NCBI GenBank assembly: GCA_947475525.1
Contig: CANJMI010000006.1
Span: 1-64,000 of the forward strand
Source: Polyangiaceae bacterium
GTDB lineage: Bacteria; Myxococcota_A; Polyangia; Polyangiales; Polyangiaceae
Length of the DNA stretch: 64,000 nucleotides
Direction of reading: 5' to 3'
The notes under the pieces were generated by a model. It searched no databases and was not told where the DNA came from. It was given only the letters and a program-made list of their open reading frames with translations. Below are positions 1-64,000 of this stretch, piece by piece (the first letter of the stretch is position 1; every line of letters starts with the position of its first letter). The position numbers and the translations under genes are program-made.

Positions 1-111
1 GGCGGCGGCGGTCGTCGTGGCGGCAGCGGCGGCGGCGGCGGCGGCGGTCGTGGCGGCGGCGGCGGCGGCTTCGGCGGCGGCGGCGGCGGCGGCGGCGGTG
101 GTCGCTGGTAG
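1..111 (+). CDS. C-terminal glycine/RGG-rich tail of a truncated protein, probably RNA-binding
   Basis: Frame 1 is open from the window edge to a TAG at 109-111. It encodes about 36 residues, almost all Gly with interspersed Arg (GGRR, GRGG), one Phe (GGFGG) and a final GRW. Gly/Arg tails of this kind are typical of bacterial RRM-type RNA-binding proteins and of some DEAD-box helicases, where they bind RNA without strict sequence specificity. The reading is supported by an intrinsic terminator about 40 bases after the stop. The catalytic or binding domain lies upstream of the window, so the family is inferred from the tail alone. The same GGC triplets give a poly-Ala reading in another frame, which I reject. 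Confidence 0.6.
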   Translation, partial: GGGGRRGGSGGGGGGGRGGGGGGFGGGGGGGGGGRW

Positions 112-151
112 TCGAATTCGGCAGGCATTCAGTTGTCCTGCCGTTCCGAGA

Positions 152-192
152 CGGGCTCGACGCCACCAGGCGTTCGGGCCCGTTTCTTTTTG
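152..192 (+). terminator. Rho-independent terminator of the RGG-tail gene
   Basis: A GC-rich stem pairs 152-164 (CGGGCTCGACGCC) with 169-182 (GGCGTTCGGGCCCG), with a small bulge and an ACCA loop. The T-rich run TTTCTTTTTG follows. It sits 40 bases after the stop of the left-edge gene and before the next gene, as expected for an intrinsic terminator. Confidence 0.7.
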
Positions 193-318
193 TGCGCTAT
201 TCTGCCTGAATGCCGAGGTCCGGTCCCTGCGCGCGCGGACTCGAGCGACGCTCTGGGCTGACCTTCTGTTGCTGTAACCCTGTCCCGTTGGCGGCCTATG
301 CCGCAAAGCAAAGGAACC

Positions 319-1269
319 ATGCGAAAAGCCTTCGTCGACCTCCTCCTCTTCGCCATGCCGACTCTGCTCGCGTGCAGCGCCACGAGCTCGACGCGCTTCA
401 GCTCGGACAGTGGCAGCGCGAGCGGCTCGGTGGGACCCACGGGCTCGAGCGGGGTTGGCGGTGCCGACTTCAGTGGCTCCGGTGCAGGCACGACCGGCTC
501 GGGTGAGACGGGTGGCTGCTCCGAGGCGGCGACCTACGTGTACGTGTTGTCAACCGACAGCGACTTGTGGCGTTTCCGGCCTGACAAAAAGCTCTTCACG
601 AAGATCGGGCATCTCGGTTGCGCGACGTCGATGCAGCCCAACTCCATGGCCGTCGACCGGGATGCGACCGCTTGGGTGAACTACGTTGGCAACGACGGGC
701 TTTCCGATACCTCCGGCGCCCTCTACGCCGTCAGCACCGCGAACGCCAGCTGCGCGCCTGCCGGGCACCCACTACCGGAGAGCTGGTTTCGCCTCGGGAT
801 GGGCTTCTCGACCGATGGCAACGAAGGTGACAGCGAGACGCTGTATTTGACGGGGACCAACGGCGGAGTCGGGCTCGCCGCGTTCGACTTCGCGGCCAAA
901 ACGGTGAAGCCGATCGGCCAGTTCTCGGGTGCGCTCGCAGGGAAAAACGCCGAGCTTACGGGTACCGGTGACGGCCGCCTCTTCGGCTTTTTTACGACGA
1001 GTCCGGTCGAAGTCGCCGAGCTCGACAAGAACTCCGCCGCGATCGTGGCGACCAAGAGCATGCCGCAGGTTCCGACGCCTTCCGCGTGGGCCTTCTCGTT
1101 TTGGGGCGGTGACTTTTTCCTCTACACCTCCGATGGGTTCTCCAACACACGGGTGTCGCGTTACCGCCCATCGGACAACTCCGTGGTCACCGATTACATG
1201 CCCGACGTCGGCTTCGTCATCGTTGGCGCAGGCGTATCGACGTGTGCGCCGATTGAGCCCCCGAAGTGA
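319..1269 (+). CDS. Predicted lipoprotein of unknown function
   Basis: A 316-residue protein with a lipoprotein signal peptide: a short basic N-terminus, a hydrophobic core and lipobox LLAC. A Ser/Gly/Thr linker rich in SGSASGS follows. The body (about residues 70-316) reads like a secreted beta-rich or propeller-like domain, with WRFRPDKKLFTKIG, SMAVDRDATAWV and DGRLFGFF, but I cannot assign a family. I prefer ATG 319 over an in-frame ATG at 298 because AAGGA (311-315) is well placed and the signal peptide then starts correctly. The stop overlaps the next start (GTGA), so it is probably co-translated with the membrane transferase that follows. Confidence 0.8.
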   Translation: MRKAFVDLLLFAMPTLLACSATSSTRFSSDSGSASGSVGPTGSSGVGGADFSGSGAGTTGSGETGGCSEAATYVYVLSTDSDLWRFRPDKKLFTKIGHLGCATSMQPNSMAVDRDATAWVNYVGNDGLSDTSGALYAVSTANASCAPAGHPLPESWFRLGMGFSTDGNEGDSETLYLTGTNGGVGLAAFDFAAKTVKPIGQFSGALAGKNAELTGTGDGRLFGFFTTSPVEVAELDKNSAAIVATKSMPQVPTPSAWAFSFWGGDFFLYTSDGFSNTRVSRYRPSDNSVVTDYMPDVGFVIVGAGVSTCAPIEPPK

Positions 1270-3149
1270 CAGCGCCTTCGGGCCAATCTCACGTTCGCGC
1301 AACACCACGTCGTCGGCACTTCGGTCGTCGCCTTCTCGAAGTCGTCTGCGTCTTTTCGCCGACGCTGCTGTCGTTGGTGGTCGATTTCAGTCGCCGCTCA
1401 GACCGCCTGATATCGCTGAGTGGGCCGTACGTTCTCGCGTACCTCGGGACGCTGCTCGAAGTCGGTCTCTTGTGGACGGCGTTGCTTACGCTCGCGGCTC
1501 GCCGGCGCGGCCTTGTGCGTCACGTGAGCGCCGCGTCGTTCGTGGTGCTCTTCGGTTTGACGAGTGCCGTTCAAGGCGCGTTTTTTCAGCTCTTCGACAT
1601 CTACGCGACGCTTGACGCGCATCTTCACTGCCGCTCGCTTCCGTGGGCGATTGTAGCAACGCTTCCGCTCGGTCGGACTCACTTGGTCGCGCGGCTGCTC
1701 GGCTCGTTCGCGCTTGGAGTGGCGCTCGTCATCGCGGCGCGGAGGTTCGTGCGCCCGCGGCGTTCTCGCCGGATTGCCGCAGCGGTGGTCTTTCCCCTTG
1801 CGAGCCTCGGGCTGATCGCGATGCCCGTGAGTTACCGCGGCTTGCAAGCGGCGGCTCCCGAAGCGCTCTACTTTCACGGCCTCGCTGGGCTCGTCAAAGA
1901 GCGAGTCGGGCTCACTCACCTCGCGCAGGTACGCATGCAGCGTCGGACGCCTCAGTCGGTGCCGGCACTTGTGCCGAAGTCGCCGCGCAACGTGCTTTTT
2001 ATTTTGCACGAGAGCCTTCGCCAGGAGGTCACGTGCCCGAAAGATCAGGCGGGCCCTTGCAAGCGCCCGGCGCGCTTTTCGACCGCCGAAGTTCCCGACC
2101 GGATGGTGTTTGGCGCGATGCGCGCGAACTCGTCGTCTACGCTGATATCTCTCTCGGTTCTCTTGAGCGGCGTGAGTCCGGCTTCGGATGATGCGACCCT
2201 CTATGGCGCGCCACTGTTGTTCGAGTACGCGCAGGCTGCCGGCTACGACAGCGCGTACTGGACGAGTCAGAACGTCATCTACGGAAACATGCGCATGTTC
2301 TTGCAGGACGCCCCGGCGTCGCACCTTGCGTTCGCGACCAATCTCGCGCCCGAGGCCGACTTCGACGTGGGGGCGAAAGACGCGTTGCTCGCCGACCGTG
2401 CGATCGCCGAGTGGGGTGAGCTTCGGGAGCCGTTCGTGGCGGTGACGCATTTTTCGAATACGCACGTGCCGTACCTCGTTTCTCCGAACGACACTCCGTA
2501 CGCGCCGGCAGCCGACACCGATGACCCGGCGCGCGTGGCTGAACTAAGAAATTATTACAAAAACGCGGTTTTTCACTCGGATCGCCACGTGGCGCGCCTC
2601 ATTCGGCATGTCCGCGCGAGCGCGAGCGGCGCACGCACGGTGATCGTATTTACCTCCGATCATGGTGAGATTTTCGGCGAGCATCACTTGCCCCACGGGC
2701 ACACAAGCTCGAGCTTCGACAACGAAATCCTCGTGCCCGCGTGGATCGACGCGCCGCCGCAGACGTTGCGTGAGGAGGAGCGCGCGGCCATCGTCGGCGC
2801 GGCCGAGCGTGCGACCTGGCACGTCGATCTGCATGCCACGTTGCTCGACCTGATGGGGCTCTGGGATGAGCCCGGTCTCGCGTCGTTTCGTAGCCGAATG
2901 GCGGGGCAGCCCCTCACGCGCGAGGCCAGAACGAGCGGGCCCGTCGCGATCTCGAACTGCAACGGGCTGTGGCATTCGGCCCTTTGCAATTGGGGGATGA
3001 TGCAGGGCAGTCGCAAGGTGCAGCTCGTCGCTGGGCTCCCCGGTGCGCTGTGTACCGACGTTGCCATCGATCCGCTCGAGCGCAGTTTTCTTCGCGAGGA
3101 GGAATGCGCGGACCTCGTGCGGGTTGCCGAACGCACCTTCTTGCGCTGA
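1266..3149 (+). CDS. Membrane-anchored sulfatase/phosphoethanolamine transferase-like protein (alkaline phosphatase superfamily)
   Basis: A 627-residue protein. The first 190 residues hold about five hydrophobic segments. The catalytic domain starts near residue 240 with NVLFILHES and contains SSSTLISLS, whose Thr292 matches the nucleophile position of EptA/LTA-synthase-type enzymes, and SDHGE at 465-469 with HLPHGH after it, the usual metal ligands. The family transfers phospho-head groups from phospholipids to lipid A, glycans or glycerol polymers on the outer face of the inner membrane; the substrate here is unknown. The GTG start overlaps the preceding stop (GTGA). The next gene encodes a phosphoesterase, which suggests an envelope phosphate-modification unit. 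A sulfatase role is less likely because no C/S-x-P-x-R motif is visible. Confidence 0.82.
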   Translation: MTAPSGQSHVRATPRRRHFGRRLLEVVCVFSPTLLSLVVDFSRRSDRLISLSGPYVLAYLGTLLEVGLLWTALLTLAARRRGLVRHVSAASFVVLFGLTSAVQGAFFQLFDIYATLDAHLHCRSLPWAIVATLPLGRTHLVARLLGSFALGVALVIAARRFVRPRRSRRIAAAVVFPLASLGLIAMPVSYRGLQAAAPEALYFHGLAGLVKERVGLTHLAQVRMQRRTPQSVPALVPKSPRNVLFILHESLRQEVTCPKDQAGPCKRPARFSTAEVPDRMVFGAMRANSSSTLISLSVLLSGVSPASDDATLYGAPLLFEYAQAAGYDSAYWTSQNVIYGNMRMFLQDAPASHLAFATNLAPEADFDVGAKDALLADRAIAEWGELREPFVAVTHFSNTHVPYLVSPNDTPYAPAADTDDPARVAELRNYYKNAVFHSDRHVARLIRHVRASASGARTVIVFTSDHGEIFGEHHLPHGHTSSSFDNEILVPAWIDAPPQTLREEERAAIVGAAERATWHVDLHATLLDLMGLWDEPGLASFRSRMAGQPLTREARTSGPVAISNCNGLWHSALCNWGMMQGSRKVQLVAGLPGALCTDVAIDPLERSFLREEECADLVRVAERTFLR

Positions 3150-3283
3150 GCGGCGCGCGGGCGAGCCTCAACCTCGCCGTGCCCTCGGCAAGGGCATCCC
3201 CGCACCGAAGCAATTCGGGCTAACTTGGAGTCGGCACGCGGCGATTCGCCGTTCCTTTGCGCGCCGACGTGAAACCAGCATCG

Positions 3284-4909
3284 ATGACCTTCTTCGCTTA
3301 CCGAACGTGGCTTGGCTCCCTCCTTGCGGGGACCGCATTCCTGCTCGTCGTTGCTCCGCGGCTCACGGGGTGCACAGTGGCTGAGACCAGGCCCCCTAAG
3401 GTGTGCGACACGCTGGGCGATGAACTCAACTGTGGCGCCTGCGGGCACACGTGTGGCGCGGCCGAGTCGTGTATTGCCGGGGCGTGCGTCACTGACGTGT
3501 CGTGCGAAAGCGGGCAGACCGTCTGTGGCGGGTCGTGCGTGGATGTGGCCAAAGACTCGGCCCATTGCGGCGCCTGCGATGCGCGCTGTGAGCTCGGTAC
3601 GGCGTGCGCCGGTGGCACGTGTTTGGCCTTGCCTTCGAACATCAAGCACGTGGTGCTGATCTCGCAGGAGAACCACTCCTTCGACTCGTACCTAGGCAAG
3701 TATTGCAAGGCGCCCGCGTACTCGAACCCGAGCTGCACGGCCGGCCCGAACTGCTGCGAGGCCGCGCCAGCCCTCGAGCCGACGGGCGCGAGCCCGGAGC
3801 TCCTCGACGACTTGAATAACGCCGCCCGTGATCGCAATCACGCTCACGCGTGCGAGCTTGATCAGATCCACGGGGGCTTGATGGACCGCTTCGTCGTGGG
3901 CTCCACGTACGTTCACCCGCCGCTGCTCGAGCAGCCCTGCTCGACGCCACACAATTGGGCCGTCGCCGACGCGAAGTCCGCCGCCGCGTACTGGGCATTC
4001 GCCGACAAAGGCGCGCTCGCCGATCGGTACTTTCAGCCCATCGCGGGCGGCAGCTCGTCGAACGACATGTACTTCGTGGTCGCGCGCTACAGGTTCACCG
4101 ACAACGACCTCTATCCGGACTCAATCAACTCCGGGTGCGCATTGCCGCTTCCGGTCAAGAAGATCAGCTGGAAAGCCAGCATCACGATCGGTGACGTCCT
4201 GCTCGAGCACGGCAAGACGTTCGCCTCTTATGTGCAGGGCTACGCCGCGGCGCTCGAGTCGTGGAAGAAGGCGAAAGTGTGTCCACCTCCTGCGGCCGAT
4301 TGTCCGACCGCGACCTTTCCGTTCACGCTCGCGTGCAAGTACGACGCGGCGGATGTTCCGTTTCAGTATTTCGAGCAATTTGCCGACGTTCCTGCGCACA
4401 TGAAGGACTACGGCGAGCTCGCGAAGGATCTCGCGAACGGCACCTTGCCCGAGTTCGTTTACATCAAGGCGATGGCCTTCGCGAACGAACACCCCGGAGT
4501 CGCCAACATCTCGCGTGGGACGAAATTCGTCGCGGACACCGTCGCGCAGATCGAGGCATCGAAGGTTGCGGACGACACGCTGATCCTGATCACGATGGAT
4601 GAGGGCGGTGGATTTTTTGACCACGTGCCGCCGCCTCCGCCGGTTCCGACGGTGTATGACGCCGATGGCGACGGGATGGCGGTCCCGTATGGAACGCGGG
4701 TGCCGACGATCGCGCTCGGACGATTCGCGAAGAAAGGGTTCGTGTCGCATGTCGTCCTCGAACACTCGTCGATCGTGAAATTCCTCGAGCTGAATTTCGG
4801 CGGACCGGGAGCCGTAGGGGTTCTCGGAGGGCGCGACGGCTACGTGAACAACCTCGGCAGCCTGCTCGATCCGAAGACCACAGGCCTCGTAATTCCGGAC
4901 GGCCCATGA
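3284..4909 (+). CDS. Phosphoesterase family lipoprotein (phospholipase C / acid phosphatase type)
   Basis: A 541-residue protein with a hydrophobic signal and lipobox LTGC. A Cys-rich segment (repeated CGAC, residues about 35-110) comes next, then a PF04185-type phosphoesterase domain. Diagnostic motifs are ISQENHSFDSY (Glu129, Asn130) near the domain start and MDEGGGFFDHVPPPP (Asp439, Glu440) near the end. Relatives include bacterial non-haemolytic phospholipase C and AcpA acid phosphatases, which cleave phosphate mono- or diesters outside the cytoplasm. Start 3284 is chosen because the signal peptide then begins directly; a longer in-frame start exists at 3257. The stop overlaps the start of the kinase gene (ATGA). 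Confidence 0.88.
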   Translation: MTFFAYRTWLGSLLAGTAFLLVVAPRLTGCTVAETRPPKVCDTLGDELNCGACGHTCGAAESCIAGACVTDVSCESGQTVCGGSCVDVAKDSAHCGACDARCELGTACAGGTCLALPSNIKHVVLISQENHSFDSYLGKYCKAPAYSNPSCTAGPNCCEAAPALEPTGASPELLDDLNNAARDRNHAHACELDQIHGGLMDRFVVGSTYVHPPLLEQPCSTPHNWAVADAKSAAAYWAFADKGALADRYFQPIAGGSSSNDMYFVVARYRFTDNDLYPDSINSGCALPLPVKKISWKASITIGDVLLEHGKTFASYVQGYAAALESWKKAKVCPPPAADCPTATFPFTLACKYDAADVPFQYFEQFADVPAHMKDYGELAKDLANGTLPEFVYIKAMAFANEHPGVANISRGTKFVADTVAQIEASKVADDTLILITMDEGGGFFDHVPPPPPVPTVYDADGDGMAVPYGTRVPTIALGRFAKKGFVSHVVLEHSSIVKFLELNFGGPGAVGVLGGRDGYVNNLGSLLDPKTTGLVIPDGP

Positions 4910-6558
4910 TGCCCGCGGATGACGACGGTGATGCCCTGGTGTTGGCGCCGGTGTTTTCGGTCGAGTTGGCGGAGCTTCCGGTTGCCGCGTTCGTGCTGCG
5001 TGATTCGGTGATCGTGGCCGTGAACGCGGCCTATGTCGCCCTGTTCGGTCGGTCCGCCGAGGAGACCATCGGACGCCACATGAGCGATGAGATCGTGGCC
5101 GGGGTCGTTTCGTTTGACGTTGAGCGGATGGAGCAGACACGCGAAGCCGTTCAGTCCCGCGAGAGTCCTTCAGGCTCCGTGAGGGTGCGGGTGTCGGACC
5201 CCGCCGGTCGCAAGCGCTCCCTGCGCGTGGAGTGGGTGCCGCTGCCGCAGCCTGGTTGCAGCGCGGTGTTCATGCTCGACGAAGAGCGGGATGAACGCGT
5301 CAAGGATATCTCCGACCGCCTCGCGCGGGCGTCGGCGTCGTTCTCGGGCGTGCACGCCGAGTCAGAGATCCTCGAGCGAGCCGTGCACGCCATCGTCGAG
5401 GTTGGGTTCACAGCCAGGGTGCTGCTCGTCCAAGGCGACGGGCCTGCGCTCGTCGACGGGCCGAGCGGACGGCCGCCCTCGGAGAAAAATCTCGGCGAGG
5501 GCAAGGATGCGGCGAACGCGGCGCAGCTTTCGCTCGCGCTCCTTCGGCAATTCAACCCGCAGTTCGATGAGGGAAGGGCGGCTTTCTCGGATGACGTCGA
5601 TGCTGGGGTCGAGGCGGCTGGTGCGCTGAGTTTTCCGGTGACAGTGGGGCCCCAACCCCGCGCGCTGAGTGCTGCCGTGACGGCGACGGCGGAAGCCCAG
5701 GAGAGCGCGCGCGTTGGGGGGTCCTTCATCCAGATGCCGTTGCTCGTCGATGAGGCCGTGTTCGGAGCGCTTGTACTGACGGGCGCGTCGCTGTCTCCGG
5801 GCCTGGTCGGTCCATTTGAGATGTTCGCGGAGCTCATCGCGCGGGCCATTGAGAACGTGCGCATGCGCGCGAGGCTCGTCGAACGCGAGCGCCTGGCCGC
5901 TCTCGGCGAGGCGGCGGCCGTGATGGCCCACGAGGTGCGAAATCCAATTGCCGCGATCCTGAATGCCGTCGGGCTCATGCGGCGTGACGCGGCTCCGATC
6001 GCCGACATGCTCGCGATGATCGCGGAGGAGTCCAATCGTCTCGAACGCATCGTCACTGCGCTCTTGACCCTCGGACGGCCGCTCCTCCCGAAGCTTTCCG
6101 AGACGAACCTAATCGAAGTCGCGTTTGCCTCGCGAAACCTGCTTGTCGCACGTGATGCCAGCGTGGACGGCATCGCCGCCGAGGCCATCGTCATCAGCGG
6201 CCTCGCCGAGTCTCCGCTGGCTATCCTCGATCCCGATCTCGTCGAGTTGGCGGTGCTCAACGTGTTTCAAAATGCACTTCAGGCGAGTCCACCCGGAGGC
6301 CGCGTGCTTGTCTCCACTGAATTCCGCGATGGAATCCGACCCGCTACGGCGTTGTGTATCGACGACGAGGGCCCCGGCTTTCCGGCAGGTAGCGCCGAGC
6401 GCATCTTCGAGCCCTTCTTCACGACGCGGGCCGCCGGTACCGGCGTCGGGCTCGCGGTCGTCTTGCGCATCGTCGAGGCTTGTGGTGGTCGCGTCGAAGC
6501 GGGCTCGAGCCCGTCGGGCGGCGCGCGCGTGGCGCTCGTCTTTCCTGCGGCGAACTGA
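4906..6558 (+). CDS. Soluble PAS-GAF sensor histidine kinase
   Basis: A 550-residue cytoplasmic kinase with no membrane segment. Residues about 15-125 look like a PAS domain (VAAFVLRDSVIVAVNAAY) and about 140-300 like a GAF domain. The HisKA helix has the phospho-acceptor His342 in MAHEVRNPI. The HATPase domain carries the N box NVFQNALQASP, G1 DDEGPGFPAG and FEPFFTTRAAGTGVGLAVV. This is the NtrB-like HPK4 type. It overlaps the phosphoesterase gene by ATGA, so it is made together with the envelope enzymes. No response regulator lies nearby, which makes it an orphan kinase, a common situation in myxobacteria. Confidence 0.92.
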   Translation: MMPADDDGDALVLAPVFSVELAELPVAAFVLRDSVIVAVNAAYVALFGRSAEETIGRHMSDEIVAGVVSFDVERMEQTREAVQSRESPSGSVRVRVSDPAGRKRSLRVEWVPLPQPGCSAVFMLDEERDERVKDISDRLARASASFSGVHAESEILERAVHAIVEVGFTARVLLVQGDGPALVDGPSGRPPSEKNLGEGKDAANAAQLSLALLRQFNPQFDEGRAAFSDDVDAGVEAAGALSFPVTVGPQPRALSAAVTATAEAQESARVGGSFIQMPLLVDEAVFGALVLTGASLSPGLVGPFEMFAELIARAIENVRMRARLVERERLAALGEAAAVMAHEVRNPIAAILNAVGLMRRDAAPIADMLAMIAEESNRLERIVTALLTLGRPLLPKLSETNLIEVAFASRNLLVARDASVDGIAAEAIVISGLAESPLAILDPDLVELAVLNVFQNALQASPPGGRVLVSTEFRDGIRPATALCIDDEGPGFPAGSAERIFEPFFTTRAAGTGVGLAVVLRIVEACGGRVEAGSSPSGGARVALVFPAAN

Positions 6559-6587
6559 TAGCGGCAGGAACGCGGCGCCGAGTCGGG

Positions 6588-6593
6588 TACAGT
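6588..6593 (+). promoter_or_regulatory. -10-like box TACAGT just upstream of mqo
   Basis: TACAGT ends 10 bases before ATG 6604, and no Shine-Dalgarno sequence lies between. This spacing predicts a leader of only a few bases. It is one of a recurrent set of such boxes in this window. Confidence 0.45.
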
Positions 6594-6603
6594 CGGCCTC
6601 GCT

Positions 6604-8094
6604 ATGGCGCAGCCCCAAACGAATGTGGATTATGACGTGCTGCTCGTGGGCGCCGGCATCATGAGCGCCACCGTGGGAGCCTTGCTCGCGGAGCTCGATC
6701 CCTCGCTACGCATCGGTCTGCTCGAGCGCCTTGACCACGTCGCCGGCGAAAGTTCCCACGTGCGGAACAACGCTGGAACCGGGCACTCTGGGCTTTGCGA
6801 ACTCAACTACACCCCAATAAATAGCGACGGTGGAATCGACACGCGCAAAGCCGAGCGCATCATGGAGTGCTTCGAGGTGTCGAAGCAGGCGTGGGCCCAT
6901 TTCGTTCGTCGGGGGTTCGTCGATTCTCCCGATCAGTTTATCCGTTCGGTCCCTCACTTCTCGTTCGTTCGAGGCGCGGCCGACGTCGCGTTTCTCAAAG
7001 CGCGCCACGCCGCCCTCGCCGAGCGACCCTTGTTTCAAGGCATGCGCTATTCGAACGCACGGGCGGAGCTCGCCGAGTGGTTGCCGCTGATGCTCGATGG
7101 TCGCGACGAGCACGAGGAGGTGGCCGCAACGCGCTCCGAGCTCGGGACCGACATCGATTTTGGTGAGCTTGCGCGTGCTCTCCTTGTGCAGCTCGAATCG
7201 AGCGGGCGGCTCACGTTGCGCCTTTCGCACGAGGTGCGGGAGCTCGCGCAGGACGATGACCGTACGTGGATCATCGGTGTCGTTGATTCGGTGAACAATG
7301 TTCACCACGAACTGCGCGCGAAGTTCGTCTTTCTCGGTGCGGGGGGCGGGGCCCTCGAGTTACTCGAGCGTTCGGGGATCCCCGAAGCGAGCGGCTACGC
7401 CGGCGTGCCCGTCAGTGGCCAGTGGCTCGTGTGCGAAAACCCAAAGCTTACCGGACAGCACCACGCGAAGGTCTACGGTCGGCCGAAGGTAGGCGCGCCA
7501 CCGATGTCCACCCCACACCTCGACTCGCGCCTGATCGACGGCCAGCCGCAGCTAATGTTTGGGCCTTTTGCTGGCTTTTCGACGAAGTTTTTGAAGGAAG
7601 GCTCCTACTTCGATCTGGTCCGATCGCTCACGCCGGACAACGTGCTCTCGCTCATCGGGGCTGGGCTCCACAACCTGCCGCTTACGCGCTACCTCGTCCA
7701 CGAAGTGATGCAAACGTTCGACGACCGCATCGATGTCCTGCGCGAGTTCATCCCGCGCGCTGAGCCGGACGATTGGGAGCTTGCGATTGCGGGTCAGCGC
7801 GTTCAAGTGATCAAGCACGACGATCACGACCTTGGCCGGCTCGAGTTCGGCACCGAGATTGTCTCCGCGAAAGACAACACGCTCGCCGCGCTCTTGGGAG
7901 CGTCGCCCGGGGCGTCGACATCGGTGACGATTGCGCTCGACCTCCTCGAGGACTGCTTCCCGGAGCGAATGGACGCGTGGCGTCCCAAGCTTGCGCAGAT
8001 CGTTCCAACCTACGGCACCAGGCTCGCTGCCGAGCCCGCGCTCGCGGCACGGACCCGGGCGGCCACGCACGACGTCTTGCGGCTACGGAGCTGA
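6604..8094 (+). CDS. mqo: Malate:quinone oxidoreductase
   Basis: A 496-residue FAD enzyme that oxidises L-malate to oxaloacetate at the inner face of the cytoplasmic membrane and passes electrons to quinone, bypassing NAD-dependent malate dehydrogenase. The N-terminal Rossmann motif DVLLVGAGIMSATVG is followed by the family-specific NNAGTGHSGLCELNYTP stretch. Conserved blocks include VPVSGQWLVCENPKL, FGPFAGFSTKFLKEGS and LLGASPGASTS near the C-terminus. Length matches the family (about 490-500). A -10-like TACAGT sits 10 bases before the ATG, suggesting its own short-leader promoter, 45 bases after the kinase stop. Confidence 0.96.
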   Translation: MAQPQTNVDYDVLLVGAGIMSATVGALLAELDPSLRIGLLERLDHVAGESSHVRNNAGTGHSGLCELNYTPINSDGGIDTRKAERIMECFEVSKQAWAHFVRRGFVDSPDQFIRSVPHFSFVRGAADVAFLKARHAALAERPLFQGMRYSNARAELAEWLPLMLDGRDEHEEVAATRSELGTDIDFGELARALLVQLESSGRLTLRLSHEVRELAQDDDRTWIIGVVDSVNNVHHELRAKFVFLGAGGGALELLERSGIPEASGYAGVPVSGQWLVCENPKLTGQHHAKVYGRPKVGAPPMSTPHLDSRLIDGQPQLMFGPFAGFSTKFLKEGSYFDLVRSLTPDNVLSLIGAGLHNLPLTRYLVHEVMQTFDDRIDVLREFIPRAEPDDWELAIAGQRVQVIKHDDHDLGRLEFGTEIVSAKDNTLAALLGASPGASTSVTIALDLLEDCFPERMDAWRPKLAQIVPTYGTRLAAEPALAARTRAATHDVLRLRS

Positions 8095-8111
8095 GCTGTC
8101 GCGCTGAGCGG

Positions 8112-9656
8112 CTAGAGGCCGAGGCGGTACTGAAATCCGAGAGAGGCCATCGGCCCGCCTATCGTGATGTCCTCGCTCGTCGTGTAGGCGGGGCTGTTGG
8201 TTGTCGCGTCTGCCGTGACGGTGACCTCACGCGAACCCCACACGGCGGCGCCGCCGGCCGCGACCGAGAGGGCAAGCGAGCCTGCGTCTCCGCGACCGAT
8301 GAGCCAGGTGTGCACCCCCAAGGCGCCGTACGCGTAGCCCATGAAGCCGCCGCCACCTTCGGCGAAAAGATCGGTCGATTGCATCAGCGGAATGCTGAGC
8401 TTGCCGGTGGTCGCGCCATAGATGAACCCGGCCTCGCCGGTCGGTTTCTTGTGGTAGAGGAGCACGTTGACGAGCGAAAAATTGAGGCCATCGCGTGCGC
8501 CGAGTCGGATCACTTGTCCGAGTGAAAACGCGGTCTTTGTCTTCTGCGTGGCGGTCGTCGTGGTCGCCCCGCCCGCGGTCTCGTCGAACGCCTTGCCGTA
8601 TCCGAGGATCGCGTCGAGGTCCCCGTTTACCGCGCTGACGCCGACACCGAGGCCGACCGCGAATGGGCGGGCATCGTAGCCGGCCTCCGCGAGCACGCTC
8701 GTCGAGACGGTCGCGCCATCCTTTGTGCCGCCGAGGCCGAGTGGTTGCAGGCGCGCACCCGCGAAATAGCCGCGCCCGAGGTAGGTGGCCGAGCCGTCGA
8801 TCAGCACGCCGCCGCCGAGGGGCGTGCCGACGTTGACGAGCGGGCGAAGCGTGCCTGAGAAATCGATGAGGCCGGAAAGCCGTCGCGGAAAAACGAGGCT
8901 CTCCGACTCGTCTACTTTCGCTCGTTCCACCGCATCGCCGACAACGACCCTCGCCCCCCTCGCGACCTCCCCAAGGCACGAGTGCTCGCGCACGGCGATC
9001 ACCTCGACTACGGCCACGCGCTCGCGGTTGACGTAATCGCCCCGCGACTCGACTACGGCTTGCAGCCGAAACACGCTCAGGCGGTCGCCCACCACCACGC
9101 CTTCGGCTCGCCCCGCGTCGATCTCGACTTCACCCGGGGACGTGCCAACGACGGCCATCGCGCGAACGACGGCGCGCGCTTGCGGCGGCTCGGGGGTCGG
9201 TATCCGCGGCATCTGCGGCGTCTCCATCATCGACGGTGCGGCGACAACTCCGGCCTCCGCTGACGGCGCCGGGACCGCGCGTCGTGTTTCGATTTCCATC
9301 CACGTTTCCGAGCCGACGTCGTGAAATCCGGTGACCTTTCCTTCGATGCCGCTTGCTCGCGCGACGAGCTTCGGCGCATTCGGCGCGGTCACGTCGTACT
9401 GCGCGGCACCTGCGCGGCCGAGGGCGACGTAAAGACGGTTGCCGACAAGGTGCACGGCCTCGACGCCGGCCGGGACAACGACGAACCGTGCGTCTCCGCT
9501 GACGAGGACGGCCGCGCCGTTGTCGATTTTCGCGGTGAGCGGGACTGCCACTGCGGTCGTCGTCGGCGGGGCGGTCGGCGGGGCGTCATCGGCGAGCGCG
9601 GGGGTGCTGAGTCCAACGGCAACGATCCCGAAACAGGCGGTCCATGCGTACTTCAT
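8112..9656 (-). CDS. Exported protein, possible outer-membrane barrel with an N-terminal beta domain
   Basis: A 514-residue protein with a signal peptide (cleavage near ALADD, residue 22). Residues 30-135 look like short beta blade repeats (DARFVVVPAGVEAVHLVGNRLYVA, split over several strands). Residues about 165-245 contain VEIDAGRAEGVVVGDRLSVF, which resembles the FlgT C-terminal/LysM-like fold that recurs in outer-membrane proteins. The last 240 residues are glycine-rich alternating strands ending in GFQYRLGL, consistent with a beta-barrel. I do not recognise a named family. It converges with mqo across a 17-base gap and is divergent from the lipoprotein gene at 9755. Confidence 0.75.
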   Translation of the reverse strand: MKYAWTACFGIVAVGLSTPALADDAPPTAPPTTTAVAVPLTAKIDNGAAVLVSGDARFVVVPAGVEAVHLVGNRLYVALGRAGAAQYDVTAPNAPKLVARASGIEGKVTGFHDVGSETWMEIETRRAVPAPSAEAGVVAAPSMMETPQMPRIPTPEPPQARAVVRAMAVVGTSPGEVEIDAGRAEGVVVGDRLSVFRLQAVVESRGDYVNRERVAVVEVIAVREHSCLGEVARGARVVVGDAVERAKVDESESLVFPRRLSGLIDFSGTLRPLVNVGTPLGGGVLIDGSATYLGRGYFAGARLQPLGLGGTKDGATVSTSVLAEAGYDARPFAVGLGVGVSAVNGDLDAILGYGKAFDETAGGATTTTATQKTKTAFSLGQVIRLGARDGLNFSLVNVLLYHKKPTGEAGFIYGATTGKLSIPLMQSTDLFAEGGGGFMGYAYGALGVHTWLIGRGDAGSLALSVAAGGAAVWGSREVTVTADATTNSPAYTTSEDITIGGPMASLGFQYRLGL

Positions 9657-9742
9657 CTAATGCTCTCCGGAGCGGGTGAACGCGCCGACGTCGACGCTCC
9701 CTGCGGGTTGGTATGCTAGGCGAACACGTTGCGGTTTTGGGG

Positions 9743-9748
9743 TAGAAT
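9743..9748 (+). promoter_or_regulatory. -10 box TAGAAT predicting a leaderless transcript
   Basis: TAGAAT is five of six to the TATAAT consensus and ends exactly 6 bases before ATG 9755. The transcript would therefore start at the A of the start codon. No ribosome-binding site is present, and no clear -35 is seen. Confidence 0.55.
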
Positions 9749-9754
9749 TAGCGT

Positions 9755-11239
9755 ATGACGTTTCGACTTCCGGTGTCGGGTTGGGTGGTGGGGGCGACCT
9801 GCGCCGTTGTGCTGACGGGCGCGTGCACCTCGCTCCTCGGTTCCTTCGAGGAGGCACCTGCCGTAGCGGTGACCTCGACGTCGGGGACAGGCGGAGCCGC
9901 GAGCTCTGGCGTAGGCGGCGTAGGTGGCGCGGGTCAAGGCGGCGCTGGCGGCGCGGAGCCGGTGACCGTGTTCGGCTGCGGCTGGGCCAACCCGTCGCAC
10001 CAGCCGCTTGGGATGCCGTCGAACTCCACAGTGGCTGTCGAGTCGGTCCACATCGTGTCCCGCAGCAGCGCGAAGGCGCGCGTTGTCGTCACCGAGTTCA
10101 ATTCGGTCACTTCGATGCGGTCGATGGCTATCTACGGACCGGGCAGTTCTTACTTCGCTTATCCGAAGGATTTCGAAGGAATCCTCGATGTCGGTCGGCT
10201 CGGGCCAAGCTCGATTGGCATCTTGATTTCCACGAGAAACGCCAATCAGGTCTACGGGGTGGCGATGCTCGAGGTCCCCGATTCACCCGAGACCCCCGCG
10301 GCTGCCGATGTGAAGACGACGACCGTGGTACCTCCCACGGGGTGGCCGGTGGACGGGGCTCCCGGCGCGATGCCTGGCAAGTTCGACGGGCGTTTCGTCG
10401 TCACCGATAGCCAAGTGGGTAGTTGGGCGATCGACTACGCGCTCGGTTACCGCACCGGAGCGGGCGCCTACGTTGCGACGTTCGGCCACACGAAAAACAC
10501 GGCGCAAGGCTCGCAGCCTTTCGTGATCACGCCACCTGGTTACGCAAGCACCGAGCAGGACATTCAGCTCAACACTAGGCTCTTGCACATTCCGGCGGCG
10601 AATGCGCCGAGCGGAAAGTCGACGACGTACGTCTACCTAGGCAATCCGTCGCCAAACTCGAAAAATGCTGAGTTCGCGGCCGATGCGTCGACCAAAGGTT
10701 TCGTCACTCCGCGCGACCTGGGCCTCGCGGCCGTCGTTGGGATGATGGGTCGTCCCGACGGATTCAACGTCGCTCTGGCGACCGTTGGGAACAAGCTCGG
10801 CGTCCACACGTACAAGCTTCCGTTCGCGAAGCTCGGCAACTTCACCCTCGATGATGTGCCGACGACGGTCACCTTGAACGGCTTCGGCTACATTCCGGTT
10901 GGCGAAACGGCGGTCGATTGGTTCGGTGACGTCTTCACGTTGATTGGGGCCGGCCAGTTTCTCAACGAGGGGGTGGCTCCACTCAAGTTCGCATTCTTCG
11001 ATGCGGCTGCGCGCGAGCGGGGGCACGGAGAGCTACCGTTCACCGGTAATCTCGAAGTTGGGACGACTCGGCTTTCGGTCAATCGAGTCTCGGCGACGAG
11101 CTCCGACACGTCGGGGGATGCGTTGATGCGCGAGTTCGAAGTCGCGTGGATCGAGCGACAGAAGTCGATGATGGGAGCGTCGTTCGATGTCGTTTATTAC
11201 GACCGCCTGAAGTGCGTCGCGAGCGAACCTAACCCGTAA
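9755..11239 (+). CDS. Predicted lipoprotein of unknown function
   Basis: A 494-residue protein with a type II signal peptide and lipobox LTGAC. A linker of Gly/Ala/Ser (GVGGVGGAGQGGAGGAE) ends near residue 68. The remaining 420 residues contain repeated beta-strand patterns such as SSIGILISTRNANQVYG and DGRFVVTDSQVGSWAIDYA, suggesting a propeller-like fold, with no catalytic motif I can name. It is probably exported and anchored in the outer membrane. TAGAAT lies 6 bases before the ATG, so its mRNA may be leaderless. Its stop overlaps the convergent hutD stop by 11 bases. Confidence 0.85.
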   Translation: MTFRLPVSGWVVGATCAVVLTGACTSLLGSFEEAPAVAVTSTSGTGGAASSGVGGVGGAGQGGAGGAEPVTVFGCGWANPSHQPLGMPSNSTVAVESVHIVSRSSAKARVVVTEFNSVTSMRSMAIYGPGSSYFAYPKDFEGILDVGRLGPSSIGILISTRNANQVYGVAMLEVPDSPETPAAADVKTTTVVPPTGWPVDGAPGAMPGKFDGRFVVTDSQVGSWAIDYALGYRTGAGAYVATFGHTKNTAQGSQPFVITPPGYASTEQDIQLNTRLLHIPAANAPSGKSTTYVYLGNPSPNSKNAEFAADASTKGFVTPRDLGLAAVVGMMGRPDGFNVALATVGNKLGVHTYKLPFAKLGNFTLDDVPTTVTLNGFGYIPVGETAVDWFGDVFTLIGAGQFLNEGVAPLKFAFFDAAARERGHGELPFTGNLEVGTTRLSVNRVSATSSDTSGDALMREFEVAWIERQKSMMGASFDVVYYDRLKCVASEPNP

Positions 11240-11783
11240 AGACGGCGCCGATCGCGCGGCCGAGGGTCTGCACGCGGAGGGTCATCGGGCGGTCGGTGAT
11301 CAAGGTCTCGCCGCGGTTGATTGAGACGCGGCGCATGGCCACGCCGTCGATGCTGAGCGCGCCGTCGTATGCGTGAACGACCACGGTGTCGCCGCGGAGT
11401 TCGTGGGTGCCCGCGAGCAGCAAATGCACGTCGCCTCGCCAGCGTCCGCGGACCACCATGACGTTCGCATCGCGCACTCCTGGACCGCACGGAATGCCAA
11501 CTGTTGGATTGTCGCCGGGGAACGCGAGCCCGCGACCAGCACGGGGCACCTCGCAGCGCGAACCGGGGCTTTCGAGCACGAGGCCAGCGCCTTCGAGCAG
11601 CACGATCGAGCGGTCAATGCCTGGGTATTCGGAGAACGGTCCCGCCTCTGGGACGTCCGCCAAAGAGAGCCGCCACGTCCACGCGCCCCCAACTGTGGCC
11701 GCATCCGTCGCAAGCTCGAGCGTCGAGCCGCGCCCGTTTTTCCAGGGAACGCGGCGTGGGTGGTCGAAAGGTAGGATGCGCAT
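11229..11783 (-). CDS. hutD: HutD/Ves family protein (cupin-like)
   Basis: A 184-residue protein of the HutD/Ves family. It begins MRILPFDHPRRVPWKNGRG, the family hallmark WKNGRGST, and continues with TWRLSLADVPEAGPFSEYPGIDR and ...RSIVLLEGAGLVL. The fold is a double-stranded beta-helix. In pseudomonads HutD is linked to histidine utilisation, and in E. coli Ves is a stress-related protein of unclear role; no hut gene lies nearby here. The reading frame stays open upstream to 12752, but that part is antisense to trmO, so ATG 11783 is the start. Confidence 0.88.
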   Translation of the reverse strand: MRILPFDHPRRVPWKNGRGSTLELATDAATVGGAWTWRLSLADVPEAGPFSEYPGIDRSIVLLEGAGLVLESPGSRCEVPRAGRGLAFPGDNPTVGIPCGPGVRDANVMVVRGRWRGDVHLLLAGTHELRGDTVVVHAYDGALSIDGVAMRRVSINRGETLITDRPMTLRVQTLGRAIGAVFTG

Positions 11784-11810
11784 CGGGAGCTCGGCCGCAT
11801 TGTGCCGGGG

Positions 11811-11840
11811 TTGACGTCCTCGTGCCACTGCGCGACAAAT
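11811..11840 (+). promoter_or_regulatory. Possible promoter of trmO
   Basis: TTGACG (11811-11816), five of six to the -35 consensus, is separated by 18 bases from ACAAAT (11835-11840), a weak -10. The box ends 9 bases before ATG 11850. The weak -10 keeps confidence low. Confidence 0.35.
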
Positions 11841-11849
11841 CGAGGCCGG

Positions 11850-12680
11850 ATGGATCGCTCCGAGCTCGTCCTGCGACCGATCGGCGTTGCGCGCACACCG
11901 TTCGTCGAGCGCGTGGAAGCGCCGCGGCAACCACGAGCGGCGGCAGGCGTTGAAGGTCGAATCGAGCTTCATGCCGGGCATCATTTCGAAGATGCGCTCG
12001 CCGACCTCGAGGGTTGGCAATACGTGTGGATCCTGTTCTGGTTTCACGCGAACGAGGGCTGGCGTCCGAAGGTGTTGCCGCCTCGCTCGAGCACGCGGAG
12101 GGGGGTGTTCGCGACGCGCTCGCCGCACCGGCCGAATCCGCTTGGCCTCAGCGTCGTCGAGCTCGTGCGGGTAGAGGGTCTCACGGTCCACGTACGCGAT
12201 GTCGACTTGCTCGATGGAACGCCCGTGCTCGACATCAAACCCTACGTGCCCTGGGCCGACGCGATCCCGAATGCGCGCACAGGTTGGCTCGACGATGAAG
12301 GAGAAGTCCGCGCATCTGCACCGGACTCGTTGGCCGAAAGACCGCGCGATCCCGTGCCTCAATGGGAGGTTGTTTTCGTCGCCCGGGCGCTCGCACAACT
12401 CGCGTATCTTTGCACGCTGGGCCTCGACGTCGAGGCCTCCGTGCGGGCCGTCCTCGTCCTCGGACCCCAGCCTCACGCGTACCGGCGCATTCGCGTCGAG
12501 GGTGATGGAACGCGGCGCCTCGCGCTCAAAGAGTGGCGCTACCGGTTTCGCGTGGAGGGCCGCACGATCGAGGTGTTCGATGTCGAGAGCGGCTACCGCC
12601 CGAAGGACCTCGAGCGTGGCGCCCCCGAGCTTGAAGCGCATCGCGCGTTCGCCGTGGCATTCGGCACCAAGCCTGCGTGA
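11850..12680 (+). CDS. trmO: tRNA (N6-threonylcarbamoyladenosine(37)-N6)-methyltransferase TrmO
   Basis: A 276-residue SAM-dependent enzyme that N6-methylates t6A37 in tRNA-Thr reading ACC/ACY codons. Family motifs are LRPIGVARTPF at the N-terminus, DLEGWQYVWILFWFH, the SAM-site signature SPHRPNPLGLSVVEL, and DVDLLDGTPVLDIKPYVPWADA. The first 160 residues form the TrmO beta-barrel. The C-terminal part (about 190-276) is an extension with RRLALKEWRYRF and YRPKDLERG that resembles the second domain of longer homologues. Start 11850 follows GAGG and leaves the family N-terminus intact; in-frame codons upstream to 11802 are probably not used. Confidence 0.93.
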   Translation: MDRSELVLRPIGVARTPFVERVEAPRQPRAAAGVEGRIELHAGHHFEDALADLEGWQYVWILFWFHANEGWRPKVLPPRSSTRRGVFATRSPHRPNPLGLSVVELVRVEGLTVHVRDVDLLDGTPVLDIKPYVPWADAIPNARTGWLDDEGEVRASAPDSLAERPRDPVPQWEVVFVARALAQLAYLCTLGLDVEASVRAVLVLGPQPHAYRRIRVEGDGTRRLALKEWRYRFRVEGRTIEVFDVESGYRPKDLERGAPELEAHRAFAVAFGTKPA

Positions 12681-12757
12681 GGAGCCTGGTCGCGGCCGAA
12701 GGATGCGAGCTCCGCGCCAGGGCCAGGCCGAAAACTGAATTCGGGTCTTCAACGAAG

Positions 12758-12787
12758 TTAACGACCGCCCGCCAGGTCGTGTACTTT
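12758..12787 (+). promoter_or_regulatory. Candidate promoter for the OmpA-TSP3 gene
   Basis: TTAACG (12758-12763), 18 bases, then TACTTT (12782-12787). The predicted transcription start is near 12794, immediately before a perfect palindrome, giving a leader of about 65 bases with an AAGGA ribosome-binding site. Confidence 0.45.
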
Positions 12788-12794
12788 CCCGGGG

Positions 12795-12810
12795 AGCGTG
12801 AGTTCACGCT
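12795..12810. promoter_or_regulatory. Palindrome AGCGTGAGTTCACGCT, possible operator
   Basis: Two 7-base arms (AGCGTGA / TCACGCT) flank a 2-base centre, placed directly after the predicted transcription start. The 2-base loop is too short for a terminator hairpin, so a dimeric repressor site is more plausible. Confidence 0.4.
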
Positions 12811-12858
12811 TTCGATGGCGCGCGCAGCGGCTTGGCCGCCATCCGGCAAGGACAACAC

Positions 12859-14571
12859 GTGAACCCCAAGCAAACGACCTCATTCCGCTGGCTCACCTTC
12901 GCCGGAGCGTGCGCGCTGTCCTCGAACGCGACCGCGCAACAAGCCGTGATGTCGCGTTATGCGACGCCCGCTGCGGGTGACGCGTTCTTCTCGGTGTACG
13001 GCGCGAATGTCGGCGGCCACTTGGTGCCTCGCGCTCAGCTGACCTTCGACTACGAGCGTCGGGCGTTCGTTCTGACCGATGCGGCCGGCAAGGAGCTCGC
13101 CGTTCCTTCGGCCCAGCGTTCCTTGTTGCACGCGGCCGTGTCCTTCAGCATCGCGAGGCGGGTGCTCGTCACCGCGGACGTGCCCTTCGCGCTGAGCCAG
13201 TCGGGCGACACGGTTGCATTCGGCACCGCAAGCACGCTTGCAGCGACGCAGGGCTCGGCGATCGGGGAGCTGCGGCTTGGCGCGCGCGTTCGTCTCTTCG
13301 GTGGCTCCGAGGACCCGCTCCAACTCGCACTCGGCGGCTTTGTTTACCTCCCCACGGCCACCGACGCGTGGGGCGGAGAAGGCTACACGCACGCGCAGCC
13401 GACCATGCAATTGGGTGGGCGCTTCAAGCTTCTGCGCTACGGCGCGCACCTGGGAGCGCACCTGCGTCCATCGGAAGATCCAACGAGCCTCACGTATGGC
13501 GCGGCACTGGGTCTCTCGCTCCTCGACGACGCGCTGCTGATCGGGCCTGAAGTTCAAGGGAGCTTCGATGTCACCGACGGCGTGCCCATCGGTGGCGTGC
13601 TCGACTTGTCATCGGGCGCGGGAGGCGAGGTCATCGTCGGCGGTCAGTACCGTTTTTTGAAACATTTCGTCGCTGGCATTGCCGGCGGCAGCGGTTTCTC
13701 GACCGCCATCGGTACGCCCGAGGTTCGCGGGCTCGTGCGCTTCGGCTACGTGCCGGTGAGCGCTGACGCCGGTGCCGAGCCGCCCCCTCCGCTCGATTCC
13801 GACGGCGATGGCTTCTTTGACCCGAAGGACGCGTGCCCCGCAAAGCCCGGCATCGCGTCCGTCGATCCTGCGAAGAACGGCTGCCCCCCGCCGCCCGCTG
13901 ACCGAGACGGTGACTCGTTTCCTGACAAGGCGGACGCGTGCGCGGACGTTCCGGGTGTCGCGAACAGCGATCCGAAGAAGAGCGGATGCCCAGCGGATAC
14001 CGACGAAGACGGCACCTACGATGCCGACGACGGTTGCCCGTCCGAGGCGGGGTCCAAGGACACGAAGGGGGACGATCGCGGTTGCCCAGACAAAGACAAG
14101 GACACCATCGCCGACCGCAGCGACGCATGCGCCGGAGTGTTTGGTTTCCCGAACGCGAACGCGAAGCGGCACGGCTGCCCGCGCGCAGAGATCAACGCCA
14201 AAGAAATCGTCATCAACCAACGCATCGAGTTCGAGACCGATAAGACGACGATTCTCGAGGAGAGCTTCCCCATCCTCGACGCGGTCGCCGCGCTTTTGGA
14301 GGAGAACCCAGACGTCACGTTGCTCGAGGTGCAGGGCCATGCCGACGATGCGGGCGAGATGTTCAAAAACATTCTCCTCTCGCACAACCGAGCCAAAGCG
14401 GTGGCCGAAGGGATTGCCACGCGCGGGGTCTCGCGTGCGCGACTGACGCCGAAGGGCTACGGCTCCACCAGGCCCATCGAGAGCGGCACCTCGGAGGATG
14501 CGCGCAAAAAGAACCGGCGGGTTGAGTTCAAGATTGTGCTCCGCAAGCCGGGCCAGACAAAAACGAACTAG
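12859..14571 (+). CDS. OmpA-family outer-membrane protein with thrombospondin type 3 repeats
   Basis: A 570-residue protein starting at GTG 12859, chosen because AAGGA (12849-12853) is 5 bases upstream; an in-frame ATG at 12832 lacks such a site. A signal peptide ends near NATAQQ. Residues about 30-305 are beta-strand rich and likely form a barrel. Four calcium-binding TSP3 repeats follow (DSDGDGFFDPKDACP, DRDGDSFPDKADACA, DTDEDGTYDADDGCP, DKDKDTIADRSDACA; residues about 310-440). The OmpA peptidoglycan-binding domain fills the C-terminus, with QGHADDAG and LLSHNRAKAV. The protein probably links outer membrane and peptidoglycan. It stands alone between trmO and a lipoprotein gene. Confidence 0.93.
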   Translation: MNPKQTTSFRWLTFAGACALSSNATAQQAVMSRYATPAAGDAFFSVYGANVGGHLVPRAQLTFDYERRAFVLTDAAGKELAVPSAQRSLLHAAVSFSIARRVLVTADVPFALSQSGDTVAFGTASTLAATQGSAIGELRLGARVRLFGGSEDPLQLALGGFVYLPTATDAWGGEGYTHAQPTMQLGGRFKLLRYGAHLGAHLRPSEDPTSLTYGAALGLSLLDDALLIGPEVQGSFDVTDGVPIGGVLDLSSGAGGEVIVGGQYRFLKHFVAGIAGGSGFSTAIGTPEVRGLVRFGYVPVSADAGAEPPPPLDSDGDGFFDPKDACPAKPGIASVDPAKNGCPPPPADRDGDSFPDKADACADVPGVANSDPKKSGCPADTDEDGTYDADDGCPSEAGSKDTKGDDRGCPDKDKDTIADRSDACAGVFGFPNANAKRHGCPRAEINAKEIVINQRIEFETDKTTILEESFPILDAVAALLEENPDVTLLEVQGHADDAGEMFKNILLSHNRAKAVAEGIATRGVSRARLTPKGYGSTRPIESGTSEDARKKNRRVEFKIVLRKPGQTKTN

Positions 14572-14609
14572 CGCGTGCGCTTACGGAGCCGCGCATCCTG
14601 GTCGATTCG

Positions 14610-14639
14610 TTGGATGAGAGCCGAGCGGAGGCGTACAAT
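14610..14639 (+). promoter_or_regulatory. Promoter TTGGAT-18-TACAAT, nearly leaderless
   Basis: TTGGAT (14610-14615) and TACAAT (14634-14639) are 18 bases apart. The -10 matches five of six consensus bases and ends 7 bases before ATG 14647, so the transcript should begin at or one base from the start codon. Confidence 0.55.
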
Positions 14640-14646
14640 TGGAGCC

Positions 14647-15360
14647 ATGCTTGGACAGCGTTCGGCGGTTTCACGTCTCGGGTTAACGGTGCTTGGCTTG
14701 GTGGCCTTTGCGTGTGGCACCCGGTCCGCGCTCGATACGCTGCCCGAAAACGAGCTGGTAAGCAGTCAGGGTGGCGCCGCGTCGAGCGTCGCGCAGGTGA
14801 GCAGCTCGCTCGTCACGGGGACGCCAACCGTAGGCGTTGGCGGCATGAACGCAACGGGCGCCGGAGGTGAGTTGGTCCCGCCCGACAGCGTGGCCGTCGT
14901 GGGTGTCGGAGGCTCGATGGCGACGACCAACAGCACCGTTACGAGCACCGCCGTCACGTCGAGTAGCGCGACGGTGGCATCGGGCGCTGGAGGCGGCGAC
15001 AGCGTCGTCGATTGCGGCAATCAGGTGTGCGCATTCGGAAGCGTGTGCTGCTTCAATGCGCAGAACCAAGACAATAACGAGTGTTCCGCGACGGGCATGT
15101 GCGGCAAGGGTTCGGTCCCGCTTGCGTGCATGGGCGCCATGGATTGCGCGTCGACCGAGCAATGCTGTGCGGTGTTTCAGCAATTCGGTCCGGGCCCCGA
15201 CGGCTACAAGGGCATCGCGTGCAAGGCTTCGTGCGACGAGCAAGGGCTAGGCAAGTTCGGCCTCGTGATGTGCAGCGACGAAGGTACCCCGTGTCCCGTC
15301 GGAACCGCGTGCAAGGCGAGTCAGGTCTTGCCGATGGGTTTCAAGGTCTGCGCGCCGTGA
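14647..15360 (+). CDS. Predicted Cys-rich lipoprotein
   Basis: A 237-residue protein with signal peptide and lipobox VAFAC. A long Ser/Thr/Gly/Val linker (residues about 35-120) is followed by a C-terminal domain rich in Cys pairs (CGNQVCAFGSVCC, CASTEQCCAVF, CKASCDEQ). This suggests a small disulfide-bonded extracellular module. This architecture recurs in myxobacterial secretomes, but I cannot give a function. ATG 14647 is preferred over the longer frame from 14575 because it starts the signal peptide and lies 7 bases after a strong -10 box. Confidence 0.85.
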   Translation: MLGQRSAVSRLGLTVLGLVAFACGTRSALDTLPENELVSSQGGAASSVAQVSSSLVTGTPTVGVGGMNATGAGGELVPPDSVAVVGVGGSMATTNSTVTSTAVTSSSATVASGAGGGDSVVDCGNQVCAFGSVCCFNAQNQDNNECSATGMCGKGSVPLACMGAMDCASTEQCCAVFQQFGPGPDGYKGIACKASCDEQGLGKFGLVMCSDEGTPCPVGTACKASQVLPMGFKVCAP

Positions 15361-15390
15361 GCTTATCTGCGTGGCCTACGGACGCCGTGC

Positions 15391-15957
15391 TCAGCGGCAG
15401 CAGCCGAAGCGTCTTCCAGGGCCGGCTCGGTCGCGCGTCGCCCAACGTCCGGGTGGCAGCTCTGCGGCGATGACGAAGACGAGCCGCGAGCCTTCATCCA
15501 CGTTCGTGACGTGAAAGGGGACGTCGTCGGCGCGGAACAGCAAGGCGTCGCCCGGGCGCAATGGAACCGTGTCGCCTTCGAGCCGCAGCTCGCCTCCTCG
15601 GGTCGCTTCGGTCACGACGAGCTCGAGGCGCACGTGCACGCGTCCCGGCACATTCGGTGGGAGGACCGCTGGGCCGAACGCGGCGCCCTCCGCGAGACGC
15701 TCGAAGCGGCATTGCCAATAGCCCTCGGGCGGCTCGCCGAGCAAGCCGAGGCCGCGCTGGGCGACACGTGCGCCGAGCATCCCGAGTTGGCGTTCCTCGA
15801 GTGGGCTCGCCGAGTGCCCTTGAAAACGATCGGACAGCTGCCATGGAACGCGGGCCGCGAGTGCGGTCAGCTCGCTGAGTGCGGCTTCGGACGCGAGGGC
15901 AGGGCTGAGCTTCATCGCGGGAGCGGGGACCTTTCGGAGTTTGGTTAAATCTAGCAT
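15391..15957 (-). CDS. Cupin-like protein (possibly 2-oxoglutarate oxygenase fold)
   Basis: About 188 residues. The C-terminal half has a jelly-roll pattern: GRVHVRLELVVTEATRGGEL, LRPGDALLFRADDVPFHVTNV, then SRLVFVIA. This is the way cupins and Fe/2OG oxygenases present a final His (VPFHVTN). I see no clear HxD/E...H triad in the right order, so metal binding is uncertain. The start is uncertain: the frame is open to ATG 16017, only 3 bases from the divergent start at 16021, which would leave no room for promoters; ATG 15957 or ATG 15915 is more plausible. It is divergent from the export operon. Confidence 0.65.
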   Translation of the reverse strand: MLDLTKLRKVPAPAMKLSPALASEAALSELTALAARVPWQLSDRFQGHSASPLEERQLGMLGARVAQRGLGLLGEPPEGYWQCRFERLAEGAAFGPAVLPPNVPGRVHVRLELVVTEATRGGELRLEGDTVPLRPGDALLFRADDVPFHVTNVDEGSRLVFVIAAELPPGRWATRDRAGPGRRFGCCR

Positions 15958-16007
15958 TAACGGCGCGTTTCGTGGCGATTCCGGCGTGCGTTCGGTGAAA
16001 GCGCGAC

Positions 16008-16013
16008 TAAACT
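16008..16013 (+). promoter_or_regulatory. -10 box TAAACT of the ABC export operon
   Basis: TAAACT ends 7 bases before GTG 16021 and there is no Shine-Dalgarno sequence, predicting a leaderless or near-leaderless operon mRNA. The box supports GTG 16021 as the start. Confidence 0.5.
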
Positions 16014-16020
16014 TCATCGG

Positions 16021-17313
16021 GTGAGCGAAGCGAGAGGAGCGCTTTGGTCGCGGCTGCGGGTCCTACCCTTCGTCGTGGTCCCGGTGCTCGCGGTCGGGGG
16101 CATCGTTGCGAAGAAACTCGCGCCAATTCCCGTTATTGCGAGCCTCACGGTGCGCGGCACGGCGGTCGAAGCGGTTTACGCAACCGGTACGGTTGAAGCT
16201 GAGTCGCGCGTCTTCGTCCGGGCGAAGGTCGGCGGCACGGTCGCCGAGGTCCTCGTCAAGGACGGGGCCGCCGTAAAAAAAGGGGACCTGCTCGCCCGCA
16301 TCGACAACCCCGTCGTGAGCTACGACCTCGAACGTGGCCACGCCGAGTTCGCTGCCGCCACGGCTCAAGGTGCTCAGGACGCGCCACAACTCGCCGCATT
16401 ACGCGAGCAGGCGCGCGGTCTCGACGCCGACTTTGCACTCGCAAAGCAAGACCGCGAACGGTGCGAAGCCCTCGCCAAGGCTGCGGCTATCACGACCTTC
16501 GAGCTCGACCGCGCGCGCACACGAGTGACTCAGCTCGACGCGTCGCTCGGTGCGAATCTGGCCCAGCAGCGCGCGCTGCGGATCGATCTCAACGCCAATC
16601 AGGCCCGTTCCTCCGCGAACGTCCATGCGCTCGCGTCACGGGTCGCGGACACCGAGGTGCGGGCGCCTTCGGACGGCATCGTGCTCGGTAAGCTCGTCGA
16701 AGTGGGGGAGGTGGTGAGCCCCAACCAGACGCTCTTCAAAGTCGGTGACGTCTCGAGCCTGATCCTCGAGCTCATCGTGGATGAGGCCGATGTCGCGCGG
16801 CTGCATGCTCCAGGCCCTTTGGCGGCTACCGCGCCGCAGTCCGGTGCTGCGGAGGAGGGCTCGCGTGCGGTCGTTAGCCTCTACGCTTTCCCGAAGCAGG
16901 TGTTCCCTGGGCGCGTGTTCGAGGTGATGCCCGATGCGAATCGCGAGCGAAAGGCCTTCCTCGTCAAGGTGCGTCTTGCGGCGCCGCCCGTCGGGCTCAG
17001 AAGCGGAATGAGCGCCGAGGCGAACATCGTGCTCGGTGAGCGACCGAACGTCGTGCTCGCGCCGATTGCCGCGGAAGCGGATGGGTTCGTCTGGGTCGTC
17101 AATGACGGCCGTGTTCACAAAAAGGCGATTAAACTCGGCACTCGCGATCTTTTGAGGCTCGAGGTGACCTCGGGCCTCGAGGCCGGCGAGACCGTGGTTG
17201 TCGGCGGCGCGGACACCCTCGCCGAGGGAACTCGCGTCGCGGCCACCGTCAAGGAGCCCGAGCCGCTCGAGGCCTTGCCCCCCACGAACGGCGCCAAGAA
17301 AGCCGGCCTCTAA
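16021..17313 (+). CDS. HlyD/MacA-type periplasmic adaptor (membrane fusion protein)
   Basis: A 430-residue adaptor. One N-terminal membrane helix (residues about 14-30) is followed by a split biotinyl-lipoyl domain (VFVRAKVGGTVAEVLVKDGAAVKKGDLLARID), shown here in parts: VKDGAAVKKGDLL before the hairpin and VRAPSDGIVLGKLVEVGE after it. The hairpin is a long alpha-helical coiled coil (residues about 100-205). Beta-barrel and membrane-proximal domains follow. Such proteins bridge an inner-membrane ABC transporter and an outer-membrane channel; no TolC-like gene is present here. The permease gene follows after 12 bases and the ATPase gene after that, as in MacAB/LolCDE-type systems. Substrate is unknown. 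Confidence 0.9.
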   Translation: MSEARGALWSRLRVLPFVVVPVLAVGGIVAKKLAPIPVIASLTVRGTAVEAVYATGTVEAESRVFVRAKVGGTVAEVLVKDGAAVKKGDLLARIDNPVVSYDLERGHAEFAAATAQGAQDAPQLAALREQARGLDADFALAKQDRERCEALAKAAAITTFELDRARTRVTQLDASLGANLAQQRALRIDLNANQARSSANVHALASRVADTEVRAPSDGIVLGKLVEVGEVVSPNQTLFKVGDVSSLILELIVDEADVARLHAPGPLAATAPQSGAAEEGSRAVVSLYAFPKQVFPGRVFEVMPDANRERKAFLVKVRLAAPPVGLRSGMSAEANIVLGERPNVVLAPIAAEADGFVWVVNDGRVHKKAIKLGTRDLLRLEVTSGLEAGETVVVGGADTLAEGTRVAATVKEPEPLEALPPTNGAKKAGL

Positions 17314-17325
17314 AAAGCCCCGCCA

Positions 17326-18582
17326 ATGTCACGCGTCGTCTTCTTCATCGCCATGCGGCAGCTCTGGGACCGCAAGCTCTTGAACGGCATCGCCGTCTGT
17401 GGCGTCTCCCTCGGCGTGCTCACGCTGATCGCCATCAACGGCATCATGCAAGGGTTTCAGCACAAGTTCATCGACAACATCCTGCGCATCAGCCCGCACG
17501 TGACGCTGTTCGATCGTCAGCTACGACCCGCGCCGCCGCTGCTCGCCCGCGCGTACGATGGATTCGTCGTCACCGACGTCGCGCATCAGAGCCCGAGCGA
17601 GCGCAATTTACGCATCAGCCGGCCCGAGGAGATCGTCCGCGCACTCGAGGACATGAGCGAAGTTGTCGCGGCGAGCAAGCTGCTCGTCGGCTCGGCGGTG
17701 ATTTCGCGCGGCTCGCAGCAGTTCCCCGTGGAGGTGCGCGGCATCGAGCCTACGCGCCAAGATCGCGTGACGCCGATCGCGAGCTACCTGCAGGTGGGCA
17801 ACTACCACACGCTCGAGGCGTCACCGGATGCGGTCGTGATTGGCTCGGGGATCGCGTCGCGCATCGGTGCACACCTCGGTGAGGTGATCGTCTGCGGCTC
17901 GTCGCTCGGGACGCGGCTTAACCTCAAGGTTGTCGGCATCTACGAGTCGGGGATCCCTCCGGTCGACAACCACCGAGTCTACGTGACCCTTCGCAATGCG
18001 CAGGCCTTGCTTGGTCGGCCCGACGCGGTGGGGCGCATCGAAGTGAAGCTTCGCGAGCCGGACAACGCGCAAGTCATGAGCAGCAAGTTCGAGCACATGT
18101 TCGCGTACGACGGCGAGAGCTGGCAGGAGACAAACGCGAATTTTCTCGCGCTCTTCGTCCAGCAGAACGCGATCATCGGCTTCGTGGTTGGGGCAATTTT
18201 GGCCGTAGGCGGCTTCGGCGTGCTCGCGATTCAGATCATGATCGTCCTGCAAAAGACGCGCGATATTGCGATCCTTCGAAGCGTCGGCTTCCGTCGCAGC
18301 GACATCCTCGGCTGCTTTCTCCTGCAGGGCGCGATCATCTCCCTCGCGGGCGCGGCCGTTGGGGACATCGCGGGGCACTACGTCATCCAGATGCTCGGCA
18401 AACTGAAAAGTCGCACCGAGGGCCTCGTCAAGAGCGAGTATTTCCTCGTCTACGAGGATCCTCGTTACTACTACTATGGGTTCGCGTTCGCGCTCTCGGT
18501 TGGGCTTCTCGCGAGCTTGATTCCGGCGGTTCGCGGCTCACGAGTGGAGCCCGTCGATGTCCTTCGGGGGCAGCTAGGCTAA
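17326..18582 (+). CDS. ABC transporter permease, FtsX/MacB-LolC type
   Basis: A 418-residue permease with the four-helix FtsX topology: one helix near residues 18-42, a periplasmic domain of about 230 residues, then three helices (about 280-310, 330-350, 380-400). Motifs include IAMRQLWDRKLLNGIAV at the start and ILRSVGFRRSDILGCFLLQGA, the coupling region that contacts the ATPase. MacB and LolC/E permeases of this type act as mechanotransmitters rather than classical channels. It lies between the adaptor and the ATPase genes, with the ATPase start only 3 bases after its stop. Confidence 0.93.
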   Translation: MSRVVFFIAMRQLWDRKLLNGIAVCGVSLGVLTLIAINGIMQGFQHKFIDNILRISPHVTLFDRQLRPAPPLLARAYDGFVVTDVAHQSPSERNLRISRPEEIVRALEDMSEVVAASKLLVGSAVISRGSQQFPVEVRGIEPTRQDRVTPIASYLQVGNYHTLEASPDAVVIGSGIASRIGAHLGEVIVCGSSLGTRLNLKVVGIYESGIPPVDNHRVYVTLRNAQALLGRPDAVGRIEVKLREPDNAQVMSSKFEHMFAYDGESWQETNANFLALFVQQNAIIGFVVGAILAVGGFGVLAIQIMIVLQKTRDIAILRSVGFRRSDILGCFLLQGAIISLAGAAVGDIAGHYVIQMLGKLKSRTEGLVKSEYFLVYEDPRYYYYGFAFALSVGLLASLIPAVRGSRVEPVDVLRGQLG

Positions 18583-18585
18583 GCG

Positions 18586-19335
18586 ATGAGCGTGCCCGTT
18601 GCTCGCGACGCCGACACGCACCGGCTGCTGCCGTGGCCACCGGCTGGGGCGATCGTGCTGGAGACTCGCGGCCTCGTTCGCGATCTCGGTACCACCGTGA
18701 AGAGTCGCATTCTCGACGGCATCGATCTCACGATTCGCGAAGGCGAGTTCGTCAGCCTGACCGGCTTCTCGGGCTCGGGCAAGAGCACCCTCTTGTACCT
18801 GCTCGGTGCGCTCGATCGGCCCACCGCCGGCGAGGTGCGCATCGACGGCGTGGACATCGGCAGCCTCGACGACGACGGACGCGCGGCGCTGCGGGGTGCG
18901 AAGCTCGGCTTCGTGTTTCAGTTTCACTTCCTCTTGCCCGAGTTCACGGTGCTCGAGAACGTGATGCTCCCGATCTTGCGGCGCGGCGCACGCACTCGTT
19001 CCGACGCCGAGGCCCACGCCCGCGAGGTGGTCGAGTCGCTCGGCCTCGGCGAGTTGATGCAGCGTCGCCCGTCGCAGCTCTCCGGTGGTCAGCAACAACG
19101 TGTGTCGATCGCGCGCGCGGTGGCCAATGACCCCCGCATCATTCTCGCCGATGAGCCGACCGGAAATCTCGACAGCATGAATGGCATGATCGTGATGGAC
19201 GTGTTTGAGCGACTGGCGCGAGTCCAGGGCATCACCGTCGTCATGGTGTCGCACGAGCGCAGCTTCGCGCAGCGGACCTCCCGCCAGCTTGTGATGCGGG
19301 ACGGTCAGGTCGTCGAGGATCTCGACCAGCGGTGA
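18586..19335 (+). CDS. ABC transporter ATP-binding protein, MacB/LolD type
   Basis: A 249-residue ATPase. Walker A is GFSGSGKSTLL, the Q-loop lies in LGFVFQFHFLLPEFTV, the signature is LSGGQQQRVSIARA, and Walker B is IILADEPTGNLD with the LolD/MacB-typical TGNLDS. The switch His is in VMVSHER. It energises the FtsX-type permease encoded just upstream. Together with the adaptor this forms a three-gene tripartite exporter in which ATPase and permease are separate chains, unlike MacB itself where they are fused. Confidence 0.95.
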   Translation: MSVPVARDADTHRLLPWPPAGAIVLETRGLVRDLGTTVKSRILDGIDLTIREGEFVSLTGFSGSGKSTLLYLLGALDRPTAGEVRIDGVDIGSLDDDGRAALRGAKLGFVFQFHFLLPEFTVLENVMLPILRRGARTRSDAEAHAREVVESLGLGELMQRRPSQLSGGQQQRVSIARAVANDPRIILADEPTGNLDSMNGMIVMDVFERLARVQGITVVMVSHERSFAQRTSRQLVMRDGQVVEDLDQR

Positions 19336-19369
19336 CGTGCACGCGGCTGTGCTAGACCCCGGACCAACG

Positions 19370-20266
19370 ATGTTTGAAGTCCCTCCGCGTCCGCCGCTGC
19401 CCGCCGAACAATCCGCAGCGGGACCGATGAGCCTCCGGTTCGAAGACGTCTCACAAGACGGACGCTTGATGCTGATGTCGATCCCCCACGGCCTCGGTGA
19501 AGTTCTCTGGCGGGAGGTGCTCGCGCGGCACGCGATCTATTTGGGTCTGCTCGCCGATGGAATCATTCCGATCTTGTCGCGCCTCGTCATCGGAAGCCTC
19601 GATGCGCCGATCTCGATTCGGAGATCTCTCGAGGCGGACGCTGGGTTTCAGCTCGCGCACACGGTCAATGCGGGCGGGGAGGTGGACCGCCTCGTCTTGA
19701 ATTTGTGGCTCGACGTGTACGGTGAGTGCGGCTCGACGTACGGCACGCCGCCCGCGCGCGCCGGGGAGCGCCTGCATGTGGGGCGCGTGTTCGCCGAGCA
19801 CGTGTTCACGCGGCTCTTCGCGGGGCCGGGCGAACGCAAGGTGCTGCGCTTCGAGGGGCACGGCTTGCCGCCCGTGCCGGAGGCGCGTTACGAGTGGCGC
19901 GCGGCGGACGCGCTCTTCACGTTGCCGGAGGGCGCGCGGTGGCTCGACGACGAGCTCGTGCGGGACACCACGGTGGTCGTGTTCGGCATTGGCCAGACCG
20001 ACGCGAACCAGCACGTCAATTCGCTCGTGTACCCCGCGATCGTCGAGGCCGCGGCGCTGCGGCGGTTTCACGCGATGGGTGAGCCGTCGGCGCTTCTGCC
20101 GCGCTTCGCCGAGCTCGTTTTTCGGAAGCCGAGCTTTGCGGGCGAGGCGGTGACGTTGGCGACGCGCGCGTTTGCGATGGGCGAGCGACTCGGGGTCGTC
20201 GGCGTCGTTGGAGCCGACGGTGAAGCGAGGCCGCGCGTGATTGCGCAGATGCTTTTCGAGCGGTAG
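19370..20266 (+). CDS. Hotdog-fold (thioesterase/dehydratase-like) protein
   Basis: About 298 residues. The C-terminal half contains IGQTDANQHVNSLVYPAIVE, the hotdog signature (D-x-x-x-H-V-N) shared by acyl-CoA/ACP thioesterases and acyl-binding proteins. The N-terminal half (GLGEVLWREVLARHAIYLGLL) is long enough for a second hotdog unit, so a double-hotdog architecture is likely. Substrate is unknown; acyl-ACP or polyketide-type chemistry is possible. The frame is open to a GTG at 19337, one base after the ATPase stop; ATG 19370 is preferred but not certain. It is collinear with the export operon and may be co-transcribed. Confidence 0.7.
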   Translation: MFEVPPRPPLPAEQSAAGPMSLRFEDVSQDGRLMLMSIPHGLGEVLWREVLARHAIYLGLLADGIIPILSRLVIGSLDAPISIRRSLEADAGFQLAHTVNAGGEVDRLVLNLWLDVYGECGSTYGTPPARAGERLHVGRVFAEHVFTRLFAGPGERKVLRFEGHGLPPVPEARYEWRAADALFTLPEGARWLDDELVRDTTVVVFGIGQTDANQHVNSLVYPAIVEAAALRRFHAMGEPSALLPRFAELVFRKPSFAGEAVTLATRAFAMGERLGVVGVVGADGEARPRVIAQMLFER

Positions 20267-20280
20267 TGCGTCTCGGGCGA

Positions 20281-21498
20281 TCAGCTCGCGAACATCGTGA
20301 TGTCCGTGGCTGCCGCAAAGCAGATCTCCTTCGCGGCGTCCCAATCCGGATGACGTACGAGGAGGAAACCATCGGACACGAGCGTTTGCTTCCAGTCGCG
20401 GCGGTGGCTGCCCGGGCGGAGGAGTTGGTCCTCCACGAGGAAGCGGCCGTAGCGCTGTTTCCAGTGCTCGAGGCCGAATATCTTGGAGATGCGACCCTGG
20501 CCTTTCGCGCGCTTAAAGACGATGCCGCAATTGTAATTGCGGGTCGTCGGAGCTTCGAATGAATCCCACGCGGCGACGCGCGCCCACTCGCGGAACAGAT
20601 CGATGTCCGCGGTGTGGTTCATCTGATCGACGAGGTGTGCGCCTCCGGGTCGGCAGCCGATCTCGCCGAAGACCGCTTCGCCTTTCGGCGTATAAAACCA
20701 CTCCATGTGGGTAAAGCCGCTGCCCATGCCGAGCGCACGAAGGACGCTGCGGCCGAGCTTGAGCCCCTTTTGGATCTTCGCTTGCTCGAGGTCCCGCACC
20801 GTGATGATGACCGGGCTTATCCACTCGTTGGAGCGCGCCTCGAGAGGTTTCGGCAGGTATTGCGCGACGTTCTCGAAGGCTGGGCGCCCGTTGATGCACA
20901 CCGTGTCGTAGGTGAATTCCTCCCCTTCGATGTACTCCTCGACGCTGACTTCCATGACGCCGCGCATCATGCCGAGCACGCGCTCGAGCTCGGCACGGTC
21001 GCCTACGCGGTACGTGTTCGCGCTGCCGGCACCGGCGATCGGCTTGACGATAAGCGGGTAATCGATGTGTTCGGCCGCGGCGCGGACGTCGTCTGCGGTG
21101 ACGGCGCGGGCGGACCTCGGAGTACGGAGGCCGGCCGCTCGCACGCGTTCCTTCATGAGCTCTTTGTCGCGAAAACCGCGCACCGCGTCGACGCTCATCC
21201 CGGGGATCCCCCAACGCTCGCGGAGTTTTGCCGCGAGGATGACGAGCGGCTCCCAGTTCGTCCATACGCGGTCGACGCGATGGCCTCGCAGGGCGGCCGT
21301 CACACGCGCGACGACGTCGTCTTCATCCATGATGCGTGGCACGGCGACGTAGTCGGTAAGGTAGCTTTTGACCGACTGCGGGAGCCGCTCGCGCGGAGTG
21401 TCGCCGACGCCGATTACCTCGGCACCCACCTCGGCGAGGCCGCGGCAGTACTCGATCATCTCGGGGGGATAGCTCGGGGCGAGGAATAGGACGCGCAT
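20281..21498 (-). CDS. ATP-grasp ligase, carnosine-synthase/PurK-like (paralogue A of the cluster)
   Basis: A 405-residue ATP-grasp enzyme, so probably an ATP-dependent amide- or thioester-forming ligase working through an acyl-phosphate. An N-terminal Rossmann-like pre-ATP-grasp domain (MRVLFLAPSYPP) precedes the ATP-binding lobe: YPLIVKPIAGAGSANT (the Lys and the Gly-rich loop) and VEEYIEGEEFTYDTV. The metal site has THMEWFYTPKGEAVFGEIGCRPGG. It is clearly paralogous to the ATP-grasp proteins at 21631 and 24385, which share GFTHMEWF and GEIGCRPxG. It is transcribed divergently from the rest of the cluster, with 132 bases between the starts. The substrate is unknown. Confidence 0.88.
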   Translation of the reverse strand: MRVLFLAPSYPPEMIEYCRGLAEVGAEVIGVGDTPRERLPQSVKSYLTDYVAVPRIMDEDDVVARVTAALRGHRVDRVWTNWEPLVILAAKLRERWGIPGMSVDAVRGFRDKELMKERVRAAGLRTPRSARAVTADDVRAAAEHIDYPLIVKPIAGAGSANTYRVGDRAELERVLGMMRGVMEVSVEEYIEGEEFTYDTVCINGRPAFENVAQYLPKPLEARSNEWISPVIITVRDLEQAKIQKGLKLGRSVLRALGMGSGFTHMEWFYTPKGEAVFGEIGCRPGGAHLVDQMNHTADIDLFREWARVAAWDSFEAPTTRNYNCGIVFKRAKGQGRISKIFGLEHWKQRYGRFLVEDQLLRPGSHRRDWKQTLVSDGFLLVRHPDWDAAKEICFAAATDITMFAS

Positions 21499-21507
21499 CG
21501 GGGCGCG

Positions 21508-21513
21508 AGAGTA
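21508..21513 (-). promoter_or_regulatory. -10-like box TACTCT of ATP-grasp gene A
   Basis: On the minus strand TACTCT ends 9 bases before ATG 21498, with no ribosome-binding site between. It faces the TAGTGT box of the opposite gene across the divergent intergenic region. Confidence 0.45.
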
Positions 21514-21614
21514 GCAAACTTGGGCCGGCGTGGCGGCGGAGAACTCGCCCCATCAGGCGCGCATTTTGGCCGTCGCCGTCGCTCGTCGCCGATCCGCCGC
21601 GTCGCGACTTCAGC

Positions 21615-21620
21615 TAGTGT
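21615..21620 (+). promoter_or_regulatory. -10-like box TAGTGT of the ATP-grasp B / glgA operon
   Basis: TAGTGT ends 10 bases before ATG 21631. No strong Shine-Dalgarno sequence is present. It marks ATG 21631 rather than the longer frame from 21520 as the start. Confidence 0.45.
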
Positions 21621-21630
21621 CTCAGGCTTC

Positions 21631-22845
21631 ATGCGACCCGTCGTCTTCGTGGCCCCGTTCCCGCTCGAGACCACCCTCCGCTTCGCGCGTGCCGCGTCGC
21701 GCCTACCCGGCGTTCGCCTGCTCGCCGTCGTGCAAGAGGCCCCTCGCGGCAGTGACCGCAAGCTCTTCTCCGAGGTTGTCGTCGTGAGGGATGGCCTCTC
21801 GACCCCGCACCTCGCAGAGGCCGTCGATGCGCTCCGCAAAAAATACGGGCAGCCGCAGCGTATCATCGGGGTACTCGAGGTGTTGCAGGTGCAGCTCGCG
21901 ACGTTGCGCCAGCACTTCGGCGTGCCCGGCACGGACCCCGACACAGCGGACCTCTTTCGTGACAAGGCGCGGATGAAGGACCGCCTCCGCGCCGCCGGCT
22001 TGCCCGTCGCGAAACACGCGCTGATTCGCACGCGCGTCGACGCGGAGCAGTTCATGCGGAGAGTCGGCTTTCCGATGGTACTCAAGCCCCCGGCCGGGAT
22101 GGGCGCCAAGGCGACCTTCCGAGTCAACTCAGCGGAAGATCTCTTCCGCGCGGTGGGCGGGATGGGCGCGAGCGCAGCGAATCCCGTGCTCGCCGAAGAA
22201 TTCCTGACGGGGGAGGAGGGCAGCTACGACACCGTAACGACGGGCGGCGTCCCGCGCGCGGACTCGATCTCGTACTACTTGCCGACGCCACTACAGGTCC
22301 TTGAAAATCCATGGATCCAGTGGTGCTGCCTCTTGCCGCGCTCGATCGAGACGCCCGAGTTCGCCGCCGTGCGGGACGTCGGAGTGAAGGCGATCCAAGT
22401 GCTCGGCCTGCGCGATGGCTTCACCCACATGGAGTGGTTCCGCAGGCCCGACGGTTCGGTCGCGATAGGGGAGATTGCACAACGCCCGCCGGGTGCGAAC
22501 ATCACGCGCATGATCGGTCTCGCGAACGACATCGATCCCTACCGCGCATGGGCGCGCGCCGTGATCGACGGCGCGTTCGACGGCTCGTGGCAGCGTCGGC
22601 ACGCGGTCGGCTGCGCATTCTTTCGTGGGATGGGCCGCGGTCGCATCAGCGCGGTCACGGGCGTCGCGGATGCAAACCGCCTCGTGGGTCGTTACGTGGA
22701 GGAGGCCGAGATGCCGCGGGTCGGCGCGCCGAAGAGCGACAGCTACGAAGGTGATGGACACGCGATCGTCCGCTCCGAGAGCACCGATGTCGTCCGTCGT
22801 GTACTGCGCACGATGATCGAAACCGTGAAGGTGCACTACGCATGA
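21631..22845 (+). CDS. ATP-grasp ligase (paralogue B), translationally coupled to glycogen synthase
   Basis: A 404-residue ATP-grasp protein. The ATP lobe has FPMVLKPPAGMGAKATF and LAEEFLTGEEGSYDTV; the metal-binding part has GFTHMEWFRRPDGSVAIGEI and AQRPPGANI. It lacks the Cys of the EIGC motif seen in its paralogues (EIAQ instead), which may signal a different substrate. Its stop codon overlaps the start of glgA (ATGA at 22842-22845), so the two proteins are made in linked amounts. This pairing of an amide ligase with glucan synthesis is not one I know. The 37 in-frame codons upstream of ATG 21631 look non-coding. Confidence 0.88.
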   Translation: MRPVVFVAPFPLETTLRFARAASRLPGVRLLAVVQEAPRGSDRKLFSEVVVVRDGLSTPHLAEAVDALRKKYGQPQRIIGVLEVLQVQLATLRQHFGVPGTDPDTADLFRDKARMKDRLRAAGLPVAKHALIRTRVDAEQFMRRVGFPMVLKPPAGMGAKATFRVNSAEDLFRAVGGMGASAANPVLAEEFLTGEEGSYDTVTTGGVPRADSISYYLPTPLQVLENPWIQWCCLLPRSIETPEFAAVRDVGVKAIQVLGLRDGFTHMEWFRRPDGSVAIGEIAQRPPGANITRMIGLANDIDPYRAWARAVIDGAFDGSWQRRHAVGCAFFRGMGRGRISAVTGVADANRLVGRYVEEAEMPRVGAPKSDSYEGDGHAIVRSESTDVVRRVLRTMIETVKVHYA

Positions 22846-24287
22846 AGATCTTGTTCGTATCCGCGGAGGTCGCGCCGTTCGCGAAGACCGGTGGCCTCGG
22901 CGACGTTGGCGCGGCTCTGCCACGTGCACTGCGTGCCGCGGGGCATGACGTCCGCATCGTGCTGCCGTGTTACCGGCGGATCCTCGAGGGCAACTACCGC
23001 TTGCGGATGTTGTTTCCGCCGATAACTCTCAGCGTCGGACCGGCACGCCTCTCGTTCGAGACGCTCGAGGCGACGCTCCCCGGCTCCGATGTGCCGGTCT
23101 ATCTCGTGCGTTGCCCAAGGCTCTACGATCGGCCGAACATTTACACCGGTGATGGCGACGAGCACCTCCGCTTCGCACAGCTCAACTGGGCAGCATTGCG
23201 GATTGCGCAGCAGCTCGGCTTCGCGCCTGACATCGTCCACGCAAACGACTGGCAGACCGGCCTCTTGCCGTTGATGTTGAAGACCGTTTTTGCGTGGGAT
23301 CGCCTGTTCGAAAACACGCGAACTGTGCTCACGATCCACAACATCGGCCATCAAGGATCCTTTCCCGCATCGGCGATTGGCGACGTCGGCTTGGGCATGG
23401 TGGCGTCGAGCTTCCATCAGGAGCAACTCGCCGCCGGGCGCATGTCGTTCATGTTGACGGGGATCCTCTACGCGAACGCCATCACGACAGTGAGTCCGAC
23501 GTACGCCCGGGAGATCCAAACTCCGGAGCACGGCGTCGGCCTCGATGGATTTTTGCGCGCCCGGCGTGACGTCCTCTTCGGGGTCTTGAACGGCATCGAC
23601 GAGACCGAGTGGAGCCCCGAGACGGACCGTCACCTTCCGCACCGCTACAGCGTCGATGACATGACGGGCAAAGCCGCGAACAAGGACGCCCTTCTTACGG
23701 AGCTGCGCTTGCCGAAGCGACCCGGCGTGCCGCTTATCGGGATGGTGACGCGCTTGGCCTGGCAGAAGGGCCTCGACCTCTGTTTCGAAGCGTTGCCGGC
23801 GCTCTTCATGCAGCGTGACGTTCAGCTCGTCGTGCTCGGCTCCGGTGAACCTAAATACGAGGCTTTCTTCGGAGAACTCGCGCGTCGGCTCCCGAACCGC
23901 GTGAGGTTCATCAACCGATTCAGCGAGCCGCTCGCCCACCTGATCGAGGCCGGCAGCGACATGTTCCTCATGCCGTCACGCTACGAGCCCTGCGGGTTGA
24001 ACCAAATGTACAGCCTCGCGTATGGCACGCCGCCTATCGTGCATCGCACGGGCGGTCTCGCCGACACGGTCTCGCAGTGGAACCCCACGACGGGTGAGGG
24101 CAACGGCTTCGTCTTCGATCATTTCGATGCGCGCGGGTTGAAGTGGGCGCTCGGCGCCGCTGTCGACGCGTACCGCGCGGGGCGAGGCTGGTCGCGTCTC
24201 GTTCAGAATGGGATGCGCGCGAAGCTCGGGTGGAGCCACCGCGTGCCCGAGTACGAGCACCTTTACAAAGCGATAGCGTCGCGCTGA
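22842..24287 (+). CDS. glgA: Glycogen synthase, ADP-glucose type (GT5)
   Basis: A 481-residue GT5 glucosyltransferase that extends alpha-1,4-glucan from ADP-glucose. The N-terminus has the ADP-glucose-binding KTGGLGDV (Lys15). Further motifs are ILYANAITTVSPTYAREI, GIDETEWSPETD, and the catalytic PSRYEPCGLNQMYSLAYGTPP with Glu382, followed by GGLADTV. Length and motifs are normal for bacterial GlgA, so the enzyme should be active. It is embedded in the ATP-grasp cluster, and its ATG overlaps the preceding ATP-grasp stop. No glgB, glgC or glgP lies nearby, so it may serve the cluster product rather than bulk glycogen. Confidence 0.96.
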   Translation: MKILFVSAEVAPFAKTGGLGDVGAALPRALRAAGHDVRIVLPCYRRILEGNYRLRMLFPPITLSVGPARLSFETLEATLPGSDVPVYLVRCPRLYDRPNIYTGDGDEHLRFAQLNWAALRIAQQLGFAPDIVHANDWQTGLLPLMLKTVFAWDRLFENTRTVLTIHNIGHQGSFPASAIGDVGLGMVASSFHQEQLAAGRMSFMLTGILYANAITTVSPTYAREIQTPEHGVGLDGFLRARRDVLFGVLNGIDETEWSPETDRHLPHRYSVDDMTGKAANKDALLTELRLPKRPGVPLIGMVTRLAWQKGLDLCFEALPALFMQRDVQLVVLGSGEPKYEAFFGELARRLPNRVRFINRFSEPLAHLIEAGSDMFLMPSRYEPCGLNQMYSLAYGTPPIVHRTGGLADTVSQWNPTTGEGNGFVFDHFDARGLKWALGAAVDAYRAGRGWSRLVQNGMRAKLGWSHRVPEYEHLYKAIASR

Positions 24288-24350
24288 AGCGAGAGGGTCG
24301 CGCGGAGACGGCGCGTTTCGCGCTGAGGAGGTCGCTCAAACGTCGCGAAT

Positions 24351-24371
24351 CCAGAACCGTTCTGGTAACGT
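24351..24371 (+). promoter_or_regulatory. Palindromic operator CCAGAACCGTTCTGG abutting a -10-like TAACGT
   Basis: Arms CCAGAAC (24351-24357) and GTTCTGG (24359-24365) form a perfect inverted repeat around one base. TAACGT (24366-24371) follows directly and ends 13 bases before ATG 24385. A palindrome in the spacer immediately upstream of the -10 is where MerR-type activators or repressors bind. Confidence 0.5.
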
Positions 24372-24384
24372 TGCGCCCCCACCG

Positions 24385-25614
24385 ATGCCCGTCAACGTCG
24401 TCTTCCTCGAGCCCGCCTTTCCCTCGAACCAGCGCGAGTTCGTTCGCGCACTTCACGCCGTCGGCGCTCGCGTCATCGGCATCGGTGAGCGGCCGCTCGA
24501 GGCGCTCGGTGATGAGCTGCGCTCGCAGATGGTCCACTACGAGCGGGTGTCGAACGTCACCAGCACGGCTCAGGTCGAGCGGGTCGTCAAGGCGCTGCAG
24601 CGCAAGCTCCACATCCACCAACTGGAGTCGACGATCGAAGCGCACGTGATGTGCGCCGCCAAGGTCCGTGAATCGTGCGGGATCCCAGGTACGAGCGTCC
24701 GAACGACCTACCTCTGCCGCGACAAACCCGCCATGAAAGATGCGCTCCGCGCGGCGGGCGTCTCGTGCGCTCAATCGATAGGCTCAGCCGATCCAGCCGA
24801 GATCCGCGAGTTCGCGAGCCGGGTTGGCTTCCCGCTGATCCTCAAGCCGCGTGACGCGGCAGGCGCTTCCGGAACGATGAAGTGCAACGATGCGGCCGAG
24901 CTCGAGAGCGCGATGAGGTCGTTCGGCGTCATGGCGGGGCGCAGCGTCGCCATCGAGGAGTTCATCGAAGGGCACGAGGGCTTCTGGGACACGTTGACCG
25001 TCGGCGGCCGCGTCATCCACGAGTTCGTCAGCCACTACTACCCCAACGTGCTCGATGCGATGCGCCATCGCTGGATAAGTCCGCAGTTTATCGCAACGAA
25101 CCGCCTCGATGCGGTTTCCGGTTACGACGAGCTCAAGGTGATGGGCCGCAAGGTCCTCGGCGCGCTCGGCATCGAGTCGAGCCCGACGCACATGGAGTGG
25201 TTCGCCGGTCCGAAGGGTCTTAAATTCAGTGAAATCGGGTGTCGTCCGCCCGGGGTTCGCGCCTGGGATCTCTACGCGACGGGCAACGACGTCGACATCT
25301 ACCGCGAGTGGGCGATGACGATGGTGCACGGCCGCCCGAGCCAGGCGATGTCGCGCCGGCTGTCCGCGGGCATCGTCGCGCTGCGGCCGACTCAAGACGG
25401 TCGCATCGTCGGTTACCGCGGTCTCGGCGAGATCGAGCGTGCGTTCGGCCAATGGATCATCGACGTTCACTTGCCCTCACCCGGTACGGCAACGCAGCCG
25501 GTTGACGCGGGCTACATGGCGAACGCCTGGATTCGCATGAAGCATCCCGACTACGACGAGCTCCGCCGCATGCTCGACATTACGGGCCGCACCGTAAAGG
25601 TTCTCGCGCGCTGA
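24385..25614 (+). CDS. ATP-grasp ligase (paralogue C)
   Basis: A 409-residue paralogue of the ATP-grasp proteins at 20281 and 21631. An N-terminal Rossmann-like domain (VVFLEPAFPSNQREFVRALH) is followed by FPLILKPRDAAGASGTM and IEEFIEGHEGFWDTL in the ATP-binding lobe, and by SPTHMEWFAGPKG and FSEIGCRPPGVR at the metal site. The order of domains and the length match its paralogues. It probably forms an amide bond through an acyl-phosphate, with unknown partners. It opens the second half of the cluster: the S51-like gene follows after 11 bases. A palindrome plus -10-like box lies 14-34 bases upstream, so this sub-operon may be separately regulated. Confidence 0.88.
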   Translation: MPVNVVFLEPAFPSNQREFVRALHAVGARVIGIGERPLEALGDELRSQMVHYERVSNVTSTAQVERVVKALQRKLHIHQLESTIEAHVMCAAKVRESCGIPGTSVRTTYLCRDKPAMKDALRAAGVSCAQSIGSADPAEIREFASRVGFPLILKPRDAAGASGTMKCNDAAELESAMRSFGVMAGRSVAIEEFIEGHEGFWDTLTVGGRVIHEFVSHYYPNVLDAMRHRWISPQFIATNRLDAVSGYDELKVMGRKVLGALGIESSPTHMEWFAGPKGLKFSEIGCRPPGVRAWDLYATGNDVDIYREWAMTMVHGRPSQAMSRRLSAGIVALRPTQDGRIVGYRGLGEIERAFGQWIIDVHLPSPGTATQPVDAGYMANAWIRMKHPDYDELRRMLDITGRTVKVLAR

Positions 25615-25625
25615 GGAGTTCCGCA

Positions 25626-26642
25626 TTGGGTCCACCTCGCCGTCAATCCTCAAAGCCCGCACCTCGCGTGCGGCAGGCGTCGACCAACGACGACGCACGC
25701 CTCGGCCCGTGCGCGATCGCGGTCCTCGGCCAGCAGCGTTTCGTCCGCACCTTGTCGTCGGCTATCGCGGCGCTGGATGTCCGCGGCCGCTTCGCGCTCG
25801 TGACGGCGGGTTGGCAAGAGCGCGAAGGTGAAGACCAAGAGCTCACCGATTATCTCGGTGGAAACACCGTCAACCTCCGTCTGCATCGGCGCGCCGACGA
25901 ACTCTTTCAGAATGACCGGGAGCTCGCCGAGGCTCACCGCAAGAAGCAAGAACTCTTGCGCTACAAGCAGGACTTCTACCGCATTCGACTCGAGCACGAG
26001 CTCGCGGCAAACCACGTAATTCGTCTCCGTTCCGCGCCGAAAGAGGTCCTGGAACAAGAGGAGCAAGCGTCGGTCGTGGCCGTCCAACAGCTCGACGCGT
26101 ATCACTTGAAGCAGTGCGCCAAACTGCATGACGACTTCGAAAAAAAGCTCAAGCCGAGCGAGCGCCCCAGCGTACGGCGCCACATGGATGAGATCGCCGA
26201 ACTGCTCGAGGGTTCGAAGGCCATCGCGATCGCTGGAGGACACGTCGCGACGCTGATAAACCGCATGCGGCTCTTCGACCTCGCCGGCATCATGGGCACA
26301 CAAGCCGTCTTCGCGTGGTCCGGCGGAGCGATGGCGATAAGCGAGCGCGTTGTGCTCTTTCACGACAACACCCCGGAAGGCGCCGTTGCGGCCGAAATCC
26401 TCGACTTTGGCCTTGGCCTCTTGAAGGGCATCTTGGTTCTACCTCAGCCCGAACAACGCCTGCACCTCGACGACAAAGAGCGCGTTGGCGTGATGGCGCG
26501 CAGGTTCGCGCCGTCGAGGGTCCTCGCGTTTCCGGCGAGCTCGCACTTGACGTTGCGCGGAGATTCGATTCACAGCGCAGAAAACGTGTCCTCACTCGAT
26601 GTCGATGGCGTCTGTCGTCCGTTCACGGAGCAAGCGTCATGA
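25626..26642 (+). CDS. Peptidase S51-like protein (peptidase E / cyanophycinase fold) with an N-terminal helical extension
   Basis: A 338-residue protein starting at TTG 25626, which is preceded by GAGGAG at a good distance. Residues about 60-170 are charged and helical (ELAEAHRKKQELLRYKQDF), possibly coiled coil. From about residue 198 the sequence follows the S51/class I glutaminase-like fold: AIAIAGGHVATL (Gly204-His206), then VFAWSGGAMAIS with Ser232 at the nucleophile elbow, and RLHLDDKERV with His280 as a candidate catalytic His. Cyanophycinase and peptidase E use this fold to cut aspartyl peptides. The assignment is tentative because the motif around His280 differs from NPHY. Its stop overlaps the esterase start (ATGA). 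Confidence 0.65.
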   Translation: MGPPRRQSSKPAPRVRQASTNDDARLGPCAIAVLGQQRFVRTLSSAIAALDVRGRFALVTAGWQEREGEDQELTDYLGGNTVNLRLHRRADELFQNDRELAEAHRKKQELLRYKQDFYRIRLEHELAANHVIRLRSAPKEVLEQEEQASVVAVQQLDAYHLKQCAKLHDDFEKKLKPSERPSVRRHMDEIAELLEGSKAIAIAGGHVATLINRMRLFDLAGIMGTQAVFAWSGGAMAISERVVLFHDNTPEGAVAAEILDFGLGLLKGILVLPQPEQRLHLDDKERVGVMARRFAPSRVLAFPASSHLTLRGDSIHSAENVSSLDVDGVCRPFTEQAS

Positions 26643-27775
26643 CGCCTTCGATTGAAACGCTCCTCGCCGACCAACCGACGAACGAAAAGGTCGATGCCTG
26701 GATGAGCGGGCGCAAATTCCCGCTCGTCGAACAGACTGCCGCCACGTTCGTTTGGCGCGGCGAGGCCGAAGGCGTCAAGCTGCGGCACTTCATCTACGGC
26801 CTCGAAACAGCCCAGCCGCTCGCGCGCGTGCCCGATACGGATCTTTGGTGGCTGACCACCGAGGTCCCGCCGCGTTCACGCATCGAATACAAACTCGAGG
26901 TGATTCGGTCGCACGGCAGCGAGTGGGTACAAGATCCCCTGAACCCGCATCGTGCGCGCGACCCGTTCGGTGCGAACAGCGTGCTCCAGGGTGACGGCTA
27001 TCGCATGCCCGAGTGGGTCCTGCCCGATCCGAAAGCACGTCGCGGGGTACTCGAGCCGTTCTCGCTGCACAGTGCCGCGTTTGGTCAGCGACGCGGTGGT
27101 CACATCTACTTGCCGGCGCGCTTCCGGCCAACCCGGCAATACCCGCTTCTGGTGATGCACGACGGCGCGGATTACCTCAAGTACTCCGGCATGAAGTCCG
27201 TCTTCGACAACCTGCTCGAGCGCCTCGAGGTGCCCGACATCATCGTGGCCCTCGTGGATTCACCTGACAGGCTTGTCGAGTACGGCAACGACGAACGCCA
27301 CGCGCGTTACCTCACCGAGGAGCTCGTGCCGCACCTCGCGTCGCGCTTCCCACTGCTCGACCAACCGCGCGCTCGAGGGCTCATGGGCGCAAGCTTCGGT
27401 GGGGTCGCGTCGTTCTCGACCGCTATCCGCTACCCCGGCTTCTGGGGTCGCCTCTTGCTGCAGTCAGGGTCGTTCGCTTTTACCGACATCGGGCGGCGCA
27501 ACCATCGCGGTCCGGTGTTCGACCGCGTGGTTGAGTTCATCAACGAGTTTCGTAATGCGCCGAGGCCGGTGAGCGAACGCGTTTTTGTGAGCTGCGGCGT
27601 CTACGAGTCGCTTATCTATGAGAACCGTTCGCTCGTGCCGATCCTCGAGGGGACGGGCATGCAAGTGCGCTTCGTCGAAGCGCGCGACGGTCACAATTGG
27701 GAGAACTGGCGCGATCGTTCCCGCGAGGGGTTGTCGTGGTTGTTCCGCGGTCCGCAGATGATGGTTTACGAGTGA
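26639..27775 (+). CDS. Esterase (Fes/EstD-like alpha/beta hydrolase) with glycogen-binding-like N-terminal domain
   Basis: A 378-residue protein. Residues about 35-125 form an E-set domain related to CBM48 of glucan-branching enzymes: RIEYKLEVI, EWVQDPLNPHRARDPFGANS. The alpha/beta hydrolase domain follows with YPLLVMHDGADYL and the nucleophile Ser252 in LMGASFGGVAS; His352 in RDGHNWENW completes the likely triad. Enterochelin esterases and related bacterial esterases have this layout. The glucan-binding look of the N-terminus fits with glgA in the same cluster, so the substrate may be an ester on a sugar polymer; this is inference. ATG 26639 overlaps the previous stop; the longer frame from 26315 is not real. 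Confidence 0.85.
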   Translation: MTPSIETLLADQPTNEKVDAWMSGRKFPLVEQTAATFVWRGEAEGVKLRHFIYGLETAQPLARVPDTDLWWLTTEVPPRSRIEYKLEVIRSHGSEWVQDPLNPHRARDPFGANSVLQGDGYRMPEWVLPDPKARRGVLEPFSLHSAAFGQRRGGHIYLPARFRPTRQYPLLVMHDGADYLKYSGMKSVFDNLLERLEVPDIIVALVDSPDRLVEYGNDERHARYLTEELVPHLASRFPLLDQPRARGLMGASFGGVASFSTAIRYPGFWGRLLLQSGSFAFTDIGRRNHRGPVFDRVVEFINEFRNAPRPVSERVFVSCGVYESLIYENRSLVPILEGTGMQVRFVEARDGHNWENWRDRSREGLSWLFRGPQMMVYE

Positions 27776-27784
27776 GGTGTAGAA

Positions 27785-29035
27785 GTGGCCGATAAGGAAT
27801 TGGTTCGTTCGATTGGTCTCTCGCTGGGCGCCGACCTGTGTTGGCCGCTCTGTTACGAGCACATGATGCGTCGCCTGGATTTGCGGATCCCGAGCCCAGA
27901 GGGGACGATCCGCTTCGACGTCGAGCGCGTGTTCATCGAGCCTTTCGATCTCGAGCGAGACTGCAAGTACGACGTCGTGATCGACCGCCTGACCCACTGG
28001 TACCACACCAGTCGGGAGTGGATTAAAAAGGCGATCATCATGAACGACCTCTACGTGTTCAACAACCCGTGGTCGCTCCAGTCGATGGAGAAGCACACGT
28101 CTTACTGCGCGATGATGCGCCTCGGGATGCCTATCCCGAAGACGTGGCTCGTTCCGCCGAAAGCGTACACGGAGGCGAACCCCGACGTTCACCCGACCTT
28201 GAGCCGCTACGCGAAACTCTTCGATCTCGGCAAGCTCGGCGAGCGCGTCGGCTATCCGAACTTCGTCAAGCCCTACGACGGTGGCGGCTGGCGCTCGGTT
28301 GTCCGGTGCGCGGACGAGCAAGCGCTCCGCGATGCCTACGAAAAATCAGGGACCGACGTGATGCACGTCCAGGCGGGCGTGGCTCCCTTCGACCGATTCG
28401 TCCGCACGATCGGTTTTGGCCCGCAGACGCACCACGTTCTCTACGACCCCGAGGCGCCGCTTCACGACCGCTACACGATGGATCAGAACTTCATCTCTAC
28501 GGCCGAAGAGGACCACCTGCGCAAGACCACGTTGACCATCAACGCGTTCTTTGGCTGGGAGTTCAACAGCTGCGAGTCGCTCCGCAAAGAGGGCGTCTGG
28601 TACCCGATCGATTTTGCGAACCCGTGTCCGGATTCGCAGGTAACGAGCCTGCACTACCACTTTCCATGGCTCGTCACGTCCTACCTTCGCTGGAGCATTT
28701 TCTGCGCGGCGACGAAACGCAAGATGCGCCAGACCCTCGACTGGACGCCTTTCTACGAGATCGCCGACAGCGGCGCGAGCTTCGAGGAGCGCCTCGACGG
28801 TTACGCCGCGATCGCTGAAGACCGCTTCGAGTCCGCCCGCTTCGAGGAGTTCTGTAGCAAACACCTCTCTCACCTCGATGAGGTCGCGTGGGAATTTTTC
28901 GCGAGTGGCGACGCGAAGGATGCCGTCCGCAAGAAGGTGACTGTGCTCTTCCCAGCGCACGAAATTGAGCAATTTACCGAGCTCTTCTGGGGACGCATCC
29001 AGAAGTGGCGCGCCGACTCTGCCTCCACGAAATGA
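27785..29035 (+). CDS. ATP-grasp protein of a different lineage (D), RimK-like
   Basis: A 416-residue protein with GTG start, 9 bases after the esterase stop. It is not closely related to the three other ATP-grasp proteins here. It has MNDLYVFNNPWSLQSMEKHTSYCAM (shown partly), typical of RimK/glutathione-synthetase-like enzymes that place a substrate-contact loop before the ATP lobe, and YPNFVKPYDGGGWRSVVRC as the ATP-binding Lys/Gly loop. WYPIDFANPCPDSQVTSLHYHFPW is likely the metal-binding region (D-x-x-N-P). The C-terminal 100 residues are helical. It overlaps the next gene (ATGA). A fourth ligase in one operon suggests a product assembled in several ATP-driven steps. Confidence 0.8.
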   Translation: MADKELVRSIGLSLGADLCWPLCYEHMMRRLDLRIPSPEGTIRFDVERVFIEPFDLERDCKYDVVIDRLTHWYHTSREWIKKAIIMNDLYVFNNPWSLQSMEKHTSYCAMMRLGMPIPKTWLVPPKAYTEANPDVHPTLSRYAKLFDLGKLGERVGYPNFVKPYDGGGWRSVVRCADEQALRDAYEKSGTDVMHVQAGVAPFDRFVRTIGFGPQTHHVLYDPEAPLHDRYTMDQNFISTAEEDHLRKTTLTINAFFGWEFNSCESLRKEGVWYPIDFANPCPDSQVTSLHYHFPWLVTSYLRWSIFCAATKRKMRQTLDWTPFYEIADSGASFEERLDGYAAIAEDRFESARFEEFCSKHLSHLDEVAWEFFASGDAKDAVRKKVTVLFPAHEIEQFTELFWGRIQKWRADSASTK

Positions 29036-29781
29036 GCTCTGCCATGCACGTATCGACCCGTTGGTATTCCGAACGCGTTCGCCGCGAGGTGACGCTCAAC
29101 CGCTGGGGCCATGATGGCCAACCGGTGCTGATCTTTCCGACCGCAGGCGGTGACGCGGGGGAGATCGAGCGCTTCCACGTGATCCGCGTGCTGAAGGACC
29201 TCATCGATGCGGGGCGCATCAGGGTCTACTCCTGCGACAGCGTAGGCGGGCAGGTGTGGTTCACCAAAGAGGGCTCGCCCGAGTACCGGATGTGGATGCA
29301 GCACCAGTTCCACCAGTACGTAAAGCACGAGCTTGCGCCGGCGATTCGTCGCGACTGCAAAGACGATGACGTCACGATCTGGGCGAGCGGCGCATCGATT
29401 GGCGCGTTTCACTCGGTTGCCGCGGTCTGTCGCTTCCCGGATATTTTCAGCCGTGCCCTGGCGATGAGCGGCACGTTCAACATCCTCCGGTTCATCGAGA
29501 CCGATTTTAAGTACACCGAGGAGTACTTCGTCTCATCGCCGCTGCAGTTCGTGCCGACCTTGAGTGGACCCCACCTCGAGAAGCTTCGCGAGCGGTTCAT
29601 CCTCTTCGCGACGGGCGAAGGGCGCGCCGAAAATATCGGTGAGAGCTGGGCGATGGCGAAGTTGCTCGGGCAAAAGCGCATCCCGAACCGGGTCGACTCG
29701 TGGGGCCCGGATTGGCACCACGACTGGCCGACCTGGCGGAACATGTTGCCGAAGTACCTCGGCGAGTGGACCGAGAAATAG
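29032..29781 (+). CDS. Alpha/beta hydrolase, putative esterase
   Basis: A 249-residue hydrolase. The nucleophile elbow is WASGASIGAFHS with Ser122; C-terminal DSWGPDWHHDWPTW supplies candidate catalytic His229/His230. The N-terminal GHDGQPVLIFPTAGGD resembles the oxyanion-loop region of esterase-D-like enzymes. It has no signal peptide, so it is cytoplasmic like the rest of the cluster. The start ATG 29032 overlaps the ATP-grasp D stop by ATGA; another ATG at 29044 is possible. It is the last gene of the operon, and a second esterase in the same cluster suggests hydrolysis of an ester intermediate or turnover of the product. Confidence 0.82.
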   Translation: MSSAMHVSTRWYSERVRREVTLNRWGHDGQPVLIFPTAGGDAGEIERFHVIRVLKDLIDAGRIRVYSCDSVGGQVWFTKEGSPEYRMWMQHQFHQYVKHELAPAIRRDCKDDDVTIWASGASIGAFHSVAAVCRFPDIFSRALAMSGTFNILRFIETDFKYTEEYFVSSPLQFVPTLSGPHLEKLRERFILFATGEGRAENIGESWAMAKLLGQKRIPNRVDSWGPDWHHDWPTWRNMLPKYLGEWTEK

Positions 29782-29810
29782 AGGGGGTCGTCGGCTCTAC
29801 GGCGGGGTCG

Positions 29811-31700
29811 TCAGGGCGGGTAGCTGACGAGGAAGACGTCCGTATTGCCGGCGCTCGTCGCGGTGCCGGTGCCGAAGTCGGCCTTGCCCGTGAAAAATCC
29901 CCCGGCGTGAACGTCGCCTTGTGGTCCGATGCCGACCGCGGTGGCCTGCTGGTAAAAGCTTGGATCGCCGTGCGCGCGTGCCCAATGACCTGCGAGCATG
30001 GGGTCGAGTTTCGCGACCAGGACGTCGCGGCCTCCTTGGCTTGTGAGGGCGCCCGTCCCGAACTCGAGCGTGCCGGTCGTGAAGCCACCTAAGGCGACGT
30101 ACCCGTTCGCGTCGCGCGCGAGGGCATGTGCGGACTCGTCCCCGCTACCGCCGAAGCGGCGACTTTGGAGATGGGCGCTCTTCGCGTCGAGCTCGACTAC
30201 GAAGAGGTCCAGGCCGCCGGCGCTCGTCAACACGCCACCACCGAAATCGATCGCGTTTTCGAACTCGCCCGCGAGGAGCGGTCCGCCTGCTGCGCCAAGT
30301 GCGGCCGCGCGGCCGGCGTCGCTGCCGGTTCCGCCGAAGCGAGCCGCGTAGGTCGCGGCGCCCGTGCTGCCGTCGAAACGTGCCACGAGCACGTCGGTGC
30401 TGCCCGCGCTCGCGAGGTTTTTCCCGGCAAGACTGAACGCGCCCGAAAAATCACCGACAACGTGCACGCGCCCCTGAAGGTCGACCACGACGGCGCGACC
30501 GATCTCGTAATCGGTGCCGCCGAAACGTGTGCCCCACAAGGCTGCTCCGGTTGCGCCATCGAGCTTCGCGACGAAGGCGTCTTGCGCGCCGATAGCGGTG
30601 ATGTTGCCGTTGAACGTCATGGTTCCGGCGAAGGCTCCGGTCAGCACGGGATTGCCGCTCCCGTCGACGGTGATGCCAAGCGCGTTTTGATCGTCGGTGA
30701 CGTTGCCGAATCGCGCGGCCCATAAGGGTAGACCATCGGCGGCTGCGAGCTTGGCGACGAACGTGTCCGAGCCCCCGACGCTGGTGAGGGTCGTTGCGCC
30801 GAACGCGATCGTGCTGCGGAAGTACCCGGTGACGAGCGCGTTGCCCGCGGCGTCGACGGCGACCCCCAGTGCGGCCTGATTGTCGGTGGGGTCGCCGAAG
30901 CCATAGCCCCACAGAGCCTTGCCCGTCGAGTCGAGCTTCACGACGAACACATCGACGCCGCCCGTGCTCGTCAGCGTCACGCCGCCGAGGGAGAAGCTGC
31001 CTTCGAACTCGCCTGCGACGATGATGTTGCCCGTCGCGTCGACGGACATCGCATGGATGAACTGGCCTGCCGCATCACCACCGGTGACGGCCCAGCTCGT
31101 CGCGCAGAGGGGGTTTTTGCCATCGCAATCTTCATCGACGGGTGTGGTGCACGACTCGATGCCCGGGAGGATTTGCCCCGTGCACTCGCCCCACGCCGAG
31201 CCGTCGTCGCTGCACATGCGCACGCCCGGGATGCACGCTCCGATGTTCTCGGTCTTCGGGTCGCCTTCGTAGCAGTACGCGGAGGACTTCGGCTTGCACG
31301 CGCAGCCTTCTCCAGCTTCGTTCGTCTTGCCGTCGCAGTCATCGTCGAGGGGGGAGAGGCAGCTCTCGGGCGCCGGGAGCACTTGTCCAGCGCAGCCCAT
31401 CCAGCCCCGGCCGTCGTCGAGGCACGCATCGGTGCCGCCGTGGCAAGCTCCGACGTCTTTGGTGCCAGGGGGACCTTCGTAGCAGGCGCGCGTCGCGTTC
31501 GGTTCGCAGCCCATCGTTGGCGCGCCACCATCACCCGCGCCGCCATTGCCCGCACTTCCCGTCCCGACGTGGCTTCCGCCAACGCCGCCGCCGGTCGCGG
31601 TCGCCGACCCGCTTGAATGCGTAGCTCCCGCCGAACAGGCCACCACGGCCGCCCCGAGGCTGAGCGCGAGCAGCGTCGTACGAGCGCGCTCGCGGTTCAC
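29811..31700 (-). CDS. Lipoprotein with metal-binding motifs and SBBP-like beta-propeller repeats
   Basis: A 629-residue lipoprotein, GTG start at 31700 overlapping the stop of the VWA gene upstream (GTGA). Lipobox VVAC is followed by a Gly/Ser linker and two copies of the Cys-rich metal-binding motif (PLDDDCDGKTNE, PVDEDCDGKN) in residues about 95-205. The rest is a run of about 45-60-residue repeats with GGVDVFVVKLDSTGKALW and GGSDTFVAKLAAADG, the SBBP (seven-bladed beta-propeller) signature. It is the third gene of a minus-strand lipoprotein operon and is predicted to be surface exposed. Its role is unknown; the repeats suggest binding to a ligand or partner protein. Confidence 0.9.
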   Translation of the reverse strand: MNRERARTTLLALSLGAAVVACSAGATHSSGSATATGGGVGGSHVGTGSAGNGGAGDGGAPTMGCEPNATRACYEGPPGTKDVGACHGGTDACLDDGRGWMGCAGQVLPAPESCLSPLDDDCDGKTNEAGEGCACKPKSSAYCYEGDPKTENIGACIPGVRMCSDDGSAWGECTGQILPGIESCTTPVDEDCDGKNPLCATSWAVTGGDAAGQFIHAMSVDATGNIIVAGEFEGSFSLGGVTLTSTGGVDVFVVKLDSTGKALWGYGFGDPTDNQAALGVAVDAAGNALVTGYFRSTIAFGATTLTSVGGSDTFVAKLAAADGLPLWAARFGNVTDDQNALGITVDGSGNPVLTGAFAGTMTFNGNITAIGAQDAFVAKLDGATGAALWGTRFGGTDYEIGRAVVVDLQGRVHVVGDFSGAFSLAGKNLASAGSTDVLVARFDGSTGAATYAARFGGTGSDAGRAAALGAAGGPLLAGEFENAIDFGGGVLTSAGGLDLFVVELDAKSAHLQSRRFGGSGDESAHALARDANGYVALGGFTTGTLEFGTGALTSQGGRDVLVAKLDPMLAGHWARAHGDPSFYQQATAVGIGPQGDVHAGGFFTGKADFGTGTATSAGNTDVFLVSYPP

Positions 31701-32938
31701 TGCGCCACCTGGGTTGTGCATCCAAACTCGAGCGTGAGCGCACCCGTGGGGTCTGTTTTGACGAGCTCGCAGGCGACGCCGCAAAGAATGACCTTCGACT
31801 TGTCGGCGTTGTATTGCCAGCCGTTGGCGTTGGCGCAGGCCTTCGCGTCCTGGAAAAGCTCGATGTGATTGCCCATGGACGAGTCGAACGAGACGTTGAC
31901 CTTTTCGTAGTCGATGGTCTCGCCTCCTGCGTTCGGAAGCTCGAGTTCACAGCTCAGCGCCGTCCCGCTGATTTTTTCGAGCGCCGCGGTAAGCTCGGTT
32001 GCAAAATCGAGGTTCGGATCCGTCATGTCGAAGTGGCAGTCACCGACATTCGCGGGTGCCGCACCGTGGTTGCACTGAGGATCGAGGGGCGTTCCGCCGG
32101 CCCACGCGATGCGCGACAAAAATGAGCGAGCGGGATCGCTCCCCGGAGCACCGATGACGAACGTGCGAATGTTCACGGAGAGCGCGAGCGGCACCGTCTT
32201 GGTGACGAGCGTTTCCTCGAGGTTTTTAGCGCACGTTTCGGCGCCGTCGGTGAGCAAGATGACGAACGTGTTGCCGGGTAGCTTCAAGTCCTCGTGGAGA
32301 TGCTTGTAGCCGAGCGTGACGGCACCGACGATCGGGGTCGCGCCTTTCGGTATCACGCCATCGATGCTGGAGCCGATGACGCTCCGCTGCGCGGCGGACA
32401 GTGGCCCGAGCGGAACGGCAGGGCTCGAGGCCACGCCGCAGGCATCATCGGAATTGAAGTAGCTGATGCCGACGTTCGTCGTCGTGGGCATTTTGGCGAC
32501 GGCTTTTTTCAGTGCGTCGACCACGATGTGCCAGCGTGATGGTTTCGTTGGATCTTTCGGCACCGGGTTCAGCTCGCACGCGCTGCTCGACTGAAGCGGC
32601 GGGGGATTGCAGTTCATGCTGCCGCTCCTGTCGATGACGAACAGAATGTTGGTCGGCTCGAGCGTGCCTTCGATGACGTTCTTCGCGCAGGCTTCGGTGC
32701 CGCCTGAGCCGCCGCTTCCCGAACTCTGGAAAATCCCGGTACCCGTTGTTCCGCCCGTTCCGCCCGTTCCCGTCGAGGAGTTCGCGTTCGTCGTGGTGGC
32801 CGTCGTGAGCTCGCTTGCGCGGTTTGCGCTGCAGGCGATGCCGAGACCGAGGACGAGACTGGCCAAGGTCCTCGATGAGGCGCCGCCGGACGAGCCGAAG
32901 AAACCGGCAGAGATCAGTCGCAGTTTTCGCACGTTCAT
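31697..32938 (-). CDS. Lipoprotein with von Willebrand factor A domain
   Basis: About 413 residues. The signal peptide ends at a lipobox LGIAC and a Thr/Asn/Ser/Gly linker follows. The VWA domain starts near residue 93 with NILFVIDRSGSMNCNPP, an intact MIDAS (D-x-S-x-S), and includes FVILLTDGAETC. The C-terminal 120 residues contain several Cys (CHFDMTDPNLDF, CSANRAS-like spacing upstream). VWA domains bind protein ligands through a divalent metal. ATG 32938 overlaps the upstream VWA gene stop (ATGA); a GTG at 32950 in the same frame is an alternative. It is the middle gene of the operon. Confidence 0.9.
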   Translation of the reverse strand: MNVRKLRLISAGFFGSSGGASSRTLASLVLGLGIACSANRASELTTATTTNANSSTGTGGTGGTTGTGIFQSSGSGGSGGTEACAKNVIEGTLEPTNILFVIDRSGSMNCNPPPLQSSSACELNPVPKDPTKPSRWHIVVDALKKAVAKMPTTTNVGISYFNSDDACGVASSPAVPLGPLSAAQRSVIGSSIDGVIPKGATPIVGAVTLGYKHLHEDLKLPGNTFVILLTDGAETCAKNLEETLVTKTVPLALSVNIRTFVIGAPGSDPARSFLSRIAWAGGTPLDPQCNHGAAPANVGDCHFDMTDPNLDFATELTAALEKISGTALSCELELPNAGGETIDYEKVNVSFDSSMGNHIELFQDAKACANANGWQYNADKSKVILCGVACELVKTDPTGALTLEFGCTTQVAQ

Positions 32939-34134
32939 CCTTCGAGGCACCCGACGTCAATGCGCACTTCGCCGCCGACCTCGGCCTGCACTTTGCTGCA
33001 CGCGTCCGGGCACAGCGTGAGTGAGGTCGGGTTCTGGTTGTCGTTGTAATACCACTCGAGGCCGGCGCATTTCGTGACGTCATCGACGTGGGCGAAGGGC
33101 GTGCTCTGTAGCATCGCGTCGATGAGCTTCACGGAGACCTTGCTGGGATCGACGGCTTTTCCATTCGGAGCGTTGGTCGGCCGTGTGTACTGGCACGACA
33201 GCTTCGCTAAGACGTTCTTCGCGATGGCGCCAAACGCAGGCGAGTAGTCGGCCTCGCACTCGGAGAATTGAGCGCCGTTCGTCAGCGCGACGAGCGATTG
33301 GTACACGGGCCCGATGTTGACGGCGTCGGGGCACTTTTTTGAGGGGTCGTTTTTATCGACGCCGATGATCCCGTAGAAAACGTAGTTGCGCTTCAACGCG
33401 GTGCCGAACACGCCGAGAGGCTCCTTTGCGAGGAGGCCCGAGTCGAATGCGGCAGCCGTGATGTTGGCGTTGTCATCGGTGATCACGATGAATGCTTTGG
33501 TGGCGTCGTAGCGGAGCTGGCTCTGCCAATTGAGCGTCGCGTTTGGGCTGTCGTAGGTCGAGAGGAGAAGCGATAAGCCGTTCGTGCTCCCCACCGTCTG
33601 CGAGACGGCCCGGTAGAGCGGAGGGTTGCTGCCGCAGTTCGGACCGCCAAGCGGAGGGGCGACGCACACCGCGAAAGTGGACGTGCCCTTCGCGGCGAGC
33701 ACCGTCACTCGAAAGTCGAGATCGCCTTGGCCGAGGACCGCGGCGAAGCTGCCGTTGATGTTGGCTTTTACCTGTGCGATCTCGTTCGCCATGCTGCCCG
33801 ACGTGTCGATGGCGAAGATGATGTCGACGGGGGCCTTCTTGCCTTTGACCTCGGCGGCGGCGCACGTGTTGCTGCCGCCGGCTCCGCCGTTCGGTGCGTA
33901 ATCGAAGTGGGCCGTGCCTCCGGTGCCCTGTCCGGCGGGCGCTCCGCCTTCGCCGCCGCTACCTCCCGCGGCGCCTCCTGTCGTGACGCTCGTCGTCGTG
34001 ACGCTCGTGGTCGTGACGCTCGCGGAGGTCGCCACGCCGGTCGGGTCCGTGCCGCTGGTTGCGCAGGCCGCTCCGAGGGCCGCAGCGGCAGCGTAGATCA
34101 GCGAGACTCGTGCAATTTGCATCGCTTGCATCAT
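32935..34134 (-). CDS. Lipoprotein with von Willebrand factor A domain, first gene of the operon
   Basis: A 399-residue lipoprotein with lipobox LGAAC. A linker of repeated TSVTT units and Gly/Ala runs covers residues about 30-75. The VWA domain begins with VDIIFAIDTSGSMANEI, an intact MIDAS, and contains KAFIVITDDNANI. The C-terminal 120 residues share Cys spacing with the next gene (ECEADY, CAGLEWYYNDNQ, CPDACSK), so the two VWA proteins are probably paralogues sharing the same C-terminal module. Start ATG 34134 is one of two adjacent ATGs, with AAAGG nearby upstream. The downstream gene starts at ATGA overlap. Confidence 0.9.
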   Translation of the reverse strand: MMQAMQIARVSLIYAAAAALGAACATSGTDPTGVATSASVTTTSVTTTSVTTGGAAGGSGGEGGAPAGQGTGGTAHFDYAPNGGAGGSNTCAAAEVKGKKAPVDIIFAIDTSGSMANEIAQVKANINGSFAAVLGQGDLDFRVTVLAAKGTSTFAVCVAPPLGGPNCGSNPPLYRAVSQTVGSTNGLSLLLSTYDSPNATLNWQSQLRYDATKAFIVITDDNANITAAAFDSGLLAKEPLGVFGTALKRNYVFYGIIGVDKNDPSKKCPDAVNIGPVYQSLVALTNGAQFSECEADYSPAFGAIAKNVLAKLSCQYTRPTNAPNGKAVDPSKVSVKLIDAMLQSTPFAHVDDVTKCAGLEWYYNDNQNPTSLTLCPDACSKVQAEVGGEVRIDVGCLEG

Positions 34135-34207
34135 CGCCTTTCGGCACGGTCGTTGCTATCCCGAAAGGCCGCACGCGTGACCGATTTCGCAGCCGAATCG
34201 CTCAGGG

Positions 34208-34236
34208 TTGACGGGGCCGCCGGGCACCTTTAGCCC
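34208..34236 (+). promoter_or_regulatory. Promoter TTGACG-17-TAGCCC, leaderless
   Basis: TTGACG (34208-34213) matches five of six -35 bases. A 17-base spacer leads to TAGCCC (34231-34236), a weak -10 that ends 6 bases before ATG 34243. There is no Shine-Dalgarno sequence. Confidence 0.5.
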
Positions 34237-34242
34237 CGTCCT

Positions 34243-35892
34243 ATGGGGCGCATGAGAGGGCCGTCGGTTTTTGGCGGGGCAAGCGTGGTCGGTGCGATCA
34301 TTTTCGGCGGCGCGTGCACGACCACCGACACGGTGACGGGCGCGAGCGGGACGGGCGGTGCAGCCCCACAAACGGCGCTCACCCTCCCACAATTCATCGG
34401 CGCGGCCGCGTGGGTCGACACCGTGATGCAGAGCGCGATTCCGCTCGTCGTCGACGTGACCGGACCTATCCCCGACGCGGTCGAGGTGGTGCTCGACGGG
34501 GTCGCAACGCCGGCCGTTGCGGAGGCGGGCCGCTACGTGGCCACCCTTGCGGTGGGCTCGCTCAGCGAAGGCACGCATGACATCATCGCGCGCGCGCGCA
34601 CCGCGGGCGTGGACGTGTCCCAGGTGAAAGGGACACTTGTGGCGGGGGCGGGCAGCCGGCAAGTGACGTCGTTCAGCCACGATGGCGCGGCGCTCGCCGG
34701 CAATGTGGTCGTAGGCCGCAGCGTCGATGCTCTTGAGCTTACCTGGCGTGCGGGCCTCGAGCCGAAGCGAGGCTTCGTACGGCGTCGAGTCGACGGCGCG
34801 TTTCGGCCGCTCGATACCGCAGACACCCTTATCAGCGCCCCCGAACACGACGCACTCGATGGCGAAACCGCATTCGGTCCTGACGGGGTGGCGGTCGCGT
34901 ACCGCGTCACGCGACCCTCGGACCAGCGCTGGGAGGTCAAGTTGCGCGCCGTTGGACACGATGGAAAAGAGCAGGTGCCCGTGACCGATCTCACCGCGGG
35001 CGGCGCGTCCTATTCGGTCGTCGCAGCGGGTGCGGACCCGCGAGGGTATTCGGCCGCGTGGCTGCACCTCCGGAGCGCGGTCGACGGCATGAGCCCGCCT
35101 GTCGAGCTCCGTTATGCGCGCTACGATCTCGAGACCAAGCAGCTCCTCGGCCCGCTCACGCTCGACACCGACAAGCCCCCTCCTATGGGCAGTATGGAGG
35201 GTACGCAAAGGCTCGAGCCGCTCGGCGAGATCGACATCGCGTGCAACGACGCGCTGTGCCTCGTCAGCTACAGCCGCCAAGTCTACAACGCCTACGTGCA
35301 GCTCAACTTCGCGAAGCTCTTTGTCGCGGCCATCGATCTTACGACAGGTGTGGCAACGACTGCCGTCGCCGTTTCAGCGATCGACTGGGATACGCAGCTC
35401 TTCGGTCATCACCTGGTCGCACTCCCTGATGGCTCGTTCGCGATGACGTACACCGCGACCGATACCGCGGCAGCCGTCGATCCGAAGGACCCGTGCGACA
35501 CCACTATTCAGCGTGATTTGCTGCGTTTTGTGAGATTTGACGCAAAAGGAACGCAGCTTGCCAAGCCCAGCGTCATTCTCGACCACGAGGGGTCACGGCA
35601 GTTTCCACGACTTGCACCGCACCCGTCAGGCTTCGCGATGTTGTGGGAAGATCAGCGTTCCTACTGCGGCTCGCAGACGGGGCATCTTCGCATGGCCGCA
35701 TCGTTCCTCGATGCCGCCGGCAAGCTTGGGGACTACCACGAGCTGCCGGACTCGATCGGCATCCCGCCCGAAGATCCGATGGTGACGGTCCTCGGGACGA
35801 ACGCGGAGCTCATCTGGTCGGACAATCGGCACGGCGGAGGCATCTTCGACCTCAAGCTCGAGCTCTACGCCGACACGCTCTGGTCGAAGTAG
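34243..35892 (+). CDS. Predicted lipoprotein of unknown function
   Basis: A 549-residue protein with lipobox FGGAC. A short TTTDTVTGASGTGG linker precedes a first domain (residues about 45-135) that resembles an Ig-like/bacterial adhesion fold (PDAVEVVLDGVATPAVAEAG). The remaining 400 residues have propeller-like strands with repeated acidic and aromatic residues (PSGFAMLWEDQRSYCG, NAELIWSDNRHGGG). These 'xLIWxDxRxGGG' patterns also occur in other secreted beta-propeller proteins. I cannot name the family. ATG 34252 is an alternative start. It is divergent from the VWA operon and convergent with the thioredoxin-fold gene. Confidence 0.82.
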   Translation: MGRMRGPSVFGGASVVGAIIFGGACTTTDTVTGASGTGGAAPQTALTLPQFIGAAAWVDTVMQSAIPLVVDVTGPIPDAVEVVLDGVATPAVAEAGRYVATLAVGSLSEGTHDIIARARTAGVDVSQVKGTLVAGAGSRQVTSFSHDGAALAGNVVVGRSVDALELTWRAGLEPKRGFVRRRVDGAFRPLDTADTLISAPEHDALDGETAFGPDGVAVAYRVTRPSDQRWEVKLRAVGHDGKEQVPVTDLTAGGASYSVVAAGADPRGYSAAWLHLRSAVDGMSPPVELRYARYDLETKQLLGPLTLDTDKPPPMGSMEGTQRLEPLGEIDIACNDALCLVSYSRQVYNAYVQLNFAKLFVAAIDLTTGVATTAVAVSAIDWDTQLFGHHLVALPDGSFAMTYTATDTAAAVDPKDPCDTTIQRDLLRFVRFDAKGTQLAKPSVILDHEGSRQFPRLAPHPSGFAMLWEDQRSYCGSQTGHLRMAASFLDAAGKLGDYHELPDSIGIPPEDPMVTVLGTNAELIWSDNRHGGGIFDLKLELYADTLWSK

Positions 35893-35944
35893 TTCGGACA
35901 CGCGCAGGGCTTGCCCGATAGCGACGTCGCCCTGCGAAATGAAG

Positions 35945-35985
35945 CGAGGCCCGGTGGATGAACCCACCGAGCCTCGTTTCCGTTT
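35945..35985. terminator. Strong bidirectional terminator between convergent genes
   Basis: Arms CGAGGC-C-CGGTGG (35945-35957) and CCACCG-A-GCCTCG (35964-35976) form a 13-base stem with one mismatch and a 6-base loop. TTTCCGTTT follows on the plus strand. It lies between the convergent stops at 35892 and 36017. Confidence 0.8.
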
Positions 35986-36016
35986 CAGCTCAGCCCACTG
36001 GGCTCAGCCAATGAAC

Positions 36017-37639
36017 TCAGCCGCCGCAGCCAGGAGCAGGAGCGCCTGCCGGCTGAGGAGCCTGACCGGAGAGCTTCGCATCGCAGCCCGGGAGCTTGTT
36101 GTGCTTGCAGAACTCGGTCTTGATCGTCTCGGGATCGACACCCGAGAACTTGTACTTGCCGTTGGCAAGCCAGGTCGGGCTCGCGCCGATGCCGAGCTTC
36201 GTTGCGTACTGGAAGGACGCGTCGAGTAGGCCTTTGCCTTCGTCGCCTTCGAAGCACTTCTTTATCGTCGCGGCATCGATGCCGGTTTCCTTGGTTGCGC
36301 AAGACTCCCAAGCCGCGTCGCGGATGTTTTTGTTACGGCAGAGGATGTAGTTCATGTACTTGTCCCCTTTGTCGTAGTGGTTGACGGCGCAGATCTCGCG
36401 GATGTCTTCATCGACTTCGCCTTGACCGTGCATCGACGTGAGTGCGGCTTTCTTCTCGCCGCCGCCGCCGCCGATGAAGCGAATCTTGAAGTCGATCTTC
36501 GCCTTGTTCTTCTCGAAGTTGGCGAGGACTTCCTTCATCGCGTCGAGACCCTTCACGCCGAAGGGGCACTGCGACATCACGAACACCTCAAGCGTACCGG
36601 GGGTCTCCGGCTTGCAGGCGATCTCGTCTTTGCACTCGTCGAGCTTGCAGCCATCGGCATCCACGCAGGCCGGGTTCCACTCGCCGCCCATCTCAAGCAC
36701 CTTGTAGGCGCCCATAGGCTTGACGCGCTGACCGATGGCGCCCGAGGCCTCCTTGTCGGCGTCGAGCGTCGCGTCGAACACGGCAAGCGGGAGCTTCGCC
36801 GGCTTGATCGCGTCGTAGAGCTTCCTGCCTTCGGCATCGCTGTAATCCAGGGTCTTGAGGACCGGATTGGCAACGACACGCGCGATCGTGCTTTGAATGC
36901 GGCGCGCGTCGCAATCTTCACAGCGCTTGTCCGTGAGGATCGTGACGTTGACCTTCGGGGACTCCGGGATGTCACCACACGCTGCGGGCTTGGGGCCCGT
37001 GTATGCGGCGCAAATCGCCTTCATGAAGTCCGCGGGACGGCGGCCACCTTCGTACTTGTTGCCGGCGACATAGATCGTCGGCGAACCGCGGGCGCCCTTC
37101 TTCTCGGCGCGCTCGAACGAAGCCTTGAGGAGGCTCTTGCCTTCCTCGCCGTCGACGCACGCGCGGAGCGCATCGACCGGGGCGCCGAGCTCATTCGCGC
37201 AGGCCTCCCAGTTGGTGTCGACCTCTTTGCTGTTCTTGTTCTGGCACAGCATGAGCTGGAACCACTTGGGCGTGTGCTTCTGGGCACACATCTGGATCAT
37301 GTCACCTCGGACCTCTTTCGGGCCGTGCATCGAGGTGAGCTCGCCTGTGGCGCCCGTCTGGCCGATGAACTCGACCTTGAAGTCGACGTCGCCGCCGAGC
37401 TTCTCTACGGCGTCTTTGAAGCCGTTCTCCGCCTGTACCCCGTAAGGGCACTGCGACATTGCGTACAACTCGACCTTAACCGCGCCCGGATTCGCCTTAT
37501 CCGGCATCGCGACGCTGCCCTCTTTCGACGCGTGGGCTCCAAAGCCCCCACCCGACGAGGCGCGGTCGATTCCCCACATTCCAGCCATCCCCGAGAGGAA
37601 GCACAGAATGAAACCAACGATGGCGCTGCCTTTGTTCAT
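36017..37639 (-). CDS. Tandem thioredoxin-fold protein with two monothiol (CPYG/CPFG) domains and a central CxxC
   Basis: A 540-residue exported or membrane-anchored protein with an N-terminal hydrophobic segment (residues 6-24). Two homologous domains (about 55-215 and 348-515) share MSQCPYG/MSQCPFG (Cys64, Cys358), TSMHG, CAQKH/CAVNH, LCQNKN/LCRNKN and GDEGKGLLDASF-type segments. Between them lies a third part (230-345) with CEDC at 240-243. The repeats resemble GILT-like/DsbA-like thiol proteins in layout, but the second Cys of the CxxC pair is replaced by Gly. Only the central part keeps an intact dithiol. It may handle disulfides outside the cytoplasm. Confidence 0.85.
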   Translation of the reverse strand: MNKGSAIVGFILCFLSGMAGMWGIDRASSGGGFGAHASKEGSVAMPDKANPGAVKVELYAMSQCPYGVQAENGFKDAVEKLGGDVDFKVEFIGQTGATGELTSMHGPKEVRGDMIQMCAQKHTPKWFQLMLCQNKNSKEVDTNWEACANELGAPVDALRACVDGEEGKSLLKASFERAEKKGARGSPTIYVAGNKYEGGRRPADFMKAICAAYTGPKPAACGDIPESPKVNVTILTDKRCEDCDARRIQSTIARVVANPVLKTLDYSDAEGRKLYDAIKPAKLPLAVFDATLDADKEASGAIGQRVKPMGAYKVLEMGGEWNPACVDADGCKLDECKDEIACKPETPGTLEVFVMSQCPFGVKGLDAMKEVLANFEKNKAKIDFKIRFIGGGGGEKKAALTSMHGQGEVDEDIREICAVNHYDKGDKYMNYILCRNKNIRDAAWESCATKETGIDAATIKKCFEGDEGKGLLDASFQYATKLGIGASPTWLANGKYKFSGVDPETIKTEFCKHNKLPGCDAKLSGQAPQPAGAPAPGCGG

Positions 37640-37677
37640 CTTTTATTTCACTTTCGCGCCAGTTAGCGCCGGGCGGT

Positions 37678-37706
37678 GGACTAGCACCTTTCCGCTGAAC
37701 GTACAA
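37678..37706 (-). promoter_or_regulatory. Promoter of the thioredoxin-fold gene, TTGTAC-17-TAGTCC
   Basis: On the minus strand TTGTAC (37706-37701) is separated by 17 bases from TAGTCC (37683-37678). The leader would be about 30 bases long, with a purine-rich GTGAAATAAAAG before ATG 37639. Confidence 0.4.
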
Positions 37707-37722
37707 TCCTGCTGGTGTTTTT

Positions 37723-37761
37723 CCGGGAACATCGAACCTGCCGGGTGTTCCCCGTTCCCGG
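37723..37761. repeat. Inverted repeat CCGGGAAC...GTTCCCGG upstream of the promoter
   Basis: Perfect 8-base arms at 37723-37730 and 37754-37761 are separated by 23 bases. The repeat sits upstream of the predicted -35, where an activator could bind. On the minus strand the bases after it are A-rich, so it does not look like a terminator for the gene ending at 37852. Confidence 0.4.
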
Positions 37762-37851
37762 TGTGACTCAGAACCCGTAAGTGAGCGCGTTATTCTGACT
37801 GGAGAGACGCGGGCCGCACGATTTTTCCGTACGACGCCGTGACGGCTGACG

Positions 37852-38727
37852 TTACGGGTCGCGGTCGGGGCGACGCCCGTTCATTCCCACGGCCCAGCCC
37901 ATCGTGTAGCGCGCGTTGACTTCGCAGCGCGGATTGAAGGCCGGGCTCGTTCCATCCTGGTAGCGGAATGCGTCGACGTTGAAAGGACCGAAGTAGCCGG
38001 CCGTAAGGAGAGCCTCTGCGGCGCGCTCCGTCTCACGGACGAGGGCCGCGCGCTCGTTCGAAGTGAGGTCGCTTTCACTCGCGAGCCGACTCTCGGACCA
38101 GCGCCCTCGGGCCGTCGTGACCTGGAGGCAGGGAGCGCCGATGACGAGCGTGCCGCCCCGCGAGAGATGCCCATGCAAGGCGAAGTCGCCGAGCCGCGAG
38201 ACCCAGGGTTCGACCTGCACGCCGTGGCGGAGCGCTCGCACCGCCCAGCGTGCGTCTTCCTCGCCGAGTTCTCCTGGCGAAACGAGGCGCTGGCCGGAGC
38301 CGCTCGTGCTGAAGGCCTCCTTCAGGCACCATGTCCCCTCGCGCGGGCGGGCGACGGCGGCCCGGAGACAGGCTTCGCTTGCGACGAAGTGCGCGTTCGG
38401 CAGGGTTTGGCCGAGGTCCGCGGAAAAGCGCCGCGAATTGACGCGCATCAAGGTGCTTAGCGCGGGCGCGGCGGGCACGCTCGCACCGGAGCGAGCGAGG
38501 GTGGCGAGGGCGCGCGGCGTGGGACTCCAGGCGAATCCTGTGCGGCCTTGCGCGGAGCTTGCGGCCGTTGTCGGTAGGACGATGACGTCATCGGTCGCGA
38601 GGAGCCCCGTTAGCTCGGACGCGAGCGTCGACAAGCGTTCGCGAACGGCCTCGGACGGAACGTACCCCGGGGCCGCGAACTCGCGCTCCACCTCGAAGTT
38701 GAGGACCCACGCGCCGGGGGAGGTCAC
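37852..38727 (-). CDS. ATP-grasp-like protein, last gene of the ferritin-like operon
   Basis: About 291 residues, GTG start at 38727 overlapping the ferritin-like gene stop (GTGA). The C-terminal part reads YFGPFNVDAFRYQDG and FNPRCEVNARYTMGW, the ATP-grasp metal-binding strand with E-x-N-x-R geometry. The middle has EGTWCLKEAFSTSGSGQRLV, a Lys followed by a Gly/Ser loop like the ATP-binding lobe. Length and motifs fit a small ATP-grasp enzyme that ligates a carboxylate to an amine, but the substrate is unknown. An in-frame start at 38775 would overlap the upstream gene by 52 bases and is less likely. Confidence 0.7.
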   Translation of the reverse strand: MTSPGAWVLNFEVEREFAAPGYVPSEAVRERLSTLASELTGLLATDDVIVLPTTAASSAQGRTGFAWSPTPRALATLARSGASVPAAPALSTLMRVNSRRFSADLGQTLPNAHFVASEACLRAAVARPREGTWCLKEAFSTSGSGQRLVSPGELGEEDARWAVRALRHGVQVEPWVSRLGDFALHGHLSRGGTLVIGAPCLQVTTARGRWSESRLASESDLTSNERAALVRETERAAEALLTAGYFGPFNVDAFRYQDGTSPAFNPRCEVNARYTMGWAVGMNGRRPDRDP

Positions 38728-39599
38728 GCGTCGCTCGGGTCCCCGTTGATCGAGGCCGTGGGGGAGGGTTGCCAACGCGCGAGCTCGTCGAGAAACGCCT
38801 CACTCTGGCCCGCTCGGCGGCGCGCGTCGCGTGCGAGCGGCGAGCCGCGCATCACCAGTGGGGACAGCGGAGCGGGGAGCGCGGAGGTCCAGTCGGCGAA
38901 GCCGTCTTTCCCGGTGAAGCGGCGGAACCAGCGCAGGGCAAAGCCGACGTGGCCTTCTTCATCGGAGCCCACCTCGCGTTGGAGCTCGGCGGCACGCGCG
39001 TCGCCAGCCGCGAGGAGCCGCTCCGCGAAACGCGCGGAGTGGTCGAGGTTTCCGCCTTCGAAGCCGATGCCCATCGTCGCGACAAACGCGGCTGGTGATG
39101 CGCACCCCGGGACGCGCTCCCAGAACCAGTCACGCACCTCGAAGTCGCCGACGGCGTGGCCGAGGACGGTAAGGTGCTCGAGGTAGAGGTTCATGTGCCG
39201 CACTTCTTCGCGCGCGATGGCCATGAGCCCGCGGCGGAAGCTCGGCGGCGTCTCGGGGAACGCGAGAATCGCCCAGCACATCAGCTCTGCAGCCTGCAGC
39301 TCATGATGCAAAAACGTGTGAAAAAGCTGGGCGCGGCGCATAGGCGAGCGCAGCGCGGTGGCTGTGGCGTTGCGCGTGCGGAGGCCGCGCAGTGCTTGGC
39401 GCAGCTCGGGCGGACGGCCGGGATTCGCGAGGCGGCGCGTCGGCGCAGCCACCTCGAGCGTGCGGGCACGCGCCGGGGGCCGGAGCTTCGCGTCGAGCTC
39501 GAGCGTCGTCACGTAATCCCACGCCGACCGCTCGAGCGTCCCCACGGGCGGAGCCTCGCCCGCCGCGAGCACGGGTGACGGTAGCCGACACGCGGTCAC
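38724..39599 (-). CDS. DUF455 ferritin-like domain protein
   Basis: A 291-residue protein of the DUF455 ferritin-like type. Diiron-type ligand motifs are present: FLHHELQAAELMCWAIL (helix 1), IAREEVRHMNLYLEHLT (helix 2), and VGSDEEGHVGFALRWF (later helices with E-E-x-H). These are the E...ExxH pattern of ferritin-like four-helix bundles, such as MiaE. The enzymatic role of DUF455 proteins is not established; a metal-dependent oxygenase or hydroxylase is plausible. GTG 39599 overlaps the preceding stop (GTGA), and its own stop overlaps the ATP-grasp-like gene (GTGA). Confidence 0.85.
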   Translation of the reverse strand: MTACRLPSPVLAAGEAPPVGTLERSAWDYVTTLELDAKLRPPARARTLEVAAPTRRLANPGRPPELRQALRGLRTRNATATALRSPMRRAQLFHTFLHHELQAAELMCWAILAFPETPPSFRRGLMAIAREEVRHMNLYLEHLTVLGHAVGDFEVRDWFWERVPGCASPAAFVATMGIGFEGGNLDHSARFAERLLAAGDARAAELQREVGSDEEGHVGFALRWFRRFTGKDGFADWTSALPAPLSPLVMRGSPLARDARRRAGQSEAFLDELARWQPSPTASINGDPSDA

Positions 39600-40288
39600 G
39601 ATTCTCCCTCGCCAGTCTCGGCAGTCTCGGCATCGGGGGCGTCGTCGCGCACGTCCAGGGTGTCCTCGCGTGCGGCGAGGCAGGGCTCACTCCCGGGAAG
39701 AAACGCGCGGCAGGTGTCAGGGCGAAACGCGTAGATGCGGCACGTCCCAGCGGTCTCGAGTTGGTCGCAACGAAGGCTCGCGAAACGCAGGTGCATGACC
39801 CCCATCGCGTCGCGGTGGACGGGCCCATCCTCCGCGAGGTCGGGGCGACCGTGGGCTCGAAAACGTTCGAGGTCCGCCGGCCGGAGAACCACGCGAGCCT
39901 CTTGGCAGCACGCGGTGCACGCGACGCAATCGAGACGCATCGCGCGCGTCGGCCCGGGATGGACGGCGTCGCGGTCACACCAATCGAGCACGGTGTAGCT
40001 TCGATCCGCATCGAGGCGCGCACGAGCGAGTCCGGTCGCGCAGCCTTCGGTGACCGTGCTCACCTCGGCCCCATCGACCGACGCGAGCGCCCACTCTGCG
40101 TGGGGCCGCAATTCGCCATCGTCACCAGGCGCGAAGAGCGCTTCGACGCAGGCGTCGCTCAGGGCCACGGCGGCGAATCCGCCGGAGCGCGCGAACTGCG
40201 CCGCATGCTCGAGAAAGCGTGGCGCGAAGCGGCGCCATATCGGTCGGACCACGGGCGTGACTGCGCAGGCGGCTTCGGCGTCGCTCAT
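39596..40288 (-). CDS. YkgJ-like Cys-cluster protein
   Basis: A 230-residue protein. The C-terminal half contains CVACTACCQEARVVL and CDQLETAGTCRIYAFRPDTCRAF, the CxxCxxC...CxIYxxRPxxCxxF pattern of the YkgJ family, predicted to bind zinc or an iron-sulfur cluster. The N-terminal 100 residues are helical with no known motif. ATG 40288 is chosen because it overlaps the upstream gene stop (ATGA); the longer frame to 40504 is antisense-like. Homologues are often found beside modification enzymes. The GTGA overlap with the DUF455 gene suggests that the two act together. Confidence 0.85.
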   Translation of the reverse strand: MSDAEAACAVTPVVRPIWRRFAPRFLEHAAQFARSGGFAAVALSDACVEALFAPGDDGELRPHAEWALASVDGAEVSTVTEGCATGLARARLDADRSYTVLDWCDRDAVHPGPTRAMRLDCVACTACCQEARVVLRPADLERFRAHGRPDLAEDGPVHRDAMGVMHLRFASLRCDQLETAGTCRIYAFRPDTCRAFLPGSEPCLAAREDTLDVRDDAPDAETAETGEGES

Positions 40289-40899
40289 CGGGTGCGCTCT
40301 CGCTTCGGGGTGGCTTGCGAGAGGTAGGCCACGCCGCGGGGCGACAATTCGTAGCCGACTTCGAACGCTTGGGTGAGGCCGAGGCGCTTCAATTTGCGCA
40401 CGTCCTCTTTGAAAGGCTCGGTCTCGCGGCCGAGCAGGGCTGCGAGCTTGGAGGCCGCGACGCGGGGGGTTTCGGCGATAAGGTTGAGCGTAATTTCCGT
40501 CCACGCGTGCGCCTCGTCGAGCGTTGCGAGAGCCTCGTCAAGGGCTCGTCGCGCGTCGGCATCGACGTTGACGTCGAGGGCGATAGGAACGCGATCGCCG
40601 TCGCCGCCGTGATGAAGTGCGATGCGAAATAGCTCGGTGTTCGCGTCGATCGCGCCGCCCGGGCCGCTCCCGAGGTATTCGGTCAACAAAGCGAGCGAGG
40701 CAAATCCGGAGAGCCGCGCATCCTCGGTCGAGAGCGAGCCCACTGTCACGCGCGCGACGTCGTCTACCTCCAGTACGCCGATCGGGTGGCACCGGTAGCG
40801 CCCGCCGACTTTGACGCGCGCTCGGGGCCAGCGGCGGAACGTCAGCGTCACGTCTCCTGCGACGAGTCCCTCGTGAAAGCGCTTCTGGAAAAGCAGCAC
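40285..40899 (-). CDS. ASCH-domain protein
   Basis: A 204-residue protein, GTG start, first gene of the coupled operon. Residues about 3-55 match the ASCH/PUA-like fold (FQKRFHEGLVAGDVTLTFRRW, then GVLEVDDVARV). ASCH domains are related to RNA-binding PUA domains. The C-terminal 100 residues look like a winged helix (VAASKLAALLGRETEPFKEDVRKLKRLGL shown in parts), suggesting a nucleic-acid-binding or regulatory role. TAAAGA lies 6 bases before the GTG on the minus strand, a possible -10. Its stop overlaps the YkgJ-like gene. Confidence 0.75.
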   Translation of the reverse strand: MLLFQKRFHEGLVAGDVTLTFRRWPRARVKVGGRYRCHPIGVLEVDDVARVTVGSLSTEDARLSGFASLALLTEYLGSGPGGAIDANTELFRIALHHGGDGDRVPIALDVNVDADARRALDEALATLDEAHAWTEITLNLIAETPRVAASKLAALLGRETEPFKEDVRKLKRLGLTQAFEVGYELSPRGVAYLSQATPKRERTR

Positions 40900-40967
40900 G
40901 CCGCCTCTTTACACCGGCGGACCGTCGAAATGGTGGCGCTTCGGCGCGCTCGGGGCAGGATGCCTGC

Positions 40968-42041
40968 ATGCAGCTTATCGAGCTCTCGGCGTCGCCGCTC
41001 TCCGTTCCGCTCCGCGAGCCGTTCGTCATCGCGACCGCGACGATGACGCACACGCGCGCAGTCCTCGTGCGGGCCGTCGTGCTGCACGAAGGCGTGCGGT
41101 ACACCGGCTTCGGTGAGGCCGCGGCGTTGCCGCCCGTGACGGCCGAAGATCAGCCGGACATGCTCGTGTCGATAGCCGGTGCGAGCGCGGCATTGCAGGG
41201 CTCGCAGGTGTCGGCGCAGGGCATTGCAAACGCACTCGCCGACGTCGGGCTCGGTCCCGTCGCGAGCGCAGGCATCGAATGCGCGGTGCTCGATGCACTC
41301 TCGCGCGCACGTGGGCTGCCGCTGCATCGCATGCTCGGCTCGTCGGTCGACACGTGCCCACTCGTGACGGACATCACCCTTCCGATCGGCGACCCGGCTC
41401 ACCTCGCGGAGCTTGCCCGCGGTTACGAAAAGGCAGGATTTTCCGTCTTTAAAGTCAAGGTTGGCAAGCACCGAGCCGACGATGCCCGCGTCCTTTCGGC
41501 GCTCGCCCGCGCGGTGCCGAGGGCGCACGTGCGGCTCGACGCGAACGAGGGCTACACAGCGGACGATGCGCTGAGGTTGCTCGATGAGGCCCGCTCCTTC
41601 GGCCTCGTGGTGGAGTGCTTCGAACAGCCCTGCGCGCGCACCCGCATCGACGAGCTTGCGCGCGTGACGGCCGAAGGCGGCGTGCCCGTCGTGGCGGATG
41701 AATCGTGCCGGTCGTTGGCTGAACTCGAGGCGGTCGCCTTGAATCGCTCGGCTCACGCGGTAAACCTTAAGCTCGTCAAGTTCGGCGGCCTCGGCGCGAC
41801 ACTCGCTGTCGGGCGTCGGGCGAAAGAACTCGGCCTCGGACTGATGGCGGGCGCGATGGTCGAGACCCGCCTCGGGCTCACCGCGATGGCGCACGTCGTG
41901 ACCGCGCTCGGTGGCGTTGACTGGGTTGATCTCGATACCGCGTTCTTGCTCGACGACGACGCCTTCGTCGGCGGCTACGAAGCGCGCGGCGCCGAATTGC
42001 GCCTCGTCTCGGGGCCGGGCCTCACGGTGGCCCTCGCGTAA
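40968..42041 (+). CDS. Enolase-superfamily dipeptide epimerase (L-Ala-D/L-Glu epimerase type)
   Basis: A 357-residue enolase-superfamily enzyme. The catalytic lysines lie in FKVKVGK (Lys162, Lys164) and NLKLVKFGG (Lys268 region); metal ligands are Asp191 in RLDANEG, Glu219 in CFEQP, and Asp244 in VADES. This is the muconate-lactonising subgroup layout. The KxK plus ADES and the family length point to dipeptide epimerases, which invert the second residue of muropeptides such as L-Ala-D-Glu. o-Succinylbenzoate synthase is an alternative, but no menaquinone gene is nearby. A muropeptide recycling role would suit a predatory or saprophytic bacterium. AGGA precedes the ATG. Confidence 0.88.
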   Translation: MQLIELSASPLSVPLREPFVIATATMTHTRAVLVRAVVLHEGVRYTGFGEAAALPPVTAEDQPDMLVSIAGASAALQGSQVSAQGIANALADVGLGPVASAGIECAVLDALSRARGLPLHRMLGSSVDTCPLVTDITLPIGDPAHLAELARGYEKAGFSVFKVKVGKHRADDARVLSALARAVPRAHVRLDANEGYTADDALRLLDEARSFGLVVECFEQPCARTRIDELARVTAEGGVPVVADESCRSLAELEAVALNRSAHAVNLKLVKFGGLGATLAVGRRAKELGLGLMAGAMVETRLGLTAMAHVVTALGGVDWVDLDTAFLLDDDAFVGGYEARGAELRLVSGPGLTVALA

Positions 42042-42117
42042 AAGTCGGCCTCCGTTCGAGCGCGACCCCGGTCAGCGAGCCCGCGTGCGGGCCGAGCCGT
42101 GCCATGCTGTCGCCGCT

Positions 42118-42783
42118 ATGACCCTGCTCGCGGACGAGACGCTCGAACGGTTGCTCGAGACCCACGCGCCGTTCCAATCGTTGCCGTTCGTCCCCGAGCT
42201 CGCGACGTGGCATACGACGGACGAGATGCCGCTCTGGGAGGCGCTCGAAGCGGAGCTTGGTCGGCACGTCGAGCCGCCTTTTTTTGCGCTCGCGTGGCCG
42301 GCGGGGCAGGCGCTCGCGCGAATGATCTTCGATGGAACGATCCCCGTGGCTGGCAAGCGTGTCGCAGACGTTGGCTGCGGCTCGGGTCCGGTCGCGCTCG
42401 CCGCGGCACTTCGCGGCGCCACCGTTACGGCCGTCGACCTCGACCCTCTCGCGCTCGCCTCGTGTGGTTTGGCGGCGCGTCGTCACGGGCTCGCGATTGC
42501 GCTCGAGTGCCGCGATGCCTTCGCCCTGCCGGAAGCGCTCGACGTCGACGTCGTCCTCGCCGCGGACTTGGTCTACCACAAGAGCCAGATCGAGCCTGGG
42601 CTGCGCGCCCTTGCACGGTGGCGTGAGCGGAGTCGCGTTTTTCTCGCCGATGGCGGCCGCCCGCATTTTGACGCGATCGACCCGAAAAAGCTGGGTCTGA
42701 CGGTGGTCGCCGAGCTCGACGTCCCCGCCGAGCGGAAGGTCGAAGGCGCAACTCAGCGTCGGGTTCGCGTCTTCAGCTCGTGA
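42118..42783 (+). CDS. Class I SAM methyltransferase, ETFB-KMT/nicotinamide-methyltransferase-like
   Basis: A 221-residue methyltransferase. Motif I is VADVGCGSGPVALAAALRG; the acidic residue after strand 2 is in VTAVDLDPLA; strand 4 gives DVVLAADLVYHK. This DLVYH ending is typical of the lysine methyltransferases related to METTL20/ETFB-KMT and of PrmA-like protein methyltransferases. The substrate is probably a protein side chain, but this is inference. ATG 42118 is used; the longer frame from 41911 covers the epimerase end. Its stop region overlaps the convergent gene at 42773 by 11 bases. Confidence 0.85.
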   Translation: MTLLADETLERLLETHAPFQSLPFVPELATWHTTDEMPLWEALEAELGRHVEPPFFALAWPAGQALARMIFDGTIPVAGKRVADVGCGSGPVALAAALRGATVTAVDLDPLALASCGLAARRHGLAIALECRDAFALPEALDVDVVLAADLVYHKSQIEPGLRALARWRERSRVFLADGGRPHFDAIDPKKLGLTVVAELDVPAERKVEGATQRRVRVFSS

Positions 42784-43288
42784 GCCCGTCAGCCGAAGCG
42801 CTCGCGTCGTCGTCGTCGTCTGGCGCGTCGCCGACGCGGAGGGGGTCGGCGAGGGGAGGGAGCACGCTTGCCTGTACCGCGGGCCAGCCTTCGAGTTGAC
42901 GTAACGCGCGCTCAACGCTCGCACGGAGTCGCGCCACCTGCTCGCGTACGCGCCGCCGTAGCGGTTCCCGTTCGTCGCGGTCGCACGCGTCGAGCTCTGC
43001 CGTTCGGTCGACACCCCAGACCGCACCGGCCCGCACCCGGCCTCGCACCCGCGTGCGGACCCGCTCGAGAAAATCGCGGTAAGCCTTCACCGCGGCGCTA
43101 AGCTCGGCAGTCGCAAGGCTGACCGTCGCGAGCGCGGCGTCGAGGTTTTCGCGGAGCTTCGGGTCGGGCAGCGCCTCCGCCAAATGGCCCTCGAGCGTGC
43201 CTATCGCTTCACGCGCCCAGCGCAAATGTCGCAGCCCTGACGCGCGACCGTCGAGCCCGAGGGGCGTTACAATAAGCGGCGAATCCAC
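42773..43288 (-). CDS. Hypothetical helical protein coupled to aldehyde dehydrogenase
   Basis: A 171-residue protein with GTG start, overlapping the aldehyde dehydrogenase stop by 22 bases. It is almost entirely helical and charged: LRHLRWAREAIGTLEGHLAEA, LRENLDAALATVSLATAELS, VREQVARLRASVERALRQLEG. The C-terminus is an acidic DDDDD tail. It is likely a coiled-coil or helical-bundle protein. I do not recognise a family. The strand and overlap suggest it is co-transcribed with the upstream gene. Confidence 0.65.
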   Translation of the reverse strand: MDSPLIVTPLGLDGRASGLRHLRWAREAIGTLEGHLAEALPDPKLRENLDAALATVSLATAELSAAVKAYRDFLERVRTRVRGRVRAGAVWGVDRTAELDACDRDEREPLRRRVREQVARLRASVERALRQLEGWPAVQASVLPPLADPLRVGDAPDDDDDASASADGLTS

Positions 43289-44709
43289 GTCTCCTTCGAC
43301 TCCGTGTAAGGCGGATACATGATCGGCGGGTCGATGCTCGTCGGCTTCTTCATGACGGCCTTGCGGTGGCTGAACGTCTCGAAGGAATGTTTGCCGTGGT
43401 ATGCGCCCATGCCACTCGCGCCGACGCCGCCAAAAGGCAACCCAGGCACTCCGAGGTGGAGCCAGCAGTGATTGATGACCAGGCCGCCCGAGCTCGTGCC
43501 TTCGAGCACGCGGCGCTGCGAGTCGTCATTCGTTGAGTAGAGATAGAGCGCGAGAGGCTTTGGGCGCGCGTTGATGAAGCGCACCGCTTCCTCGATGCTC
43601 TTCACTTTGAGCACAGGCAAAATCGGCCCGAAAATTTCGTCGGCCATGACGGGTGAGTCGGCCGGCACATCGCGCAAAACCGTTGGGGCAAAGTAGCGCG
43701 TCGACTCGTCGGATTGTCCGCCGACCACGACGGCTCCGCTGTCGGGTATAAGCGCGTTGAGGCGTCGGAGATGGCGCGCGTTGACGATGCGCCCGAAATC
43801 GGGGCTCGCTTGCGGGTCATCGCCGTAGAACGTGCGCAGCGTCGAGGTCAGCCGCGCGAGCAACGCGTCGTGCTGGGCCTCGTGGACGAGCACGTAATCG
43901 GGGGCGACGCATGTTTGACCCGCGTTGAAAAATTTCCCCCACGCGATGCGCTTCGCTGCCACATCGAGGTCGACGTCGCGATCGACGATGCACGGGCTCT
44001 TGCCACCCAATTCAAGCGTGACGGGGGTGAGGTGTTGGGCCGCGGCGGTCATCACCACGCGCCCGACGGCGCCGTTTCCCGTGTAAAAAATGTGGTCGAA
44101 TGGGTGAGTAAGGATTTCGGTCGTCTCGGCGACGCCGCCTTCGAGCACCGCGACGCACTCGGGATCGAGGTATCGGGGCAAGAGCCGCGCGAGGAGAGCC
44201 GACACCGCGGGGGCAACCTCGGACGGCTTCACGAGCACACAGTTGCCGGCAGTGAGCGCACCGATGAGCGGCCCGCCGACGAGCTGGAAGGGGTAATTCC
44301 ACGGCCCGATGATCAACACCACTCCGAGCGGCTCACGGTGGATTCGGCTCACCCCGGGTTGCGAGACGAGCGGCATCGCCACGCGCTCCGGTTTCATCCA
44401 TCGGCTGAGGTTCTTCAGCGCCGAAGCGACTTCGCGGGCCGTGTAACCCACCTCAGCGATGTAAGCCTCCAGCGACGGCTTGCCGACGTCCGCGTGGAGC
44501 GCATCGAGGATCGCTTTCTCGTGGTCCGCGAGCAGCCGACCAAGGCCCTCGAGTTGCTGCCGGCGCCACTCGAACGTGCGTGTGCGGCCCGAGGCGAAGG
44601 CCTCGCGAAGCCGTGAGAGCGTCGCCGCGGTGTTGGCTCCAGCGGCGGGCGACACGTCGTTCTCTTGGTGCCCGTTCGTGCCCCCGTTTTCCTGCACGTG
44701 CGTTTCCAT
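43267..44709 (-). CDS. Class 3 aldehyde dehydrogenase
   Basis: A 480-residue NAD(P)-dependent aldehyde dehydrogenase of the ALDH3 type. Motifs are IGPWNYPFQLVGGPLIGALT (cofactor and oxyanion region), LELGGKSPCIVD (catalytic Glu), FFNAGQTCVAPDYVLV (catalytic Cys), and the C-terminal PFGGVGASGMGAYHGKHSF, typical of class 3. Substrates range from fatty to aromatic aldehydes. The N-terminal 30 residues are a polar extension. The ribosome-binding site GGGAGG precedes ATG 44709. Its product may clear aldehydes formed in lipid or lignin metabolism. Confidence 0.93.
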   Translation of the reverse strand: METHVQENGGTNGHQENDVSPAAGANTAATLSRLREAFASGRTRTFEWRRQQLEGLGRLLADHEKAILDALHADVGKPSLEAYIAEVGYTAREVASALKNLSRWMKPERVAMPLVSQPGVSRIHREPLGVVLIIGPWNYPFQLVGGPLIGALTAGNCVLVKPSEVAPAVSALLARLLPRYLDPECVAVLEGGVAETTEILTHPFDHIFYTGNGAVGRVVMTAAAQHLTPVTLELGGKSPCIVDRDVDLDVAAKRIAWGKFFNAGQTCVAPDYVLVHEAQHDALLARLTSTLRTFYGDDPQASPDFGRIVNARHLRRLNALIPDSGAVVVGGQSDESTRYFAPTVLRDVPADSPVMADEIFGPILPVLKVKSIEEAVRFINARPKPLALYLYSTNDDSQRRVLEGTSSGGLVINHCWLHLGVPGLPFGGVGASGMGAYHGKHSFETFSHRKAVMKKPTSIDPPIMYPPYTESKETWIRRLL

Positions 44710-44771
44710 GTGGCCTCCCGCTGTTCCTAAGTCCCCCTACGCGTTACCATGTTCGGCGAGAGGATCATCCG

Positions 44772-46448
44772 ATGACGTTCGCAACAACTTTTGCATCCCG
44801 TGCTCCGTGGTTGTTCGCGGTGTTCACGGCGCTCTCGGCTGCGTGCAGCTCGAAGGACGACGCGACGAAAGAGACGACGAGTGGTTACGCGACGAGCACT
44901 CAAGTGAGCTCGACGACCGCTTCCGCGTCGGGTGGGGTGGGCGGTCAAGGCGCCGCGCTGCCGGGTTGCGACCCGAACGCCGCCGGCGGCGCGGGTGGGG
45001 CTGCGGAGCCGATCGTGAACATGTCGCGTGTCGGATTGCGTGCCGAGCCGCGACCCGACGATGACGCCGTCGTGACGGCGCTTGGCGGCATCCCCTATCC
45101 CGCGGCGGATCCCTATCGCGCGGCGAAGAATGCGTTTTTGCGCGTCGAGTTCGGCCTCGGTACCGAAGTTGGCAAATCCACGAAGCTTCGGATGGATCAC
45201 CAGTTTCGCGCCCTCGGCGACCTTTCCTGGCCGACCGCTTACGATGCTTGGAGCGCCGGCAACGCACGTCACCTCATCCTCTCGGTCTCGAGTGTGGATC
45301 CGAAAGTGGGGCCGGTTTCCTACTGCGAGCTCGCGGGCACGCCGACCTTCGACCCGAGCATCGTAGCGGCGGCCGGGCGGTTGCGGACCTTCGTCGACGA
45401 CAACGTGGCCGAGGCGCTCTACCTCGCATGGGGCCACGAGCGCGTGCCACTCGACCTGCGACCCACGCTTACGACCCTGAACGCGGTCACCTTCAAGGGA
45501 ACGCCGGACCAGCTCGTCGTCGAGACGCGCGTGGGCGTCGGCGTCACGTGCGCAATTCCCAAAGGCAAAGAGCTCATCTTTAGGTCGCCCGATGGGAAGT
45601 CGACGTTGAAGACGTTGACGTACCAGGCCGCGAAAGTCGGCGACCAAAACGTGTACGTGAGCGCGCCGGATGGCACGATTGGCGTCGGCTGGACGGTGAC
45701 GTCCCAGACGCCGTCGGAGCTCTCGGAGAGCTACATAGCCGCTTGGAAAAAAGTTCGCGCGACGATGGCGTCGACGTGGCCAAACTGGGCCGGAAGCTCG
45801 AAAGTGCGCTGGACCTGGGTCGTGCCGCACGACAGCGGTTTGAACATGATGGCGTCCTATCCGGGCGACGACCAGGTCGACGTTGTCGGCGTCGATGCCG
45901 TGAACCTCTACGGCGTCGATACGTATTCACCGTGGGTCGAGCTCGAGTCGATGCTCGCGAGCATGCGTCTCTTCGCTGCGAAACACGGCGGAAAAGACGT
46001 GGTCGTCGCGTCCACGGCCGCGCTTGACGGTGCCCGAACGAAGACCACCGAGCCCGCGGCGGACGGCGCGAAGTCCGTCGTCGTCACGCCGTTGCCGCTG
46101 CCTGTGGCTCCCGGAATACCCGTATTTTTCTACGACGCCGTCGGCCACTTGCTCGCGAAGGGAATCACCTCTCAGCCGTCCCTTGGCGGCTCCGAGGTCC
46201 TCGTCCTCGACCTGCTCGAGGGTGACGTCCCGGCGGGCGCGACCGTGCTTCTGCGAATGCCCGCGTTCGATAAGGCCGCGTGGATCGAGCACGCTCGAGC
46301 GTTCTTGAAGTGCGCCCCGGATGTGAAGGGCGTCGTATGGTTCACGGGCGCGCCCGGCGGGTTCTGGCTCGACCAGGGGCCCGAGGCGGCTCCCGATGTG
46401 CTCGACGCGTTTCGCGGCTGGGCGACCGACCCCTACTTTGGCGAGTGA
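44772..46448 (+). CDS. Predicted lipoprotein of unknown function
   Basis: A 558-residue protein. Signal peptide with lipobox LSAAC, then a Thr/Ser/Gly linker (SSTTASASGGVGGQGA). The body starts near residue 70 and contains FGLGTEVGKSTKLRMDHQF, YLAWGHERVPLDL, and RWTWVVPHDSGLNMMASYPGDD. The last segment with YPGDDQVDVVGVDAVNLYG resembles the C-terminal catalytic half of GH26/beta-mannanase-like TIM barrels (W...YPGDxxVDxxGxDxY), so a secreted glycoside hydrolase is possible. I am not sure of this. GAGAGGA lies upstream of ATG 44772, and a TACCAT -10-like box further up suggests a normal leader. Confidence 0.82.
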   Translation: MTFATTFASRAPWLFAVFTALSAACSSKDDATKETTSGYATSTQVSSTTASASGGVGGQGAALPGCDPNAAGGAGGAAEPIVNMSRVGLRAEPRPDDDAVVTALGGIPYPAADPYRAAKNAFLRVEFGLGTEVGKSTKLRMDHQFRALGDLSWPTAYDAWSAGNARHLILSVSSVDPKVGPVSYCELAGTPTFDPSIVAAAGRLRTFVDDNVAEALYLAWGHERVPLDLRPTLTTLNAVTFKGTPDQLVVETRVGVGVTCAIPKGKELIFRSPDGKSTLKTLTYQAAKVGDQNVYVSAPDGTIGVGWTVTSQTPSELSESYIAAWKKVRATMASTWPNWAGSSKVRWTWVVPHDSGLNMMASYPGDDQVDVVGVDAVNLYGVDTYSPWVELESMLASMRLFAAKHGGKDVVVASTAALDGARTKTTEPAADGAKSVVVTPLPLPVAPGIPVFFYDAVGHLLAKGITSQPSLGGSEVLVLDLLEGDVPAGATVLLRMPAFDKAAWIEHARAFLKCAPDVKGVVWFTGAPGGFWLDQGPEAAPDVLDAFRGWATDPYFGE

Positions 46449-46539
46449 GCGACCTTCTCACGATGGCGTCTCGCGACGTTTACGACCACGAAAGGCGGCG
46501 CCCAAGGTCAGGACACTGGTGTCGCGCACCGCACGCCGT

Positions 46540-46545
46540 TAACCT
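46540..46545 (+). promoter_or_regulatory. -10-like box TAACCT of the large amidohydrolase gene
   Basis: TAACCT ends 6 bases before ATG 46552, with no Shine-Dalgarno sequence, predicting transcription start at the start codon. Confidence 0.45.
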
Positions 46546-46551
46546 CGCGGC

Positions 46552-49500
46552 ATGCTTCGAACTTCGGGCTTTGGTCTCGGTGCGCTCGCGGTAGCGCTTT
46601 GGTTTGCTGCGACGGGCGTGGCCTGTAGCGGCGGCGACACATCGGAGCCGGTGACGGCATGCGGCAACGGCGTGGTCGATGCCGGCGAGGCCTGCGACGA
46701 TGGCAATTCGGTCGACGGTGACGGTTGCTCGAAGGCGTGTACGCCTACCATCGGCGGGTGCGGCAACGGCGTGCTCGATGCCGGCGAGGCCTGCGACGAT
46801 GGCAATTCGGTCGACGGTGACGGTTGCTCGAAGGACTGCACGCCTTCCCTCGGCGGGTGCGGCGATGGCGTAGTCGATGACGGCGAAGACTGCGACGATG
46901 GCAACTCGGTGGGTGGCGACGGTTGTGAAGCGAACTGCAAAGAGACGCCTTCCGTCACGACGTGCGCCACCTTGCCGGCCCTCGCGAGCGGCACGTGCGA
47001 AGTCACTGCGGGTGACGTGGAAGGCACGCTTTTCATCGGCGATGTCCTCTTGCCCGCCACGGTATTGAAAGGCGGCCAGGTCGTCGTCGATGCCGCGGGC
47101 AAGATCGCTTGCGTCGGTTGTGACTGCTCGGCGAAGGCCACGGGCATGGCGAAAGTGAGCTGCCCCGAGGGCGCCATCAGCCCTGCGCTCATCAACAGCC
47201 ACGATCACATCACCTTCCAGAGCGCCCCAGGGAAAGACTCGGGGGAGCGCTACGAGCACCGCCACGAATGGCGACTCGGTAAGAACGGCCACACGAAAAT
47301 CCCCGCTGGCGCGACGGCCGGTAAAGCGCTCCTGCAGCACGCCGAACTTCGCCACGTGATGGGCGGCGCAACCGCGACCGTCGGCTCGGGCGGAACGGCG
47401 GGCATGCTCCGTAATCTCGACAAATCGAACGAGCTGCAGGAACTTCTCAATCAGACGTCCGCCTACTACCAGACGTTCCCATTAGGCGATTCCGACGGGA
47501 AAATGCTCGAATCCGGGTGCGGGTACAAATTCAAGGACACGACCCAGAGCATCTCGATGGAGGAGGCGTACTTCTCGCATATCTCCGAAGGGATCTCCGC
47601 CGCCGCTCACAACGAGTTCCTCTGTGCGAGCTCGACTGCGAACGGCGGGCAAGACCTCTCGCAGCCGCAGAGCGCGTTCATCCACTCCATCGGCTTGCGT
47701 CCCAACGACTACAGCCTCATGGCGACCGAAAAGGTCACCTTGGTCTGGTCGCCGCGCTCCAACATCCGGCTCTACGGCGACACGGCACAAGTCACCACGG
47801 CCGCGCGTTTCGGCGTCGCTATCGCACTTGGTACCGATTGGTTGCCGAGCGGCTCGATGAACATTCTGCGCGAGCTTGCGTGCGCGGACTCGTACAACAC
47901 CAATCACCTTGGAGGCTTCTTCAGCGAGCGCGAGCTCTGGCGAATGGTCACCGATTGGGGCGCACAGGCGTCCGCGGTCGATGACGTGATGGGCAAGCTC
48001 GAGGAGGGCAAGGTCGCGGACATTGCGATCTTTAACTCGAAAAAGAACGCCAATTACCGCGCGGTTCTATCGGCCGAGGCGCCCGACGTCGTCATGGTGA
48101 TGCGTGGCGGGAGCGTGCTCTACGGCGATGACGCGATCGTCTCTGGTCTCGGCGGCATGGGGTGCGATGCGCTCGACGTTTGCGGGACCGCGAAGCGCGT
48201 GTGCACGTCGGACAACTTCGGTATGGATCTCTCTGCGCTCCAGACTGCGGCGGGCGCCGGGGCGTATCCGCTCTTCTTCTGCGGCGGCGAGGTCCCGACC
48301 AACGAACCGAGTTGCACGCCCTCGCGCCCGAAGAGCGTGAAGGGCTCGACGACGTACACGGGAACCCTTGCGCCGGGTGACGGCGACGGCGACGGCATCG
48401 ACGACGCGAAAGACAATTGCCCGAAGGTGTTCAATCCGATTCGTCCTCTCGACGAAGGCAAACAGGGCGACTTCGATCAGGATGGAGCGGGTGACCCCTG
48501 CGATGTGTGCCCTCTCGACGCCGGCAAGGCGGACTGCATGGTCCCCGACGCGGATGATACCGACGGCGACGGCGTGCTCGACACGAGCGACAACTGCCCG
48601 GGCGTCGCGAACAAGGACCAGGTCGACGCGGACACGGACGCGAAAGGCGACGCTTGCGACGCGTGCCCGACGATCGCCAACATGGGCGCGCTCGCGTGTC
48701 CGGTGACGATCTACGACATCAAAACCGGCGTCGCACAGGCGGGCAGCAAGGTGGCCGTTGTGAACGCGCTGGTCACGGCGTGCAGCAGCGGCAATGGATA
48801 CTTCCTCCAAGTAAAAGCCAGCGATCCTGGCTATGCCGGTGCCGAGAACTCGGGCATCTACGTCTACGATCCGGGCGTCGTGTGCGGCATGAGCGTCGCG
48901 CCGGGCGATCGCATCGACGTGAACCCCGCGACCGTCGGCACGTACCACGGGCAGCTCGAACTTACGGCGGTGACCGCCACCAAGCTTACTTCCGGTGAAA
49001 CGCTCCCCGAGCCCATCGTGGTCTCGATCGACGATGCGGCGTCCAAGGTCTCGCTCGACGGTGTGCTCGCTACGGTCTCGGCCGTGAAGGTCCTCGATGT
49101 CGCGCCGAAGCCGAACTTCATCGTGACCGGTCCATTGACGGTGACGAGCCTGCTCTACGCCCCGGCCTACTTTCCGGTCGTCGACGAGGGCTACGACTCG
49201 CTCACCGGCGTGCTCACCGTCTACGACGCCACCATGCGCATCGCTCCGCGCAGCGAAGCCGACCTCACGCTCGGCGCACCGGTCCTCATCGGCTTCGAGA
49301 CCGTCAAGACGTTTGCAAAGAAGGGCCAGGTGGCTGTCGGCACGTTCCCGCAAGCCCTGGTGCTTTCGCTCTCACGCGCGCCGGCAAACGACGTCGTGAT
49401 TGTGGTCGGGTCGAGCGATTCACTTGTCGCGGCAGCGTCTGGCGGCACCGTGACGATTCCCGCGAACAGCACGAGCGCGCAGGTGCTCGTCGACGCGCCT

Positions 49501-50430
49501 GCTCTCGGCACCGCAACCTTTACCGCGGTGCAGGCGGGCGTGATGAAATCGACCACGGTTCAAGTGATCGACGACACGCTCGTTCGCAGCATCCATTCGC
49601 TCACTCCCGAGGTGGCGCAGGTGGCTCCGAGCGGCATGCTCACGGTGACCGTCGAGCTCGACATGCCAGCGCCGAGCGGCATGGGCCAGCAAGTCCTGCT
49701 TTCGCTCGCGCCGAAGCTCTACGCGACCGTAGCCGCAAGCGTAGTCATTCCCGCCAACGCGCTCGAGGTGAGCTTTCTCGTCACGGCGTCGTCGATGCTC
49801 GGGTCCGAGACCTTGACCGCGACGCTCGGCGCGAGCACCAAGACCGCGACCATCGCGGTCAAGCAACTTGGCGGGCTCGTCATCAATGAAGTCGACTACG
49901 ACGGCATCGGCACCGACACCGCCGAGTTCGTCGAGGTATACAATGGCACTGGCGTTCCTTTCGATCTGACCGACGTCGCCTTGGTGCTGATAAACGGGAC
50001 GAACGCGACGGAGTACGCCAGGTTCTCTCTTGCCGCGGCAGGCACGCTCGCGGCCGATGAGTACCTCGTCATCGGCTCGGATGCGTTACTCGCGACGGTG
50101 CCGATGGGCGTCAAAACGCTCTCGTTCGGGGCAGGCAAAGACTACATCCAGAACGGTGCGCCGGACGCGCTCGGCCTCATCGATACAGCGCAGAGCACGC
50201 TGCTCGATGCGCTCGCCTACGAGGGAGCCATGACCCTCGTGACGGTGAAAAATTTCCCGTCTCAGGTGAGCTTCGTCGAGGGCACGGCGCTCGCTATCGC
50301 CGTCGCGGATAACAACGCGACCCTCGCCTCGCTCTGCCGTTTTCCGAACGGTGTGGACACGCAGGACTCGTCGAAAGACTGGGCGATCTGCGGCGCCGTC
50401 ACCCCCGGCGGAGCGAACCTCCTCAAGTAG
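46552..50430 (+). CDS. Large surface lipoprotein: Cys-rich repeats, amidohydrolase, TSP3 repeats, lamin-tail domain
   Basis: A 1292-residue protein with lipobox GVAC. Three 33-residue Cys-rich repeats ([17 protein letters not shown]) occupy residues about 37-135. An amidohydrolase of the ATZ/TRZ/guanine-deaminase type follows (about 150-545) with metal ligands HDH at 217-219, Glu346, His378, Asp429 (GTDWLPSG) and [10 protein letters not shown]. Calcium-binding TSP3 motifs ([30 protein letters not shown]) span about 612-715. Beta-sandwich domains precede a lamin-tail domain (about 1107-1250, [10 protein letters not shown]...VEVYNGTG). It likely hydrolyses an amide or deaminates a compound outside the cell. 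The fusion is unusual. Confidence 0.9.
46660..46956 (+). repeat. Three tandem 99-base repeats encoding Cys-rich units
   Basis: Units start at 46660, 46759 and 46858. The first two are almost identical at DNA level over the whole unit; the third is diverged. Each encodes 33 residues with Cys-Gly-Asn-Gly at the start. The near-identity points to a recent in-frame duplication. Confidence 0.85.
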
Positions 50431-50438
50431 ACGCGCGA

Positions 50439-50460
50439 CGCCCGAGATAATGCTCGGGCG
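50439..50460. terminator. Shared hairpin between convergent genes
   Basis: CGCCCGAG (50439-50446) pairs perfectly with CTCGGGCG (50453-50460) over a 6-base loop. It lies between the convergent stops at 50430 and 50464. The T tract after it is weak (GGTCTTACTTCGTT), so termination may be partial. Confidence 0.6.
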
Positions 50461-50463
50461 GTC

Positions 50464-51693
50464 TTACTTCGTTATCGCACCGCAAAACGCGCGGTGCTTG
50501 AGATCGAAGAGCGTCTTGAGCGCGCACTGATGGCGGGCATTGCGCACGAGCACCGGGCGGGTATCGATCAGCGCTTCAACGGCGAGTTTCTCGGCGCGGC
50601 TGTCCAGCTCTTCGCGTGTCTGGAGCGTGACCTCGCTCTTGTACTTCGTCAGGGCGGCCTTCGCGCGGGTCGAGAGATCCGGGTGCGCGAGCCAGAGGTT
50701 TGACCGGACGAGCGCGTGGTCGAACGCGGTCTGCATCGCCGCGAGGCCGTCGGTCTCGGCGCACGGGAAGGTCGGCTCATCGGGGCCGAGGTCGCTTCGT
50801 TCGAGCGTGTTGGTCGCGATGCGTTTACCGAACTCGATGAGCTTGGGTTGGACGCCTTGCATCGCGGTCGGTGTTTGCGAATGCGCGACGGCGTAGGTCA
50901 GCGCGTCGCACTGGCGGGCGAAGGCGGCCTTGCGCTCCACTTCTTCCTTTTCTTTCGCGAGCCGCGCGCGTCCTTCTTCGCACTCGGTTTTCCGTTCGCC
51001 GATACGCTTGAGTTGCTCGGGACGCGCATGAAGAAGATCGGCCGCGTCGATCTTGAAGACCGCGCAAGGGTCGCCGTCGCCGGTCCACGCGCCGACGCGG
51101 GTGCGTGCTTGCTCGAGCCGCTGCCACTGGAACACGCCGACGAGCACTGCCGAGACGCACGCGAGCCCGAGTGCGCTGCGACGGAGCGCGCGCCGTTTGA
51201 ACGCATCGGAGAACACCCGGTCATCTTCGAGTTTGTTGCCGGTGTCGAGGACCAGTTGCTGCCACTCGCGGGTGATGTGGCTCATCTCGTAGAGAGCCAT
51301 GCGCAGTCCCGGGTTCGCATTCGCGACCATCGCCAGACGCATCAAGCTGTCGGCGAGAACGGGCAGGTTCTGCTGCTCGGTGAGCTGCGCGAGGTTGGTG
51401 GTCTGCTGGGACTCGACGGGGCGATCGTCCCACGCTCCGACCGCGTGTTTCTGATGGGCGTCGAGCTTGCGCGCGAGTTCCAAGAAGCGCGCCATCGGGA
51501 TGATTTTTTCTACGTCGGCCGGGCGAACCCTGGCCCCGTCCGCCGCGGCTTGGATGCCGGCGCGCAGCTGCTTCAACAGGTTTTCAGCGGACAGCTCGCG
51601 CAGTCCGGAGGTGATGATTCTCCCCATCAAGCTCACGTTGGCGAAATTCAACGGAGCGATGGCTGGTTTGAGAAAATTCGAGCCGAGGCTCAT
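50464..51693 (-). CDS. Hypothetical membrane-anchored protein
   Basis: A 409-residue protein. The N-terminal 170 residues are soluble and helical (VEKIIPMARFLELARKL), then one hydrophobic helix (SALGLACVSAVLVGVFQW, about 193-210), then a 200-residue C-terminal part rich in Glu/Arg/Lys with likely coiled coil (RIGERKTECEEGRARLAKEKEE, in parts) and six Cys. Orientation is uncertain; the Cys-bearing C-terminus would suit the periplasm. I do not recognise a family. It is divergent from the S1-domain gene at 51824. Confidence 0.75.
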   Translation of the reverse strand: MSLGSNFLKPAIAPLNFANVSLMGRIITSGLRELSAENLLKQLRAGIQAAADGARVRPADVEKIIPMARFLELARKLDAHQKHAVGAWDDRPVESQQTTNLAQLTEQQNLPVLADSLMRLAMVANANPGLRMALYEMSHITREWQQLVLDTGNKLEDDRVFSDAFKRRALRRSALGLACVSAVLVGVFQWQRLEQARTRVGAWTGDGDPCAVFKIDAADLLHARPEQLKRIGERKTECEEGRARLAKEKEEVERKAAFARQCDALTYAVAHSQTPTAMQGVQPKLIEFGKRIATNTLERSDLGPDEPTFPCAETDGLAAMQTAFDHALVRSNLWLAHPDLSTRAKAALTKYKSEVTLQTREELDSRAEKLAVEALIDTRPVLVRNARHQCALKTLFDLKHRAFCGAITK

Positions 51694-51809
51694 AGTGCGC
51701 GTGTGACCTTCCCACTCTGGTCTACCAGCGGAGGCATGTGGATTGAAAGCCCCAAGTCATCGGTTCGGATTCCGCTCACCCGGTAGGTGCGAGGTTTGCG
51801 CGAGGGTGC

Positions 51810-51815
51810 TAGGGT
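51810..51815 (+). promoter_or_regulatory. -10-like box TAGGGT of the S1-domain gene
   Basis: TAGGGT ends 8 bases before GTG 51824, and no ribosome-binding site follows. It supports the GTG start. Confidence 0.45.
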
Positions 51816-51823
51816 CCGTCGCC

Positions 51824-52783
51824 GTGAGCAAGGAAATCGGTGGTTTTGCGGGAATGTTCGAGGCGCTCGACCAAGGTACGGTTAAGCGCGGCACGCGTGA
51901 CCCGCGGATCGGAGAAGAGGTCAGCGGCACCGTCGTCAAGATCGGTGCGGACGCGATCTTCGTCGACCTCGGCAGCAAAGCCGAGGGCGTGATTGAGCGC
52001 GAGGATCTGCTCGATGCCGAAGGCAAGCTGCGGGTGGTTCTCGGCGATCGCGTGCGTGCCTTCGTGCTTGCGCAGCGCGACGGCGTGACCGTCCTCGGGA
52101 CGCGTTTGGGCAGCCGAGGCGCCGCGGCGCGGCCTGGCGGGCGCGGGGGCGAGCCCACCGGGGGCGCGGCCCTGTTGGCGTTTCAATCGGGCTTGCCAAT
52201 CAGCGGCAAAGTGAAGGCTGTCAACAAAGGCGGCGTCGAGGTCGAGGTCGCGGGCGTAAGCGGATTCTGCCCAATCTCGCAGCTCGATCTGCAACGCATC
52301 GAAGACGCGTCCGTGTTCGTCGGGCAGGATCTCGAGTTCATCGTGACCAAGTTCGAGGCGGGTGGCGGCAGGCCGAACATCGTCTTGTCGCGTCGCGCGC
52401 TTCTCGAGGCCGAGCGGGCCGTTAAGGCCGCCGAGGTGATTGCGGGGCTGCAAGTCGGCAGCGCGGTACGCGGCAAGGTCACGAAGCTCCAGCTCTTCGG
52501 CGCCTTCGTCGACATCGGTGGTGTCGAGGGCCTCTTGCACCGAAGTGAGCTCGGCATCGGCCGAACCGGCAAGGTGTCGCAGGTGCTCACCGAAGGGCAG
52601 GAGATCGAGGCGATCGTCGCAAAAATTGAGCCGAGCGACGACCCGCGCAAGCCGCACCGCATCAGCCTCTCGCTGAAAGAAGTGGCGGCCTACCGCGAGA
52701 GTGAAGACGCGAAGCGCTACGAGCGACCGGTGACCGCGAACCTCGGCACGCTCGCCGACATTTTCGGCAAGCTGAAAAAATAA
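51824..52783 (+). CDS. Three-S1-domain RNA-binding protein
   Basis: A 319-residue protein with GTG start. Three S1/OB-fold domains are visible: about 33-100 (GEEVSGTVVKIGADAIFVDL), 120-200 (PISGKVKAVNKGGVEVEVAG) and 208-290 (GSAVRGKVTKLQLFGAFVDI, then GLLHRSELG). The second and third show the conserved aromatic/basic RNA-binding face less clearly than the first. It lacks the full six-domain architecture of ribosomal S1, so it is a shorter S1-like protein, possibly a translation or RNA-processing factor. An upstream TTG at 51743 opens the same frame but is unlikely. Confidence 0.88.
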   Translation: MSKEIGGFAGMFEALDQGTVKRGTRDPRIGEEVSGTVVKIGADAIFVDLGSKAEGVIEREDLLDAEGKLRVVLGDRVRAFVLAQRDGVTVLGTRLGSRGAAARPGGRGGEPTGGAALLAFQSGLPISGKVKAVNKGGVEVEVAGVSGFCPISQLDLQRIEDASVFVGQDLEFIVTKFEAGGGRPNIVLSRRALLEAERAVKAAEVIAGLQVGSAVRGKVTKLQLFGAFVDIGGVEGLLHRSELGIGRTGKVSQVLTEGQEIEAIVAKIEPSDDPRKPHRISLSLKEVAAYRESEDAKRYERPVTANLGTLADIFGKLKK

Positions 52784-52791
52784 GGTCGGCG

Positions 52792-54462
52792 CTAGTTGCC
52801 GGCGACGCAGCCAAGTCGCGTAAAAAAGACGTGCTGCGTGCCGTTCAAGCGGTCGTCGCGGAACAGCACGCCGACATCGCCTTTTGGTCCGAATGCCGGG
52901 ATCGGATAGATGCTGTCGAACGCCGCCGTCGTGAGGCGTCGCTCGGCGCTCGTCGGGATGAGATCGGCTCCGACCATTCGCGAGTAGAGCTCGTAGCCCT
53001 GGTTGTTGTCGCGGTCGTCGGCGTAGAGAAAGAGCATGCGGTCTCCGAGCGGCAAGAGCTGCGGGTACCGTGAGCGATGCCCGGCCGTCGGCTCGCTGAT
53101 GCGGACAGGCGGGGTCAAGACCTTGCCCTCTTCATCCACGGCGGTGGCGTAAATCGCTCGCTCGGCGCCCGGCGACGCGGTCCGGTGATACCAGGTGATC
53201 ACGTAACGGTCTTCGTTCCACACGATCTGCGGAGACACCGCCGCCGCGCCGGGGACCGATACGGTAAGCGGGCCGGCGATGGGTGCGAGCGTCGTTTGCT
53301 CGAGCGATCGGAAGATGAGTTCTTGTGAGCCGGAGGGACCGCTCGCGTACACGACACCGAGACTCTTTTGCCCCGAAGCGAGGCTCGGTGCTTCCGCGTC
53401 GAAGGGCGGGAGGACGAAGCCGCTCGAGACGTTGACTGCCGTGCCGGCCAACGTGCCGTTGAGCGCGATGCGCTGCGCGAAGATCTCGAAGACCCCATTT
53501 CGGCGGTCCTGCCACGCGAGTACGAACTCAGTGCCGTTCCACGCGAGATCCGGATTCACTGAGAAATCAAAGGCATTCGTGACGCGCGTGTCGACGAGCA
53601 CCTTGTTGCCGGTAGCGCCAAGCTCGGTAAAGTAGATCTCGTAGTCACCGTCGCGGCGGTCTTGCCAGGCGACGCCGTACCGGTCGCCCACCCAAACGAT
53701 CGGGCCCCCCGAGGAGTCGGCGTTTTGGAGCGCGATGCGCTGCTCTGTCGGCTCGAGCTTCGCGCCAGACACATCGAGCCGCGTCTCGTACATGTCGGCG
53801 CCCTCGCTGCCTCCGGCATAAATCGCGAGGTAGCTGTCGCTTCCGAAGGCCAATCCCCCGGGGCCGGCGGGAGCGATGTCCCCGCTGATGCGGATGGGCT
53901 CGTCGTCTTTCGGGATGAACTCCGCGCCGTCGTCGACGACCCCATTGCAATCGTTGTCGACGCCGTCGCACGCCTCGGTGTTGCCTGGATATGCAGCCTC
54001 GCTGGCGTCGTTGCAGTCGTCACCGCACGAGCCGGGGTCGCCGGCTTTGGTGCCGGGGAGCGGGGCGTGACGTCCGTCACCGTCGAGGTCGGGCGTGACG
54101 AGGACGTGCGCGCAGGCGCCGGTCAGGCTGTCGCACGTGTCGCTGGTGCACGCGTCGGCGTCGTCGCAGGCGACCACCGTCGGGGCAAAACATACGCGCG
54201 GAGGGAGAGGCACGCCCTCGGGCAATTCAGGCAAAATTCCGCGGTATTTGTCGCTGTCGAGGCACCGCACCGGCGCGCATAGATCCGCGTAGCCGGGGCA
54301 ATCCTCGCTCGTCTCACACTCGGGTTGGGGCGGCAGAGGCGGTGGCACGTCGAGCTTGCTGCGCGCGCCGCACGCCGTCACCACGCCGAATGCATACGCA
54401 AGGCACACGAACCCTGAAGGCCCCTTGAGTATCGCCCCCCGCCGGGCCCGGCCTAGAGGCAT
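52792..54462 (-). CDS. Lipoprotein with metal-binding motif and propeller-like domain
   Basis: A 556-residue lipoprotein, lipobox VVTAC. The N-terminal 180 residues include Cys-rich segments (CETSEDCPGYADLC, CDDADACTSDTCD) and the metal-binding motif CDGVDNDCNGVVDDG. The C-terminal 370 residues have six or so similar strands with IVWVGDRYGVAWQDRRDGDYEI and FVLAWQDRRNGVFEIF, a WQDRRxGxxEI pattern that suggests a beta-propeller. ATG 54462 is used because it starts the signal peptide and overlaps the upstream lipoprotein stop by 10 bases. It is probably co-transcribed with the gene at 54453. Confidence 0.88.
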   Translation of the reverse strand: MPLGRARRGAILKGPSGFVCLAYAFGVVTACGARSKLDVPPPLPPQPECETSEDCPGYADLCAPVRCLDSDKYRGILPELPEGVPLPPRVCFAPTVVACDDADACTSDTCDSLTGACAHVLVTPDLDGDGRHAPLPGTKAGDPGSCGDDCNDASEAAYPGNTEACDGVDNDCNGVVDDGAEFIPKDDEPIRISGDIAPAGPGGLAFGSDSYLAIYAGGSEGADMYETRLDVSGAKLEPTEQRIALQNADSSGGPIVWVGDRYGVAWQDRRDGDYEIYFTELGATGNKVLVDTRVTNAFDFSVNPDLAWNGTEFVLAWQDRRNGVFEIFAQRIALNGTLAGTAVNVSSGFVLPPFDAEAPSLASGQKSLGVVYASGPSGSQELIFRSLEQTTLAPIAGPLTVSVPGAAAVSPQIVWNEDRYVITWYHRTASPGAERAIYATAVDEEGKVLTPPVRISEPTAGHRSRYPQLLPLGDRMLFLYADDRDNNQGYELYSRMVGADLIPTSAERRLTTAAFDSIYPIPAFGPKGDVGVLFRDDRLNGTQHVFFTRLGCVAGN

Positions 54463-55016
54463 CCGCCGAAGCCCTTCACGTCGATAGGCTCGCAGACGAA
54501 GCCAGGGGTGCATCCCGACGGACCGTTCACTTTGCACAGCTGCACGCACTGTGTGCCCGAGCCGGTGATCACACACACGAAGCCGCTGCTGCAATCGAAG
54601 CCGCCCTCGCAGCCGTCACCCTGTTTACCGGGACCTGCGGCGAGACACGTGGAGCCGTAGACTTCTTGGCCGCACGGCGTCGACGGGTACTCGACGTAGA
54701 TTTGGCAGGATTCATCGGGCATGCAACCGTTGCCCGATGGCTTGAACGGATCGCACGTGTAAGCCTCGAGCGCGGGCGGATGCTCGGTGCAGCCCGGATC
54801 GTCGACGTCGGGCGGCGGCGGCTGCGGCGGCGTAGGAGGTGTTATGCCCGTGCCTCCGTCACCCCCGGAGCCGGCGATGAAGGTGTACTCCCCACCTTGT
54901 CCCGACGACGCGCTCGTCGGCGCCTGGACGGAGACCTCGCTCCCGCAGGCGACGGCGAACGGGGCCAGTACGACGAAGAGGAGGTGCCGATTCTCGATGC
55001 AAAAGCGTAACGGCAT
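54453..55016 (-). CDS. Small Cys-rich lipoprotein
   Basis: A 187-residue lipoprotein with lipobox FAVAC. A Gly/Ser/Pro linker (TSASSGQGGE, PPTPPQPPPPDVDD) precedes a Cys-rich domain with twelve or more Cys, including CDPFKPSGNGCMPDESCQIY and CEGGFDCSSGFVCVI. Such disulfide-rich modules are frequent in myxobacterial surface proteins. Function is unknown. It is the first gene of a two-gene operon with the propeller-like lipoprotein. A TACACT box lies 8 bases before its ATG. Confidence 0.85.
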   Translation of the reverse strand: MPLRFCIENRHLLFVVLAPFAVACGSEVSVQAPTSASSGQGGEYTFIAGSGGDGGTGITPPTPPQPPPPDVDDPGCTEHPPALEAYTCDPFKPSGNGCMPDESCQIYVEYPSTPCGQEVYGSTCLAAGPGKQGDGCEGGFDCSSGFVCVITGSGTQCVQLCKVNGPSGCTPGFVCEPIDVKGFGGCL

Positions 55017-55024
55017 TGCGTAAC

Positions 55025-55030
55025 AGTGTA
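55025..55030 (-). promoter_or_regulatory. -10-like box TACACT of the Cys-rich lipoprotein gene
   Basis: On the minus strand TACACT ends 8 bases before ATG 55016, with no Shine-Dalgarno sequence between. Confidence 0.45.
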
Positions 55031-55132
55031 CCGCCTTGGCTGGACTCTAGGCCGCCAATTTCGTTCGGTAGCGCGCGGTGCGTCGAGCCGAGCCGCTTGC
55101 CTCCGCCGGGCGCGTGGGGAAGGGTGCACTCC

Positions 55133-55777
55133 ATGTGGCGTGCGTGCCTGTTCGCGTCTTTGGCTTCGTGTGGACATCGCGTGGCCGAACCCGATGCGCA
55201 ACCCGCGGACCGCACCCCGACGGTCGAGGCGCCGTCACGCGGGGCTCCTTCGAGCCTTCGGGTTTTGCCAACCGCGTCGGCGTCCTCCACGCCGTCGGGT
55301 GCGACTCCGCGGTGTCTCGTCCCCACGCCCGAGAAGCCTGGGCGCCCCTCACCGCCGGTGGGTCCCGATCCGCGCTGCCCGCGCGATCCGGATGGACCTA
55401 CGAGACTGCGTCACGCGACCGTACGCGTGAGCGGCATCGATGCGCTCGTCGACGCCGAAGTGGCGGAGCACGATGCCGAGCGGCAGCGGGGGCTGATGTT
55501 TCGCAAAGCGCTCGACGAAAACGCGGGCATGCTCTTCGTGTTTGAAGCCGAACGAGACTTGGCGTTCTGGATGCGCAACACGTGCTTGCCGCTCGATATG
55601 CTGTTCGTCGCGAGCGACGGGACCATCGTCGGCATCGAGGAGAACGTCCCGACGATGAACGATGACAACTACGCGCCGGGCGATTGTTCCGCGCGCTATG
55701 TGCTCGAGGTCAACGCAGGTTGGTCGCGCCGCCACGGTGTGAAGGCGGGCCAAAAGCTCCTCTTCGGCGGACTCTGA
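55133..55777 (+). CDS. DUF192-domain lipoprotein
   Basis: A 214-residue protein with a short signal peptide and lipobox LASC. A Pro/Ser/Thr-rich linker runs to about residue 90. The DUF192 domain fills the C-terminus: AEVAEHDAERQRGLMFRKAL, GMLFVFEAERDLAFWMRNT, PLDMLFVASDGTIVGI, ARYVLEVNAGW. DUF192 proteins are small secreted beta-barrel proteins of unclear function, sometimes linked to archaeal and bacterial surface processes. ATG 55133 has GGGAAGGG upstream and begins the signal peptide; the frame from 55016 is too long. Confidence 0.9.
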   Translation: MWRACLFASLASCGHRVAEPDAQPADRTPTVEAPSRGAPSSLRVLPTASASSTPSGATPRCLVPTPEKPGRPSPPVGPDPRCPRDPDGPTRLRHATVRVSGIDALVDAEVAEHDAERQRGLMFRKALDENAGMLFVFEAERDLAFWMRNTCLPLDMLFVASDGTIVGIEENVPTMNDDNYAPGDCSARYVLEVNAGWSRRHGVKAGQKLLFGGL

Positions 55778-55783
55778 CGCAGG

Positions 55784-56563
55784 TCAATTCAGCTTGCGCG
55801 GCCCCGAGTCGTCGTCGCCCCCACGAAGGACTCGAAGCTCCGGTCCGCCGCGCCGCTTGGGTGTCCGGCCGCGGTCCTTCGCGCGGAGGTTGTCGAGCTC
55901 GCGCTGATAACGACCGAGCTGCTTTTTGAGCCAAAAACGGCGCAATGGCGAGCTGTCGCAGAAGAGCCAGCCGGCCAACATGCCGCCGAAAGGCGCGACC
56001 ATTCCCTCGGCGGAAGGGGCTCGCGCAATCACGAGCGCGAGGTGCCACAAACCCAAAAGGCCCACCATCACCAGCGGTCGGACGGGGACCACCAGGAAGA
56101 GGCGCACGACTTGCTCGCGATTGGCGAAAGCCCACGCAACCGTGGCCGCGTTCGCGAGGACCATGCTGCCGTACCAGCTCGACGTGGCGAACGCGGGTGC
56201 CAGTCCGGCGAGCGATTCGAGCCCATTGCCGACCACCGCCGCGCCGAGAAAAAAGAGCGTCGTGCGGCGAGCGCCCCACGCGACCTCGAGCGGAGCCGCG
56301 AAAAAGTACAAGAGCATCACCGCGAAGATGGCGTGGCTCGGCGACGCCGGACTGTGCAGCAGCGGCGCGGTAACAAGGCGCCAGAGTTGCCCATGAACGA
56401 CGGCGTCTCCGCGACCTACGAGCGCCTCCCACAGGGTTGCGGCGAAGGGTGCGCGCACCCAATTGAGCGACGCTGCGAACATCACCCAGAGGCAGCCTAT
56501 CGCGACCATCAACGCGAGGACGACCCCGCGAGGTCGGGGTGGGCGAACGACGTGCTCCTGCAT
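55784..56563 (-). CDS. Rhomboid-family membrane protein, probably catalytically inactive
   Basis: A 259-residue protein with about six membrane helices. GQLWRLVTAPLLHSPASPSHAIF (in parts) matches the L1 loop/TM2 region of rhomboid proteases (W-R-L-x-T, His70 and His77), and WGARRTT follows. The catalytic GxSG is replaced by SSWYGSMVLA (128-137) and the catalytic His helix reads VAPFGGMLAGW, with Pro191 where His is expected. It therefore looks like a pseudoprotease. The C-terminal 50 residues are a charged cytoplasmic tail. A TAGAGT box lies 6 bases before the ATG. Confidence 0.82.
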   Translation of the reverse strand: MQEHVVRPPRPRGVVLALMVAIGCLWVMFAASLNWVRAPFAATLWEALVGRGDAVVHGQLWRLVTAPLLHSPASPSHAIFAVMLLYFFAAPLEVAWGARRTTLFFLGAAVVGNGLESLAGLAPAFATSSWYGSMVLANAATVAWAFANREQVVRLFLVVPVRPLVMVGLLGLWHLALVIARAPSAEGMVAPFGGMLAGWLFCDSSPLRRFWLKKQLGRYQRELDNLRAKDRGRTPKRRGGPELRVLRGGDDDSGPRKLN

Positions 56564-56569
56564 GGCTGG

Positions 56570-56575
56570 ACTCTA
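56570..56575 (-). promoter_or_regulatory. -10-like box TAGAGT of the rhomboid-like gene
   Basis: On the minus strand TAGAGT ends 6 bases before ATG 56563, the spacing of a leaderless transcript. No ribosome-binding site is present. Confidence 0.5.
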
Positions 56576-56649
56576 GCGCGATTCGCTCGACGGGGCAGAA
56601 GAGTGCCTGCCTGCCCACTCGACTTGGGCCGCTCGAGGCCGCGGTGCCG

Positions 56650-57315
56650 TTATCGTTCCCGGCGACGGGTACCGATGAACACGACGTGCCGCCCGCCATT
56701 GCCCCGTCGCGTACGGGGCTCCACCGCTCGAGCCTCGAAGCCGGCTTGCTCGAAGCGTCGAAGGAAAGCCGCGTCGTGGCTCGCCGACCAGATCGCGAGA
56801 CGACCCCCTTCCACCAGTGCTCGCTTCGCCGCGGCGAGACCGTCAACTCCGTAAAGGCGCGCGTTGCTCGGCTTGACGAGTGCGGTGGGGCCGTTGTCGA
56901 CGTCGAGCACGATCGCATCGAAGGCGCCCTCGCTCGATTCGATGCGGGCGGCCACATCGCCAAACTCGATGCGAACGCGCCGGTCCTCGAGCATCGCCGC
57001 GCCTCCTGCGTGTGCGCGTACCCAGCTCGCGAGCTTGGGGACCAACTCTCGGACGATGACCACGCTTCGCGCCGGGAGGGTAGCGAGCGTCGCCTTCAGA
57101 GTGAACCCGAGACCAAGGCCTCCTATCAGTACGCGCGCCTTCGGCTCGAGGTCCGCGCACGCAAGCTCGGCGAGCTGCTCTTCCGAGCCATGCCGTCGAT
57201 TCGACATCAGCTCTTCGCCGTGCACGCGCACCACGAGCTCGGTTCCGCGCCGCCAGAGCTGCAGCTCCGTTCCGTCAGGCGCACGAGCGACGTCGAGTGG
57301 TTCCCAGGGCTGCAT
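56650..57315 (-). CDS. Spermidine-synthase-like methyltransferase-fold protein
   Basis: A 221-residue protein with a class I methyltransferase-like fold in the spermidine-synthase manner: VLIGGLGLGFTLKATLATL (Gly-rich loop), VVIVRELVPKLASW (acidic residue after strand 2), FDAIVLDVDNGP (strand 4 Asp). It begins with a short beta domain containing GTELQLWRRG and LMSNRRHGSEE, like the N-terminal hairpin of spermidine synthase. It lacks the full polyamine-binding signature, so aminopropyl transfer is not certain. ATG 57315 is used because the longer frame overlaps the upstream lipoprotein gene. Confidence 0.8.
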   Translation of the reverse strand: MQPWEPLDVARAPDGTELQLWRRGTELVVRVHGEELMSNRRHGSEEQLAELACADLEPKARVLIGGLGLGFTLKATLATLPARSVVIVRELVPKLASWVRAHAGGAAMLEDRRVRIEFGDVAARIESSEGAFDAIVLDVDNGPTALVKPSNARLYGVDGLAAAKRALVEGGRLAIWSASHDAAFLRRFEQAGFEARAVEPRTRRGNGGRHVVFIGTRRRER

Positions 57316-57346
57316 TGGCGGGCGTTCGTAGGAGGCTTCGCAGGCG

Positions 57347-58066
57347 TCAGTCGACGCGCTGGTAGGTGTTGCTAAAGTCGTCTTGCACGACGGTTGCGAG
57401 GCCATCTTTCGCGGTGATCAGGATGTCTGTGCTTGGCGTTCGCGCCTGGTACTTCCAGCCCGAAGGCAACGATAAGCGTGCGGCGAGCCCGGGTAGTTCG
57501 GCTTCGGTGAGTGGAGCTTTTGCCGTGCTAAATGACTGCATTTCGTAAACGCGGGCCTCGGTGTCGATGAGCTCGAAGACGGGTGAGCCCGCACGAAAAC
57601 GCACGGTGCTTTTACGCTGCACGAACCGCAATTGGTAGGGCAGCTGAAGTGTTTTCAGCTGCTCGGCGTTGAAGTCGATGCTGCCGCCGAGGCGCATCGC
57701 GAGGCCGCCAAAGGTGACGACGGTGGGATCGCGAAGCTCGGCTTGCACGAAGGCGTCGAGCGTCCAGTACCGCGGACCGTTCAGCAACACGGAGGTGACG
57801 CCGTGCTCGACCGCGAGCGCCTTCGCATCGAGCGCCGTGAAGGCTGCTTCGGGGCAGTCGTTCAGGCCTTGTGAGAGGTACACGTCCGCGTGCATGGAAC
57901 TTGCGCCGAGCGTCAGCAAAACGACTTCGCAATAGCGTTGTCCGCGAAGACCGGACACCGCATCGGTCGGAGCCGGCAGCTCCTCGGCCGGTGACGAACA
58001 GCCCGCGATTGCGACCATCATCAAAGCCATTCCCGCGGGCGCAATTGGAAGATTTCGCATCGGCAT
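57347..58066 (-). CDS. Predicted lipoprotein with NTYQR C-terminal motif
   Basis: A 239-residue lipoprotein with lipobox AIAGC. The body contains VVLLTLGASSMHADVYLSQG and GPRYWTLDAFVQAEL. The end reads LPSGWKYQARTPSTDILI...ATVVQDDFSNTYQRVD, a motif (LPxGWxY...VxQDxxxNTYQR) that I recognise from secreted bacterial proteins of unassigned function. A role cannot be given. The frame continues upstream to 58552, but that part is antisense to the flavoprotein gene. TAAGGT lies 7 bases before ATG 58066. Confidence 0.8.
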   Translation of the reverse strand: MPMRNLPIAPAGMALMMVAIAGCSSPAEELPAPTDAVSGLRGQRYCEVVLLTLGASSMHADVYLSQGLNDCPEAAFTALDAKALAVEHGVTSVLLNGPRYWTLDAFVQAELRDPTVVTFGGLAMRLGGSIDFNAEQLKTLQLPYQLRFVQRKSTVRFRAGSPVFELIDTEARVYEMQSFSTAKAPLTEAELPGLAARLSLPSGWKYQARTPSTDILITAKDGLATVVQDDFSNTYQRVD

Positions 58067-58073
58067 TGGGGGC

Positions 58074-58079
58074 ACCTTA
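58074..58079 (-). promoter_or_regulatory. -10-like box TAAGGT of the NTYQR lipoprotein gene
   Basis: On the minus strand TAAGGT ends 7 bases before ATG 58066, again with no Shine-Dalgarno sequence. Confidence 0.45.
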
Positions 58080-58160
58080 TCTCGTTCCCGAGGGATGTCG
58101 ATTCTCGGATCGAAAAGCGTGCTCATCGCCCCCGCGGAATGGGTGTAAGCACGCGCCGTC

Positions 58161-60620
58161 ATGAGCACTCCCGTCGTACCCTCACACGCTCGCGTCGTCG
58201 TCATCGGTGGCGGAATCATCGGCGCTTCCGTCGCGTACCACCTGGCCCACCTGGGCGTGCGTGACGTCGTCCTGCTCGAACGCGACACGCTCACATCGGG
58301 GACGACCTGGCACGCGGCTGGCCTGATGGTCACCTTCGGCTCGACCTCGGAGACCTCCACCGAGATGCGAAAGTACACGCGCGACCTCTTCGCGCGCCTC
58401 GAGGCGGAGACCGGGCAGGCGACGGGTTTCAAGCCGATAGGCTTCATCGAGGTCGCCTCGGATCGCGATCGACTCGAAGAGTACCGGCGTGTCGCGGCGT
58501 TCAATCGGTACTGCGGTGTGGACGTTGAAGAGATCGGTCCCGACGACATCAAGAAGCTCTTTCCGCTCGCGAGAGTCGATGACCTCCTCGCTGGCTTCTA
58601 CGTCAAGGGGGACGGTCGCGTCGATCCGGTCGGTGCGACGATGGCGCTCGCAAAAGGCGCAAAATTGCAGGGTGCTACGCTGATCGAGGGCGTGAGTGTG
58701 CTCGGTGTCGTGACCAAGAACGGAGCCGTGGTCGGCGTCGATACGACGGGCGGGCACGTTGCCTGCGATGTCGTCGTCAACTGCGCCGGCATGTGGGCGC
58801 GCCAGCTCGGCGCGAAGAACGGCATCACCATCCCGCTGCAGGCGGCGGAGCACTATTACCTGATCACGGAGGCCATCGAAGGCGTCGACAAAAACTGGCC
58901 CGTGCTCGAAGACCCAGCCTCTCACGGCTATTTTCGCGAGGAGGGCGGCGGGCTGATGATCGGTATGTTCGAGCCCGTGTGTGCACCGTGGAAAATAGAG
59001 GGGATCCCGCAGGACTTCTCGTTCGGCGAAATCCCGCCCGACTGGGAGCGCATGACGCCCTACTTCGAGAAGGCGATGGCGCGCGTGCCCGTGACGCTCG
59101 AGGCCGGGGTCCGCAAGCTCTTCTGCGGACCAGAGAGCTTCACGTCCGATCTCCGGCCGCTCGTCGGCGAGTCGGCGGAGGTGAAGAACTATTTTGTCGC
59201 GGCGGGCATGAACTCGATCGGCATCCTTACCAGCGGCGGCATCGGGCGCGTCCTCGCGCACTGGATCGTGAACGGCGAGCCGGACGTCGATGTCACGGCG
59301 ATGCACGCGAACCGGCTGCACCCTTACCAGTCGACCCCCGAGTACCGCCGAACCCGCACCGTCGAGGCGCTGGGCATGGTCTATCAATGCCACTACCCGA
59401 CCCAAACGATGATGACCGCGCGCGACGTCAAGCGCTCCGCAATCCACGAGCGCCTCGCCGCGGAAGGGGCGTACTTCAAGGACGTGAGCGGCTGGGAAGG
59501 CGCGGACTGGTATGCCGGTCGCGGAAAGAAGCCGGAGCCCGGTCCGCTCTCGTTCGGGCGCATGGCGTGGTTCTCCAACTGGGAGGCCGAGCACAAGGCG
59601 ACACGCGAAGGGGTCATCCTGATGGACATGTCGTTCATGTCGAAATTCCGCGTCGAGGGTCGCGACGCCGGACGGCTGCTAAACCAGCTCTCGGGCAACG
59701 ACGTCGACGGTGAGGCGGGGCGCATCACGTACACCCAGTGGCTGAATGAGAAAGGGACGCTCGAAGCGGATCTCACGGTCACGAAGCTCGACGACCAGAA
59801 CTTCTTCGTCGTCGCCAGCGACACGGCGCACCGGCATGTCGAGACGCGAATGAAGCGCGTGTTCGAGCGTGGGCATGCGTTCTCGTGCGACGTGACGAGC
59901 GGCTACGCCCAGCTCAACATCCAAGGGCCGCGCTCCCGCGAGTTGATGCAGGCGGTCACCGACGCGGACCTTTCCAACGAGGCCTTCCCGTTTCGCTCGG
60001 CCCGCGAGATCGCGGTAGGCTTCGCGCGGGTATTGTGTGTGCGCATCACGTACCTCGGGGAGCTTGGCTACGAGCTCTACATTCCGACCGAGCAGGCCGT
60101 TCACGTCTACGACCGACTCATCCGTGCCGGCGAACCGCTCGGGCTCCGTCATGCGGGGTTGAAGGCGCTCGCGTCGCTGCGCATGGAGAAGGGTTACCGC
60201 GACTACGGTCACGACATCGACAACACGGACTCGGTGCTCGAGGCGGGGCTCGGCTTCGCGGTCGACTTGAAGAAACCCGACGGGTTCATCGGCAAGGACG
60301 CGGTGCTCGCGAAGAAAGCCGAAGGTCCGCTAAAACGCCGTATTTTGCAGGTACGCGTGTTGGACCCCGAGCCGCTTATGCACCACGCCGAGCCCGTTTG
60401 GCGGAGCGGCAAAGCGGTGGGTTACGTGCGTGCAGCGTCCTACGGCTTCACGCTCGGCGGCGCGGTTGGACTCGCGATGATCGAGGGCGGAAGTGACGTC
60501 ATTGACCAAAAGTTCATCGACGCGGGGGATTGGGAACTCGACATCGCGGGCAAACGCTACGCGGCCACCGCATCGCTCAAGCCGATGTACGATCCGACGA
60601 ACGAAAAAATCAAATCCTGA
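58161..60620 (+). CDS. FAD-dependent dehydrogenase of the dimethylglycine/sarcosine dehydrogenase family
   Basis: An 819-residue flavoprotein. The N-terminal Rossmann motif VVVIGGGIIGASVAYHLAHLG is followed by SGTTWHAAGLMVTF; its His is the covalent FAD attachment residue in dimethylglycine dehydrogenase. The DAO-type domain runs to about 370 and an FAO_M linker to about 430. The C-terminus is a GcvT-like folate-binding domain (about 430-810) with YTQWLNEKGTLEADLTV, YAQLNIQGPRSRELM, and YLGELGYELYIP. The enzyme likely oxidises an N-methyl glycine derivative and transfers the one-carbon unit to tetrahydrofolate. Which N-methyl amine is used cannot be told. Confidence 0.93.
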   Translation: MSTPVVPSHARVVVIGGGIIGASVAYHLAHLGVRDVVLLERDTLTSGTTWHAAGLMVTFGSTSETSTEMRKYTRDLFARLEAETGQATGFKPIGFIEVASDRDRLEEYRRVAAFNRYCGVDVEEIGPDDIKKLFPLARVDDLLAGFYVKGDGRVDPVGATMALAKGAKLQGATLIEGVSVLGVVTKNGAVVGVDTTGGHVACDVVVNCAGMWARQLGAKNGITIPLQAAEHYYLITEAIEGVDKNWPVLEDPASHGYFREEGGGLMIGMFEPVCAPWKIEGIPQDFSFGEIPPDWERMTPYFEKAMARVPVTLEAGVRKLFCGPESFTSDLRPLVGESAEVKNYFVAAGMNSIGILTSGGIGRVLAHWIVNGEPDVDVTAMHANRLHPYQSTPEYRRTRTVEALGMVYQCHYPTQTMMTARDVKRSAIHERLAAEGAYFKDVSGWEGADWYAGRGKKPEPGPLSFGRMAWFSNWEAEHKATREGVILMDMSFMSKFRVEGRDAGRLLNQLSGNDVDGEAGRITYTQWLNEKGTLEADLTVTKLDDQNFFVVASDTAHRHVETRMKRVFERGHAFSCDVTSGYAQLNIQGPRSRELMQAVTDADLSNEAFPFRSAREIAVGFARVLCVRITYLGELGYELYIPTEQAVHVYDRLIRAGEPLGLRHAGLKALASLRMEKGYRDYGHDIDNTDSVLEAGLGFAVDLKKPDGFIGKDAVLAKKAEGPLKRRILQVRVLDPEPLMHHAEPVWRSGKAVGYVRAASYGFTLGGAVGLAMIEGGSDVIDQKFIDAGDWELDIAGKRYAATASLKPMYDPTNEKIKS

Positions 60621-60630
60621 GGGCGGTCCG

Positions 60631-61704
60631 TCAGAGGCAGAACGCCGTGACGAGACGGCCGGCCTCGACGTCCGCCTTGCAGTTCGCGCTGCCGGGGAGA
60701 AGCTTGCCGCTCGCGTCGTAGGCGGTGATGACGATGTCGGTGAGGCCAGGAGAGAGCGGCCCCAACTGCGATGGCAACTCGCACGGCGTGCGCTTCGCGC
60801 CGACGATGACGCCGCTGACTTGCACCTCGTAGACGGCGCCGGTCGGGCATGTGGGCACGCCGCCGTGAACGACGCTCGATGGGTTTAGCGCGACGAATCC
60901 GTGCGGCGAAGGCACGTCACACGCGGGCATCCCGGATTGCCCCGCGACGACGACGCCGCTGCACTCGGTGCCGAGCTCGGAGCCATCGGGGCGTGTGGCG
61001 TGCGCGTAGAATCGATAGGTGTCTCCCGCTTCGCCTGGGATCGCGAGCTCGCCTGCGTCGCACTCGAATTCCGTCGGCAAGGCGAGAGTCCCGCTGAGCA
61101 AACGCAGCATCAGGGTGTGGCTGAGCACGCAGGCCTCCGCGTCGAGGAGCGCGTCCGGGTGGATGCGGGTCTCCGTCGGCGACGGCCGCCCATCGACGAG
61201 GGGGGCGCAGCCCGTCACCGGCGTCGATAGGTTCGCGACAGCCGCGGTCGCGGTCGCGCTGCCGCCGCCGCAGGAGGAGGTCCAACGCGGGGGGACGACG
61301 GCTCCCTTCGTGTCGAGCATCTGCCGGCTCCCACTGGAGAAGCCGCCGAATGGCGTTAGCGCACTCGAGGGGACATCGTAGCCGTCGATCTCGGCTGCGT
61401 AGAGTTTGCCGGCCACGACGAAGTCGCGCATCGCAAACGCGAGCGAGCATGGCGTGGGCAGCGAGGAAGGCAGTCGGAACGCGACCGAGTCGCTCGGGTC
61501 GTCGTAGGCCATCAGCGTGACGACGTAGGATTGGATGGCCCCGGGCGTCGCGCTGCATGCGGCGCCCAACAGGAAATCCGAAGGCCGAACGGCGATCTCG
61601 GTTGCGACCGTGCCAAGGGACGTAGTCGACGCGTCCGCGGCGCACGCACCGAGAGCGACGCCGCCCAAAGTTGTAGCCAAGGCCCACTCGCGGACGCGAA
61701 ACAT
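60631..61704 (-). CDS. Predicted lipoprotein of unknown function
   Basis: A 357-residue lipoprotein with lipobox ALGAC. The chain is beta-strand rich with many Cys (ACSATPGAIQSYVVTLMAYDD, CSLAFAMRDF, CDAGELAIPGEAGDTYRF), consistent with a disulfide-linked Ig-like or jelly-roll fold. No domain is recognised. ATG 61704 begins the signal peptide; the open frame to 61992 runs antisense to the nucleotidyltransferase. TAAGCC, a weak -10, ends 7 bases before the ATG. Confidence 0.8.
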   Translation of the reverse strand: MFRVREWALATTLGGVALGACAADASTTSLGTVATEIAVRPSDFLLGAACSATPGAIQSYVVTLMAYDDPSDSVAFRLPSSLPTPCSLAFAMRDFVVAGKLYAAEIDGYDVPSSALTPFGGFSSGSRQMLDTKGAVVPPRWTSSCGGGSATATAAVANLSTPVTGCAPLVDGRPSPTETRIHPDALLDAEACVLSHTLMLRLLSGTLALPTEFECDAGELAIPGEAGDTYRFYAHATRPDGSELGTECSGVVVAGQSGMPACDVPSPHGFVALNPSSVVHGGVPTCPTGAVYEVQVSGVIVGAKRTPCELPSQLGPLSPGLTDIVITAYDASGKLLPGSANCKADVEAGRLVTAFCL

Positions 61705-61711
61705 CTTGGAC

Positions 61712-61717
61712 GGCTTA
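61712..61717 (-). promoter_or_regulatory. Weak -10-like box TAAGCC
   Basis: On the minus strand TAAGCC ends 7 bases before ATG 61704. It lacks the final T of the motif, so it is listed with low confidence. Confidence 0.3.
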
Positions 61718-61736
61718 GTCCACCTCGCCGCCGCCT

Positions 61737-62621
61737 TCAAAGGTTCCCGATTCGGACGACGTGCTCGCGGGTGACGATCGCCCTCTCGAGCGGGGCTACG
61801 ACGCGGGCACCCGGCCACGCCACGACTTCGCACAGGGTGCCTTCTCCGGCGAGTTCCGTCGCGTCGCCGAGGATGCACTGCGTCAGCAAAATATCTGGGT
61901 GAACGGTGTTCATTGGCCAGGACGCAGCCCCTGCGTCGGCGAGCCAGGCGAGGTTGCACGCGAGGTACGCCGACGGAGTGCCGATGTCCCAAAAGCGCCC
62001 CACCACGGCGGCTCCGGCAAGTCGCACGCCGCGGCGCAAGGCTGGCAAGTACAGGTCGCCCACCAAGCAGCCTTCCTGCGGCAAGTGGCGCCTGGCATCG
62101 GCGGAGAGCACCTGAGCTCCGACGAAATCGGCGCCGGCCACTTCGGTGCCGAAGACCTCGCCGCGCAGCCGGACGACGGTCCCGTCCGCCGCGAGCCCGA
62201 CGGTTCCTTGGCCGGAAGCGCGACGGTCGGCGACGGCGAGGGTAGCGAAGCGGTCTTGCGCCGCGTGCTCTGCCATCAAGGTTGTGACGTCGAGTTCCGC
62301 GAGGATGTCGCCGTTGACGACGACGAGTGCGCCGACGCCGACCGCTTCCCCGGCGTGATGCACGCCGCCGGCCGTGCCGAGGATCGCCGTCTCGCGGACG
62401 ACGTCGAGGTCGAGTCGCTTGCCCGCCGCGCCGACGGCGTCGGGCAGGTGGTGTGCGTTGACGACGATTCGCTCGAGCCCCGCGGCGCGCAGCTGCCGAA
62501 CGATGTGGTCGAGCAAGGCCGCGTCGCCAATCGGCACGAGCGGCTTCGGTAGCTCCTCGGTGAGGGGGCGCAGGCGCGTCCCGAATCCTGCGCAGAGGAC
62601 CATCGCTCGGTCGATCGTCAC
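61737..62621 (-). CDS. Sugar-1-phosphate nucleotidyltransferase (MurU/ManC-like)
   Basis: A 294-residue enzyme starting at GTG. The signature MVLCAGFGTRLRPLTEELPKP is the nucleotide-binding GxGTRLRPLT...PKP motif; VVNGDILAELD carries the metal-binding Asp, and ILGTAGGVHHA is the sugar-binding loop. It transfers an NMP to a sugar 1-phosphate to make NDP-sugar. Short enzymes of this type include MurU of muropeptide recycling and mannose- or glucose-1-phosphate nucleotidyltransferases. The C-terminal 60 residues may form a partial left-handed beta-helix. The dipeptide epimerase at 40968 makes a MurU-like role attractive but unproven. Confidence 0.9.
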   Translation of the reverse strand: MTIDRAMVLCAGFGTRLRPLTEELPKPLVPIGDAALLDHIVRQLRAAGLERIVVNAHHLPDAVGAAGKRLDLDVVRETAILGTAGGVHHAGEAVGVGALVVVNGDILAELDVTTLMAEHAAQDRFATLAVADRRASGQGTVGLAADGTVVRLRGEVFGTEVAGADFVGAQVLSADARRHLPQEGCLVGDLYLPALRRGVRLAGAAVVGRFWDIGTPSAYLACNLAWLADAGAASWPMNTVHPDILLTQCILGDATELAGEGTLCEVVAWPGARVVAPLERAIVTREHVVRIGNL

Positions 62622-62695
62622 CGCGGCACCGTCACCTATCGCTCGGGCCTTGTCAAAAACTCCACCCGAGTTGTGCGTCCATGCTACGGCGGCCT

Positions 62696-63187
62696 ATGCT
62701 TCGAGTCGGACGGTTGGCACTTTTGAGCCTTTTTTCCGTCGCTTTCTGGCACTGCGGCGGTGGCGCGACGGGCATCGCAGCGTGCCGCGACATCGAATCG
62801 AAAAAATGCGAACTCTTGCTCGGCTGCCCAACGGTGCCGATCGCCGACGCAAACGACGTCGACGCCTGCAAGCTCTTTTACCGAGACCAGTGCCTTCACG
62901 GGCTGGCCGACTCCGCCGACCCGGCTCCGGTTGCGGTCTCTGCGTGTCTCGCGGCGATCGACCGCGCCGCAACTTGCAAAGCCGAGCCGCTGGGCTCGTG
63001 CGCGACGGCTCCCTTACTCGCGGCTGGGCAAGACGCGCAGAAGCTCACCGGGTGCGACGCGATGCTCGCGACCGAAGCTCTCGCGGACTGCGCGTTTCTG
63101 TCACCGGCGAACGGCGCTGGCGGAGCGGGCGGCGCGAACACGGGCGCAGCAACCGGCGGAGCGGGGGGCTCCGGCGGCGGCGGGTGA
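62696..63187 (+). CDS. Small predicted lipoprotein with C-terminal Gly/Ala tail
   Basis: About 163 residues. A signal peptide ends at an atypical lipobox AFWHC, followed by a helical Cys-containing domain (CRDIESKKCELLLGCP, CKLFYRDQCLHG, CLAAIDRAATCKAE). The C-terminus is Gly/Ala-rich (GAGGAGGANTG), the reverse of the usual lipoprotein layout, in which the linker comes first. Eight Cys suggest four disulfides. An in-frame ATG at 62681 is an alternative start. It converges with the truncated gene at the right edge. Confidence 0.72.
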   Translation: MLRVGRLALLSLFSVAFWHCGGGATGIAACRDIESKKCELLLGCPTVPIADANDVDACKLFYRDQCLHGLADSADPAPVAVSACLAAIDRAATCKAEPLGSCATAPLLAAGQDAQKLTGCDAMLATEALADCAFLSPANGAGGAGGANTGAATGGAGGSGGGG

Positions 63188-63196
63188 CCGGACACT

Positions 63197-64000
63197 TCAA
63201 GGCGCGGTCCACGACTCCACGGTGAGGGCAGGCTGACCATCGCTGATGCGCGTGCCTCCGAGGACGGCGAGCGAGCCGAGTGGCGTCGAGAGGGCTGTGG
63301 CACCCGAGCGGGGTTCGCGCAGCGGGACGTCGTAAACGGCACTTGGGGCGAGGGTGATGCGCCGCACCGCGGTCTCGTGGCTGGCCGCGTCCTCGCAGAC
63401 GGCGAGGAGCAACCCCGGCCCCGCGAGGTATCCCTGGCAATGTGTCAGTGCGGCGGCGAGCCCGTTCGCGTCGATGGTCGTCGACGTGCACGCAGCAGCG
63501 CAACCCGGTGAGAGGCTACGTGTGGCTGCTGCCTTTCCGTCCAAGAGGCCGCCTATCAAGAGCAACTCTCCCGGATTGCCGCTCGCGACAGCCGCGGCTC
63601 CGACTACGGGATCCTCGACGTAGGCCCGCGCGAAGAATGCTGACGCCCCTGCGCTGAGCGTTTCGAGCCCCGGCGCGGAGATGCTTCCACCGACGACGAC
63701 GAGGCCCACGCCATCGACCCACGCGGCGGCAGCGCCGAGCCGTGGGCTCGTCAGTCGAACGGCCTTGAGCGAGCCGTCCTGGCCAACGACGAGGACGCGG
63801 TCACTCGCCGATGACGTGCGTGTGCCTCCGACGACGTAAGATTCGCCGCTCGCGCTGCGGACAACGCCTCCGCCGGCGACACTCGCGAACGAGTCGAGGC
63901 CGTTCGGCAGCTCGGCGTCGGTTACGGTCCCCGCGGCGAAGTCGACCCAACTCCCACCGACCGCGCCACCGTCGCTCGGCTTGCCGATGACGAGGAGCGT
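63197..64000 (-). CDS. C-terminal part of a propeller-like exported protein (truncated by the window edge)
   Basis: The minus-strand frame is open from the right edge (64000) to a TGA at 63197, giving at least 267 residues. It contains repeated strand-rich units with Gly pairs (LLVIGKPSDGGAVGGS, SYVVGGTRTSSASDRVLVVG, GLVVVGGSISAPGLETL, LAVLGGTRISDGQPA). The recurring VVGG/LxGGT pattern of about 50 residues suggests a Kelch-like beta-propeller. An internal start at 63709 should not be taken as the real one because the frame continues without a stop. The N-terminus, probably with a lipoprotein signal, lies outside the window. Confidence 0.75.
   Translation of the reverse strand, partial: TLLVIGKPSDGGAVGGSWVDFAAGTVTDAELPNGLDSFASVAGGGVVRSASGESYVVGGTRTSSASDRVLVVGQDGSLKAVRLTSPRLGAAAAWVDGVGLVVVGGSISAPGLETLSAGASAFFARAYVEDPVVGAAAVASGNPGELLLIGGLLDGKAAATRSLSPGCAAACTSTTIDANGLAAALTHCQGYLAGPGLLLAVCEDAASHETAVRRITLAPSAVYDVPLREPRSGATALSTPLGSLAVLGGTRISDGQPALTVESWTAP

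Follow-up and report, generated by a model that had tools for sequence, protein, structure and literature searches.

A 64,000-nt stretch of Polyangiaceae DNA (contig CANJMI010000006.1; the window) carries a gene cluster whose members are, in bacteria from several phyla, mostly retained or lost together. The cluster recurs next to glycogen genes and appears to encode a genuine pathway, so far uncharacterised, for an amino-acid-containing product with some link to stored sugar. Its eight genes lie where the earlier note had placed them, and all of the reading frames are open, with no internal stops:

A, 20281-21498, minus strand, 405 aa: ATP-grasp enzyme of an L-amino-acid-ligase-like group, divergent from the operon
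B, 21631-22845, plus strand, 404 aa: second ATP-grasp enzyme of the group of A, with an ATGA overlap with GlgA
GlgA, 22842-24287, plus strand, 481 aa: ADP-glucose-type glycogen synthase, a dedicated paralogue
C, 24385-25614, plus strand, 409 aa: third ATP-grasp ligase
S51-like, 25626-26642, plus strand, TTG start, 338 aa: protein of the S51 fold, degenerate at the active site and carrying a long helical insert
E1, 26639-27775, plus strand, 378 aa: Fes/CE1-like alpha/beta hydrolase with an Enterochelin_N-type N-terminal domain
D, 27785-29035, plus strand, GTG start, 416 aa: divergent ATP-grasp enzyme with an ArgX/LysX/Ddl fold
E2, 29032-29781, plus strand, 249 aa: PF00756-type esterase, paired with D

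The ATGA overlaps reported between B and GlgA (22842-22845), S51-like and E1, and D and E2 are exact base by base, and intergenic gaps within the cluster are at most 132 nt. A promoter scan found no sigma-70-like site. By a simple hydropathy check, none of the eight cluster proteins in the window begins like a signal peptide, and from their sequences they look cytoplasmic.

The gene order E1–D–E2 recurs across loci labelled with seven phyla, and many of these loci also have S51-like, A, B or C close by (locus maps rest on tblastn, and loci are counted as non-redundant at an E2 identity of <75 percent). The fullest versions, which include the dedicated glycogen synthase, occur in Myxococcota, Planctomycetota, Krumholzibacteriota and Acidobacteriota, and reduced versions in Gemmatimonadota, Eisenbacteria and Gammaproteobacteria. 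The gammaproteobacterial version is E1-D-E2-C, and its four loci (6–11 kb each) yielded no glycogen genes, A, B or S51-like. Among 282 Myxococcota genomes, D is present in 79, S51-like in 80 and A in 82; D and S51-like are shared by 78 genomes and sit on separate contigs in 32 of these, and 77 of the genomes with A also have D (Fisher tests for this co-occurrence ignore the relatedness of the genomes). Strong D and strong E2 matches fall in the identical 13 of 39 relatives. Because gene order is conserved and the genes co-occur genome-wide, the neighbourhood is more than chance, and we reject a chance arrangement. The earlier note had read the genes as a biosynthetic cluster, and they do form one conserved system; rather than being scattered, the homologues keep their synteny, occur together and form clades of their own. 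It is also very improbable that this is a long-standing operon whose housekeeping enzymes are unrelated and share no function. GlgA by itself would be housekeeping, but the spread is patchy, co-occurrence is near-perfect even across contigs, and the clades are separate; for D, S51-like and A, co-occurrence refutes the idea within the limits of phylogenetic non-independence.

Some lineages add to this set. PPK2 lies between E1 and D in both Planctomycetota loci, and extra GCS2-type ligases or AstE-like or FGase-like amide hydrolases occur elsewhere, with CBS domains on the GCS2 protein of locus L035. Pfam assignments of FGase, AstE, GCS2, GlgB, GlgP and GlgC rest on one example each, and the FGase example scores 26.9 bits, under its cut-off of 28.9. 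Among neighbouring ORFs of at least 80 aa, the length from which our gene caller keeps them, six groups recur; by eye, these are an antisense artefact and common families.

Ligases A, B and C had been described as paralogous ATP-grasp enzymes, and they do form one group in three clades, each spanning several phyla (support of 98/99 for A, 98/96 for B and 99/100 for C). The tree omits B of locus L056, which has a stop inside the matched stretch, and carries a long-branch warning, above all for the distant row L075. All three belong to ATP-grasp families (Pfam ATP-grasp/ATP-grasp_4 for A and ATP-grasp for B). K112, K152, E187, E188, E266, E279 and R283 (P0001 numbering) are invariant in the 41-row alignment, and we take the lysines and acidic residues to have the roles of the conserved lysines and acidic metal ligands of ATP-grasp enzymes; the alignments, here and below, are chosen subsets of loci, some with ends cut at tblastn limits. 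C, the only one of the three compared with solved structures, is closest to the L-amino acid ligases 4wd3 (E 1.8e-10) and 3vot (BL00235), and its best solved sequence matches also include BacD (3wnz). These enzymes are ATP-grasp proteins like C, but in the window three such paralogues stand together in a single cluster that also encodes GlgA and esterases. A scores far under the NCBIfam cut-offs for BacD (49.1 versus 850 bits) and dapdiamide synthase (25.5 versus 840 bits). A cyanophycin synthetase among the cluster ligases was rejected, with A, B and C at or below 34.6 bits against cya_phycin_syn (cut-off 850 bits).

The fourth ligase, D, has no Pfam match and misses the rimK_fam cut-off (20.6 versus 143.4 bits), although its predicted fold, which is RimK/ArgX-like, bears out the suggestion of a RimK-like ATP-grasp enzyme. 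The top folds matching its AlphaFold model (pLDDT 81) are the LysW ligases ArgX/LysX and Ddl. The best Foldseek match is ArgX in complex with the carrier protein LysW (3vpb; E 5.7e-10, TM 0.45/0.64, rmsd 5.4), and Ddl enzymes score nearly as high. K162-P163, G166-G167, D276 and N279 are invariant in 27 rows. D has its best fold match among the ArgX/LysX and RimK ligases but differs from them in lacking a Pfam match and in a run of C-terminal helices (residues 293–415 of the model); unlike for ArgX/LysX, no LysW-like carrier gene was noticed around the cluster. The match to ArgX bound to its carrier would suit a tagging system in which D and A–C attach amino acids to a protein that may be glucan-associated or glucan-priming. 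We consider this unlikely: among ORFs of at least 80 aa, a size below which a smaller carrier could escape, the neighbourhoods share no recurrent carrier-like family, and the short gaps of the window cluster also weigh against it.

For the S51-like protein, the earlier argument that S51 enzymes cut aspartyl amides did not hold. The fold is kept: the AlphaFold model (pLDDT 84.5) finds pseudo-CphB, cyanophycinase and peptidase E at Foldseek ranks 2–11, behind a peptidase whose title gives no family name (E 4e-7 to 4e-4; TM 0.38–0.42 by query length). Its Pfam score is 14.9 bits, below the gathering cut-off of 23.9, and across the family the serine is kept in 20 of 24 proteins, the histidine position in 11 and both together in only 9, and the window protein has glutamine at the histidine position (read from an HMM alignment to DR_1070). 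An aspartyl-amide-cutting role is therefore unsupported, because the Ser-His pair is not kept, and we reject the idea that the family's conserved role is that of an active S51 peptidase. Whereas it has the same fold as cyanophycinase and peptidase E, the protein differs from them in this pair and in a long helical insert (residues 98–175), and a role in binding or as a scaffold is more likely for it than one as a peptidase. A 19-residue stretch (254–272) has a hydropathy of 1.82, over the usual limit; the model puts it in core strands.

The active sites of the two esterases are conserved. In E1, Ser360 and His460 (P0006 numbering) are invariant in 23 rows, and in E2, a PF00756 Esterase by Pfam (31.1 bits), Ser131, His239 and Asp240 (P0008 numbering) are invariant in 24. 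The domain of E1 read earlier as CBM48-like is Enterochelin_N in Pfam (31.3 bits, beside Esterase at 68.8 bits), with no CBM48, but esterases with isoamylase-N/CBM domains are among its structure matches, on which a relation to CBM48 would rest. Its closest solved structures are the enterochelin esterase 2b20 and the ferulic acid esterase 7xrt. E1 resembles Fes and the CE1 feruloyl esterases in pairing an Enterochelin_N-type domain with a catalytic domain and in its invariant Ser/His, and differs from them in having no signal-peptide-like start and in falling under the enterochelin esterase equivalog cut-off (100 versus 222 bits), by which we reject it as a true enterochelin esterase. The company of ATP-grasp ligases and hydrolases could also suggest maturation of a graspetide-like ribosomal peptide, and alpha/beta hydrolases are found near some graspetide loci, according to the available part of one account (PMC8939145). 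That part makes no mention of GlgA and three amino-acid-ligase-like enzymes for graspetide loci, and no precursor or exporter family recurs here among ORFs of at least 80 aa; such a role is highly improbable.

The connection to stored glucan begins with GlgA itself, which was proposed to be active-looking and, from its sequence, is complete (TIGR02095, 540 bits; cut-off 328) with intact motifs KTGGL, EPCGLNQ and QKG. The corresponding KxGGL, EP(C/S)GLNQ and QKG, presumably the catalytic motifs of GlgA, are present in all 24 cluster-type copies. These copies form a clade (support 100/100) apart from housekeeping GlgA; it contains all 21 rows that we labelled as cluster-embedded, from Myxococcota, Planctomycetota, Krumholzibacteriota and Acidobacteriota, and the second GlgA of the window genome falls outside it. 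Four rows near clusters, which we left unlabelled (L028, L029, L049 and L050), also fall outside and count against a glucan conjugate. Two rows of this tree, L033 and L097, are identical; it excludes the truncated GlgA of L082 (the same gene is in as L092) and partial GlgA matches at the ends of L045, L046 and L048.

Several independent glycogen-gene linkages support the glucan link proposed in the earlier note. GlgA and D lie no more than 10 kb apart in 10 of 13 relatives (five from one genus), compared with about 0.06 expected from 57 GlgA rows over the cut-off in about 279 Mb. Besides cluster-type GlgA, at least five more arrangements tie glycogen genes to the cluster, including GlgB beside A, GlgP beside E2 and GlgC-GlgA near the cluster; locus L079 has a phosphorylase 4 kb from E2, and L133 a GlgA of 41% identity beside A-C-S51. 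Among the Myxococcota, a GlgA over the cut-off is present in 76 of 79 genomes with D versus 91 of 203 without, and here too the Fisher test takes no account of relatedness. The link is real but looser than the cluster's own cohesion. A glycogen gene is linked in 5 of 20 D-seeded loci and 25 of 42 E2-seeded loci, the latter being a sample from a scan driven by short peptide patterns, with many loci ending at contig ends. Several observations count against a glucan conjugate, among them the gammaproteobacterial loci with no glycogen gene: the remaining 15 D-seeded loci gave no match to the four glycogen genes tested; cluster-type GlgA was seen in at least 25 of the 79 Myxococcota genomes with D (a minimum, with five candidates scored per genome) and not in the other 54; and genomes G008, G119 and G191 have cluster-type GlgA with no D match.

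This facultative linkage would suit a free cytoplasmic oligopeptide-like compound, a storage compound or compatible solute merely co-regulated with glycogen, in which E1 and E2 would process ester or thioester intermediates and the glycogen genes would be adjacent through a shared role in carbon and energy storage. That lineages link different glycogen genes also fits co-regulation, and the PPK2 gene and CBS domains hint at energy sensing. On the other side, several phyla retain, embedded in the cluster, a GlgA of a separate clade, although the window genome has a second GlgA; this disfavours a free product because co-regulation alone needs no dedicated GlgA paralogue. Our favoured reading is an alpha-glucan esterified with amino acids or short peptides; we hold it only tentatively and as no likelier than the free product, each having somewhat less than an even chance.

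For the esterified glucan, we propose that all of the genes would serve a single biosynthetic pathway in the cytoplasm. The ligases A, B and C, of the L-amino-acid-ligase type, and D, of the ArgX/LysX type, would convert carboxylates to acyl phosphates and couple amino acids through amide bonds into a short non-ribosomal product; the additional ligases (GCS2-type) and amide hydrolases (AstE-like or FGase-like) of some lineages may carry the joining and trimming further. The dedicated GlgA would elongate the alpha-glucan, and the PF00756 hydrolases E1 and E2, as candidate glucan-acting enzymes, would make or break esters between the product and the hydroxyls of the glucan, so that the end product would be a glycogen pool esterified with amino acids or peptides. 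Against such a conjugate, the usual product of an ATP-grasp ligase is an amide, and an unmodified glucan offers no amine. Taken together, these data partly support the earlier interpretation as a whole.

Amidoligase neighbourhoods, in which ATP-grasp and GCS2 ligases accompany peptidases and hydrolases, were reportedly surveyed by Iyer et al. 2009 and are of the same general kind as this cluster. In the part of the literature that was covered, which did not extend to that survey, we found no description of a cluster of this composition. Possibly, though we regard it as doubtful, the cluster makes a new class of storage polymer, a cytoplasmic alpha-glucan ester-decorated with short non-ribosomal peptides. 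Its makers would be ATP-grasp ligases inherited together with two esterases/acyltransferases and an S51-fold non-peptidase, joined in the fullest versions by the dedicated GlgA. The parts are defined and the cluster occurs in two named strains (Enhygromyxa salina SWB005 and SWB007), which makes the question of its product, and with it that of amino-acid-modified glycogen, directly testable. A pathway so widely conserved (D in 79 of 282 Myxococcota genomes; loci labelled with seven phyla) and without a known product marks a gap in bacterial metabolism.

All eight genes are present as the earlier note described them, as open reading frames and a reading of the sequence confirm. Gene A is divergent from B at a spacing of 132 nt, and ATGA overlaps join B to the glycogen synthase gene GlgA (22842–22845), the S51-like gene to E1 (26639–26642) and D to E2 (29032–29035). 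The first family calls hold overall, with two amendments: D has no Pfam match and is placed by fold (ArgX/LysX-type ATP-grasp), using a structure model and a fold search, and the S51-like protein is merely an S51-fold relative. A, B and C denote the L-amino-acid-ligase-like ATP-grasp ligases, and E1 and E2 the PF00756-type esterases. Elsewhere in the window (37852–40504), three genes in a row encode an ATP-grasp-like protein (judged by eye, with no Pfam match), a DUF455 protein and a CxxCxxCC metal-binding protein.

Searching a one-genome-per-species collection (84,980 species) with E2 yielded 42 loci, labelled Myxococcota/Deltaproteobacteria, Gemmatimonadota, Acidobacteriota, Planctomycetota, Eisenbacteria, Krumholzibacteriota and Gammaproteobacteria. 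Because the scan relies on short peptide patterns, these loci are a sample, and many are cut by contig ends. Reduction to E2 proteins below 75 per cent identity left 22 loci and, for independence from E2, 20 loci around D were picked from 79 D matches for spread and contig room. In the 42, 22 and 20 loci, respectively, the partners were the S51-like gene (33, 19 and 16), E1 (36, 20 and 16), C (30, 16 and 11), A (21, 12 and 9), B (22, 13 and 8) and GlgA (19, 12 and 5); D accompanied E2 in 36/42 and 19/22, and E2 accompanied D in 15/20. The core of the cluster is therefore S51–E1–D–E2 plus the A/B/C ligases, and GlgA is a frequent yet optional partner. The gammaproteobacterial loci hold E1–D–E2–C only, followed in two of them by a YbdK-like GCS2 gene. 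In two Planctomycetota, a polyphosphate kinase 2 gene lies between E1 and D (L056:7338–8363 and L053:7461–8348).

Among 282 Myxococcota genomes, D (E ≤ 1e-100) occurs in 79, the S51-like protein (E ≤ 1e-30) in 80 and A (E ≤ 1e-70) in 82; D and S51-like share 78 genomes, D and A 77, and S51-like and A 78. Fisher tests of this co-occurrence leave shared ancestry aside and serve as a guide only. In 32 of the 78 genomes that D and the S51-like gene share, the two are on separate contigs, some possibly through assembly breaks, so their joint presence is not merely close linkage; G056, for instance, has D–E2–B on one contig and S51–A on another. Across 39 close relatives, strong matches to D (at least 66 per cent identity) and E2 (at least 61 per cent) fall in the same 13 genomes; in G027, D is cut by a contig end. 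Together with the recurrence in E2- and D-seeded loci, these patterns bear out the claim of a jointly conserved cluster.

Further genes of predicted amide-forming and amide-cleaving types accompany it in some lineages. Of the 13 relatives with D and E2, 12 have a GCS2 protein of at least 47 per cent identity across almost its whole length; it is found also in G022, which lacks a strong D. In the window's own genome the gene lies outside the window:

contig 6, 171375–173231 (L073:8303–10273), GCS2-type ligase, about 142 kb from the cluster

Its match extends over the CBS part too, and GCS2 adjoins E2 in other lineages. AstE-like and FGase-like hydrolases (E ≤ 1e-20) occur in 7 and 3 of the 39 relatives, all D-bearing when G027 is counted; the window's genome has neither at that threshold. 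Many D-bearing genomes contain a second match to A; in the window's genome, a second A-like ligase is encoded on contig 16 (84756–85955, 53 per cent identity). In G036, a gene for a PGM1-type peptide ligase (PGM1_C, IQCH-like ATP-grasp; L072:8457–10001) precedes E2 by about 2.3 kb.

In 41 chosen A/B/C rows, K112, K152, E187, E188, E266, E279 and R283 (numbering of A) are invariant, as are K162–P163, the glycine pair 166–167, D276 and N279 in 27 rows of D; we take these to be the ATP, metal and catalytic residues of the fold. Among solved structures, C, the only one of the three compared, is closest to L-amino acid ligases. E1 and E2 keep the nucleophile-motif serine and a histidine in every aligned row, and the GlgA motifs are intact in 24/24. 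The S51-like family is variable at its nucleophile position (serine in 20 of 24, threonine in 2, alanine in 2) and at the position aligned with the peptidase histidine (histidine in 11/24, glutamine in the window's protein). We therefore do not credit the family with a conserved aspartyl-peptidase function; the earlier note had pointed to S51 enzymes as cutting aspartyl amides. A simple hydropathy check found no signal-peptide-like start among the window's eight proteins, which makes a cytoplasmic product likely. Residues 254–272 of the S51-like protein score 1.82, above the usual limit, and form core strands in the structure model.

In a tree of 75 proteins, A, B and C each occupy one side of a branch (support 98/99, 98/96 and 99/100), which suggests that they separated before spreading among these phyla. 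Of the 42 rows in a GlgA tree, the 21 that we labelled cluster-embedded, two of them identical, all fall within one clade of 24 (support 100/100). The other three members come from G014, with C, GlgA, B and A together on another contig; G029, in which the 20 kb of sequence examined at GlgA contains no cluster gene; and G008, a genome without D. Four near-cluster GlgA rows (L028, L029, L049 and L050) and the second GlgA of the window's genome (L085, 37 per cent identity) lie outside the clade. Beyond the tree's sampling, a GlgA of 41 per cent identity sits beside A–C–S51 in G275 and beside A–C in G283.

Other glycogen genes recur nearby. GlgB adjoins A in Eisenbacteria (L036), Krumholzibacteriota (L038) and several Gemmatimonadota; a GlgP-type phosphorylase adjoins E2 in several Gemmatimonadota, and in G029 (L079) a full phosphorylase and E2 are 4 kb apart. 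GlgC–GlgA lies near the cluster in Enhygromyxa and G103 (L128), and two Planctomycetota loci have GlgC-like, GCS2 and AstE genes downstream of E2. At least one of GlgA/B/C/P is present in 25/42 E2-seeded loci (14/22 after reduction) and 5/20 D-seeded loci. GlgA exceeds its curated cut-off in 167/282 Myxococcota genomes: 76 of the 79 with D (25 of cluster type and 51 of the 54 others) versus, by difference, 91 of the 203 without; the three D-bearing genomes that miss it are 76–88 per cent complete. This contrast favours a functional dependence of the cluster on glycogen, with no chemistry implied. Near the GlgP gene, five Gemmatimonadota loci (L045:13263–14954 and relatives) have a gene that by eye is sodium:alanine symporter-like.

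PF00756 also includes acyltransferases onto sugars, such as antigen 85. We propose that the cluster's enzymes would make an amide-bonded product, that E1 and E2 may handle its ester attachment or transfer, and that the acceptor in the fullest versions could be an alpha-glucan. A free product, merely co-regulated with glycogen and not attached to glucan, carries the same weight; we rank the conjugate first, given that in several phyla the cluster includes a dedicated GlgA paralogue. In searches across 5.39 million open-access papers, the accessible portions, including those of PMC5934393, PMC8939145 and PMC12239564, yielded no description of this gene composition. We would class the cluster among amidoligase gene neighbourhoods, as an apparently undescribed variant, and keep the bolder reading alongside.

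A more distant D–E2 pair (27–34 per cent identity) occurs in G023, G024 and G005:

L075:7071–10059 and L076:8777–11872, distant E2–D esterase/ligase pair with other ATP-grasp-like proteins, apart from the cluster

It is accompanied by an A-like ligase in G023; in G024, the protein that follows it matches circularly permuted ATP-grasp type 2 below threshold. No glycogen gene was found near the pair in the stretches read from G023 and G024, and thus the ligase–esterase pair may be a module that serves more than one pathway. Such a module would fit ester chemistry as part of the ligase chemistry itself.
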